Shown here piece by piece: positions 1 through 64,000 of a DNA stretch of 64,000 nucleotides. The stretch comes from Pocillopora verrucosa (Eukaryota; Cnidaria; Anthozoa; Scleractinia; Pocilloporidae). The translations under genes and the position numbers were made by a program. Position 1 is the first letter of the stretch. Each line of letters opens with the position of its first letter. The DNA is taken from contig NC_089313.1 of assembly GCF_036669915.1 (NCBI RefSeq), positions 12,876,440-12,940,439 of the forward strand, in the 5' to 3' direction. The notes beneath the pieces were generated by a model that was not told where the DNA came from, ran no database searches, and worked only from the letters and a program-made list of their open reading frames with translations.

Positions 1-1800
1 ATTCTTGATTTTCGGTCTGTCGAAGGAAAATTTTTATATAAAATTCCAGGGGGGAAATCAGACGTTTTAATATTTAAACATGACATTCTGCATATAGTTT
101 TGAAAAGTCCTTTAACCCTCTACCAATTAAATCAACGCATTTTCGCATTTACAGTAACAATCCTAAGTGGCCATACAGACAGATAACAGCGAAGGCAACA
201 ATTTGTGAATAATCCTTTAGTGACGACAGAATGGCTATGATTATTCATCGCAATATATTTTGTTATGTGTATGGTTAGGAGATTTCCTTTGCAAAACTAA
301 GGCCATAAAGGATCCTTTGATTGCTCAGTTTTCAAACGAACTTTGCAATGTCACCAGCAATACCTGAATCGCCGCTATCCCGGAGAATTCCTGAAATAAA
401 CCCTACAACCCACAGGTCAGAAGACGGGTTAAATAACTGAACACACTAGAACAGTTTCACACTTTCTTTTTACTTTTATTCTCTTTTTTTGTTTGTTTGT
501 TTTGAAGTTTCACGACAACACTTTTTATAATTCTCTTCATCTAAGAGGAAAATTTTCACTTTACAAATAGCGTTTATATATTGGAAATCGCGAATAAATT
601 TATCCCATGACAATTTTGCTGCGTAGCGAAATAATCTCAATGAATCATCACTAATAAATTTAAACTCAAGCAAACGCCGTCCATACGTATATTAAGTTAA
701 ATTATCGACTTTAAAAATAGCGACGTAAAATTTCACATTTTATAAACCTTTTCATCATGTTCCATTTTTTTTAAATGTTCGCTTATTTTACATACTATAT
801 TTTTCTGTTTCCCCAAGCGTATTTGTACAAGGCAGTAGCAATTTCACCCATGGTAAAAATTATGTCTAGGGGAGATGTGGTCCTATTTCAAATGTAGTAC
901 TTCTCATGACCAATGATAACTATGGCCTTAGTAACAAGGAATAGTTACGATCCGATGTTTAATTTAACTTCTGTGTAAGTGCCTCCAAAGATTTTCGTTA
1001 TTCTATACACATTAAAGCGTAAGTAACTAGTTAAAAAAGTTAACGCAAATATTGCTAGGTTTTGATAATCACTAAACATCGTTTAAATATATCAAAGGTG
1101 AGTTTGAAACAAAGTCCTTAACAATTTTGAACTTCTGCTGGAGAAATCTTGTCCATTGCAAATACAAACTGCAAGATCTGAACGTGACGAAAAATATAAA
1201 TAAAATTGGCCATCCTATCTGCTCACCACATAAGAGCAGCAGTACTTTTTTCCAAGAAATAAATACAAGATTTCAAGCAAAAACAAACAAACAAAAACCA
1301 AACGTCCCGTATCAGATTATTTATATTAGAGTTACAACTTCAACAACGTTCGATTCTCTCACTCTGAAGTTCAAATGATTATTGCAATTCTATGCTCTCT
1401 TTCAAGGATTATAAAATAAAGAGTAATGAATGCCCTACTACTAAAAAATATCGACGGTATTCTCCTCAGTTACCAGAAAGTCCATTCCACTCCATTCACA
1501 TACGCTGACATATGCCCACAGTGCACCTAACAGTTCACTGCCTGCCCTGCGCTGATTATCTGGTGTTACTTTGACTGGTTTTGCGTGTCCTCGTCCTGGA
1601 AATACACGTCAGCCTTTTATCTACGGCGATTTTATCTACAGCTTTCGTTAAGGAACCAATCGTCAAGCTGGTAAATAGTGACACTGGTTCGCAAATGTGT
1701 GTTTATATAGGGCTTGATGTAACTGGTTGTATCATCATTTTAAAGGCATTACATTGTGTGTAGCCTACGCCAGCCAAGTAATGACTATGTAATTAACACT
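1..1800. other. AT-rich sequence, no gene recognised
   Basis: Only short ORFs (60-85 codons) without recognisable domains or convincing splice context. This is downstream of the ULK-type gene, which ends at 2093 on the minus strand. Confidence 0.5.
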
Positions 1801-1806
1801 TTTATT
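1801..1806 (-). promoter_or_regulatory. candidate polyadenylation signal of the ULK-type gene
   Basis: The plus strand reads TTTATT, which is AATAAA on the minus strand, 287 bases beyond the ULK stop codon. The position suits a short 3' UTR. Other A/T-rich hexamers lie nearby, so this is one candidate. Confidence 0.35.
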
Positions 1807-2092
1807 GGCTAACTCGCGGTGTTCCAAAAAATTGAAAAATGGGAAGGAATAGAATGGTGAGCACTCTGTGGTCTTTCACAAAGCAGAATCTTTCAATTCT
1901 CTATTCTTCTGAAGTGACATTAAATTATGCCCAGCGTTGCTTAAGACTACTCCTCCCTTATTTAAAATACTTTTGTGACATGGTATACAGTGCACCTTAT
2001 TCAAGATGAAAAGACCTCAATAACTTTATCTTTTTGGGTGGCATTAGTGGGGAGGGAGAAGAAAAAAGATATTCAGGATTCGGAGTCTGTAA

Positions 2093-5000
2093 TTATTTCG
2101 TTGAGGCGGCGCAAACAAGGCGCCACAAACGAGACCAAAGGATACATTTATTCAACAGACGCCGATCTTCGTCAGTATGAGCTTCTTCCTCCAGGCCTTG
2201 AAGTAAAACCTGAGCAGTCTCGTACTTGACCTTACACTGAAAAGAATTTAGAGTTAGACTAAAAGAGAGAATAAAGAAAAACATTTTAAACTGCTGATAG
2301 ACGAGAAAAAACAGAACTTGACAAGAAACAATGAACACGTGGAACAAACAAATGACTGTTAGTCACCTCTTTTGGGTTTCCGAACACCTCGTCGAGGGCA
2401 GCATTTTGACACTAAAGAATCAAAAACAAAAACAAAAACAAAAACAGGAGGAAACTTGATAAAAAATTCAAGATCTAGCAAATAGCGAATGGCATGCCTC
2501 AACGTTAAAGGTAGTTACCTGTTCCATGGCGTAATGGTACATCAGTCTGTCAGCGCTGACCTGTGAGAAGGATATAAGATGTATTTTACTCTGCGTCAAA
2601 TGAAGCAGTGGATAGAGAAGCAACCTCGCCACAGCTCACCTCCAGGCGTTTGTAAACAAAGCACCAGCAAGACAGTTTGAATTGAGCAGTATCCAGGGAA
2701 TACTGATGGAAGGGGGGGCTAGGGAGGGGGGTGGGGGGAAAGGAGAACAAAGGGTGCAGAAAAGGAGCGGAGAGTTCAATCAAACGCACGTAGCCTAGAG
2801 CACCGCCCTTTGTAATGAGGTTTCCCCAAAACAAAATAACATTCATCACAACAACCCATTCGACAAAGACATATTTTGAAAATGGCCCATGAGAATTCAG
2901 CTAAAATGGACGAAACTCGTCTGAAGCTTAGAAACGCGAGTGACCAAGCCACGATTGATATAAGCTCTGCATATTACTCTTTGGTAGCGACAATGGTGCA
3001 AAGTTTTACGCCAATCGCAAAGCGAACAGTAGCAAAACCAAAGCAATTATGTTGCAGAAAGCTGATTTAATTCTCGAAAGGATTTAACACATACATATTG
3101 TAAGCTCACCGTCATAGATTTTCCATCAAGTGTCTGTAGTCCAGGTTCTAAGAGCTGCTTCAGGTGGGACGCCTTCTCCAAACACTGGTGATATCGACTG
3201 TTCAAGTCGTTTAGAACTGAAAATTGTAAACAAAGATAATAGAAAAACTTAATGCTTCGTTCAGGCTTATTACGAGCACCCGTAGAAAAGGGTAAGGCCT
3301 CAGAGCATCTATCTGACTCACCATTCTTGACAGCATTGGAGGGTTTTAGGTGGCCAACTCTGATTTCTCCTTGTGCGAAGAGAAGAGATAGATTAAGAGC
3401 TCGTAGAGCTTTCACGTACAGTACCAACTGTTCCATTTTCCTGCAAAATGTTTGAACCTTAGTAAGTCACATCTCAGTAAAATCAAATGCTTCGCTATAA
3501 GGTAAAGTCTGTATTTGCAAATCCGAGTCCAGTGATCCTCTCCTTAACAAATATGTTTCATCTTACTATGAGTTAGTTCAGTAATAGATCACAGATGATG
3601 TCAAAGAGTGGAAAGAACAAAACGTGGCACACGAGGCGCAGCCGAGTGTATCACTGATGTTCTTACCACACTTAGACGTCATCTGTGATCTATTACTCTA
3701 CAGACTCACAGCGACATGGAATCTATTTGTTTTATATGATCAAAATGCAAAATGTTGGTAATGGTGATGTCATCTTTGCGTCTGTCCTCCAATAGATCAT
3801 CAGTAAGACCTCATCAAAATGTGTGTATCATTAAACTTATATCATTTAAATCCAATTTGTTACCTTAACTCGTCACTTTTCAGTCCAATCTGATCTGCGA
3901 GGAGGCTTTCGTTCTGTAAGAGGGAAAAACATTTGTTACGAAGAACAAAGATTTAAAATTTTTGTAAATAATCGAACAATTCATTCGTCACATTGATAGA
4001 CGGATGCGAGACTTTTAACCTGTTCAACTACGCAAATCACCAAGGGCAGCCAAAAAACAACATCAAATACGTACTTGTCGGATGGCCACAGAGTCTGTCA
4101 GCACTGTAAAAGGTGTTTCCCTGGCACTGATCACCTCAAGAATGGCATCCGTCAATGACAAAACGAAATTGAGTTTCCTAACGCCCTCCGTGTGCTCCAT
4201 CTGGGGTTTTTACAAATGAAAGAAAATAGGGAGCCGTCATTTCCCTTAGGTTGTAAGTTAACAACAATGTTGTTTCGCTCTGTTTTGCAATCTGTGATTG
4301 TAAAAGAATCGCAGAAAACACCCAACCTCTGACTTAAAATCTCTTTTGGCCTAAAAAAAAAAATAAAAGCTTATCGAAGGCTTTTCTGACAATAAGGGTC
4401 GCCCTGAATGTCTTCGCAAATACACATTTATATACATGGTATATTTGTTGGAGATCAACTTTCAATTGATTGCAAAAAATTGACTTGGGATTAAATTAGT
4501 TTTGCTTCAATACTCTCTCTTATTATTATAGAAAATTCGCACATCTCCCTCAACCAATCAGATGCATACTTAATACAACAGTGTTTCACACACTTAACCC
4601 TTTACACCGCAAGATCATCATGCATATTCTCCATACTGTTTTCTATCCATTCCAAATGGTACTGAAATGGAGAATTTATTCAACAGTCAAGAGCTTCTCG
4701 GGTGGGTGATCATTTCCCTTATTCGCATGACCTTTATGTTTAAATCAACAGTGACACTGTACGGAGAGATAAGATACTAATCACTCTTAAGGTTTACAGA
4801 TTTGGGGCTGCTTTGCTGTTCTTCTTTGCGTTCCCATTGGATGCAACTGAGATGTTCCCTTGTTTTAATTGGCCGTTGTGATCTCGTTAGTTCAGTTTAA
4901 TTACAATCAATGGACTAGTGCTGCAAGTCAGTTAACTATTTTCTTACATCTAAGAGAGTATCCTCTGGCAGTTCAGGAGCTATAAGAGCTATGGGGCCCT

Positions 5001-8000
5001 CCATGTCTGGTGAAGACGCCTCGGTTTCCTCTCGTCCAACCATGAGCCTCTTGGGGCTCCTGGGAGGAAAATTGTCTCCAAATCCGAGAGTGACTTTCGT
5101 TCCTGTCGAGATAATCAAGGCATCAGGGTGAACGGTCTCTCAGCAGCTCACATCCAGTAGTTGTAAAAAATTGCTTACTATTCACACATAAGGAAGGAAA
5201 TAATGATAATCCCTCTTTGTAAATTTTTCTTAGTATGACATAGACCCCATTACTAAAAAGGTAGAAATCTAAATTTATTTTTCATGCTGTTACCACTTTT
5301 CACGCGCTTATGCAGATTGCTTGGTTTCTGATTGGTAGATGTGATTACCTTGGTTTTGGTTCCACGCCACTCCATCGAAAATCACTCTAACACGTAATGT
5401 TTACCTTGACTAACAACAGCAGGTTTCTCTCCATTCTTAGTCGCGTTTGGTGAATTCCTCCCGAGTAGAAACATATTCTCGCTCGTTTTTGGCGAACACG
5501 ACCCAACAGTAAAAAGACCCTTCAAGGGCTTCATCTTATTGTCAGGATCAACTGTGGGATCGCTGGCCTCCGTACTATGGGATGTCTTTGTCGGCGAGCC
5601 TGGTATGGTAGGAAGTCCGGTAGGAGAGGATGAAATAGGTGGACTCTTTCCTCTCAGGGGGGTGAATCCACCACCTGAATTCCGACGGAACACGGGAGAT
5701 GTTCCTGCAGCCCCTAGTTGGAACCCTGTTGATGCCAACAAGCTTCCCTTCCTTGGAAGGCCCATTGCTAGTATGGCCGGCGAGCTGTGCACGCGTATGA
5801 TCTGCTTGGTCTCTGCTCCTGGCTCAGAGAGGTCTGTTATTGGGACACCCATTCCTGACCTTGAATGACGAGCCAGAGCTGTCAATATTGACGAGCTGTC
5901 CGGTGACTGAGTAACCAAAGGTTCAATATTGGAGAGAGCTCTTCGGAAAGTCCCAACTGCTGCACCCCGTGCCAGCCCCTTATCAGCATTCGTGTTAGAA
6001 AATCCTGCAAAAGCTTGCTGGTGCAAGCCCACGGTCATCTCAGACCGTGCTTGCGCACTTAAAGCTTGAGCAGCAGCAGTGAGAGGGATAGAAGATCCCT
6101 TGGGGCTAACCTGCGCTGCTTGTCTCTGTGTTGCTGGACTGTTTTTTCGGCTGCTGCCACTTTTCAATGCACTTGGGCTACTATTTGGGCTCTTGCCTAC
6201 TAACGGTTTAGAGGACGGGGTGCCTGTCTGCTTTCTAGGAGTCATGCCTGAACTGGCTCCGTGGTGAGTAGGAGATGGGGAGGTTCGAGAGGGTGCCTGT
6301 TTGGGTACACTTCCACTGCGTGGAATAGGCAGAGGAGAGGATGATAGCTGACCCTTTGGTGTAGGTCCTGGAGAGGCACTTGTGCGCTTTCTTATTGTGA
6401 TTTCAACTGGAGGGGAATCTGCAGATGATGGAGATGACAATGGGGAAAGAGCAGGCGGGGCCTGTACCAGTGGTGAAGATGGGGAGACTGGGGATGCTGA
6501 CTGTGGCGAACCCACCATAAAGGTGGCTCTCTGAGGAGTGCGTGATGATGGAGGAGAAGGAGACTGTGGACTGCTGACAGTCCTTGGAGGTGATTGGCTA
6601 TGGAAAAGGAAGAAATTACAGTATCATTTTAATAGATCCTAACTAAATCTGCAGAACTAATGAGAAAGAATATTTACCCGTAGAAAGGAAACAGCGGATC
6701 AGAATGATGCCTCTGCTGATGATATCCTGGAGACAAATTGAAATTCATCTTATAACATCCTTCTACCAACAAGATAAAAATATCAATTCTCCCTCTTTCC
6801 GCCATACATTTCTACTAGTCTAAGCTCTGAGAATTCAGTTTTAAACCAAACAAACTTCCCATATTTATAATTTCATTTCTTCTCGGCACCTTTCTGCTTG
6901 ACAGTGTATGAATAGTTTAAGGGGAAACTAAAATTATTAGCTTGATGATTCATTCTTGTCGAGTACAGTTCTTCACTTATATGTGAAGGTTAAGCAAGTC
7001 TTAATTTTTTTAAATCTAATTTTATCTTGATAATTGTTTTTACTACTTAAACTAAGACCAGAAAAAATAAAGTCATCAAAGCAGATATTAAGACTTGTTC
7101 TTTAAAAAAAATCTTAAGTGTGATGGTGATAACTAAAACCTCTAAATGGACAGCGTAATAAAAACGAAAGGTTTAGAATCATGTTCTGTTTGGTTGTAAC
7201 TTGACTGTGAAAATGATGGAGTCAGGCAAATGTTTTTGTTATAATAAAGTTACAACTTCACATCTAAAATTATCCTAATTACAGAATTATGTGTATGTTG
7301 CATTGCAGTTTAGATTAAGAAGACCATAGCAATGATTTTGTCAAGGTATACATGTAGCTTCAGACGTATTCTATACAAACAAATATGAATACTCACTTGG
7401 AGTTTCTGGATTAGATGGGACCAGCACAAAACCCTAATTGATAAGGTTGAATTTTATACTGATTAGAATTAATAAGAAACAAATTCCTCAAGGAGGGGGA
7501 AGGAATAATAATTGAAGTCTCAGGCTGAAAAGGGGTAGTCTCTTATACAGAGTATCTGAAATAGGGCATGGTTTATCTACTCTTCTCTGTTATTTACAGC
7601 CATTTTATCTTATAAACTACGGGGTTATACAAGGATTTCTAGCCCTGCGAAAAGCCTTAACAACACACGTGAAAAAATATCGTATTTTTCCACGTGTGTT
7701 TGATATCGCCAATCAGCTGCTGACACGTCATGCGCCTTTCGCGCCACTCGGTCGGGTTGATGAATGAACGGCAAAGCCTTCACGATTCTCAATACAGAGT
7801 CATTTGACGTAATTTTTTCCGGATCATGGCTGCTAAAACACTGAAAAATCCGTATCGCTTACAGACAGTGACATTCAAACTTTCCTAGAAAGGGAGGAAA
7901 CCAAATTACGGAAAGAAAAACCGAAAGTTACGTATTCGATGGCTTTGGTAATGGACAACTGGAAGATTTACCACAGTCCGACTTTGGCCGTGTACCTGAA

Positions 8001-11000
8001 AGACTTCTTCTGTTGGTAAGGACCAAGTCAATAACTGAGAGTTTTGTACATTGAAAATTATGCCAATGGTTTGATTTTGTGGTGTTCCAACGCATTTTTT
8101 CATGTTGAGCCTTAGCGTCAACACACTTTATCTTGTGCACTGGATTAACATGCAGGCTAGCTAAATGGCAAGTCAGCATTAAGTACTCTCAAACAAACCT
8201 CAGCAGCTAGCTCATCATCTTGCACTGCATTTGGAGGGTAGGCACCTTGAGAACTAAGCTGTGCACCTGAGTCTTGAAATAAACAAACAAAAAAAGGATA
8301 AAATATAAGCAATAAATATAAACTTTCCAATTCCAGTTTTGACAATTTAGCACTTCTAAACCCTGCATAGCATACCTCCAGGTACACAATCATTACCAGG
8401 AAATTTGCAAGTCATTGCATTTTCACTGAAACAATCCACTGAGTGGAACACATCACAACTATAACAGGGTAATTTATTATTAGAGTGATTGGATGAAGGG
8501 CTAACGATCAATCTGTCAGCTTCTAAACTCTTTACGGTGGCCAATTTATGTTATCAACTCAGTTGACAATACTTAATTACCTTGTTGTACTCTCCCACCA
8601 ATGCAGCACCACAATTTCTACAGAAACTTATCTCCTTTATTTACATCACAACTATACCTTGCAGCACTAAGACAGCCAATAGGCCTCTACAAAAATTCAT
8701 TATTTGCAGAATTTTTGCCTGTGCAGTTTGAAGTTTGTACAACAACATCCAGAGCTTGGCATGCTAAACATTATGCTATCATATATCCTCTTTATATCTA
8801 TCATTATTCATTAATTAATATATAAAAATTCAAAGCCTTTCCCAAAACTTACTGTTTGCAGAGGTGCTGATATTCATAATTGTGGGAGGGTCCTGAGGGG
8901 AAATGCCTGTGCCATCATAGGGTGGAGTGATGCGATGAAGAAGATCAACTCTTATGTCACCCAAAGCTTCTGCACCAAAGTTCTATTGAATTGAATTCAG
9001 AGAATAAAAAAGAAAAAAAAAACCGTAAGGGCACTAACAGGTGACTTTATATGACTTATAAAATGAGGAGAGAAAATTGTTCAAAATTATGGACTGGATT
9101 AAAGTGTTAGTTATTTTGACATTCTTACACTGCATATCCAACTGGCTAACCATGTTTTCACATTACATGTAAGTGATTGTCACAGTAGTTTCTTGCCAAG
9201 AAATAGATTTGTAACATTAGCAGAAAAATCTAGTGTTTAAAAGTATGTCTCTTGCCCAGGTAGTTGGTACATATACATGTAGGTTGCTTTACACTGTTTC
9301 CCACATAAATCCTGGTTCTAGGGGTTAGGTGTCCCTAAAAAAACTTGAAGTCTATCTACTACATGTTGAGAAAAACTCATCCTGTGAACATTGGAGCTGA
9401 GTCCATAGGGAAATTGACTAGTTTGATGGCCTTCCTTTTCTAAACAGCTATTTAGGCTATGCACTAGCTCCTCCACATTAACAAACAATGTTACAGTAAT
9501 GTTAATGATGATGGCACACTTACTGGGGAATAGGAAGGTGACCTTGTTCCATGAGAACTGCCAGAGTATTTACGCTGAGGAACTGGAACAGCAACTGGGG
9601 TAGCTACATACATGTGGAAAGATATTAAAAAATCAAATGTTAAAACAATTTCAAAAGTTATCCAATTCTTTTAAAAGTTGTCCATGGACATTTCCAGGAT
9701 AGGGATAGTTTATGAGTCTAAAACATCAAAAATGTTAATATTTTTAATAAATTATTTCTGCCATTTAAATCTTAGGTTAAACTACAGTTGTAGGTCTCTT
9801 TTACATTTACAAAGTCAATTATATTTCTAGAGGGATTACCGTCAACATAATGAAAGTTTTCACAGACAGGTGTACATGTATAAATTTCTTTCTAAAACAA
9901 ACATCTCACTCAATTATTTTACTTTCTTTGTTCCAGTTAACTGCCTACAGCTGTATTTGCCTATATTAACACTATTAGTAAGATACATGTAGGTTTTTGC
10001 TTACATGCACGATGGGGAACTCTGCCAGTCAAGAAAGGATGTGCAAAGAATTCACCTGTAAACAGAAAAATAAGTTGATATATATTTAATAATCACTGCC
10101 CTGATGGGTGCTTGATACACAAGTTAATGATGGTATATTTAAACAATAAACACATTAAGGGTGCCATATCAACTTGAAATTGTACAATCCTCAAACAATC
10201 CCTCCCTCCCTTCCTGCTGAAAGTTACCCTGTGAAAGCCTCCTACAAAAATGCTGCATTTCTTTGGAAAACAAATGTACATGTAGATGTATTATGTGCCC
10301 AGAATGAAACTTTGTCTAACACAGCCTTGGAAACTCGCTTTCTTAAAAATAAATTTTCAGCTCAAAATGGTTCTGACCTCTTCTCTCATCTGTGCTCAGC
10401 CTTGTTCTCAGATTATCAACAGCAGCAGTAACTCATTTTATAAACTTAGAGTTATTGATTGCACATGAGTAAATAGAAAGATTTGTGGTTAAATTAGACA
10501 ACACCAGCCTCAATCTACCTCAAACAATTCACCTTCAATCTTTGTGTTTTTTAACAGACTTCTCAGTAAATTAAACAAAGATATAAAAACTATTTACCAA
10601 AATCCAGCCTGTCACGAGGATTCCTTTTTAATAATCCAATAAGTAGGTCTTTCAAGTGGTTTGAAGTACCAGCTGGTATACTGAGGTAACAAAAAACAGT
10701 TGTTTACTATTCGTGGATAAAATAAGACTCAGTATTGATAAAGCATGAAATAAATATGATATTCTACTAGTACAGTAATCAGATTGTATCTGACAAACAA
10801 GCAGGCACAGACTGAAGTACTAGATCAAGATATACAAAGAATTGAAATATTGTTAGCTTGCCATTTTGCCACTCACTTTGGAGAAACAGATTTGCTCTTT
10901 TCATAAAACTTCTTTAACTGCTGAGGGCTGTTTGCCTGGAAAATGACAAAATTAGAAAAAATCATTGATATTATATAACATCGATAAAGTTTGTCACAAT

Positions 11001-14000
11001 TGGCTTTTTAATGTCATGGTATATAAGAGCACCTGAAAGGGGGCTTTACCAGTGAGACACTGGTAAACAATTGTCCCTACACTCCAGAGATCAGCTTTGG
11101 CATCATATCCTTTGGACATTATAACTTCAGGAGCCTTGAATGACAAAGAAGGAAAATAAACTCAGTAAATGAATATATCAAAAGTGGGATATAGAACTGA
11201 AATTTTGACCACATGTCATTCAGTAATAATGAAATATGGTACAAAAAATTATTTAAACACAGAGTTCTACCAATAATTGCTGACTACATGTAGTTTAATT
11301 TGTTTTATTTCTTTTATTCTCTGCTTATTTGCAAATACATGTAATGACAATTTAGAAGAACTCTACGAAGTCCAAAACAGCAGCAGTATTATTTCAAATG
11401 AACCATTTTCACTCACAAAGACTGTTTCACCACTAATAATTTAGTTAAGGGTGAAACCATTTTTCTAAATAGCACCCAGAGAAACACATAATTATAGTTC
11501 ATGCAACTCAGGAACTCAAAATATCTCAGCAGTTTATACATACCATGTACATAGGAGATCCACATAAAGTAGCTGCCATCATTTCACCAGGGAGAAATCT
11601 TGCAAACCCAAAGTCAGCTAAAACAACAATTCAGAATATGTAAAATAAATGGTAATGACCAGTACAATAATACAAAAAGTAGATACCTTAGACCTCTCCC
11701 ATTGCCAGTCCCAAACCCAAATGAAAAAGAAAAAAAAATGAGGTGGCTAGTAACTCTATGTTGTGAAAAGAATGTTTGCTACAGAATACTGCAAGAATTT
11801 GAGACGTTGTGGCTTATCATGGTGAAAGTTCCTTATGAAGAAGGTTGACACCATGAGGTTAATGATTGAGGTGGCTGTTCACAAGCTAGGAAAGCAACAC
11901 CCATGCAAAACCTACCAATCTTTATCTTGATCTGTGATGGTGAGGGAGTGGTTGTCCCTGCATGGTGCAGCAGTAGATTCTGAGGCTTTAAATCTCTGTG
12001 CACGACACCTTTGGATTGCAGTGTGCACATGGCAGAAGCTGAGGAGAACCAAAATTATTTAACAAATTGAATATCATCAAAAGTCAGAATAAATACATAA
12101 CAACTATATTCCAGCTACACTGTAAAAGACAATGTAAATCAAATATCAACAGTAGGAAAAAATAAAATTAATGAAAAACATACCTATCTGACGTAAGAAA
12201 ATATGGATTGTATCCTCACTGAGAGTTCCCTTTGCTGTAAGGAATAATGTAGACTTGTTTATAACATTAATCCTTTACACCCTAACATCAGTATGCATAT
12301 TCTCTATACTGTTCCTTGTATATTTCCTAAGGTCCTAACAAGGAGAATCTGTTTAACAACTGAGAACTTCTTCAGTCAGTGATCATTTCTTTTATTCTCA
12401 TGACATTAATGTTGGATTCAAGGGTGATATTGAAAGGAGAAACTAGATGTTAGTCACTCTTAGGGGTTAAAGGGTCAATAACCCTTTTGGTAACAGTGTA
12501 TATGTACATGTACCTTAAGTTTGATAACTTATTCATTGTAACAGAAGTGAACTATTCTTACCACGAAGGTAGTCTGCAAGATCCCCTCCATTGCAATACT
12601 GTTGAATCAAGAAACACTACTGCTTAACTAGAGTATAACACCAGAATTTTTATTACAACATTGAGAGGCAAGAGAGTTGTAAAACAGAAGGAAAATGAGC
12701 GACATAACAGCACAATGTCTCAAAACTTTACAGAGGGTTGCAAAGGGGGCTCCTGATCCTCTTTATCCTTTAGAAAAAGTCATGAATTACGTATTTAGAA
12801 AGGAAAACTTCAAACAGCTATGGAATAAGGTAACACAATAAGAGAACATATAATATAATAGCTGCATATCTGAATAAAAAACACCAAACACCATTGAAAC
12901 TTTGCTGAAATACTCTGCAAAGCGGCCATAAAATTCTTTGGTCTGTGATGCCTTGGCACACTTAGTACTAAATGCAAAGTGTGTCAAATAGTTTGATGAC
13001 ATAAATTTTAGTTACAAAGAAAAAACATCAAACAAACAAAGATGACTAACCTCCATAACAAGAAAGACATTATTGGATGTTTCCTAAAGAATATATGCAG
13101 TCAACGATCATTATCATATAAAAAACTTGCAACCTTTACAATAAAATTGATAGTATTGATAAAATTATAAACCACATAACATGACCGCAGTCAGTGTCTG
13201 GGTCAAAGGCAGGCTTAATTTTCCCCAAAATATGACTATTATTTTAGGCTTTTAAATCAAATTATACATTCCAAACCCAAAGGGGTAGAGATAGTGGAGG
13301 AAAATTTGAACCTAAAAGGTGGAAAAAACAAGTGTTTGACAACGGCTTTTACATTGCCTTCTATTTTGACGTTACTTAAAACTAGATCAATTTACACGGC
13401 ACGCAAGTATGAAATAATTTTCTGAAAAAAACGTAGTCGGTATCTTATTCTTTCATTCTGGGCAATCTTCCAAAATTCCAAACACATCATTCTTCTTATA
13501 AATCGAAAATATTTATAATTCCATCATTACCTGACAGTCGAAAAGAGAAACCACATTTTCGTGATGAAGTTCCTAAAATGAAAGATATAAACATTGTTCA
13601 CAAGTAGGTACATATGCTTTTTAGCACGCAAGAAAAAGGTTTTCTAAGTTACAGTGTCTTAAATTACGCGGGATAAATTCACTTTTCAAAACAAGGATAC
13701 TTAACGGGAATATTAGAAACCCAATATTGAAGTTTGACCGCTCGATCAAGGGCAATCACTAAGCTGGCTGCACATGACAACTGCGTGAAGGATTGCTATT
13801 ATTTCAATGAACTTTCCCCTTGGGCATATATTGTGTCTTGTGATCACGCAATTAACAATGGCTTGTCAGACAAAAACCTCGCTCTGCAAAATGAATGTGT
13901 ATTGCATAAGATAAATTCTACGGTAAAGTTATCCCTCTCTCACCTTTAGAATTTTTATTTCCTTTGCAAGAAGATTCTGAGTCTTGGAGAGATTCTTCTT

Positions 14001-14626
14001 TGCGATGACCTTAATAGCTACCACGAAGTCATCTTTCTGCAATAAAGAGAAATATAAGCTAACATCACGTACAACCAGTGAGAGAGGAAGTCAAAAGGAC
14101 ACAGACGTAAGGAAAACTTGCATCAGTTGGCGTTTCTCTGCAGCGATATGCTTGGCGCGTTTCCTATGGGATTTATTAAACCAATAGCGCTAATAAATCT
14201 GTGTGAAGCTCACCGATTTTTTATGACCATTAACTAAGCAAATGTAATGACGAGCGAGGTGATGGCTTGCTCGATATCAAAACAAAAATTTGCGTAATGA
14301 AAGCATAGACTATAAATGTCAAAGATATGTACCCATAGGCTCACATTTGTTCGCTGATGAGGCAAAACTTTGGTTATTCTATCTTCGGAAATCTATTCGA
14401 CACTTTTCTCTTAGATTAAAAAAAAAACAAACTCGGAAAACTACTCGGCCAAAAGCGAATCGCGTCGGAAAGCGAACGATCAAAGAAATTATTTCGTCTT
14501 CGCAAAGCCGTGGAAAAGTACATTGTACGTTACCTTTCTGTGATGTCCTTTAAAAACGACTGCAAAAGCTCCATGTCCAATAAAGTCTTTCTTGCTGTAC
14601 ACAAATTCACCTACTTGCTCTGACAT
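2093..14626 (-). CDS. ULK1/2: ULK1/ULK2-type serine/threonine kinase (autophagy initiation)
   Basis: Kinase of the Atg1/ULK complex, which starts autophagosome formation. Exons (high-low): 14626-14534, 14036-13944, 13572-13531, about 13083-13052, 12598-12562, 12234-12184, 12038-11916, 11617-11544, 11134-11033, 10935-10877, 10680-10598, 10055-10005, 9603-9524, 8982-8853, 8522-8376, 8272-8199, 7433-7397, 6726-6678, 6597-5405, 5102-4948, 4200-4075, 3913-3864, 3440-3322, 3216-3110, 2560-2519, 2411-2367, 2236-2093. They join in frame to about 1,112 aa (human ULK1 is 1,050). Kinase domain about residues 8-275: VAIK Lys40, HRDLKPQN Asp132, DFG Asp159, APE at 183. The linker has a LIR-like FVLV near 426 after acidic residues, and a 398-aa Ser/Pro-rich exon. 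From about 903 on, the C-terminus resembles the EAT/MIT domain that binds ATG13. The start ATG is the only one in the first coding exon. ULK1 versus ULK2 cannot be told apart here. Confidence 0.93.
3546..3738. repeat. hairpin-forming dispersed repeat (intron of ULK)
   Basis: Inverted arms containing AATAGATCACAGATGA and its complement TCATCTGTGATCTATT flank a short centre. A second, cleaner copy is at 56044-56232. This looks like a non-autonomous DNA element (MITE). Confidence 0.6.
4594..4799 (+). repeat. dispersed 200-bp repeat, family R1 (intron of ULK)
   Basis: Begins near AACCCTTTACACC and carries GCATATTCTCCATACTGTT, with related copies at 12266-12478 (same strand) and 59685-59892 (opposite strand). 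No coding capacity. The form is familiar from stony coral genomes (recollection, not a search). Confidence 0.6.
7615..8055 (+). mobile_element. relic of a repetitive coding element, possibly crypton/DUF3504-like
   Basis: Shares long stretches with 43715-44010, including the GATGAATGAACGGCAAAGCC region and a short ORF. The translated pieces resemble the N-terminal part of proteins carrying the recombinase-derived DUF3504 domain; that assignment is from memory and tentative. It lies in an ULK intron antisense to ULK, between exons 8199-8272 and 7397-7433. Confidence 0.4.
8480..8660. repeat. dispersed repeat overlapping ULK exon 8376-8522
   Basis: Read on the minus strand, it shares AAATTGGCCAC, TAAAGAGTTT and AAGCTGA blocks in order with 42062-42200 and 58765-58915. 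The flanking CACCACA(G/A)TTTCT block is also shared. The splice acceptor and first third of the ULK exon lie inside this repeat. Confidence 0.65.
12266..12478 (+). repeat. dispersed repeat, family R1 (intron of ULK)
   Basis: Same family and orientation as 4594-4799. Shared blocks include CCTTTACACC, GCATATTCTC and a terminal GTTAGTCACTCTTA-like stretch. Confidence 0.6.
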
Positions 14627-16739
14627 CCTGGAGAATACTTGTTCTTTGTGAGATGAAAGAGCCGGACAGATTCACTTCGTCAGAGAGATATCTGGCGAGC
14701 GATCGAGACGAAAAAGCAGCCAATTTATCGCCAAACGACTGGGCTTTGCGAGGACTCTGTTGTCCTTTGTCAAAAGGATCCATCAACATCACTGCTATTT
14801 GTCCTCCATGACTAGATCTTCACTTATTTCCCATAGAGATTCCGTCCACATCGGCGAGAAGCGTTTGTTTTTGTTTCGTTGGGTAAATGCATTTTATTTC
14901 ACCGCTCAAAACAAACTCTCCCGAGTGACGTCATTGGACGGGAGGTCACTAAGCTGCTGGGTCGGGTCGGGTCGGGAGAGGATTATCCGATTTGGTGGGG
15001 TGGGTGTAAGTACACAGTAAGGGAAACATACTCTGATGCAAACTAGTGGGTAGCTTTGAACCATGTTCGCATTCAGTGAGCATGTGAAGCCATCTCTCTG
15101 TCGGGGAAATGTCACAAGAAAGTATCCAATTTAAAAGAATCGAGTTCCTGGTTAATCATAACAGACTACATTGTTTATTACTCAGTTATTTTTAGTTCAT
15201 CTCCCATTCGAGAAATTCCGGAATGATTTGGAAATAACCATTACAGGATCCGACTCGTGGGGCAAAGATAGCATTGTATTTTTAGGGGACCAGACGTTTT
15301 GGGGCTCAAGCTAGGCTACCTGTGTGTTAAATTAAGACAAAAAAATATGGGAAGATTGCAGGAATTTCGATGGAAAGTTCGGTGACTGTTAATCGATACC
15401 TCAGAAAAAGAGAGGCAATCCCTGCCTTAAGAAAATCTATTTCCATCGAGTTTCCATTGCAATTTAGTTAATCCTATGATTGAATAAGTTAGTGCTGTAA
15501 TTTCCTCAGACAACCGGGCACAACTTTCTTTTTGCTATACATCACAAATACCATCCGCATTCTTTGAATTAACGCCCAGGGCGCTTGCCTTGTATAAATT
15601 TAGGGAATGTGGAGCGCTTCTGAGAGGTATTCGCGGCTTAGATAGATACCACTATTCATTCGTTTTATTGAGAGTCGATAATTACCTTAAATGATACAAT
15701 GTTTCATTGCCTAGCAGAGAACAAAGTCATGAATTCAAAATCATTGACCTGAGAAATATCTTTTTTCTTACTCATTACACACACGCAAAACTCAATGATC
15801 TGGAGGACTTCACCATGCATACAGTCATTATATTACGCTTGTGTAGCGCGAGTAATCGCAACAATAATTACATGATTAATTATATATGAAGGTGAACTGG
15901 AAAATGAAATCCGTTTGAAGATGCTGGGATTGATAGGTCGTGTCTCAAAAAAGAAATAATCATTTCTATGAAACCATTCCTCTTAAGACACATGGAAAGT
16001 TGGCAACTCTTGTTTTCAATGATTCCGTTAAATCGTCACACATTTGAGGTTAGTAGACTTTGATTAATGTCAGTTTGTTTCAATTGTTGCTTTTAGATAT
16101 TTACGCTTGGAGGTTATGATTAGATACCTAGAGAATCGAAAGCTCAAGAACCGTAAAGAAAAGTCGTAATTTTCATCGCTTCGTCGGTGCATGAATTATT
16201 GTTTCCTTTCCTAGTTTCGTTTGTTAATTGCACACAAGAAAAGAAAGCTGTCTCTTTTTCCACTGGCTCCCTTTTTTCTAATACAATTTCATCCAAACAA
16301 TTCACAGTCTTTCCTCTATGGAAAAAAACGTTTAACTTGAATCATCAACTGAGCATAAAGATATCTCACACTTGAGTTTGCAAACCTCAGAGCCCACGAT
16401 CCGACTTGTTTTAGCAGTCGTTACATTTTGCGCATGTTCCGTTGCAGTTTCACGGGGTGCGGCGCTGGTGCTCTACTGACGTGGCGGGATAAACACCCGC
16501 CAAAATATCACGCCACCTGGCAAGCGTGTCATCCATAGCAAATATCTCTCAATCCATAGAATTCCTACGCTCTCGAAAGCAACATCTGATGCATTTGAAG
16601 CGCCCTGGTCTTCCGGCCGTGTAAATTATGAACCCTTCATCGGAGTCACTGTAAGAGGGACAACTCTGAAACAACCGATGCCGTTTTTCGACGCGTGGAT
16701 TAAATTTCAGTGAATCCTTCCTCAAACTGGACGGTTATT
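14627..16739. other. intergenic: divergent promoter region of ULK (left) and GPCR (right)
   Basis: Holds the 5' flank of the ULK gene and, toward 16740, a GC-richer stretch (16440-16660) that could be the GPCR promoter or 5' UTR. A TTTCAG acceptor-like site at 16705-16710 leaves open an upstream exon. No ORF here has a recognisable domain. Confidence 0.5.
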
Positions 16740-18116
16740 ATGACACGCGCTACAGGAACTCAAAGCTCGGCTTATCATGAAACCATGGCCGTTGGAAAAG
16801 TAGTCGCCTTGTCGCTTATCCTGGTCGTGTCTACCACTGGCAACGTGTTGGTTTGTTACTGCGGACTGCGATCTCCGAGGATGTCTGCCATGAACAGCCT
16901 TATCGTGAATTTATCCATTGGAGAACTTGCCATCGCGTGCTTTGTGATTCCGCTAAAGATAGAACGTGAGATTGTAGGGGAGTACTTGCTTGGAGGACCA
17001 ACGGTCTGCAAATTATTGGAATACGCCCAATCGGTTGCTCTAGGATCGGTAACAGTGACTTTATTAATGATAAGCATGGACAGGCTTTATTCCGTGTTTT
17101 ATCCACTGTCGAAAATAACCCGTCGACAGGCTAAATACATGGGCGTATTTGCATGGTGTTACGCGCTGTTGTTCGCTAACCCAGTACTTTACTACTTCTT
17201 GGGAGCGAAACACCAACCACAAGCTTTGTTGTTCAGCTGTGACAAGCACTTAGCTTTGCCTTGGAAAGACAAGCTTTATTCCTTGGTTCAACTCTGGGCG
17301 ATATTTTTGTTGCCAATAATGATTATGACTGTGACATATTTCATAGTTGTGAGTAGGCTGCTTAAGCCCGATTCAGTGACTCATCCCGTAAGCAAACTTG
17401 GTGCCCGCGAAGGTAAGCCAGACGTACCTATCAATACTCACCGCCGATTCACCAGCTCTCTGCGATCAAACGCAGTTCCACTTGCTAAACGAAAATCAGT
17501 AGTAATGAACCTTATTGATGGCTACTATTCATTTTGTGATGGGGCTCCGTTAGCGGCGATTTACGCTCTCGAGACTGTTGGCCAATCCTAAGAAAAAAAG
17601 CATTGAGATTTTTCGCGATTTCGCTTGTTTCCTGGCTTTGGGACAACTGTGGCGCCCAATCCGGCGGTGTAAAAGCTTTTTCGAACGCAATCTTCGGGAT
17701 CAGATGTGTCGATGCCGACAGAAATCAGCCCAGAACTCGCCAGTCGACGTAAGATTATTTATCCCGGAATTTGCACCCAGGGAAAACTCAGTGAACTGAA
17801 TGTCAGTAACTTTGGTAGACTCGTGGACTCAACAGGGCAAAGTGCCGTTTTCAAAGAGCCGCTGTTACGGGTGTCATCAGGAGAAAATCCGTCTCCAAGC
17901 GCTCCGGAGCTAAACGGGAATAAACTGGCTCGATTGATCAGTAAACACCCGACGTTTATCGAAGTCTTGGCCTCTCAACTTGGAGAAGTTCTGATATTTA
18001 GGGTGAATATTTCAAAGATGACAGCTAAACTTAATTCTAAGAGAAAGAGGCCGGTACTGATCAATGAAATTTTCAAAAGGAAACGGACAGGAAAACTCAT
18101 AATTGGAAGTTCTTAG
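16740..18116 (+). pseudogene. class A (rhodopsin-like) GPCR, broken at TM6-TM7
   Basis: An open frame runs from ATG 16740 to a TAA at 17589 (an upstream GTG at 16710 is less likely). It shows TM1 with a GN-V motif, TM2 with NLSIGEL (Glu in place of the usual Asp), a TM3 end reading DRL rather than DRY, and helices up to TM5. The region expected to read FCWxP in TM6 reads FCDGAP. TM7 is split over two frames: a piece ending FLALG, then NPAV in the original frame, followed by TAA (17670) exactly where the NPxxY tyrosine should be. After that the frame stays open to 18116 and looks like a polar cytoplasmic tail. Ligand class is not recognisable. A pseudogene or allele-specific null is likely; assembly error is the alternative. 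Confidence 0.6.
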
Positions 18117-19954
18117 ACTATAAATCCACCTTGACTTGAATAAGAGTGGTTTTTAATGACATTTCATGATATGTTTCAAAAGCTTGTGCCAGCTGCAACT
18201 CAGGCCAGTAGGGATAGTAATGTTTGTGGAATCTTTATCTTAATATGTTAGATTGCAGAACTTCTCAGCCATGATTCATCATGGGTTGTTTACTTTGAGT
18301 ATTATACTTCTTACTCGACACCTCCTTAAAACTTTTCTAAAGAAAGTAAATCTGTAATTAATTCATTATAACATAAATCACCAAACCTTAGTAAAATGAA
18401 CAAATAATAAATAAATAAAAACTTTACTGTAAAATGCGCAGTTTACGACTAAAATTTTAAATTCAATGATAGACTGTTTCTTATTTTTAATTCCAAAACC
18501 AAAGTGTCTTCCTCATTCAGTTATAATAGCAAAGGTCATAACCACAACTTTAAGAAGTCAACGAGAACTCAAGTACGTCAATAGTTAAACTAGCCCCAAT
18601 TCAAACGCGGGAACGCACGTGATCAATTACAAGTCTCGACTTTTTTAGCCTCGCTCGGCTTAGCTTCATTTAGGATGGGAGACGGCGCAATTTTTCTGGA
18701 CCAATGATACAGCGTAGTGAAGAAAATCCAATTCAGATTCGCAATAATGTGAACATTTCATTGAACATTGCTCCAATGGACAGTTAAGGATGTTAGGGGG
18801 AAATAGCTGGCAGAAAAAAACACGCTGAGAGGGAGGCACAAGGGTCGGTTATTTGCACGAGGGCAGGGAACTCAGTTAGTTTTTTCCGTGTATGAGGATC
18901 GATTTAATGAAATAAATGTTCTTTCCAATGTCAGCTTTCGGCCCTCTTGACTTTGTAAACAAAAATAAATGTTCAGATGAAAGGTTCGGCCACAAAGTTG
19001 AAGATGGTTTACAACGGTTAAACTTTGTTTAAATAAGCCAGCAGTAAGAAATTGCGAGAAGTGTATGAGGAAACCTCCCATGGAAGAAACGGTTAGAGAG
19101 GGAACTAGGTAGCCGGGAAGGAAACTTATTTAGAGTAACTTTGCAGATTATTGGGCTGAAACAATTATTTTATGCACCAGGGGCCACTGAAGTCAACCGT
19201 GCCAGAGCCACTGCTAGAGTTATTGCTATCTGTGATAAGTAGCTAATGACGCGTGTAAAAATCATTAAGTCAAAACATTACAAGACACTTCAGGATCGAC
19301 ATCAAATTTTGTTGTGATTGACCAATTGAGCGGCTGAAACTCACTGAATGTGTTGTTTTGGTCAAAAGTTACTGAAGTTCAAAGTTAGCAGAAATTGAAA
19401 AACATCATAAGACCTATCTGAAGATTTCTGTTTCGTTGATTTTGGCCAAAACAGAATGAACAGGATTCAAAGTTCACCACGACTTTGATACTATTAGGAC
19501 AAACAGTATGCATCCAATGCAATAATCTTCATAGAAAAGATAAAAACTAGTTTGAACTGGTGGAAAACGCAGTTTTTATTCACATTCGTTGTGGCTTGTT
19601 GTACTATATGTAGGTACCTATTCCAAAACCTTAAATTGACTTATGTCATCTACTATAAAATGAACTTACGCGAAAAACGACTCAAAATTCTTGCTCTGAA
19701 AGTTCTGAAAGCTACAAAAGGTGAGATTTCAGAGAGTTTCTCATGCATGGTTCAAAATCGAAGTGGAGATTAACATTTTGTCTTACTCCTTGGACCAATA
19801 CAGAATTACCTATCCAATATATTACAACTTGGTTGACTTTGCAAACGTGTAACGTCTCAAATGATTCTTGTAGTTCAAAATGCTCCTCATTTTTGTGTGA
19901 GTATTTCATAAATCCTTTAGCAAATCGTCGTTTAGTGAGAAGGCAAATAATGTT
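18117..19954. other. intergenic, no gene recognised
   Basis: AT-rich; only short ORFs without domains. A TTTATT at 19575-19580 (AATAAA on the minus strand) could serve the GGT-1 gene that ends at 19955. Confidence 0.45.
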
Positions 19955-22900
19955 TTAATATCCAGCGGGCTGTCCTCCTTTCCTGTAGTCAGATTCTGCG
20001 TAGATCTGTGGTACCAAGCCGTACACATATCCTTTTCTTTTTCCACGGTTGTCAATTAGTTTGTATTTGTGGGGATTTCTCACAATTCCCTGGACCACAC
20101 CGTGACTTATATCACTCACGTTGACCTAAAATTAAAATACAATTGCAATCATTTGAAAGGACATGTTGAAGAATGTACCTGAGTAGGAAATAACTGAAAT
20201 AATTTTGTCATCACTGTGTGATCAGATGTAACAAAAACGTTAGCCTTCGTGTAAGTTCCCATATGTGAGACGCCGATTATGCGAGCTGAGAGAGGACATC
20301 AAAGCAAACGGTGAACGAGCGAATAAGCGCGGAAACGCTCGCTTTGATGCTGGAGAAAAAAAGCATTTCCGCTGTGGGAAAGAGAGAATGAGGCACTCCC
20401 AATAATCACTAAGCGAAATAAAGTAACACTAGCGCAATCCCGAATTACTTTTGTCACTCAGTTGAAAAATGCTTTGTACACTTTTTGCACAATTATGATT
20501 GATTTTAGTTTTGCATCTGATCGGTTGAGAAAGTGGCGCGAGTTTTCTTGGCCGCAGAGCGAAGGCCAAGCCTGAAATTCGGTATTCATCGGACACACTT
20601 TTCTCTATGTATACGCATCTACAAACCTTATGTCCCAAGGAAATAAGGCCATTGACGACCTCTGTTGGAAACCTAGTCTCAGCGAATACAAAGTTAGGAT
20701 AGAGCTGGTCGTGTACTCGCGGCATTGTAATGGAGGTCTGCAGATTTTTCTTGAACCAAAAGTAGTTCATTATCGCCTGCGGAAAAAAGACAAAACAAAA
20801 CTATCATGTCTTGTTTCAATTTTGGAATTTATGGACCTCATGTGACGCTGGAGAACTGAGATATGATATTTATTGCGTGCAGTATTTCCAATATTGTAGC
20901 CATGAACAAATCGTTGTGTCCGATTGCTTTCAGTACTAATTTCAGATTGCTTTCAGTACTAATATATTTGCTTCTATACTTTATTGAACAACTATTGATG
21001 TATTTACCAGTTATGCTTCTCTTTATAATTTAACAATATCTAACTATTTAGTTTTTAATTTTCTTTATATATTGTAAATAATGTTTGTTGATGATTGACC
21101 CGCCTCGAATAGCAAATTTGCTATCTGCGGGTCAACATAATCTAAATTATTTTGTAAGAAAAAGAAAAATAAAGTGTGAAAGTGTGTGCAGGGTTGCAGG
21201 TATCAGAAATATGTCATACTTGTAGACCGCTATGCCTTAGCTACTTAGCACTTGATAAAAATTTCTATATGCGGTATTTCATTGTATCTCCACTCAAGCT
21301 TACCTGCGCAACAGATGTTGTAATGATGGTACCCCCAGCAGCACCAATCGTCATTAAGACATTTCCTTTTTATCCAGTACTATCGCGGGCACGGCTGAGG
21401 ACTGCGGTCTCTTGCCCGGTTTGATGAAATTGACAGGAGATGGCGGAAGTCCGAATTCATTTGTCACGTGCGGTGCACTGAAGTCGTCCATTTCATTGTT
21501 GTAGACGAAGCCAAGCTTGTTTGAGAGAAACTTGGCTCCAAAACTGCAGCAAAGCAAAAGACGGTAATGTCAATGATATCCTTGGGCTCACGAAGCTGGC
21601 GCTCCAAGGTGATTTGAAAATTGGTTCAACTACTCAAGTTCTTTCAGCGCAACAGTCCGGTTTTTTTTTTGACGTTTAAGAACAAACGTCACCATATATG
21701 TCACTCTTGTGCGTATTCTGTAAAATCAAAATCTGTCTCCCAACAATCCCTTTTCAGAGAAGCGAAAAATTTCCCTATGGCGAGTTTTCTAGTTTTAGCC
21801 GGAGATTATTAAGTCACGCGGTCTCGGTATACAGACCAGTTGCGTGCAAGCGTTTTGATTGATTACAAACTTTCCAAAATAATAAGGTGGGTATTTATTC
21901 GCTGTTGGTGATAACAATAAGTATTGCAAGAAAGAACCAAGAAAGGAACACGTGGTGTCATGAATTCAAGCTCCAGTTACTTACTATCCATTTACGGTGC
22001 TTGTAAGTGAGACTGCATCTCCATTTGCAGCCAACACCGACAAGCTTGTCGTTCCAGTTTTGATGGGTACATGGTACCTTGAGCCATAATAATCTTGAGA
22101 ATGCGTCATGGTGTCCGTGATTTGGCGTCTGATGTCGTCGGCTAGTTTTGTGCTCATCATTTCTTTCACGGTCTGGTAAAAACACAGATAGGTGATCAGA
22201 GTTTTAGCTTTTGTAGGAAGATCATGATATCACTAAACATTTGCCAATTGTCTTTTACAGAGGATCCCCACCAGCTAGAATTATTTGCAAATCACGAAAA
22301 AACTAACTTATTGTAACTCGACTTTACTTTTTGCTACTCGAGGAACACAACTATGCTTTGAGCGTCATGCGAAAACCATCCTACCGCGTGACTCAACAAA
22401 ACTTTGTGCGTTTCTACAGGACCAACGTATTGTAACACGACAATACCTTGTGTGTCACGCAACGACCAATATACTATAACACATACCAACAGAGCAGAAT
22501 TTGTTGATTATCGACACAAACCTTATTGACGTCTTTCTCGTAGTTAGGGTCAGCTAACAATGATCGATACTTGTACGCAAACTTAAATGCTTCAATAATG
22601 CGATGATATGTTCTCACTGGGTTATCCTCAAGATCTCTCTGCTTTAATTTATACCCTTTGGTGTAAAGGAAATGCATGAAAATTAATGAGCTCAGTCGTG
22701 TTCTGATACAATACAGGGAGTAAAAAAGGTTGATAAATAGAATACAGGATGATGCAGTCCCGAAGATGTGGTGCTGTTGCAGACCAATAGTAAAATTACA
22801 CTTCACTAGTGTCGACGTCACTGTGGACAAGGTGGAATGGAGATTATTTCTGTGGGACAACTTATGGTACTTTTTACTGTATTTTTTTTGTTTGTACTTT

Positions 22901-25900
22901 TACGGTTATTTTGGCAGGATGCTATTTTTCGTCTACATATCATCAGGAGCAACCTCCTCCCCCTTTCCTACATTACGTAGTCTACCATTTTCCAGCCTTT
23001 CCAAACAGATGCATTTGGGTCTGTTTCATATGAATGCAAGCCTCATTTCCAAGTGCAATTTTTTATCCACCCGGCTTAAACTTGGCGAAAACGTATAATT
23101 TTTCTAACGGCTTGGTACAGGTCAACCGCTTACCTTTCAAGATATTCAGAGTCAGGGCCAACACTGGGCCAGCGGTTGGCGGAGGAGTGCTAAGTAACGT
23201 CATGTCGTCCAACTTGCTTTTTAGCACAGGGCGAAACTCAACTTTGTAGTTTTTGAGGTCTTTCAAGGTCAACACCCCTCCAGCAGCACGCACTTCTTTG
23301 ACTATTGATTTACTCATTGGTCCGTTATAGAATGGTTCTGCGCTTCCTGCTCGTGCAATAAGTTGTAGTGTCTTAGCCAATTGCGGTCTCTTAAGAAGGT
23401 CTCCTTTTCGAAGAAGCTTTCCGTTTTTGGCAAAAACACGTCTGTGTAAGTCAAAATGGTAAAATGTGGAGTCTGAACTGTAGTCTGTGACCTTTCTGCT
23501 TATATTGTAAACTTTTTAAAATGTTATCAGCGTAGGTATTTTTTAGTTCGGAGTGTTTTGTGTCGAAACGCGCATGATATGATTGACCAACCAGCCAATC
23601 AAAGCATCGTTTCTGTTATGCTGACTGAACAGCTGATCAAATTCTAATGTGTGAAGAAACATGCACTGCTTGGAAAAAATTCAAAAAATGGAGAAGCCGG
23701 CATAAGAGATATAAGCAATTCATTTATTAGTTAATTAGATGGTCGAACAGTCACTTGAGACAGCAAAAAAATATCATCCAATCATGTTATTTGTTAATCA
23801 GTCGATTAATCGACAAATCGATAAGTCTATCCGTTGATCAAAAGATCGGTATACATTTGTATCAAACGATGGATTATCAATCCATCAATCAACCTGTCAG
23901 TCATTCAATCATAGAATGAATGAATGAAACATTCCAGAAAGCGTTCAGAACCAAGAAAACAGCAGACAATCATCATTCTGTTATCCCAATAAAATGATTT
24001 CTAATCTCACCTGAATGTCTTGTCCTTCATTAGGAGATTTTTCCAAATGCCAATTGCTATGTCTACTGTCTCTGGAATGATGAAACCTTTCTTTGCAATG
24101 CGAATGGCTGGTTTAAACAATTCTTCCCACGGTAGCTTGCCGTATTTCTTCCAAGCTGCCTCCAGGCCTCGCAGTTCACCAGGAACTGCTACTGCTAAGC
24201 CACCTAGAATTGAAAAGTGATTGTTGATGCTGTTCTTTCCAATAAAGCTACTTTCTACATTCTTGAAAAGTCGCACATTCACAATAAGTTGGAAAATTTC
24301 AAGCTGAAATGATTGATAAGTAATGGATGGAAGGAGAATTTTTGCCGTAAAAAGACTTGATCTCAGAGAATTGGGATCCATACCTTATCGTGTCGCAACA
24401 CTCAAATGTTCATGTCTGCGACAGCCGTATGAATGCTATACCGCTTGCGATAAAGTGGAGCACTTGTGTAATCGGCTGAGATGATTTTCACAAGATAGTC
24501 TTTAGCGACAGACAATTGATGTGAAGCGAGTGTGACTGGCAGGTTCATGGATCTCAAGTCCAAACCTTTTTCCCACCTCGTCACACGTTCTGAAATTGAA
24601 ATTTCCGCAACGCTTTCGTCGTTTACTTTGTTTAGTTTATCATTTTGATTGGTCGTTTGAAACCTTCGTTGAGCCTCACCAGCCAACCAGTGTCCCATTC
24701 CCGGTGGAGTAAACTTCAATAACATACATACAATTTCTTCGACAAACATACTTAATCTTACCTAGAATCCCATTCATTGGATCTCCTTTAAATAAATCTA
24801 CCCCGGCTCGTTGAGGCGCGGTCTCTCTGAAGTCAATCATCTCTGCTGACCGCTTGTGACTGTCGTAGACCATCATAAACCCACCGCCTCCAATACCAGT
24901 GGAATGCAGGTTGATTACACCAACACACAGTATTGCTGCGATCGCAGAGTCAACAGCAGAACCTCCTTTCTTTAGAATGTTACGACCGATTTTAGAGCAT
25001 TCAGCATTGTCAGTAGCCACAGCGGCATGTTGATAAAAGTGCTGCTTGTTTGGTAGTTTGGCTTTTACTGCACTGCAGAAAAGACGGAACATAGAAAAAA
25101 ATTTCTTAGGGCTTATTTTGAATGAGTTCCGCAAAACCAAAATTAAGCTTACTAAAACAGCCAATCAGAAGAAAGGAAAATATCACTTGAAATCAATGAG
25201 AACTTACATTAGCGCGGGAAAACGCCAGTGACCAAATCGCGATTGGTTTTAATATTGGATCTGATTGGTTGAGAACGTGGCACAAGTTTGGTCGACCAAT
25301 CATACAGCAAAATAGAGCAAAACGAAAGCCATCCTGGATTTGCTCAGCACTTAATAGGAAATCTCTCCATCATGCAGCAACGTTTCAAACTTAATTCTGT
25401 AATCACGCTAATTAAGCAACGTTTTAGAAAACTTAATGGTTAGTTAGCATTTATTCAGCTTCCTGATTCCACAGTTGTTTGCCCTTTAGTCTTTTTCTTT
25501 TTGTGTAAAAGTTTCTGTTGAGTTAGTTAAGTGGGGTCATTGTCCGTTATTCGTCCTCGAATCGAACTGTGTAAATTAATGAGGAACATGGCACCATTTC
25601 GGTTAGGTGATCGAATGAAGAAGATTGTTTTTCATTTTGTTGTGAACTTGAGATGAAGGAAATATCTGAGTTTCCAAGTGGTTCGGTGGTAAAGCGTCGG
25701 AGCGCAAAATCTGAAGATATGTGGTTCGAGTCCTCGTGAGGAAATCAGATTTTTCATCTGTTTCACATTCTTGGCAAAAAGGATAACAGCTTTCTTTCAA
25801 CTAAAATTTTCCACTGAACTTGTGGACGAGGTTTTAAAAAACAAGAGGAAATTTCAAGAAAGCATTATTAAAAGTTTATCATCTCTTGAAAACTTCAAGG

Positions 25901-26989
25901 CGGTACGCTCCGACAGACAATGTTTTACACTGAGTGATATTTGCGAGTACAAAAATGAAAGGGGTGGTCTCCATTCACGAATTATTTGACGATCATAAAT
26001 ATTACAACGATCACGATCGCATGGAGATCACAGCGATATGATTAAATCTCCCCTCTAGCTGTTGTACATTTCCTTGTAAATTAGTGAAGAGAATTTGGTG
26101 TTAGATGAAGATAACAACTTCTACTACCTTCTGATAAGTTTGAGTAGTCTCATTACCTGTTTCCTGGATAATGTACGGATATTATAGGGAGAAGTTACGC
26201 ATCAATCACTTCTGGGAAAGGGTCAATAGAGCGGTGATCAAGCCAATTATGGTCGATGTTAGTCGCTGTAAAGTTACTGGTGCCTCAAAGGTTATCTGAA
26301 GGGATCCGCGTCACAAAATTGTAACAACGAATCAAACTTGAACAAAGCTAAAAGGCAATTTGGTGATTAGGGAAATTCAAGGGAAATTTTTCGATTGTAT
26401 GCTATTGTAATAATGTTGAAGTTAAATATTGTTTTTGAATGTTTTTTATTTGAATCTTGTAAAGTGTTAAATGCGACATAAACAATGATAGAGATCGCCT
26501 GTAAAACGGTAGTTATGGTGTTTTAGCTCAGGAGTTTAGATAAATTTTTGCGAAGTCACAAAGGGTATTTTATGTTTTTTTGCAAGCTTTGATAGTTTCA
26601 CCTGCAGTAATCAAGAAGTGTAGAATCCGTTTCTTGTTGCGTTTAAATCTGGGGGCAATTCATCAAAATTCATGGCGAGACAGTTTTTGAGTGGCACAGC
26701 TCATTTTCTAGACGCTCGGCTAGAGCGTCTGTACTGGATGTTTCTTGCGAGTGAGACCAAATTTTGATGCTATATTCCTTTAGCTTAGAGTAGCAACACA
26801 ATTTGAGGATGTAAATAGCATTATGCTCTACCTTCCCATCATGAAGCGCCTCTGAACGTTGCGGACAAATGGCGTATCCCTGAAGAAGAATCCTACTCCT
26901 GCCACCACTACGCACAGGCCGACCAACACCAGCAACGCTCGTAGATAACGACGCGTAGAGCGATTATTTGAGCATTTCTTCTCCAACAT
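19955..26989 (-). CDS. GGT: gamma-glutamyltransferase / glutathione hydrolase (GGT-1), one apparent frameshift
   Basis: Cleaves the gamma-glutamyl bond of glutathione outside the cell. Nine exons (high-low): 26989-26832, 25072-24762, 24203-24011, 23441-23134, 22655-22522, 22172-21985, 21543-21304, 20776-20627, 20125-19955, giving about 617 aa (human GGT1 is 569). Residues 15-33 form a type II membrane anchor. Visible family motifs are FRETAP, PPPTAGPVLA, YHRIIEAFKFAY, the autocleavage site GTTSLSV (nucleophile Thr near 409), NNEMDDF, GAAGG and the C-terminal GGQPAGY. The usual His two residues after the nucleophile is Ser here. In the exon at 21304-21543, one base is missing near 21362: PAIVLDKK and NVLMTIGAAGG lie in different frames, and a single added base joins them. 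All other exon phases agree, so this is either a recent null allele or an assembly error. Confidence 0.88.
20880..21175 (+). mobile_element. possible LINE 3' end with stem-loop
   Basis: Contains the inverted pair GACCCGC / GCGGGTC (about 21098-21144) around an A/T-rich loop, followed by an A-rich AATAAAG tail. It looks like a truncated non-LTR retrotransposon end within a GGT-1 intron. No coding part is visible. Confidence 0.4.
25668..25800 (+). mobile_element. tRNA-derived SINE-like sequence
   Basis: A box B (GGTTCGAGTCC, about 25729-25739) and a box A-like stretch (TGGTTCGGTGGTAAAGCG, from 25678) are spaced as in a Pol III internal promoter, followed by a tRNA-unrelated tail. A clean acceptor stem is not visible, so I do not call it a tRNA gene. 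It lies in the long first intron of GGT-1. Confidence 0.55.
26035..26231 (+). repeat. dispersed 200-bp repeat related to R1
   Basis: Carries CATTTCCTTGTAAATTAGT and a CTCATTACCTGTTTCCTGGA block and ends in AAAGGGTCAA, like the R1 copies. It has no coding capacity. Confidence 0.4.
26710..26730. other. short perfect stem-loop
   Basis: AGACGCTC and GAGCGTCT form a perfect 8-bp stem around a 5-base loop, just downstream of the first GGT-1 exon in its intron. No function can be assigned. Confidence 0.3.
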
Positions 26990-29900
26990 GGCAGCGAATC
27001 TTTTTGAGGAAGACAAGGAAACGATCAAAGTTTGCGTCCTTAAAACTCACCAGTTGAATTATTTACCGGTGGTTTGTAGTGAAATGAAACGGTTGGCAGA
27101 ACTCGTTCCTGTCGGGTTGCTAAGTCACCCGTGTTGACATCCGGTACCCGCTTGGTGTTTTGAATTCAAACCATGTGCGTGAAGTGCTTCTTAAAAGCCA
27201 GTTTTGACTTCATCTTACGAACCTCATGGACTTCGGCGGGGATCTTGGCGGAACCCCGGGGGAGTCTCATCTCGGAACACAAGCTGATTCTATCTGGATA
27301 ACGTAGTTTACCTTTTCCTACTTGATATAATCCGTGCTCTTCTATGCTAGCCCTCAAGTTTTCTAGTCTTATGACTTACAACGTGCAGAAAAGACACAGT
27401 ATGAAACTGTTATCGGAGGAATTGCTACGTTCAAATTCAAGTTTGTGTTTCGCTGACATTGTACAGTTACAACTGCACTTATAATGGATACTGTTAAAAT
27501 TATTGAAATAAAAAGCGGTGTGACTCTTACTTCAGGAGAAAGGCAATGTTTGTTATCACAGTATTTTGAAACATTCTGTTATTTGCCCTACAGTATTCTC
27601 TCCTTCCCATAACCCCCTTTTGACGCTTACTATCATATATCATATCCCCACGCAGGATGTTATGGTATTCTGAAGGATAAATCGTTGCAGATTTATCTCG
27701 AATACGATAAAATGGAAAATTCACGATCATTAATAAATATTTTATTGCTTTAAATCATTCTCCTTCTAATATTATCGGTTTAGTTTCCTCAGTCGGTCTC
27801 GTCAATCTTCTTGGATACAATTTTTTTTTGTTGCAAGTCTGATCTAGAGGCACCCACACTCTGCAACGAGCTGTTTTGATAGTTTTCAAATTTATATATT
27901 TTTTTCATCATCTTATGTTTCTCTCATTGAGCTAAGAATATTTTCGAGTTTCGGTCCTGTGAATCCACATGTCAATGAATGACATCCATATAGCGTGTGG
28001 GATCTTGCCTTTCAGGTGTATCACTGATAGAATTTATACAATTCATCTACAGGCTCCAAATAAAAGCTTATTGTTTTAAGAAGTGTAAACCAATTTTGTC
28101 AAGGGTGAGTTGGATTTAGAGAGCTGCATCGGTACGTTATCGCAATTTTAAGTTAATATCCTGAAAACTACAAATCCAAGACTACCTTCATACTAAATCT
28201 ATTCATCATCCGCACTAGGAAATATCCTGAGGGAAAATCTATGGTTTTTTTTTAACATTTTTTGAGTGTTTTGTTTTTGTTTTTTTGTTTTGTTTGTTTC
28301 AAATACACCAAAACTTCTCAAAGAAAATCTCTTTCAGCTTTAGTACTGATTCCTTGCTGCTCTTTTCGGTTATAATCTTTGGGGTACTATGGATATTAAA
28401 CTGAGTTTTTAATCTGTTTAACCTATAAACTATTTTTTCTAAATAAATTTCCATTCTGTTCTAAGAACTTCTGTTGGAAAGAGACCCTTGTATCTACGCA
28501 AAACTTTTACAACAAAACTGATACGTTTTATCATGATGACAAATTGTTTTTCAGTGGATGATAAGATAGTTCGTTTTTTACAAAGGAATCGTCAAAGTTT
28601 CACTAAAATTAAGAGCTTTCCTCAAAAAAACTCGATTGAATGCTTGGATAATATAATATGCTTGTGTCAAACCATACTGCCGCAAAACGAAATAATTATA
28701 AAGAGAGAGACGGTTTATTTATGTCTGTTTGATTTGTTTGACAACTTAGCTTATTAAGCGGAGTCGCACTGTTCAAGCTGGGACTGGCTGTGAGCGACAA
28801 CGCTTAGTCATAAATCTTCCTGTTCCCTTGTTGGCGCAGTTCTAATTTAGATTGTCTCTATTTCGCGTCCACGCAAACTTCCCAGCAGGTCTAAGAATTA
28901 ACTTAACAGTAAAGCGTTCAGGCAAATTGAAAATTTATGGCAAGTCTATGACTGAGACAAAAGATTTATGGTAACTCTTTCACTTTCCTTGAGCAAATTA
29001 AGAAATAAAAAAGGAAAGAATGAACAAAAACATGACTCAATTTATGTATTTTTTCGGAACATCTTGTTCCAGCTGGTTGCATTTTGCATCAATGCTTTAG
29101 CGAGCGAGAAGACATGCAGAGTGTATTGAACTTTAGAACTAACGAATGAAAGAAATGACTGGGGTCTGGAGGTACCACTTTAGATGCGCTTTACAGTATT
29201 TCTTCTTTTGCAAAACTGACATCAGGGATGAAAAGTGCTTCAGTGTAACTATTCATATCTCTAACTTAAATAGAATTCGGACTCATTTGCTCGACAGTTT
29301 AATGAAAATTAATGCAAAAAGTATTGGATCAGCCTTCGGGTAAATAGTCACTCCACTAAATACCTCAAAAGAAACGAAATTTAACTTAGTTTGCAATTGT
29401 TTTAAACTATTTTTTTTTGGCGGGCGAATGGTATATTTATTAAATTCAAAAGTCTCTGGTGAGGGACTTAAATAGATGAAGAAAATCATAAACGGTCACA
29501 GCTGGTAAATGGCGCAAATTTTCCCGCGAATGCTGACGAACTAAAGCAAAACGCCCTCTGGCGACGTTTTAATTTGAAATCTATGTTTATTCGCCGTTTG
29601 AATCCAATTCAAATCACAAGTATTGGCAAAGGAAAACTCAAAGGCCTTTTATCTGTCTGATTTAACTTTCCTGTTCTCGTTGGAATCCAGTCGTCATTTT
29701 CTTCGAGAGATTCGAAATCGATTATCAACTCGTTATTTCTTTAAGAAGTTGTTATTTGCTCTCGTTATGTGGTTCTTTGAAGAGCGAGTGTCTCTTTAAG
29801 GCGAATTAAAAATATCGTGATGTGAAAATTGCTCGGTGGTTAATTAAGCACGCGCTAGTTGACCTTAACTGATATATCTGCGAGCAGCTCTCAAGCATTT

Positions 29901-31147
29901 GCAGATTTTGAGATTGCATGGAAATTGGGCTGTGGACACTAATAGTTCAATATGGCCGCTTCCTCTTGACTAAAAGGAAGGCCTTTGTTATCAAGTGACA
30001 TACACCTTGATCGTGACTTTCCCTTGATTGCCTTGAGACCGCCTACGACTTTATTTATTTCATCTTGATATCCGGAATGACAAGTATATTTTCTGAAATA
30101 AACGCGTGCGAAACTGCAAATCATAATTTAATGTTTTCTTTTATCGGAGCGCGAAAACATCATCTTTAAATTCACATGCGGTTTTCAAATGATTACTGTA
30201 TATCACAAGTCTCGTTTACTTGGAAAACACCTATAGTAACGATAAAAAACCTTTTTTCCTAGCCTCTTATAATCGACTTGTCTTTTAAAACTCTCGATTC
30301 TTTCAAACTTTTTCTGAAAACGCTCCTTATTTTCATCCGATTGGTCGTTTTTTTTCTAACTGCGTTTGATATCGAGTATGTATCTTATCTTGAAAAGGAC
30401 CAATTTAAATATTCTGTTGAGTGAATAGTGAATCCACTTGGTTAAACGGAAGGCTGTGTCTTATCGAAGCGTTTTGTTTTGAAGAGCGTGCGAATGCCAC
30501 ATCTGTCAATATTGTTTCACAGCGAAGTTCTCACAAAGTGGTAATCCTTCGCTCCCAGCGTGTACAGAATTAGATGTTTCTTCAAAAACCAAAATAAACA
30601 AGTTCTGCATAACTTCTTAGATGGAGGCAGGATAAGTTAAAGACCCGTTGATGACACGAGTTATGAATTAAGAAAACTGAGAAAAAAAGATTCACGAAGA
30701 TGTCGTTATTGTTTAGGTGCGCCTGAGAAGTCATAACTTTGACCGTATTAAAACGTGATTCGAGTCGCATTATATTAAAAAGCTGCTTCCTTATGTGTCA
30801 AAACAGTCTTTGTTTTGCAAGTTAGAGGGTATAAATATTCAACAGATGACATGAAAAGAAAACAGAGTTGCGGAAAAAAAATATAATAAAACGAGCGCAA
30901 CTCACGTTTCAATGTTAATTATTCGCCCTATACTAATCAATCATTCATAACCGTTCGTAATTGTGACATGTGCAATGGTTTTACCGGCGGCGACAGCACA
31001 TAATACCGTATACATAGATGTCTATAAATTTTAAGGGGGGCTTGATAGAGTCTCTAAGGTCATTGCTTAAGATTGCTCACTCGAGCGTGCAAAAAAATAA
31101 CATAGCAACAACGATAAGCGACAGCGAACGAGCAGAGCCGACCACGG
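26990..31147. other. intergenic, GGT-1 upstream and nuclear-receptor upstream region
   Basis: AT-rich. The GGT-1 promoter should lie just above 26989. Short ORFs, including a 63-codon one at 27166-27357 (minus), show no domain I can name. A GC-richer patch around 30960-31147 precedes the nuclear receptor start. Confidence 0.45.
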
Positions 31148-34100
31148 ATGGAGATCTGTTCAGTTTGCGGAGATCATTCCACAGGGCGGCACTATGGAGC
31201 CAATACTTGTGAAGGTTGCAAATTATTTTTTAAGCGAAGTATCAAGAAACGGCTGTACTACACTTGTAGGGTGGCAGGATGCTGTCCAGTGAACAAGCGC
31301 TTTCGGAATAGCTGCCAGTATTGCAGAATGAGAAAGTGTCTAACGGTGGGGATGAAAAGGGAAGGTGAGCAGCAAACTGACATTTATTTTTCTTTTTCTA
31401 AATCATTTCATTGTCTGTCAGGAATTGCTCTCAGTTGGATGATAGATTACTAGTTTAACCTCCCAAATATGTTTGGTGAAATGTCTCCCGGCAAAGTAAC
31501 TCATGAGATTCACATAATTTGAATGAATTGGATGACTATTTAAGAAAGAGAAAAACATTTTTTCTCTTATGATATATTTGCACAAACTTCGTTGCCAATG
31601 TCAGCCGAGAGAAAGATCTGCTTTCGACACTGAGGGACGAAGCAAAGTTTTTCAAACATTTCCAAAACAGATCTCTTGTAAAAGAGTTGTCAAATTTATT
31701 CGCAGGTAAGAAACATTTTCACTCTGATAAAATAATAAATACAATTTCGGGGTAAAATATTTGACCAAGATATTATAAAGGCTTTGTTGTTGATGAATTT
31801 TCCGTTTTTTTAGTAGCGCAAATATTGTCTTTAATTTCGTTCAGGTATGAGTTCAGATTTATCAACATTACAGGTGAAAGTAATTTGCTCAGCCTCTTGT
31901 TTTTCTTCTCTTCTGACGGAGAATCTTTTTCATTTGTTTTCATCAGCTGTACAGCAAACCAGAACGAATGAGTTTGAAAAGGGAAGAAAAAGACACCGTA
32001 GCCGCCAGCCGTTGAAAGGGGATATCCGAAGAGAGGCAGATTTTGTGTCCTTGTCGGACTTTGTTTACCATTTGCAGGCTGTTGAGCCTTATCAAAGGCC
32101 GCCGGAGACTAAAAGTGATACAAGATCGATTGCAGAAGACAGCACGGCAGCCAGAAGTGAAAGCGGCAGCGTACACGTCGCCACCAAATTACCAGCAGAA
32201 AGCACCACAGAGATCGCCGCCCGGTTGTTGTTCATGTCAATACATTGGGCAAAGAACGTTCGCCACTTCGCTGAACTGTCGCATATCGACCAAGTGAGCC
32301 TCTTGCAGGAAAACTGGTGTAAAATATTCGTCATAAACCTGGTTCAATGGGCGATGCCTTTCGAATTAGCCCCGCTGGTTGCTGATGTGATGGAAAAAAC
32401 AGCGAGCGAACATGTGGATAGAGTTCTTCATAACATGGGGAAGTTGAATGAGGTTGTTTTCAAACTTGTGCAGCTCGGTTTGAACAGAACAGAGTTTACC
32501 CTTTTGAAGGCCCTGGTACTTTTTAACCCAGGTAAGAAAGACTATGGCAATTTTTTTGTTCACTTTATTCGATGGGCGTCAAAAACGAAATTTGTATCGA
32601 GTGGAGATCACAATGCGTTTCGCTTTAACTGAACTGAGGAGTTTCGAGCAACATGCGAATTAACTTTTTCCCTCTGTCTTATTTCTAAAAAGTTAAAATT
32701 GGCTGCGGAGTTTATGCCGGTTTTGGGGTCGCTCAAATTTCGAAAAGAAAGAGACGTATTTCTGAAAACAAGTTAAATTAGAGATGAATACAGAGTCGAT
32801 ATATCGCTCGAAAATATGAGACTTCAATGTTGATAATGAAATTATATGTGGGATTCCTTCTCGAGATGCAAAAGTGTTCATGGCTCGTTCATGACCTCCT
32901 TCCGTTGCATAGCCTATGACCCTGCTATTGCCCAGTCTATATTTGAACCCATGATAGCTAAAACAGTGTAAATAGCGGATTCAAAAACACGATATCGGCT
33001 ACAGATTCTTAATATCAACAGTGTTTGTTGGGAAGTTTCGTTTTCAGGTAATACTGATCTTATTGTTTCGTTGTGCGCGACAAATTATCGACTGAAGTAC
33101 GCCTTTTTCTTGATTTCACAACATTACGTTTATGAAGTGGCTAGAATTAATTCTCGAAAAATTGTTAATCTCTTTTGCGCTTATTCAAGGCCATCGCCAT
33201 GAATTTGCAAATTAGCATGCGTTTGACACTTTAATACGGAAGAACGGAAAAGAAAGTCGCCCAAGCTAACTAAAATGTATTTAATTTATCGCCATGATCT
33301 TTCACCGGAAGTCTGTTGCTGTTTTTTCATTTGAAATTGCGTGATTTCCCTCCTCGTTTCATTTTGTCCATAGCTAGCCTGTTTTCGGCTCCTCAGAGAA
33401 ATATTCTTAACATGCGGATTAGCAAAGCTTTTAGGGGAATGATTTGATTGCGAACTTATTAAGTGCGAGGGCTGATGTTCTAGACATTAATATTTGTTGA
33501 GTATTGAACATTGACTTTCGCCGTAATCGGAGGTTATTCAAAACTGTTTGACTTTGCCGCGAGAGGCCCTTCCGGCTGACGAGTTAAAAATGAGCTAATC
33601 GATTTTCTGCGGAAATGACAACGACGATGAGTGTTTTTCCCAACCGAGCAAAATGAGTTTTACAATAAATTGTGAACCCAGGTTCAGCCCAAGGGTAAGT
33701 TCTTGCGTGTTTCAATGCAAGTATTAGGCACAGTTTTTTTTTTCCTTTTTTGACTTTTAAATGAAAATCAACAATTGATTCTGCGTCACACCCGTAAAAC
33801 GTAATAGCTAATGAAATTGTTTTTATATGAATTTTAACGCAATTTCCAATTTCGTGTGCGTGTTTTTTACGTATAAAACAACGTTCTGGATTATTTCTTA
33901 AAGCCTTGAATAAATTATTAACTTTCAATTTGATAGTTTTTGTCTGCCAACTTTAGTTGCTTAAAATCTAAATGACTTCAACTTCGTTTTCGACAAGGGA
34001 GATGTTTATATCGCGGTAAAAATTCAGTGTTCGCCGCATATGTTTTCAATTCTTTAATTCGTTGTGTGGTAATTGCCTCAAAAATATATTGAGGCTGCAA

Positions 34101-37068
34101 AGATCGATTTCTATAGCTCTGGGTCATTGAACTGTACTGCGGGAAATATTGGAAGAGGAAGTAGTCGATTGTGCAAACTCAAAGGCCATAAACGTAACAA
34201 TCTCAATACGAAATCTTTCAATTTTTATAGCACGTTTTTCGCTTTTTCAGAAATTACAATAACTTTTGAAATAGCGAGTTTCTTTGAACTCGTTGCAAGC
34301 AGTTTGTTTGTATAACTGAGTTGTGTTGTGCTCAGAACTCGATAATATCTTGTTCTGCATCAGCGATATTCTCCTTTGCCTTATTTTGTTCCTTTTTTTA
34401 TTATTAAAGATTCAAACTGTTATTTTTTTTAAGAGTTACATTTACTTTCCTTACGGCTGTCGAAACTTCTAACGCGGAAGTCGCAGTGTCTTTCCTCGTC
34501 TCGGCAAAATAATCATAAGGTAAAGGTAAAGGGGAAAAGTCAGAGGAATGAAAATAACCAAATCAAATTTTTTCTCGTAATTTTTAGGCAAAATCATTTT
34601 TATAACTAAAATGAAAGAGATGTATGTTTTTTTAGACTTACTCGGGACATAATTGGCTGGTCACTGTTTGACACCTTCTGCACAAACAGAAATAAAACTA
34701 ATCTTATTACCTCGTCTAGATGATATGGTTTCTGCCCTGTGTATGATATATTTATTGGCCTAAGCCATTAAGAAATCGCACTAAAAAACGGGTGGGCGGA
34801 CCATGTAGTTTGTTAAATCGCACAATTCTGCGTTCTCGAACTTGACGAAAAGGAGAATCTTCCAGCTTTTCTTCTTGAAAAAAATAATTGATATCGCTTC
34901 TGAGTTATACTATAGTTTAGGGATTTTTGACATCAGCAGATATTAACAATGGTTCAGATAAAATTTTGGTTTTTATTACATTTCTGTTTGAAACCCATGC
35001 AGCTTCACCAATTTAAGGTTTTTACTTCGCCCTTATTTATCTTTTTAGCAATTTTCATTGTTTTATTTTATATTGTATGTTCCCCTACAAATTAAGAAAA
35101 AGTTTTTCAGTTAATCTCCTTGGAACAATACATCATATCTCGGGCATTTACCACTTCAATTTTGCAGAAAGTGTATTTCACTTTGTCTAAAGGCGAGGGG
35201 TAGCTTTAGTTTTAAATGTTTAATTTTCTTTCTCCAAAATTGCGAATTTCTAATTTTATGATAAGCCATACTCTTAATGATAAATACTGTGACACAATTG
35301 TTCACTACCTTGACGCGCGCCCTTCGCCTTTTGTCCCTGCCCCGATGGACTTCAAGCTGTTGGGATTTAAAAATTGCCTCCGAGAATGTATATTTGCAAT
35401 GATGTTAATTTAATGACTTCTGCTGTTATTATTGAATTTTCCAACAGATAATTACACAAATATAAAGTTTCTCTCTTTCACTAGCTCTTCATTAGTGACA
35501 CATTTATTCAAAAAGCTTGTAGCCATTTTTAAGCTCACAATTCTATTGTTCTTGTTTGAAAAACCTATTCATCAAAACTTATTTGTTATTTGCTTTGACT
35601 TGTATTTTCTGCTAGTGTAATAATGTGGGAAGGTAAAAACCAAGTTTGAACCGTTTCTGACGTTAGATTTCGTTTCTCGTCTTCCATCGAAAAAAAAAGA
35701 ACTTTAATGCTTTTCAAAAAACCAATTTTCAATTTTGAAGACGGTTTGTGTGGAAAGAAAGCGTTGCACACATAACCAGCTGGTAACATATGGAAGGCCA
35801 AACGCATATCAAATTTTTGTTGCGTGCGTCGAACTCGCTATCAGCTCTTTCAGCAAATGGAGACCACCTTTGCAGAACTAACACCATATCTAACTATTAA
35901 TTGCTGTGAGATCAAAAAGGAATACCAAATTCTTAAAGAAAATTTCAAAAGCTTTGTATTTTGTTGCAAAAAAGAAACAAAAGTGTTGATCATTCTCTTG
36001 AGAAAAGAATGAAATTGACATAAGGAAAAAATAACAATTGCTTACCGCTAACTTACATGGCATCAAGTATTTACTAAGTGTTTTAAGCCTGCTATTATTA
36101 TCAGTGAAAAATGTTTCATCTCGATTCTCTGATAATGCACTTTTTAAGTTTACTTAGCATCAAAGTGTGCCATACTTATTTCCACAAACGTGCTCATTCT
36201 AATAAAATTGTGATTTCGTTTCTGTGTAGAAAGTGTTTTTTGTGTCAACAACTGGGAATTTTGTTTTTTTTCCTTTTTGTCTCAGTTTATACAACATTTT
36301 CTGACTTTTTATCTCCATATTTGTGATAATGTTCTCGCATACACCTACGTTCGTTTAGGGACGGACAAATCTCTTAGTTTTTATGGTAAAAGGAAATTAA
36401 GAAGTTTATTTTCAGTTCCCCTATTACAAAGGTAGGATTGGCGGTTCGATTTCGACTTAAATTTCATCCGCCAATTTTTGCGTAATAAATGAAATAAAGC
36501 TTTTCTCTCTCATAACTCAGAGCGAGGATCAGTTAAAAAACATAATTCAAATATTTCATACCGTCGGTAACGTTCTGTACATTTATTTCTCCCTCAGGCC
36601 GGTCGGCCATTTTATTTTATAACCATTATGTAAAATGTCAAAAAAATCTCTATAAATGACGAGAGTTTGTTATCATCCATGGCTGGAATAGCGACTTAAA
36701 TGTGAATGGATGGCGCCTGTAGCGATCATGTTTGACGTGATCAAGTACTATTTCGACTTTTAACCAACAATTCTTCAATTGATGTGTCAACAGATAACGA
36801 CCAACTCACCGACTTGGTTCAGATCCAAGCAATTCAAAACAAGACGAGGAATGCTCTCGAAGAATACGTGCGCTTGAATCGCCCGGAGTCGTCTGGTCGC
36901 TTTGGTCAGCTACTCATCAAACTTACGTCTTTAGGAGCTGTGGAGCCACATATCATTGAGCATGTGTTCTTCAATAAACTTATTGGTGGCGCGTCCATTA
37001 ACAACCTAGTCGACGACATTCTAAGAGCAAACACACTTATCTCGCACGCAAAAAACTCGGCCGTGTGA
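31148..37068 (+). CDS. NR2-type nuclear receptor
   Basis: DNA-binding transcription factor. Exons: 31148-31364, 31610-31705 (acceptor tentative), 31845-31873 (29 bases), 31955-32531, 36794-37068, joining in frame to about 397 aa. The first exon is almost entirely the two-zinc-finger domain: [15 protein letters not shown], and CQYCRMRKC followed by GMKRE. The P-box position after CEGCK is Leu, where Gly or Ser is usual. The ligand-binding domain signature is in exon 4 ([11 protein letters not shown], then [10 protein letters not shown] and QWAMP). Helices 8-11 are in the last exon ([23 protein letters not shown]-like HIIEHVFF), closest by eye to NR2E/NR2F receptors. There is no A/B domain, and no clear AF-2 helix after LVDDILRAN. 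Exons 3 and 4 also read through in one frame, so the 81-base intron between them may be optional. Confidence 0.88.
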
Positions 37069-37472
37069 ACAGGCAAAGGATGCTAACTGTTTTTGCTATA
37101 ACTGAAGCCTATTTCACAATATTTTAAAACATTTGTCACGAATTGATATGAACTACAAACGCCAAAATCTTAACTATACGCAAACCATGAGAACGCTGCT
37201 TTCACTCCAGGTAGTCTTTAAGCGAAAATTGTTACGAGAAGATTCTTATTTTTCTCGCCCTCAGACTTTGCCTAATCAACTCTTTGCGCACTTTTTCTTT
37301 TCGGCGTTTGCACGCGCCATAACAGAGGAGGCAAAGAAGAGGTAACCCCGTCTTGCAGATGATAAATTGTAATTGAAAATTTCAAAGTTTATTATGAAGC
37401 ATGCCACTGTTTGATGGTAAAAATTCATGGTACAAAAAGCACATCACAGGGTTATAATTTAAAATGTAACTT

Positions 37473-37478
37473 AATAAA
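37473..37478 (+). promoter_or_regulatory. candidate polyadenylation signal of the nuclear receptor
   Basis: AATAAA about 405 bases after the nuclear receptor stop codon, on the same strand. Confidence 0.35.
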
Positions 37479-37844
37479 TCAAATGACGTGCCAAACCCAC
37501 AGATAATCACCTTTTGTATAAATTTGTAGATATATACTTAGATATTCTAGTGCTTTAGAATAATAATTCTTCTTCACTATGAGAGCATCGCTGGCAAGTT
37601 GAGAAAGTTGTTTTTTGTATGTCTTTTCTGAGTGTTTAATTGTAGCAGGTTCGGACAAAGTGTCACCAATTTTCGTGTACGATTGAAACAAACTGTTTGC
37701 GGTTGATTTGGTAGTGACCGCTGTCGTTTCTGTGGGGTTAATGAGGTCGTGCGCATGCTTTATTTGTAAATTAAACGTTGGGTTAACAACACAAAAGTAT
37801 GACGGCACCATGTGAAGAAACATCGGATGGATTGAGGTTTCAAA

Positions 37845-38115
37845 GAGCTCTGAAAAGAGCTCCAATAGCATACAGTTTGTGGAACGATTAAGTGTTCAGC
37901 GAGCTCTGAAAAGAGTTCCCGATCGCATACAGTTTGTTGGGCGAACGGGAGTCCAGTGAGCTCTGAAAACAGCTCCCGATCACTAAAAGTGTGTGGGACG
38001 ACCGGGGGTTCAGCGGGCTCTGAAAAGAGCTTCTGATCGTATACAGATTGCTAAGCGATCGGGGGTTCGGTGAGCTCTGAAAAGAGCTCCCGATCTCTAA
38101 CAGTTTGTCGGTCAA
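37845..38115. repeat. 57-bp minisatellite, about five copies, with hairpin core
   Basis: The core GAGCTCTGAAAAGAGCTC, or a close variant, starts at 37845, 37901, 37958, 38015 and 38072, giving a period of 56-57 bases. Each core is an inverted repeat with six complementary bases on each side. On the minus strand the period keeps one frame open, producing a 19-residue repeat, but no gene structure supports translation. Confidence 0.8.
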
Positions 38116-39658
38116 TGTACACCATCATGATTTAACTTATTCTGTAAAACGAAGATTTGACAGCTGATGCGCGTAGCAGTTTTAAAATTCGCGGTAATTG
38201 TGAAAATTTCACAAGCGAATGGAGCTGTTTAGTTTGACAGGTGTATTGTTATTCCAGGACTGGGCTTGAACGTAACTGCGACTAAAAATTTTCAAACTGA
38301 GAAGGATAAGGGTTCCCGTCGACCAATTTCCGAAATTAAAACGGACTCTGTTGGAGGAAAGATTGAACTTCTATTTGCCGTGCTTTGATTTGTTGTGGGT
38401 GATAGGGGTTTTCAAAAATCGCTCTTGAAAATGACTTTCATACTATAAATGACCTAATTTTGAGTATTTTCAAGGGCAAAAGGATAATTCTTCTACTTCG
38501 TAAAAATCATTCATTTAGGTGCAAATTGTAGATAAATCTTTAATCTTCAAAAAGCCGTGCATTGATTTAGAAGCACGCACTTCTAAAACTCCGAAAAGTG
38601 AGTATTGCGAAGCCTAGTGGGCCAATTGTGGTTCATTCTTTTCTAATTTAGGGCTCTTTAAAGCGGGATAGCGTTCAAATTTACCGCTTTATCGGTTATG
38701 AATAATTCATGATGTCCACGCATTCTGCCTGATGCAGCTGCTGGCCGAGACACTTGCTGTAAACAGAAAATTAAATGGTAAATCACCCGTGCTATTTTGC
38801 CTCCACTACTCAACCGGGCACACAAAGAGTAGGTATCTGGGCGCGTTGGCCAGCCAAGCCACCGTTTATTTAACTCCAAATCGATATGTTCACAAAAGTC
38901 TTTTACGATTGAAGTAAAATAAATGCACCAAAGCCGGACACGAAAACCCCTAACAACCAGCAGTTAGAATAAACGGGGAACGTGAACCCCCAACCAAGGC
39001 AGCGGTGCCATCCTTGAGGTTTTAGGGTATCCTATGAATGACATGTTATACACAGTTACTTAAGGTAGTATGCAAGTACAGCTCTAAATTTATACAAAAA
39101 CGAAAACGAAAACGAACAGCTAAACACGGCGAAGGCTGACCGTAGAATGCCTTGCCCTATTAACGACCTCTACTTACAAACCGCGATCTCATAACTCTCC
39201 ACGCATCTTACACTCGCCCCCAGTCCTCTGATACGTGCCGGCAAAATATTAATCTATGCTAATTAGGATTACCACAAATTACATTTTTACGATATGCTGG
39301 ATAAGCCTAAGAAATCTAAATCAACGGAAAAAGACGAATGAATTTTAATGAACGCTTCTGTCTGTTCATCTAACATGCTTTAAATCGGAAAACGATATTC
39401 GAACACGCTATCATCAAGGATCATAAGCTAAAATCGTTTTCAAATCTTAACAATAAACGTTAATTTTGACCAAAGATGCCGAAGAATTGCTGTAAAAATG
39501 AAAAGAAAAATCTATTTTCTATCCTTGTGAAGCGCCATCATTCAGTAGCTCTTAGCCTCATTGCATTTTCCTGTTCATTTATGGAAAATAAGGTGTTACT
39601 ACACTAGATAGGGTTTTAAAGCGAGTTTTGGTTAGGCGAGTGTCTCGAGACCGCACTA
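38116..39658. other. intergenic, no gene recognised
   Basis: AT-rich, with an AAACGAAAACG simple repeat near 39100. It lies between the minisatellite and the 3' end of GGT-2. Confidence 0.45.
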
Positions 39659-42600
39659 CTATTGACCCGCAGGCTCACCATGCTTTCTCGGGTCAGACTT
39701 GGCGTATATTCCTTTAGGTTCCCTAGAAATGGCCTGCACCACAGCAAACAAATCACTGCTAGTGACGATGTGACCTAGTTGTTTTAAGCCTTCTATTACG
39801 TACTTGTCAATGCGATATTTCTTATTGTTTTCATAAAATACTCTCTGATCAGGCACCATTTGTGTGTGCAGTCGAGGTTCGTTTACTGCCTCAGACAAGT
39901 CGTCTCCAAACCAGAGTTTGTTCATTAAGACCTGTCGATGCAGAAATAATTGTAAGTTTCCTTGGTATCAATATGTACCACAGAGGCAGTGTGAATCCAG
40001 CCTAGAGAAGGTGGACGGATTTGTACAGACTTCGACCCACTGAAAATTTTTGTTAGCTGTCTTAGCAAAGAGTTGAACACGGGCAAACGCGTAGCCGGGG
40101 GGGGGGGTTTCCTGGGGTGCCCGTGACGCCCCTAGCCCCTACACTTTGTAAGCCTTGATTTGAGCAAACAATGTACAATATTCAGGTGATGAAAACTGGT
40201 GAGTGCCCTCTGTTTGACACAGCGTGAATCCCCCTTCTTTAAAACACCCTGGTTATACAGCCCATAGAATGCATATCAGCCGAGATATAATATTTTTTTT
40301 AGAGCCAAGGAACGTAGAATGAAACGATTGGATGTACCTGTGACACAGCGGTGGGTATCAGTTTCCCGCCAGAAGCACCGATTACAAGTTGCACAACTCC
40401 GTTGTTATCAGTAAAAATTGTGGGACACATGTTGGACAAAGGACGCTTGTGTGAATCAGGATAATTGTATGGTGAAGGAGAAATACCATCCACTATGTTT
40501 TCATCAGGAATATCAAAATCTGCCATCTCGTTGTTGTAAATGATGCCTGTGGTAGTGGATCGATATTTAGCACCGAACCTATTAGTAAACACACAAAAAA
40601 GTCATGGTTATTGGACTTGCTAGAATGCAATGTACTTGTAAAACGTTTGTCAGTTCCCCTTCTTTTTCTGTGTCCGTACTTCATGAACATTTATGAGCTG
40701 CCTCAATGCGATAAAAAATGGAGTTAGTATCTTGTGTCAAAATTTATTGCTGCCATAGAATTGTGCGACAATTTGATCGTGTGGCTTAATTTTGAGAAAA
40801 TTAAGCTTTCAGACAAAAAGAAGAGAATCCGGCCTCAAAAGGGGCCGGAATCTGAGCCCGCTGGACACGCACATTTTCGAAAACAGTAGTGAACGATTCA
40901 AACAACAAGGCTGTAATAGGTGACAAGTGATAGTCAAGTTGTAGCCTTTCTTCTAGCTTTGAAATACAGCCATGTCTGATTGTTCCCGACGAGAGCAGTT
41001 CGAGAAGAAGATGCCATTGTCCTTTTTTAGTACCAACCCATATCAAAGTAAAAAATTCCATCCGCCCTTCGTAACTGTCACTTTTATTTGGGGACTCGAT
41101 GAAAATAAGTGCGGCAAACAAGCAGCGGAAGTTCGAGTAGCTCCCCCATAATTTTCGTCTTAGGCCCCTTTTGGCCTCCCTGCTAGTTTCTGTACCTCCT
41201 CCACCATGAAGGCTTCAAAGCGAACACAAAACTACCCGCTAAGCAGGCTCAGGTTTTTAAGCCCGCTCGTCCAATATTGATTAGATCTAAACTCACCTCA
41301 TGTTGATAGTAGATGTCACGGAAACTGCGTCTCCATCTGGGGCCAGAACAGCCACGTGGGTAGTACCGTAATCAGCGTTCGAAAAGAAATCTGCGTAATA
41401 ACTTACATCTTTGTGGGTCTTGTTATCCCATATTTTGTTACGTAGGCGCTTGCCTGTTTTTGGATCCAACATCTCTAATGCTTTTTCCTGAAATATCAGC
41501 AAATTTGCATAATACTCAGCCAATGTTCTGTTGATTCAGACTCAACTTTGTTATGCGATTTTTGAATAAGATAATCCGCAATTGCTGCCAATTGTCTTCG
41601 AAAGTTGCCTCCACTCGCTCGACCAACTAGACGCAAAGCTTAATCAAGGGAGAACCTCATCGTCTCCGGAAAAAATGTAATCAGGTTTGGTTACCCTCGT
41701 TTTCCCGCTTGAGGTCGGCCGCATTCGTTAACACAGAGTTATCATTGGCTCCTTTTAATTCTTGTTTTTCCGTTCGCCCTATTGATGGCTCGTTTTAAAA
41801 TAGCGTGCACTTATCTTGCTGGAAGGTAAAATGCGTCCTATTGCAACAAAATTAAGCAAATTTAAAAAAATTTTTCAACTTGAAGTTGGTTTCTTTTGAG
41901 TGTCTTTGTAGGCAATTCGGACTCCAGTAAAGAGATAACTATCTTGTGTGATCGCTGACAGTTTTTGAAAACTATGCTACTTCTTTTTCAAAGTACCCTT
42001 TTCACAACAGAAAAACAAGTCCAAGTTAAAAATTTATCGTTATTAAAGCACGAATCGTCGATATACTTCTTTATTTTAATAATTTGATTTTATCAACTGA
42101 GTTGATAATGTAAATTGGCCACTATAAAGAGTTTCTAAAGCTGAGGTAGCCGATTTACATTAACAAAGCACCACAGTTTTTTTGAAAACTTATCCCCTTT
42201 CTTTCTATATTTTGAGTTACAAACATGCAGACACAATTAACTACTACACTTAATTCAAGACTTCAAGAGGTGACATAATGTGTCAAAGTGTACGATGTTG
42301 GCATCGCGTTTCTCTTCGACGCCATTTTGTTGCCTGTGAAAGCAGAAACTGGGACAGACGCATTCTTACTGCGATTGCTTTCTTCCCTGAAGACATTGCA
42401 AAATTGGAACTAGACTGAACCACGGGCCGAACTTGAAAATAATCAATCGTGGAAAAAATCCAGCTATGAATCTAGTAATCTTCGCCTCGAAGAATACTGA
42501 AAATATAATGATTATGCTAGCGGTGCTACTTTTACAAAAGAGCAAAAATTATTCTCGTTTTTCAAATTATGTCAAAATTATGCCAGCACAGTCTATCTAT

Positions 42601-45600
42601 AAGAGCCCTCTGATTGATAAAACGTAAAAACTGGCATAATTTGTACCACAGAATGATTTCCACCTACCTTGATGTCTGAATTGAAATATGGATCTCCAAG
42701 CAGACTGCGCCATGCATAACTGAACTTAAAGGCTTCAATGATTCGGTGATACGTAAGCACAGAGGATTTATCGTCTTTAAAGGCTGACGACGTCAAATTG
42801 TATCCTACATTAAAAAAAAATTGACACTTCTCAAACAGGGCTTGGTGAGTAGTACAGAGCAAACAATGTTGACGACTCATCTTTTTTATTTCTCTTTCGG
42901 TTTCGTCCAAATAAACTGAGTTTGTCAGCGAATTCAAACATAACACGCTCCAACAAGAAATACTCAACAAACATGCCTCACCAGATCTTAAAAGGGGGGG
43001 GGGGGGGGGGGGACGGGTGGGGATCATAAGAATGTTATCGGGGATCAGGTAAATTTCATCGTGACGTCCACAACCCCCCCCCCCCCTCCCTTCCAGACGA
43101 TAACAAAGGCTCATTTTTTGAGCGTGAAGAGGAGTGTGTGCACAAGGAAGGGGAGCCATATGTGCCATATGTGCTATATTGATCACAGTGACAGGAACTC
43201 CTACCTTGCAAAATGTTCAAGATGAGCCCAAGCACGGCGCCACTTGTCGGGGGTGGGGTCAGGTACATTTTCATGCCCGAGAGTTCTCTCTGATATGGTT
43301 CTCTTTCCATGTGCTCGTAACCACTTAGATCACTGTCAGTCCATATCCCATTGACTTTTTCCAAATCACGAAGAATGTCACTGGCGAGTGCTCCATTGTA
43401 AAAAGATTCTGGATTGTCACGCACTCTTTCCAGGGTCTTTGCGTATTTTTCGTTCTTAATGACGTCTCCTTTTTTAACAAGCCTTTTATTATCAACCAAG
43501 AGCAGTTCACTGAAAAAATTGAAAATTCATTGACGTAAATTATCACATTATCCAGCTGCATGTGAACAAAGATCGGTCGCTCTGAGAGAATAATCTTCCC
43601 ATAGAAGACTTCTCTGGTCTCAAAATACTAATCACCGAAGGGGAGGTGGCTAGTGGTGGTAATTATCCGCCACCAGCCACCGCCAGAGGTGAAGATTTGT
43701 TTATTATCATATAAACAACAGCGTTATACAAGGATTTCCAGCCCTGAGAAAAGCCGTAACAAATCCCCTGAAATATACGATACTTGATGAATGAACAGCA
43801 AAGCCTTCACCATTCTCAATCCGTGGTTGTTTTTGGAATTTTCTCGGACCATAATACCAAAATAAAAACCGAAAGTTATGTATTCAGTGGCTTTGGTAAT
43901 GGCATTTCTCGCGGCTGAGAACGAAAATCGACAACTGAAAGATTTGCCACAGGCCGCTTTTGGCCGTATACCTGAACAATCTCTTCTGTCGATCGGTAAA
44001 AGTCACTAACTGAGAATTTTTTATATTGAAAATTACGCCCATTGTTTTTTTTGTAAAATTAATGATTCAACACATTTTTTCATCCTGAGTCCGACAATTT
44101 TTATTCGGGAATTGTCGATCCTTTAATTTTCATTCGTTCATAAGTCAAATTTTCTTGTCATTGAAGGGTTAATGTTTTTATACGATGAACAAAATAATGT
44201 ATAGTTGCGTGTAGATATGGAATTTCTCTTCTCGTATTCAACTCGACATCCCACTCGTGAGCTATCAAGTTGAACACTCGAAGAGAAATTCTGAATCTAA
44301 GCGCCCACGTATTGTTTTTCATTTACGATCTAGAAGAATTTTGGGATAATATAGCTAAAAAAAAGGTGATTTTAAATCATTTATTCCTGCAATGATTACA
44401 ACATTTTCGGGGACATGCTCAGAGGTGAATAGCAAAAGAATATTCAGAGTTTGAGTAGCCAATCAGAGCTCGCCTTTAACACTATCCACTGTTTTCGTAT
44501 ATACGAATCGCCTTTGTCACCTAAAAATTATGAATATTTCTGACCTTAAGCCTGGATCATTTCTAATATCTTGAGTAATATTTTCTGTCGTTTTTAGTGC
44601 ATCATCCAGTGCCTTTGATACTTTAAACCCATCTTTGGCCAAATCGATGGCAGGTTGAACAAGGTGTTTCCATGGTAACCGACCATATCGTTGCCAAGCC
44701 TCGAACAAACCGTGCACCTCGCCAGGAACAGCGATGGATAGACCACCTAAATTTAAAGCGTGTTAGGTTGGCGTTTTTGTGGGTTTTCTTAAAAATATAG
44801 TTCGTTAATTCGTTAGTGCCGTCTGTGTAGTTAAGGTATTTTCCTAGACAGACATAAAAAAACATAACAGACGAGGTATTTAAACACTTAGTTTGACGCG
44901 CCTCTTTTCTTGCAAGATTTAAAGTACTGTCAAGGAGTACTATCAAGGAGTCTAAAACTTTGCTTTGAGCACCATTGAGATATTTAACAAATACAGAAGC
45001 CTTGACTGAGCTCTGTTCTGTTGTAAAGCATGCAGGAAGCGGTTAGAGCACGAACGAAGTGTAGGGAAAACTCGGACTGCAGTCTATTTCGTTTTCTCTT
45101 TGAGGATTTCCGTCTCTGCTCAAGTTATAATAATGTCAATTACGGTGCTTGGCATGTTTTCAAACCTTTTTTTGGTTCCTCTGTTACTATTTGCCGACTT
45201 CCCTCTTCCGAATTTCGTTTTCAAATAAAGAAAAAAAAACTTGAGGAAAGTCCTGGAAAAGGTCGGACATAGTACATTTGGCAGATGGCGTGACAGCTTT
45301 AACTCAACTCTATGCTCTATACTCTTATAGAGCACGCTCTTTCAAACAATGACAGCGCACGTTATATCCGAAATTTATTATAAACTGAATTGGGGAACAT
45401 GTAAATTAATCTATTAAAGCGGAATAAACAATAATTAAAAAGTAGTATATACCAAAAGTGAACAATGTTTTACGCGCGCGCTGATTGACTGGCTCGAAAG
45501 TGAATAGCAAGTACTATTCACATCCGGGTAGCCGAAGAGAAAAAAATCTCGGGTCAAGAGTTTAACTTCCGAATATTTTTTTGGTATATTTTAAGCTCAT

Positions 45601-46103
45601 TTTTTGGTATCTGTGTGGTATATACTAAAACTTTCAGTTATTCAGCTCCACTCGGTATATAATTGTATATATGGGTTCACAACAAAATCATGCCAAAGCA
45701 AAAGAACATACCTTTCTCAGCTTCTTCCTTTTTGCCCCTAAACATATCCCAGTAGGCTGAACCTGGAGCAGTTTCTCTGAAATCGATGACTGTGGATTTC
45801 TTTAATGTTTGATTGTACAGTAACATCACTCCCCCACCTCCTATTCCTGATGAGTGCATGCTGACCACACCCAAACAGAACATGGCAGCGATGGCAGCAT
45901 CCACTGCAGAACCGTTAACGTTTAGGATGTCTTTTCCGATTTTGGAACACTCCTGTGTATCCGTGGCAACGGCTCCTATTTTATAGGGTCCGCCAAATGA
46001 TTTATCGCGACGATGTACGAGCCCAATTACGAGCCCAATTACTATTATACACAATAATATGACGCCGATTATTATTTTACCACACCTACTGCATGCCCTG
46101 TTC
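39659..46103 (-). CDS. GGT: gamma-glutamyltransferase / glutathione hydrolase (GGT-2), first exon not found
   Basis: Cell-surface glutathione-cleaving enzyme. Exons (high-low): 46103-45712, 44746-44545, 43509-43205, 42804-42668, 41487-41297, 40578-40338, 39931-39659; all phases agree and no stop interrupts. The 46103 exon opens with a 20-residue hydrophobic anchor rich in Ile/Val, then DKSFGG and a FRETAP block. The exon at 41297-41487 holds the autocleavage site GTTHVAV with the usual His. Later motifs are NNEMADF, PLSNMCPTI, GASGG and a C-terminal GEPAGQ. Compared with human GGT1, the serine pair that binds the gamma-glutamyl carboxylate is Ser-Asn, and EMDDF is EMADF. No ATG is in frame in the 46103 exon, and its TTTCTAG acceptor implies an upstream coding exon that I could not identify. 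Confidence 0.88.
40800..41249. mobile_element. insertion specific to unit A, with a 106-codon ORF
   Basis: The matching intron in unit B (57090-57362) lacks this segment, while both flanks align. On the minus strand, 41121-40801 encodes a 106-codon ORF with no domain I recognise. There are no obvious terminal repeats. Confidence 0.5.
42062..42200 (+). repeat. dispersed repeat (same family as 8480-8660)
   Basis: Contains TATCAACTGAGTTGATAA, AAATTGGCCAC and AAGAGTTTCTAAAGCTGA. It is also present in unit B at 58765-58915, so the insertion predates the duplication. Confidence 0.6.
42994..43086. repeat. G19 and C13 homopolymer runs
   Basis: G19 at 42994-43012 and C13 at 43074-43086 flank an about 60-base spacer in a GGT-2 intron. 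The spacer motif ATCATAAGAATGTTA recurs in variant form at 46513, 59992 and 62750, so this belongs to a G/C-run repeat family. Confidence 0.6.
43715..44010 (+). mobile_element. relic related to 7615-8055
   Basis: Shares the ACAAGGATTT, GATGAATGAAC and CCGAAAGTTA blocks with the ULK-intron copy. Its plus strand reads LVMAFLAAENENRQL and LKDLPQAAFGRIPEQ, consistent with a decayed repetitive gene. The matching intron in unit B keeps only the first bases, which suggests a later deletion there. Confidence 0.45.
44213..44298. repeat. imperfect palindrome, hairpin-type repeat
   Basis: Left arm with GGAATTTCTCTTCTCG and right arm with CGAAGAGAAATTC pair over about 38 bases with mismatches. It lies in a GGT-2 intron and is absent from unit B. 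Confidence 0.55.
44985..45395. mobile_element. dispersed about 400-bp repeat inserted in unit A
   Basis: Shares GCATGCAGGAAGCGG, TCCTGGAAAAG and GCACGCTCTTTCAA blocks with the segment at 58030-58640, in opposite orientation and in a different intron. Unit B has no copy at this position, so the two insertions are independent. Confidence 0.6.
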
Positions 46104-48207
46104 CTAGAAAAAATAAATGAAGATTAGGTTACATGTATATGATCGTTTTTGACTCGTTCAGGATCTTTTAAATTATCTCAGTAAGAAAAAAAAATTACGT
46201 TTGCGGCTAAAAAATTATGTATAAATAGATCCCTACGATCCTGGTTAAAGTTGCAACATAAAATCTTTAATTTAACTATTTCTGTTGACAGGTTACTAAG
46301 TCCATCTTTAGATTCCTTTCCATAGGGACCAGTAATTATTTACCGCCTGTCGAGAGGGGGGGGGGGGAAAGGGAGATTAGAGGATTCTTGCGAGGGAGGA
46401 CATGGTTTTCGGGGGGAAAGGGAGGGGGTCAGTCGTCATCAACAGAGAATAAAGGGGGAATATAGAACATCGACTGCCAATCACAATAACTACAAATAAG
46501 GGGAGGGGAGGGGGGAATCGTAAGAATATCACAGAGCCATACGGAGGATTAGGTAAACTTCATCGTAAACCAAACTAAACCTCAACCCTCCCTTCCCCTT
46601 CCCTCCTCCCCCTCTGGACTATAAATAATGACGTCGAACGGTCCGTTATTGAACCTTTTCCAAGAGAGAGAAAATTTTGCATTATCGACAAAACTGTAAC
46701 ACACTGAGTGGCGGAAAATCCATGAGAACAAGAGAACTTTCATATTGGGTACATTGTCTCTACATCACTTCTAACTTTCATAGAAAGTAAACAAACAAAT
46801 GGTCATGGGGAAACCGAAAATGTTCCGGCTTACCTTAGTATATAGTTACCTTGGGAAATGGGATCCAATTCGCAAGGTTTTTTTTTGGGAAACTCAGTGA
46901 AGAATTTACAATAATTAAAAGTAACTGTAAAGTATATATGTGTGATGTTTTTGAAACGACCCTTTCAACTTTATAGCGAATTCCAGCATTGTTAGATACA
47001 GCAAAATTAAAATCAAACTTATCAGATGACGTGAATTGACATCCAATCGTTATACCGTCTGAAACTAAAGTTCATATTTCCTTGCTACAACTTTAGAATT
47101 CATGCCTTCAAAATCGTGCTTTTGTAACTCAACATCAGATCTCGTTCCAGTAAATGCTCAGAAAGCGGAGAACAATGATTCCTTGCTAATGCATCGTGTT
47201 ATTGATTATCTTGTGCGTCTACGTCACCATATCACTTAGATACGTTAGATTATATTTGTAACTGGTGAAGATCTTGCCGAAATTAAGTTACACTAATATG
47301 TTTAACTGTAGTACCTCGTATAATAAATTCACAAAGTTGCCGTTTTTATAGGAACCATCGAACATTTCAGCCGAGATTGTTTCTTAAAACCACTGTTTAC
47401 CGTTTTTTCGGTCTCGGATGTCTTATCAGACGTTTTGTGTGTTCACTGATAGATTATTGGAGTGGCGTGTTAATTATAACCAGTCTTCCAAATACAACCT
47501 ACGATCTGCATTCAAATTTCCGAGAAATAATTAATTATATCTCTACCAAGATCGAACCAGAAAGTATTCTGGAGCGAATATTTTCAGAGTTTCTCTTTTG
47601 TTGAATATGATATATTTCCCTGTTTATATGACAGCATGTTGATAATTGTGCAGAGCGGTAAACCGTATCTTAAAAACCTTCCTTAACTCAGGTTAACGTT
47701 ACATATGTTCACTACTAACAACTGCAAATCAATATTATACAGAGAGAGGCAAACTTTTCTCACTTTAAGCTCTTCCACGTGCACTTCCCGTCTTCTCGAT
47801 CTAAACCTTCATATTTGGCCGCCATTACTATTCGTGTTGTCAACTGAACCTTGACATATCAAACTTACGTTTAACATCTGCCTCTGTAGATTTTCGTGAC
47901 ATGTCACGCAGTCTAAGGTCAGTCAAAAACACGCTAATTTTCGAACATTTTCCTCTTTTTCGTGTTTCTAAAACTAACGTACATAAGCTTTCTATACCAC
48001 TGCATTTGAAGGCAATCATTAAAATATTTCGTTCGGGTTTTTGAGACTTATGGTTAGCGATTCAGACATGTCGAAGAGGGGTTCACGCCACATGCAAGCA
48101 GTGGCCATGGTGTCTGGGGCTATAACTTTAAAGCGCATGCCTATAACTGGTCATTACCGCAAAATACGAAAAAAACAATAAATTTGGCGCAATTTGATGT
48201 ATAATAC
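46104..48207. other. GGT-2 upstream region and intergenic sequence
   Basis: The part up to 47513 aligns with 62324-64000 in unit B and must contain the missing first GGT-2 exon and promoter. A conserved stretch with a donor-like GTAACT (minus) at about 46845-46880 is a 5' UTR exon candidate, but its unit B equivalent lacks the GT. A G-rich/C-rich repeat occupies 46350-46620. No gene is visible at 47514-48207. Confidence 0.45.
46350..46620. repeat. G-rich/C-rich dispersed repeat
   Basis: Runs of G at the left and C at the right bracket an AATCGTAAGAATATCACA block. Relatives occur at 42994-43086, 55065-55310 and 62440-62820. Confidence 0.5.
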
Positions 48208-50769
48208 ATGAGGTTTGGATATTGTTTGGGTTCGGGAAATGGGACTCGAAGTTTACGCGCTGGTGATTTTTTCTTCGCTGGCTCTTCTCGCGGTGGCGGT
48301 AGATGCACAAAACGATTTCGGCGAAGAAACAAATGGTCCAAAAGGGGAAAAACTGCCTTGGTTTACTTACGAAATAAACTAGTAAGTAAAAATTGCGCTT
48401 ATCGAAGTGTATTCCGACCTGTTTCTTTTTTCTTTTTAATTTTTTTCAATTTTTTTTTCACCGAACTGATTTTTTTTTAATCAGCTATCTCATATATTCC
48501 CTGTCGAAGAAGTCTGATCAAGAGCCGAACGACGAAAGTGCTGATTCTGTGATTGTGGGAATCATGAAAAAAATTTTGAGGGAATCTGAGATTCGCGGAG
48601 TTGTTATAAATTCCAGAATTCTCAACGTCTTCAGGAAAAAGGATTTCTCTCCTCCACTCAGCGTTCAAGAAAGCGTCAAAGAGTGGGGGGAAAAGTATAA
48701 AGAAGCTTATTGATGCGTGATAGGCAAAAAACTACTCCTTCAAAATTTTCTATCATGAGCTCGAAAACAACTCATTGATTGAGGAAAACCAACAGCTTCG
48801 TGGGCAGAAAAGGAAAGCTGAACTGGATTTAGCCGCAGAGCAGGCAAAGTGATTAAAAATTGAGCAGGAGCTTGAAGATGTTATTAGGGATTCGGAAAAC
48901 AGAAAAGAACATTACAAACAAAAATTCAAAAGATTAGCGAAAAAAGCAGCAAGAACGCAAAAAAAGGGACAAAGAGGTCCAAACAAAAGCAAACGTTTCA
49001 CTGATTATACCAAACAACATCAGGCAAGATTAAGGCGATGATTTAAAGAAGACTACCACTCAGCACTGTCATTTTTAGGCCTCTATAATTTTATTGCCAC
49101 CAAGGTTGAGGTATTTAATAATGACACTCAACAATATGAAACTATTTCATTGGTACAAGAGGGAGAGTTACAATTGGAAACAGAGCCAAGAGAACTGACT
49201 GACAATGATATTGATGACATCAATATGTGGGTTTACTTGAAGGACAAATTCAATATATCAAATGAAGCTTGGCATGAGTTGGCCATGAAGTGTAAAGACA
49301 TGCACACAAAATATAAAATATGCAAACACTTAGATAAGCTCAGTGCCAATTGGAATCTGAGAAGTACACCAGGGGAGGCAGAGAGAGTACAGATTTCTTT
49401 CAGGGAGAGTCTTGAGGAACAGATAAAAAGGCTGCAGAAAAATGGAGTATTGGACAAGGTTACTACTATTAAAGTAAAGCTCAGTGATGATGGTACCAAC
49501 ATTGGGAAAAGGCTTAAACTTGAAAATGTGACATACACAATTTTGAATGAAAAGGATGCAGCAATGAATGAAAAAGGGAACTATGTTCTAGCAATAATTA
49601 AGACAACAGAGAACTATGACAATCTTAAAGAAAGCCTTGCTGATCTAAATAATGAAATGTCAAATTTAAAAGAAATAACTGTAAATAGTCATAAGTATAG
49701 CATTGAGTATTTTTTGGGAGGAGACTGGAAGTTTCTAGCCTGTGTTTGTGGTTTAGGGGCTGTATCTTGTATTTGGTGTAAGTGCCCAAGAAATGAAAGG
49801 TTTGACATCAGTAAAAAGTGGTATATAACTGAAAAATCTCTTGGGGCAAGAGATTTACAAGAAATAGGTAAGTGTGCAAAATATAAGCAATATAATTGTA
49901 AAACTAATCCATTATTTGATTTTATTCCTATACACCATGTAATAATTGATACTCTACATTTATTTTTGAGAATATCTGATAATTTAATTGAACTTCTGAT
50001 CAGGGAACTTCGCAGGAAAGATGCCATTGACAAGGTATCTACTTTTTCAAATGGGTTTTGTCGAAATAAGTATAGACATATGGCTGGGTATGAGAAATTT
50101 GTAAAAGAACTTGGAATTAATTTTGAATGGAAAATTAATAGGGACAGCAAGAAGTTGGAGTACAGAGACCTTACTGGACCTGAGAAACTCTTGCTTTTCC
50201 AACATATCAATTTTCACTTACTATTACCAGAGTTTCATAATGTGGACAAGCTGCAAGCCCTTTGGGATAATTTCATAGATATTATGGGTGATCTTAAACT
50301 TAATTACACTACAGATGATGCTATCTCTAGCCTCAAAGACAAAATCAAAAAATGGTTTCAAAAATTCTTAGACCTTTACCAAGCAAAAGATGTAACACCA
50401 TATATGCATTCTTTGTATGCTCGTGTACCTGAATTTTTAAAGCTCTACCAAAATTTATCTTATTACACTCAGCAAGGTATGGAGAAGTACAATGACACTG
50501 TATCAAAGGACTACTTTAGATCATCTAATCATAGAGGGGTTTCTGCTCTAAAGCAACTTTTCTTGAAAAAACACAGAATACAGCTTTTGGAAGCTGCTGG
50601 TTTGGAAAGGGTGAAGGAAAGTTACAACTGTGGTAACTGTTCAACTTCTGGCCATACCATCAAAACATGTACTGCAAAATGCAGCAAATGCGATGCTCCC
50701 ACTTTCTGTGCACATCTTGTTAAAATAGATGGTAAATGGAGGCCAAGATGTGATTTAATCAATCAGTAA
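48208..50769 (+). pseudogene. RAG1/Transib-like transposase with C-terminal zinc knuckle
   Basis: A 539-codon open frame at 49150-50769 holds the catalytic core. In ORF numbering: Asp113/114 in SDDGT, Asp192 in GGDWKF, zinc pair Cys207/Cys210 (CIWC), IIDTLH at 265-270, His420, and Glu445 in QQGMEKYN. RAG1 has the same order (D600, D708, C727/C730, H937/H942, E962). Spacings agree closely: Cys to first His 210 versus 207, and second His position to Glu 20 in both. The second His position is Arg425 here. A CCHC knuckle (CX2CX4HX4C) lies at 494-507. Upstream in the same frame is a coiled-coil/basic region from 48724, cut by TGA at 48850 and 49039. Further 5' are a 48208-48381 exon ending in GTAAGT and a 48485-48711 segment. 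Other zinc-inserted RNase H transposases (for example KDZ) are the alternative assignment. Confidence 0.72.
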
Positions 50770-51730
50770 TGATATAATATATCAATGTATTAAAGGAGTG
50801 TATTACCCAAAAACTGTTAGTAGAAGTTGTGTAGAATAATTTGCTATGCCTGTGAAATGTTTCTTGTATACAGCATTCAAGGAGTCTTTTTCAAAAATGT
50901 TACTGCATTGATTACAACAGAATCACAGACTGAAATATATGGGTCATTTATAACCACATGTTTACATTTTATGAAGGTAATTCACATGCAAGTAAAATAA
51001 TTCTTTGACATCAACTATCAAAATCAATAAACATGTGCTAAATCAAATATATTAATGATGGACCATACTTTTGTATCCACATCTGTTGCCATCTCCACGG
51101 ACAAATGTAAAAACGAGTTGATGCCCGTCTTCGATTTCAGATCTCACGTATTTATCGCCAATTAATTTAAATTCCACTATGGGGTTTCTTTTTGTCAACC
51201 AAAATCTCACAGTTCCTGGTACAACATAAGCAAAATCGCCGTTTTCATTTATGATCCGCTCATTCTACTTTGTGCCGATATAACAATCCAGAGTTTCATT
51301 TGAAAGAATTTCATATATTAGTTTATTCCTCTGATTTTTTTTGGATGAAATCCTTCCAAGACTTTTATAGAAAACGTCGTCATCGACTTGAATTTCAATA
51401 CGAACTTCTGGATCCTCTGCGCCCGGAGTACAACTTTCGCTTGATCTCCCTATAAACGCGTTCATAAAAAGTTTGCAGGCGATCGCTGAAGGAATCATCG
51501 GTTGGTTTTGACATCGGTTCCAATCGCATTACGGGCAAATTATGTTCATCGCATGGCCTCCATTCGTCAAATTTCTCGCTGTACCCTTTGAAACGAATTT
51601 TGACCATGCTTCTCGCTTTGTCGACCTGTATTATCTCTACAGGATAAATATTCTTATCCGTAGTTTTTATTTTCTTGCATTGCTTGGTCTTAGCTTCTGC
51701 GAATTCGTCAATAAATCTTTTTGGAGTTTT

Positions 51731-51770
51731 CACACTTGGTGCCCGGGCACTAGTACCCGGGCACCGGCAC
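51731..51770 (+). repeat. Harbinger left inverted repeat with subterminal copies
   Basis: The outer TIR is followed at once by further CCCGGGCACC-type palindromic blocks. Nested GTGCCCGGGCAC motifs are likely transposase-binding sites (inference). Confidence 0.75.
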
Positions 51771-51813
51771 AAAATGGTGCTGTGTTCAGACACACGGTAC
51801 CCAGTCTGAAGAT

Positions 51814-54073
51814 ATGTTCACATTCAATAAACAGAGCACACGCTCACTATTGAGAAATTGTTCGAGTCGCAACATGCGTTTGTTCCGTGTTCAGTATATC
51901 TGCTTGCTTACTGTTTTTTATGGCTTTTTTAATTTTGTAATGCTGTGTTTCTACATGAAACATTTAGGAGACACCGCGGATGACGACGACAAGCGAAGAT
52001 TATCTCGGATCGTCACGGAAGTCTGCGCTAGCATTACAAGTAGGTTGAATGTATTCCTTGCAGAAACGAGTGATAGTGGAGGGAGAGCAGCTTGGAAATT
52101 CCCACGAATTCAGAATGTTCTAGAACACGAATTCCTTCATTTTCCTGACAGAAAATGGCTGGAAAGTTATCGTATCTCCAAAGATATGTTTGAACAGTTG
52201 ACGCATGATTTGCGGAGCCTTCAGCGACAGGTAACGAGACTGCGTAGTCCTGTACCTGTACGAACAGTTGTAGCGATGCTACTGAAACGTCTGGGAAAAG
52301 GACTGGACTACAGAGAGATCGGAGACAAATTTGGAGTCGGTGCTTCTACTGCATGCATTAAAGTTAACGAAGCTATGAAACTCCTGGTTAGTTCCAAGAT
52401 GCACATCATAAGCAAAATACAAAGAGGAATAGATTTTAAAAGAATCATAAACGGTTTCCAGAGAAAGTGGAATTTTCCCCAATGTTTGGGTGCCATTGAC
52501 GGTACCCATATACCCATATAAGCCCCCCTCGTCCACCATGCGGACTATTATAACAGGAAATCATATCAAACTCTTTCCCAAGTGCGACGAACATTTGTTT
52601 TTCTCGGTTCCAGGTGTACGCAACCACTAACCCCACGTAATGCGCATGCTCTCCGTTACGAATTTTCAAAATGGTGGACAGGTTAAAGGGGGAAATTAAA
52701 AAACACAAAGCGATTTTGCAATGAATTCTCAACATACACCCTCGTTAGAAAGGCAAATCCACGGAAGAAAGATATAAAACTGTATGATATTGAGATCGAT
52801 ATGATATTAAATCGATACCGAGGGCCCGTTTAATTGCCTTCCGCCACGATTATTAGCTTTCTTGACAGCTTTCTGAAGGCAGAATACTTTCTTTCTGAAG
52901 ACTTCTGATATACGGCTATTGATTATTACACCTCGTATACCTGATTGCTCAAACACTTTGTTTACGATTGTTGAAAGGACCGACTCATGGTTCTCCGTCT
53001 TCGTCGTGACATTGCTTTGAAATAGTATAGACTAGTAAGCTGAAACGAAAAATTAATCAGGGAAGTTTACGAAAAATCCAGCAAACAAGCTTTAAAAAGG
53101 CATTTATTTAGACTACATACTTCAACGAACTTCACAAATCTTACTTGTTTATCTTGTAAGTAAACGATGGCAGATTAATTCCCGAAGCGCTTTCTGAGTT
53201 TCCCTATCCCTCTCCTACTGCTTTCACGCTTACAAAACAGGAAAAATCAAAAGGAGGAAGATACAGCTGTTTTGAAACGCCATTTGACGAAGGTGAATCT
53301 GCTTTTTGTTCAACACTTTACATATCAAAACAAAGGAAATTTGTTCCTCTTTTTGGTTCTGGCGGTACATTTTTAATTTGCGCCTGCGTAAAAGAGATAT
53401 CGCCCGAGACCCTTCGCTCGGTCGTGTTTTGATCAAAAACGCCTTGTTAATTTCACGCAACCGCTCGGAGAAAAGGTAAAAATGACGAGGGAAAAACTTT
53501 ACCTTCAAGTTAGAAAATTAGCGAAATAGAAAGCCACAATATTATAGTTTAATATTTCAGAGGTACATGGAGTGCTTTTTCCGTAGAGAATCCGCACGAT
53601 GGTAAAACATTCGAAAATTACACTCGATTTGAGTGGGGTGTTGAAGTGGGCGTGGTCACTACATTCATGTTAAGACTATTTGTACCCCATAAGTTTGATA
53701 TGGTTTCCATTCAGTTATTTTGCAAGGTGTTTGTGACAGCCAGTGCTGCTTCACTGATGTCTTTGCTGGCTGGCCTGGTCGAGCACACGATTCTAGGGTG
53801 TTTGGGCGTTCTCAGATAGGAAATTTGATAACAGAGGGAAGACTGATTCCTGATGATTCAAATTTGCGACGGGTTATCGATAACCACGTCATTGAGCCAT
53901 TTCTTATTGGGGATCCAGCTTATCTCATTTCCAAGCATCTAATGAAAAACTACCAGTTTAGTGCCCGAGTACAAGGTCGAGACCTTGTACTCGGGCACTG
54001 GCACCGGCACCGTGCCCGAATTCTGGCGTGGGTACCAGGAAAAAAGGTGTGTTCACATTGGTGCCCGGCGTAG
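51814..54073 (+). pseudogene. HARBI1: HARBI1-type Harbinger transposase, defective
   Basis: The first part (51814-52572) has an N-terminal hydrophobic stretch. A helix-turn-helix-like region (VRTVVAMLLKRLGKG, then YREIGDKFGVGAST) is followed by the first catalytic Asp in LGAIDGTHIPI and a TAA at 52519; after it the frame still reads HADYYNRKSY. The second part resumes at about 53711 after a TTCAG acceptor: ILQGVCDSQCC, FTDVFAGWPGRAHDSRVF with the second Asp, and FLIGDPAY. It runs into the right terminal repeat near 53970. The third catalytic acid, normally in an ENAFG motif, is missing. The stop and truncation make it inactive. Confidence 0.8.
52807..53240 (-). pseudogene. antisense copy of the two-exon N-terminal module of the RAG1-like gene
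   Basis: On the minus strand, an exon-like piece (about 53240-53145) reads SSRRGIGKLRKRF, a stop, then AIVYLQDK before GTAAGA. It matches SSRGGG, TKRF and ALVYLRNK before GTAAGT in the 48208-48381 exon. After a TTTCAG acceptor, 53039-52807 contains IRGVIINSRISEVFRKK, against IRGVVINSRILNVFRKK at 48595-48645. A frameshift separates the exon start from this block. It sits in the gap between the two HARBI1 pieces. Confidence 0.65.
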
Positions 54074-54090
54074 AATAGAACCCGGGCACA

Positions 54091-54119
54091 GTGCCCGGGC
54101 ACCAAGTGTGAACACTGCC
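54091..54119 (-). repeat. Harbinger right inverted repeat
   Basis: Exact complement of the left terminal 20-mer. A second, diverged copy of the terminus (GTGTTCACATTGGTGCCCGG) lies just inside at 54049-54068. Confidence 0.8.
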
Positions 54120-54151
54120 TTACGCTCCCGCTTCACTCTGTTAGCCGCCAT

Positions 54152-56043
54152 TTTTAACATTGGCGCCCTTTACATATTTAATTGCCCTGCGCATGTCAGG
54201 TGAGTAATACGTAGGCTTGGGACCAATTTAAGCAAATGTTCAGTTTTCTATAGGATAAGTTTGATATGGGGAACTGTGATAGTCGAACTCGACTCTCAGG
54301 AAAATGTTGGCTTCGGAATATGAATCTTTTTTGTGCTCTTGTAGTAATATCTCTCAATATCCAATCCCTTACAATGTTTAATTGACCTTTTGTACCCAGC
54401 TTTTCAGTCCCCAAGATCTGATTTTAAAGGGAGCGCTAACGTAGAAGTGTTCTGCGAGTGTTTTGAATGAAAATTGAGACTTTAAATTTCGCATACCTTA
54501 AACGTTCAGGAGCAAAAGGTCAAGTTTTTCTTTAGTAACCGCGATAAACACGATATCTGACCACAACACGTTTAGCTTGAGGCGTATTTTCAGTTTATTT
54601 TATCATTCGGTGGAACATCCAATAAGGCCACCTCTTCATAAAAGTCATAAGAGGCATCTCACTACATCAACCTTTTTTTTGGCTCATCGAACGGTCGTCT
54701 ATCTACGCTTATGTAAACTTTCTAAGCAAACCAAAGTGCGCCTTGGCAACCAAAACAATCACGGACAAAAGACCATTGTAATAAAATGCGCGACAACTCA
54801 CTCAAGCAGATAATTCTTGACATTTCTTTTCTGTGTAAGAGTAATACAAAAGCAAATCAGAACGTTGCGTAAATTGAAGCATGCGTAGTAACTGCACCTT
54901 TCTCATTTATTTTTGTCAACCTTTTTCTTCTGAGCTTGTGGCTTAGTTTGTTAATTTTTTTTTTACATAAATGTCACGTAAAAATGCCTAAGATGCCACA
55001 GTTTCTTCAGTGTTAAAAATGTTTTTCATGGCGTATTAACAATGCATACGCTAGGAACGCTCATTATTCCTCCAGGCGGGAGGGGATCGTAGGATTATGG
55101 TTGTGTCTCAATGAAATTTGCCCGATCCCCCCTTAAGGCTTTGTGTTATTCTCATGATCCCCCTTATTAGCAGTCACTTTTTTATGCTCACCCCCCTTTA
55201 TACTCTATTAGCGACGACTGATCTCCCCTCCCTTCCCCCCCTGAGAACCATGTGATCCCCGAAGTCCTCCTACCCCTCCCCCGCCAGGCGATAAATAACA
55301 ACTGCTCCCTTAGGAAACTTGAGATTTGTAGTCTTCTTCAACGCGCACTGTTAACGAAGCTGCACTAAACCCCTCTTCGAGTACACGGTAAAAAGGTTAA
55401 TATTTCCCGATAGCAGCAAGTAATGGGCTCCTGTCGATAGCCAGTTTAGGCCAACATTAGTGGAAATGACATGAGTATATTGGAAACATGGAAACAGGTG
55501 TGGAGTGTGATGATTCTTTGAGATGCTCTCGATTGACTCTCTTCTATGCGAACTTCTCAAAAATTGCATGGAACGGGTGAATCTTAAAGAGTCTTTTTGC
55601 TCCTGTATTATATTGTTTGAAGATGAACTATTCTGTAATCAAACCTTACTCAGTGTACTGCTTTCCATGGTGTGCTTTGCATTCTGAAGTAGGTAGAATG
55701 AAGTAGGTAGGTAACCGCCCTTACAGAGAGGAACAAGAAATACTACATTTGCCTTCAGAAATTACTGAGTTTTTACCCACCAGCTACAAGCAATGATATT
55801 GTTAAAATCCTTCCTTGAATCACTGTGTTATGCAGAGACACTGGTGGAGTCTAAAAATAATCTCGATATGGCTATTAATATTCGAAGCAATGCGAAGTTT
55901 ATTTTGCTAACACTTATCTATTTTAAATTATATAATAAGCTCAGTTATGCACGCATTCTGATTGGTTCTCAGTTATGATCTATTGGAAGACAGACCTATA
56001 GATGACGTCATCTTTAAAACTTTTTAAAATTCTTTATTATATA
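54152..56043. other. intergenic, no gene recognised
   Basis: Presumed 5' flank of the Tudor-knot gene (its start is 54151) and sequence up to the duplicated unit B. Short ORFs only. It includes the G/C-rich repeat at 55065-55310. Confidence 0.45.
55065..55310. repeat. G-rich/C-rich dispersed repeat
   Basis: Several GATCCCCC/CCCCTCCC runs with a GGCGGGAGGGGATCGTAGGA start and a CGCCAGGCGATAAATAAC-like end, resembling the other G/C-run repeats in the window. Confidence 0.45.
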
Positions 56044-56232
56044 AAACAAATTGATTCCAAGTTGCCGTGCGTCTGTTCAGTAATAGATCACAGAGGACGT
56101 CAAAATGTGGTAAGAACATTAGTGACACACTCGGCTGTGCCTCGTGGGCCACTTTTTTGTTCTTACCACATTTTCACGTCATCTGTGATCTATTATTGAA
56201 TAGACGCACGGCAACTTAGAATCTATTTGTTA
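56044..56232. repeat. hairpin MITE, about 190 bp
   Basis: GTTGCCGTGCGTCTGTTCAG at 56061-56080 and its near-complement (CTGTTCAG side reading ATTGAATAG) at 56194-56213 are part of about 50-base arms. The centre includes AACATTAGTGACACACTC. It is related to 3546-3738. Confidence 0.7.
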
Positions 56233-58029
56233 AATAGTTCAGTTATCCAGTTAATTGGGCCAATCACATTCCGCACTTCTATTGACCCGCGGGTGCACCA
56301 TGCTTTCTCGGGTCAGACTTGGCGTATATTCCTCCAGGTTCCCTGGAAATCGCCTGCACCACAGCAAACAAATCACTGCCAGTGATGTTGTGACCTCGTT
56401 GTGCTAAGCCTTCTATTACGTACTTGTCGATGCGATAGTCCTTATTATTTTCATAAAATACTCTCTGATCAGGCACCATTTGTGAGTGCAATCGAGGTTT
56501 GTTTACCGCCTTAGACAAGTCATCTCCAAACCAGAGTTTGTTCATTAAGACCTGCAGGTGCAAAAATAATTATAAGCTTCCTTGCTTTCAATATTTACCA
56601 CAGAGGCGGTGTGAATCTGCCCTGGAGATGGAGGGACGGATTAATTGACTACAGACTTCGACCCACTGAAAAAAGAGTTTGTTTCTAAACTCTCAATACC
56701 CTCAATACCCTTGATACAGTGTGAACCCCCATTGAAACATCCTGATTACGCCCCTAATGGGGTTCAATATATAGCCCACAGAATGCTTATCAGCTTAGCT
56801 ATAAAATCTTAAGAGTCAAGGAATTTTGAATGAAACGATTGGACGTATCAGTGATACAGCTGTGGTTATCCTTTTCCCGCCAGAAGCACCAATAACAAGC
56901 TGAACTTTTCCGTCGTTATCAGTTAAAATGGTGGGACACATGGAAGAGAACGGTCGCTTGCCTGGCCGAGGCCGATTGAATGGTGAAGGAGAAATATCAC
57001 CCACTACTTCGTAATCAGGAATATCAAAATCTGCCATCTCATTGTTGTAAATGATGCCTGTGGTAGTGGATCGGTACTTAGCACCGAACCTATTATTAAA
57101 CACAAAAACAGTTCACGGTATCACTAGAATGCAATGCAACTAGTGGTAAGTTTTGTCAGTTTCCTCTCTTTTTTTCTGGGTCCATCCTTCACGAACATTT
57201 ATGAGCTGCCTCATTGCGATAAAAAGATGGGGTTAAGTTAGTATCCTGTGTCAAATTTATTGCTGTCATAACATTGTGCGAAAAGTTTATCGTGAGGCTT
57301 CATTTTTTAAAAAATCTCAGGTTTAAGCCCGCTTGTCCAATATTGATTGGTTCTAAACTCACCTCATGTTGATAGTAGATGTCACCGAAACTGCGTCTCC
57401 ATCTGAGGCCAGAACAGCCACGTGGGTAGTACCGTAATCAGCGTTCGAAAAGAAGTCCGCGTAATAGCTTACATCTTTGTGGGTCTTATCATCCCATATT
57501 TTGTTACGTAGGCGATTGCCTGTTTTTGGCTCCAACATCTGTGATGCTCTCCACTGAAATATCACCAAATTTGCAAAATATTCAGCTAATGTTCTGGTGA
57601 TTCTGACTCAACTTTGTTGTGCGAATTTTGAATAAGATAATTCGCAACTGCTGCCAATTGTCTTCGAAAGTTGCTCCCATTCGCTCAACCAACCAGGCAA
57701 AGCTTAATCAAGGGCGAACCTCATCGTCCCCGGACAAAATGTAATCAGGTTTGGTCACCCTGGTTTTCCCGCGTGAGGTCGGCCACATTCGTTAACACAG
57801 AGTTATCACTGGCTCCTTTTAATTCTTGTTTTTCCATTTGCCTTTTTAATGGCTCGTTTTAAAATAGCGTTCACTTATCTTGCTGGAAGGTAACATGCGC
57901 CTTATTGCAGCAAAATGAAGTAAATTTAAATACATTTTTCAATCTGGAGTTGGTTTCTTTTGAGAGTCTGAGTGCGCAATTCGGACTCCAGTTAAGAGAT
58001 TACTATCTTGTGTGATCGCTAACAACAAA

Positions 58030-58640
58030 GGGCTGACAAAAATCAACCAGAGAGTAGGCTCTTAAATACTGTGCGAGTAAAAGTAGCATATTGTGCTATT
58101 ATGATAAAGTTCGGATGTAACGCGCGCTGTCATTGGTTGAAAGAGCGTGCTCAATGAGAGTATAGAGCATAGAGCTGTCACGCCATATGCCAAATTGTAT
58201 TATGTCTAATCTTTTCCAGGACTTTTCTCTGGTTTTTTTTTCTTAAATGTAAAGAGAAATTTCGGAACAGGCGGGTCGGCAAATGGCAACAGAAGAACTA
58301 AAAAAAGGTATGTAAACATGCCAGGCGCCGTAATTAACCTTATTATAACGTGAGCAGACACGAAATTCCTCGAGGAGAAAATGAAATGGACAGTCCGAGT
58401 TTTGAAAGTTTTCACACTCAGTTAGATTGCAAGCTTACGTAAAGTAATAACAATCAAACACAGCTAACAGTCGTGTAGTATATATTGTTTCGTATCTCAA
58501 GAAGTGGGGAGAAACACTCGACTACATCTCGTGTTACTTCCTGTACTTCTTCCGTGCTCTAGCCGCTTCCTGCATGCTTTACAACAGAACGGAGCATAGT
58601 CAAGGCTTCTTTTTTTTTTAAACTAGCATTGCTTTATTTT
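58030..58640. mobile_element. dispersed repeat inserted in unit B
   Basis: Related to 44985-45395 in opposite orientation. The unit A intron reads straight through this position. No coding domain is recognised. Confidence 0.6.
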
Positions 58641-58764
58641 TCCTAAGTTATGCTTAATATTGTGCTTGTTTCTGAAAATTATGCTAATCCTTTTAAAGGT
58701 ACCATTTTCACAACAGAAAAACAAAACAAGTTCAAATTAAAAATTTATTTTTATTTAGGCACGA

Positions 58765-58915
58765 ATCGTCGATACTTCTTCATTTTAATAATTTGGTTTT
58801 ATCAACTAAGCTGATAATGTAAATTGGCCACCTTAAAGAGTTTCCAAAGCTACGGTGGTCAATTCACGTTATCAAAGTACCACAGTTTCTTTCAGAACTT
58901 AACCCCTTTATTCTT
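58765..58915 (+). repeat. dispersed repeat, unit B equivalent of 42062-42200
   Basis: Same position and orientation in the GGT-3 intron. It carries AATGTAAATTGGCCACC and AAGAGTTTCCAAAGCT. Confidence 0.6.
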
Positions 58916-59684
58916 TAATTTGAGTTACATACATGCAGGCACAATTAACTACTGCACTTAATTCAAGACTTCAAGCGGCGACATAATGTGTTAAAATTTA
59001 TGATGTTACTGTACGCGTTTCTCTTTGACGCCATTTTTTTTGCCTGTGAAAGCGGAAATTGGGACGCAATCTTTACTTTCGGTGTGCCAGTCTCTGGACG
59101 ACGAATGACCAGGTACTGCGATTACTTTCTTCCCCAAAGACATTGAAAAATTGAAAATAGACCAAACCATGGGGCGAACTTGAAAATAATCAATCGAAGA
59201 GAACAATCCAGTGATGAATCTGGTTCTCTTCAAAAAATGCTGGAAATATACTGATTCTGCTAAAAGTGATACTTTTACTAAAAAGAAAAAATTAAGCTCG
59301 TTTTTCCAAACTATGCCAAAAATTATGCAAGCACAATCTCTAAGGGCCTGCCGGAAAACCCTCTGATATTATATCTGTACGGAAAATGTCATAAAGCTGG
59401 CATTTGAATCACTGAATTATTTCCACCTACCATGATGTCTGAATCGAAATCCGGATCTCCAAGCAGACTACGCCATGCATAACTGAACTTAAAGGCTTCA
59501 ATTATCCGGTGATACGTAAGCACAGAGGATTTCTTGTCTTTAAAGGCTGACGACGTCATATTGTACCCTACATTAAAAAAAGGAAAAAAAATGACATTTC
59601 TTAAGCAAGACTTGGTGAGTAGTGCGCAGCAAACAATGTCGACGACTTTTTTTTTTTTGCATTTTCCACCGGTTTCGTCTAATT

Positions 59685-59892
59685 AACCTTTTAACTCCTA
59701 AGAGTGACTAGCATCTAAGTTCTCCCAACGATATCAGTCCTGAATCAAACATTTAGGTCACGAGAATAAATGAAATGATCATCAAGTAAAGAAGTTCTAC
59801 ATTGCTAACCAACTTCTCCTTGTCAGCACCTTAAGAAACGTATAGAGAATAGTTTGGAGGATATGCATACTGATGTGAGGGTGTAAAAGGTA
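59685..59892 (-). repeat. R1 repeat inserted in unit B only
   Basis: Reverse-oriented relative of 4594-4799 and 12266-12478, with AGGATATGCATACTGATG and a GGGTGTAAAAGG end. In unit A the flanks join directly near 42915. Confidence 0.6.
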
Positions 59893-60050
59893 AAAATGAC
59901 TTCGTCAGCGAATTCAAACATAACACGCTCCAACTAGAAATACCCACCAAACATGCCGCACCAGGTCTTAAAAGGGGGTTAGGAAGGGGGATCATAAGAA
60001 TGTTACCAGGAGATCAGGTAAATTTTATCGTGACGCAATAGAAATCCTCC

Positions 60051-60264
60051 ACCCCCCTTCCCCCCTTCCCCCCTTCCCCCCTTCCCCCCTTCCCCCCTTC
60101 CCCCCTTCCCCCCTTCCCCCCTTCCCCCCTTCCCCCCCTCTCTCCCCTTCCCCCCTTCCCCCCTTCCCCCCTTCCCCCCTTCCCCCCTTCCCCCCTTCCC
60201 CCCTCTCTCCCCTTCCCCCCTTCCCCCCTTCCCCCCTTCCCCCCTTCCCCCCTCTCTCCCTTCC
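60051..60264. repeat. (CCCCCTT)n minisatellite
   Basis: About 200 bases of CCCCTTC heptamers with three CTCTCTCC interruptions, in a GGT-3 intron. The minus strand is G-rich (GGGGGAA units) and could form G-quadruplexes. The equivalent place in unit A is the C13 run at 43074-43086. Confidence 0.9.
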
Positions 60265-60407
60265 AAGGCGATACCTAAGGACTAGTCACTCTAGTTTTTT
60301 GAACGTGAACTAGAGTGTGCGCACAAGGAAGGGGAACTATATGTGCTACATGTACTTTATTGATCACAGTGTTTTTGAGACGGCGAGTTAGATATAAGAA
60401 TATAATA

Positions 60408-60448
60408 ATGATGACTATAATCATGACTATAATCATGACTATAATAAA

Positions 60449-60484
<36 letters not shown>
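60408..60484. repeat. ATGACTATAATC triplicate followed by (AAT)n microsatellite
   Basis: Three 12-base units (60411-60442) lead into about 13 AAT units ending at 60483, next to the donor of the 60505-60808 exon. It is absent from unit A. Confidence 0.85.
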
Positions 60485-60485
<1 letters not shown>

Positions 60486-62439
60486 TTTTGACGAGAACTC
60501 CTACCTCGCAAAATGTTCAAGATGAGCCCAAGCACGGCGCCACTTGTCGGGGGTGGGTCAGGAAAATTTTCATGCCCGAGAGTTCTCTCTGAAACGACTC
60601 TCTCGTGATCGGTCTGTAATCTCTTAAATCACTGTCGGTCACCATCCCATTGATTTTCTTCAAATCACTGATAATGTCTCTGGCAAGTGCTCCATTGTAA
60701 AAAGATTCTGGATCGTCACGCACCGTTTCCAGGGTCGTTGCGTACTTTTCATTCTTAATAACGTCTCCTTTCTTAACAAGCCTTTTATTATCAACCAGGA
60801 GCAGTTCACTGAAAAAAATTGAAAATTCATTAACGTAAATTATCTCATAACCCAGCTGCATACGAACAAAAATCTGTCGCTCTGAGAGAACAATCTTCCC
60901 ATAGAAGACTCTGGTATCAAACTACTATTCACCGAAGGGGAGGTGGCTAGTGGTGGTAAATTTCCGCCACTAACCACCGTCACTGAGGTAAAAGTTTTTT
61001 ATTATCATATAAATTACTGTGTTTTACAAGGATTTGCTTGGCGTCGAGTAGCCAATCAGAGCGCGCCTTTAACGCTATCCGTTGTTTTCGTATATACAAA
61101 TTGCCTTTGTCACATAGCAATTATGAATATTTCTGACCTTAAACCAGGGTCATTTTTAATATCTTCCTCGATTCCTTTGGTCCTTTTTTAGTGCATCATC
61201 CAGTGCTTTAGATGCTTTAAACCCTTTTTTGGCCAAATCGATGGCGGGTTGAACAAGGCGTTTCCATGTTAACCGACCATGTCGTTTCCAAGCCTCGAAC
61301 TGACCGCGCACCTCGCCGGGAACAGCGATGTACTGACCACCTAAGATTAAAGCTTGTTAAGTTGACGTTTTTGTGGGTTTTTAAATATAGTTCGTCAATT
61401 CGTTTGTGCCGTCTGTGTAGGTAAGGTATTTCCCTAGACAGACATTAATAAACTTTACAGACAAGGTATTTATAGACTTAGTTTAACGCGCCTATTTTCT
61501 TGCAAGATTTAAAGTGCTGTCAAGGAGTCCAAAACTTCGAAGTAGAGAAAGAGCGTACGTTTGCATTGATTAATTAGAACCATTGAGACACACTGAATTG
61601 GAGAAAATGTCAATTAATCTATTAAAGCGGAATAAACAATAATTAAAAAGTAGTGTAAACCACACAAGTGAAGAATGTTTTACACGCACGCTGATTGGCT
61701 AACTCGGAAGTAAATAGCAAGTACCATTTCACCTCCGAGCAGCCGAAGAGAATAAAATCTCGCGTCAAGAGTTTAACTTCCGAACATTTTTTGATATATT
61801 TTTAGCCAATTTTTTTGTATCCGTGTGGTATGTACTAAAACAGTTATTCACCTCCACTTCGATAAATAATTGTATATATAAGCTCACAAAAAATTATGCA
61901 AAAAAAAAGTTTTGGAGACCTTTCTTGGCTTCTTTCTCTTTGCCCTTGAACATATCCTAGTAAGCTGTAGCTGGGGCAGTTTCTCTGAAATCGATGACTG
62001 TGGCTTGCTTTAATGTTTGATTGTACACTAACATCACTCCCCCACCTCCTATCCCTGATGAGTGCATGCTGACCACACCCAAACAGAACATGGCGGCGAT
62101 GGCAGCATCCACCGCAGAGCCGTTTGCCTTTAGGATGTCTTCTCCTATGTCAGAACACTGCTTTGTATCCGTGGCAACGGCTTCTCTTTTATAGGGTCCG
62201 CCGAATGATTTATCGCGACGAAGTACGAAATACCAGACCAGCCCAACTACGAGACCTATTATAAACACTACTGCTACTATGACGCCGATTGCTATTTTAC
62301 CACGCTTACTGCATGCCAAGTCCCTTAAAAAAAAAACACTTTCAGGTTAGTTTTTGACTCGTTCAGGAACTATTTCTGTTGGCAGGTTACTGCGTCCATT
62401 TTAGATTCTTTTCCTTAGGGACCAGTAATTATCTACCGC

Positions 62440-62820
62440 CTGTCGAGGGGAGGGGGGGGGAGGGAAGGGAGATTAGAGGACTTATTTTCGGGGGGGAAGG
62501 GAGGGGGTCAGTCATCCTCAACAGAGAATAAAGGGTGGACTATAGAAAATTGGGATCAATATTATCAGTATCTGAGCAACTGCCCACCTACGCCTCCCCT
62601 AACCCAACATTAACCCTGACTTTTTATCAATTGACTGTTGTTGAGTTAGGGGAGGGGTAGGTGGGTAGTTGCCTAGATTCTGATATTGATCCGAAAATTG
62701 ACTGCCAATCACAATAATTACAAATGAGGGAAGGGGGGGGGGGGGAAATCGTAAGAATATCACAAAGCTAAATGGAGGATCAGGTACACAACCAAAATCT
62801 GATGTAACCCTCCCGAACAC
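62440..62820. repeat. G-rich/C-rich dispersed repeat, split by a MITE
   Basis: G-runs at 62446-62510 and 62728-62744 with the ATCGTAAGAATATCACA block correspond to 46350-46620 in unit A. The hairpin element at 62553-62692 lies inside it. Confidence 0.55.
62553..62692. mobile_element. 140-bp hairpin MITE with 8-bp target-site duplication (hAT-like)
   Basis: Ends GGATCAATAT and ATATTGATCC form the outer part of long inverted arms, which also include CCACCTACGCCTCCCCTAAC and GTTAGGGGAGGGGTAGGTGG. Identical octamers GAAAATTG flank it at 62545-62552 and 62693-62700. Unit A has a single GAACATCG at this point, an unoccupied site. Confidence 0.85.
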
Positions 62821-63093
62821 AAATCTTATCAGTAGCTAAGTAATACATTTTCCTTCCTGTCCGTTGAACTCTCCAGACGTTTTTCACCCGGGTTTAGGCC
62901 CTTATAGACTGTGTTAATAAATGTAGTATATTATGCTGCTCAGCTAGCATTTCTCGATGTTTTCTAAACTATGCTCAAATAATTTCAACGAAACTGTAGG
63001 TCAGTCAGGTCAGGGGTAGCCTAACACAGTCTCCGGCTTACCCAAGTGTATAATTGCCTGGGGAAATGGGATCCAATTCGGAAGGCTAAGTTT

Positions 63094-63573
63094 TGTTTGT
63101 TTGCGAACTCAGTGAAGAATTTACAATAATTAAAAGTAACTCTAAAGTATATATGTGTGATGTTTTTGAAACGACCCTTTCAACTTTATAGCGAATTCCA
63201 GCATTGTTAAATCCAACAAAATTGAAACAAAACTTATCCGTTGATGTGAATTGAAACGTTATATTTTTCTTGAATAATCACGACATCCAATCGTTATTCC
63301 GTCGTAAATCAAAGCTCATATTTCGCAAGACTAATTTTTGTTTCCCGGCAAACTCGATGAAGAATTTACAATAGTTACAAGAAACTTTAAAGTCTATATG
63401 TATGATGTTTTTGAAAAGACCCTTTTGACTTTTTAACGGATTCTAGCTTTGTTACATACGGCAAAATTGAAATCAAACTTATCCGATGACGTGAGTAAAC
63501 ACGTCACATTTTTCTGAAATAATCACAACATCCAATCGCTATACCGTCTGAAATCAAAGTTCATATTTCCTCC
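63094..63573. repeat. 240-bp tandem duplication upstream of GGT-3
   Basis: Two diverged copies with start points at 63094 and 63334, each with GAAGAATTTACAATA, ATGATGTTTTTGAAA and TCATATTTC blocks. Unit A has one copy (about 46878-47100). Confidence 0.75.
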
Positions 63574-64000
63574 TACAACTAAAGAATTCACACCTTCAAA
63601 ATCGTGGTTCTTTAACTCAACATCAGATCTCGTTCCAATCAATGCTCATACAGCGAAGAACGATGATTCCTTGCTAATGCATCGTATTATTGATTATCTT
63701 GTGCGTCCACGTCACTATATCACTTTCATACGTTCGATCATTATATTTGTAACTGCGGCGAAGATCTTGTCGAAATCAAGGTACTCTGAAATGTTTACTT
63801 GTACTACCTCGTATTATAAATTCACAAAGTTGCTGTTTTTATGGGAACCGCTAAACATTTCAGCCGAGATTGTTCCTTAAAATCACTATGTGCCGTTTTC
63901 TTGGTCTTGGATGTCTTATCAGACGTTTTGTGTGTTCATTGACAGATATTTGGAGTAGCGTGTTATAGCCAGTCTTCCAAATACAACCTACGATCTGCAC

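Follow-up and report, generated by a model that had tools for sequence, protein, structure and literature searches.

A candidate two-gene RAG1-type transposon with a convergent chromatin-reader gene in the coral Pocillopora verrucosa

Can a RAG1-type transposase be paired with a chromatin reader other than RAG2? The ancestor of RAG1 and RAG2 is held to be a transposon with two genes, and there is debate about the reason for the histone reader in RAG2. A stretch of 64,000 nucleotides of Pocillopora verrucosa DNA (the window) raises this question: a sequence-only reading had placed in it a RAG1-like gene on the plus strand (gene 1) and, tail to tail, a histone-reader-like gene on the minus strand (gene 2). 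Both genes lie where that reading put them, 282 bp apart (Table 1). Our results lead us to regard the locus as a copy of a two-gene RAG1-type transposon, with a probability of about 0.93, and the mobility of the element is evident from its sequence.

Table 1. Features of the mobile element in the window (positions of the window; strand; basis or remark).
Feature	Positions	Strand	Basis or remark
Left terminal inverted repeat, CATATCAAACTTA	47855..47867	+	similarity to other copies stops here
Gene 1 exon 1: signal-peptide-like N-terminus (short, hydrophobic) plus linker	48239..48381	+	frame, GTAAGT donor, conservation, pN < pS
Gene 1 exon 2: RAG1-like transposase, broken in window copy	48485..50769	+	open frame 49042-50766
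Catalytic Asp 1 codon	49489..49491	+	60/60 in family alignment
Catalytic Asp 2 codon	49723..49725	+	60/60; aligned to RAG1 D2 region
CxxC zinc pair after Asp 2	49768..49779	+	60/60 in family alignment
Catalytic Glu codon in QQGMEK	50482..50484	+	50/51 ungapped rows; aligned to RAG1
C-terminal Cx2Cx3GHx4C motif	50629..50670	+	45/45 ungapped rows, 15 gapped
Main part of gene 2: reader domain of Tudor/MBT type, C-terminal domain	51052..51730	-	frame change and stop here
Later insertion splitting gene 2, GC-rich inverted ends, DDE_Tnp_4 fragment	51731..54118	+	ends +/- ~3 bases
Gene 2 N-terminal part with start codon	54119..54151	-	ATG 54149-54151
Right terminal inverted repeat	54256..54268	-	similarity to other copies

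We searched one P. verrucosa assembly (353 Mb, 52 contigs) for copies of the element. The mobile unit of the window spans 47855-54268. Alignment of copies, which the sequence-only reading had expected to bring out terminal inverted repeats, revealed 13 bp of them at both edges, and the repeated unit extends through the reader gene to the terminal repeat, the transposase copies not ending before it. The window element is 97% identical to the copy at locus L009 (contig C13), with the same ends, and L009 is 99.85% identical to L010 (contig C6) over 4069 bp; BLASTN of the 9.9 kb fetched per locus detected no similarity in their flanks outside these 4069 bp, and CATATCAAACTTA stands inverted at both ends of both copies. 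The window copy itself is broken, with frame changes and stops in gene 1 and one frame change and one stop in gene 2, and the 2.4 kb insertion that splits gene 2 carries a fragment of Harbinger type. Unbroken matched frames are present in copies elsewhere in the genome; at L002 and L003, the same places as L009 and L010, the open frames measured from stop to stop comprise 769 codons for exon 2 of gene 1 and 268 for gene 2. Inverted termini were found in 14 of 25 loci read, ten belonging to the clade of the window (the Tudor clade) and four to a sister clade; these 14 elements start with CATAT, CATGG or CATTA, so that their terminal inverted repeats open with 5'-CAT. The 11 loci left out are L014, a duplicate of L013, and L015, L018-L023, L027, L031 and L034, whose ends are decayed or missing.

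An ordinary host gene pair, copied by segmental duplication, would fit L013 and L014, which are segmental duplicates of each other, and the left flank common to L021 and L022. It agrees poorly with L009 and L010, which have no detected similarity beyond their inverted termini, and with the uninterrupted paralogous site described below. Because the copies are bounded by termini and an empty site exists, a host gene pair is ruled out for the L009 insertion, and in general we hold it to be extremely improbable. We consider it quite likely that the lineage is a cut-and-paste DNA transposon of about 3.7-4.9 kb encoding a RAG1-type DDE transposase and a convergent, small chromatin-reader protein. 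As to its surroundings, minus-strand open frames at 45677-46123 and 56279-57607, which flank the element, look by their motifs like gamma-glutamyltranspeptidase exons; on the same motifs, the window element seems to sit beside or between genes of this type.

The motif order read from the letters of gene 1, that of RAG1 (Asp, Asp, CxxC, IDxLH, His, Glu), is real: in an alignment of 60 family members the two catalytic Asp, the CxxC pair and the Asp of IDxLH are invariant (60/60 each), the His pair is kept in 52/52 rows (8 gapped) and the Glu in 50/51 (9 gapped). Compared with L002, the window copy is without four residues between the second Asp and the CxxC pair. When the transposase profile was run against the PDB, RAG1 came first (E 1.7e-5), so the resemblance is more than chance, and in a Foldseek search with the predicted fold the first 49 rows were all RAG1, RAG1L or Transib, the 50th having an E of 0.54. 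Structure alignments gave 12-16% identity to RAG1. The Pfam RAG1 family was matched by 8/60 family members (best 6.8e-7); the window transposase itself had no Pfam match, none of four sister-clade transposases matched Pfam RAG1 at E <= 0.01, and for one of the sister-clade transposases the best PDB match was RAG1, at only E 0.099. A whole-genome search with PF12940 gave no match, but it was equally silent in 14/14 control genomes and so carries no weight either way. As regards the nonamer-binding domain and N-terminal zinc fingers of RAGL, the alignments to RAG1/RAG1L begin, with one exception among the rows shown, no earlier than transposase residue 243-251; ahead of it the model has a small helical part followed or accompanied by one long helix.

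The sequence-only reading had foreseen that the core might align better with an unrelated RNase H family, and had named KDZ for comparison. We obtained better alignments of the core to RAG1 and Transib than to the folds of P element, hAT and bacterial DDE enzymes; these other DDE superfamilies are ruled out by fold and profile. Membership of the transposase in a different RNase H superfamily, be it P element, hAT or KDZ, with a likeness to RAG1 by convergence, is hardly probable. On the model, the transposase is predicted to have an RNase H fold with RAG1-like surroundings; its catalytic residues stand in RAG1 order, and the element is, by predicted fold, a RAG1-type transposon and would work like one. 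Pattern matches in 85 stretches of viral contigs and 42 stretches of prokaryote genomes included none confirmed as a relative. Two weak Pfam matches, both below cut-off, were also observed: a SAP domain at the C-terminus of the L028 transposase (residues 889-918, E 0.0054) and DUF1280 in that of L026 (residues 373-467, E 0.00027). The DUF1280 family may hide a RAG1-type transposase.

Next to the transposase core, the short first exon of gene 1 stands out. It is predicted to encode a hydrophobic, signal-peptide-like N-terminus and an acidic linker, which is odd for a nuclear transposase. These features are kept in four subfamilies (window; L009, L012, L013, L017), with a best 11-residue hydropathy of 2.65-3.15. 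The pN and pS values were 0.34-0.49 vs 0.62-0.87 for exon 1 (six pairs), 0.23 vs 0.86 for exon 2 (L009-L012) and 0.34-0.36 vs 0.80-0.85 for gene 2 (three pairs), ratios that are only approximate because silent sites are near saturation. Judged by these values, both exons of gene 1 and gene 2 evolve as protein-coding sequences, under purifying selection in the window clade.

Gene 2, whose stop codon occupies 51052-51054 on the minus strand, yielded 78 homologous proteins, of which two carry the name of a second coral, Stylophora pistillata. A profile of 42 of these matched the MBT repeats of L3MBTL3 (E 1.8e-10) and the Tudor domain of PHF20 (6e-5), and chromo-barrel proteins more weakly, in line with the proposal of a histone-reader-like partner. 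The best stretches of L3MBTL3 and PHF20 fall within profile positions 25-110, and the C-terminal domain lies outside them. The 42 partner sequences matched 25 Pfam families at E <= 0.5, none of them Kelch or PHD; one of the 42 gave a weak match (E 0.019) to a COPA beta-propeller family. With a mean pLDDT of 74, the partner model has a reader part and, by secondary structure, an alpha/beta C-terminal part; Foldseek of this whole model found no match at E <= 0.001, and within this whole-protein search the C-terminal domain had no convincing fold relative. Matches to the C-terminal domain also lie in long open frames at C1:24886509-24886790 and C7:14473650-14474060 (3478 and 1823 codons), possibly host or other-element fusions.

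How often do the two genes travel together? The 85 transposase matches represent 61 loci, and the 73 matches to the partner represent 56. At 46 of the 61 transposase loci the partner is convergent, downstream and within 4 kb, at one it is on the same strand and at 14 there is none within 8 kb, counts that are lower bounds (76/228 candidates scored) and include segmental duplicates. With a chance expectation for convergent pairing of ~0.0025 per locus, chance adjacency is ruled out; in this genome the genes are linked and convergent, where the sequence-only reading had named usually unlinked genes as the outcome that would speak against it. Six of the 14 partnerless loci belong to the sister clade, at a seventh a partner match lies 8.2 kb away and most others are fragments, yet C3:12352579-12354304 spans nearly the whole transposase query and is without a partner. 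Conversely, there are nine partner loci that no counted transposase within 8 kb has as its closest neighbour. At least three database protein pairs lie on equal-sized contigs (3721, 4406 and 1830837 bases), which suggests linkage elsewhere.

The sister clade is fully supported in a midpoint-rooted tree whose 30 rows comprise 6 loci plus 24 of 114 proteins, and its transposases are 29-33% identical to that of the window. Four of its proteins keep D-x18-CxxC, HxxxxH and GxEK; Cx2Cx3GHx4C is absent from the four tested. Its terminal repeats, CATGGCCAGAAAT and variants, are unlike those of the window clade. At L024, L025, L026 and L028 the transposase faces a convergent gene that reads as a chromodomain exon and then an exon for the C-terminal domain. 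An annotated version of this partner, P0194 ('chromobox protein homolog 8-like'), matches PF00385 at E 3.5e-17 (62.5 bits vs a cut-off of 25.1); at other sister-clade loci the chromodomain was assigned by search row or by eye only. The P0194 chromodomain is nearest to those of CDYL2, LHP1, HP1 and CBX, with best stretches ending within the first 90 residues, and has aromatic residues at the methyl-lysine cage positions.

When the sister-clade partner was sought by its C-terminal domain, it was convergent within 4 kb at 17 of 25 loci, convergent at 4.8 and 9.7 kb at two more and absent from six; this count rests on 34/57 transposase rows (window-clade rows dropped; 55/364 candidates scored) and 32/105 partner rows. 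Wherever one of the 105 partner rows falls within 12 kb of a transposase of the sister clade, the two are convergent. The remaining 73 rows hold chromodomain-exon matches at 10/25 loci, among them C4:3353983, earlier counted as partnerless, and the exon is present at 12/25 once L024 and L028 (by eye) are included. At L027, a Ty3/gypsy-like element (~7208-9901) sits where the chromodomain exon would be, and past the C-terminal exon, at a distance of ~4.8 kb, there is a chromodomain-exon match at C5:15346626. The C-terminal domains of the two clades' partners align end to end and colinearly, but 19/200 shuffles reach the observed score, so that the alignment is not significant. From these comparisons, the gene pairing is present in both clades, with a putative reader that is Tudor/MBT-like in one and a chromodomain in the other.

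The sequence-only reading had also expected target-site duplications, and here it failed: neither the 14 elements nor the empty site showed one. No direct repeat of at least 3 bp was found at the termini of any of the 14 (10 window clade, 4 sister clade), two having a 2-bp match. When the ends were slid by up to 3 bases the best outcome was 4/5 matches, in 4/12 elements, and no exact 5-bp duplication appeared, nor did one at L018 and L021, whose ends are altered. The L009 element lies inside a tandem array (C13:12.99-13.12 Mb), a useful source of empty sites. At L038, the same place as L042, we found a paralogous site without the element that is 99.5% identical over the joined flanks, and three further empty paralogues are 87-88% identical (L039, one inside L038 and one beside the element in L009). 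All four read AAAAG-A-GGATC and the filled site AAAAG-[element]-GGATC; the L009 insertion thus made no duplication and is missing one target base, a 1-bp loss established at this one site as against the absence of duplication in 14 elements. A palindromic duplication hidden inside the termini (ATAT or CATG) does not fit the L009 empty site.

The absence of a target-site duplication points either to strand transfer at sites that lie almost opposite each other in the target duplex or to end joining. The second account, in which excised elements are end-joined into breaks or later rearrangement removed the duplications, is possible but the less favored; it allows the loss of 1 bp of target seen at the sole insertion with an empty site, and it is harder to reconcile with a 4069-bp pair that has exact termini at both ends.

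What might the partner do? Its conserved linkage, together with the selection on it, speaks for a function shared with the transposase. By homology with RAG1 and Transib, the transposase would cut at CA/TG ends as RAG does and then join the element ends to the target. The C-terminal domain of the partner could bind the transposase, and its reader domain could dock on methylated histones and tether the complex (cf. the RAG2 PHD finger and chromovirus chromodomains), steering where it cuts or inserts, as the RAG2 PHD finger does. By analogy, the partner is probably a chromatin-targeting subunit. It could instead be an anti-silencing or regulatory factor that acts on the element's repressive chromatin and competes with host silencing proteins, without being a subunit of the transposase; the chromodomain does resemble the HP1, CDYL and Polycomb readers of repressive marks, and there is no known interaction surface between partner and transposase. 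We judge this unlikely; by analogy, the convergent pairing kept in both clades resembles that of RAGL elements, whose partner is a subunit according to passages of PMC7204232.

As far as the sequences indicate, the arrangement of RAG1 plus a chromatin reader exists outside the known RAG1/RAG2 elements, and the coral protein looks able to read marks. We see an evenly balanced case for a separate ancient RAG1-type lineage in which a convergent reader (chromodomain or Tudor) replaces RAG2 and insertion proceeds without target duplication. If this is true, the pairing of nuclease and histone reader either arose on several occasions or is ancestral, its readers having been exchanged, and chromatin reading would be a basic requirement of RAG1-type recombination, not a vertebrate refinement. 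The two coral clades offer the same convergent layout with other kinds of reader, in near-identical, testable copies, and an outgroup with which three questions can be put: was chromatin reading the earlier trait, is a kelch partner necessary at all, and how does RAG1-type insertion occur without a 5-bp duplication?

Finally, we compared the element with known systems. A literature search by title and start of abstract, with subscription journals and Repbase outside its scope, returned no RAG1-type element with a Tudor or chromodomain partner. Chromoviruses are Ty3/gypsy retrotransposons in which a chromodomain, thought to guide insertion, is fused to the integrase; they share with the coral sister clade a mobile element that bears a chromodomain, which in the coral lies in a separate convergent gene. 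L3MBTL, PHF20, CDYL2 and HP1 resemble the two partner types in reader-domain sequence, but are host chromatin proteins. Transib has a single gene and makes 5-bp duplications, as given in parts of PMC7204232 and PMC8355894, whereas the coral elements have two genes and no duplication was found in them. Passages of PMC7204232 and PMC9435367 describe RAG1L-RAG2L pairs in other corals. The coral partner has no detected kelch or PHD, whereas RAG2L has six kelch repeats and, in most cases, a PHD, found in all invertebrate RAG2L except amphioxus according to sections of PMC7204232. RAGL elements almost always make a 5-bp duplication, unlike the coral elements, and in the coral model a long helix with a small helical part may stand where RAG1 has its N-terminal region. 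The protostome RAGL terminal consensus agrees with the Tudor-clade repeat at 10-11 of 12 positions with one base skipped, in a register chosen post hoc; for the two repeats tested from the sister clade, only 5 and 8 positions agree. The Tudor-clade Cx2Cx3GHx4C follows the catalytic core with the spacing of the same motif in invertebrate RAG1L, as described in part of PMC7204232. The element is neither Transib (two genes, no duplication) nor RAGL/ProtoRAG (no kelch or PHD, no duplication), and it shares with RAGL/ProtoRAG a RAG1-type transposase, a convergent downstream second gene, terminal repeats and a partner with a chromatin-reading domain.
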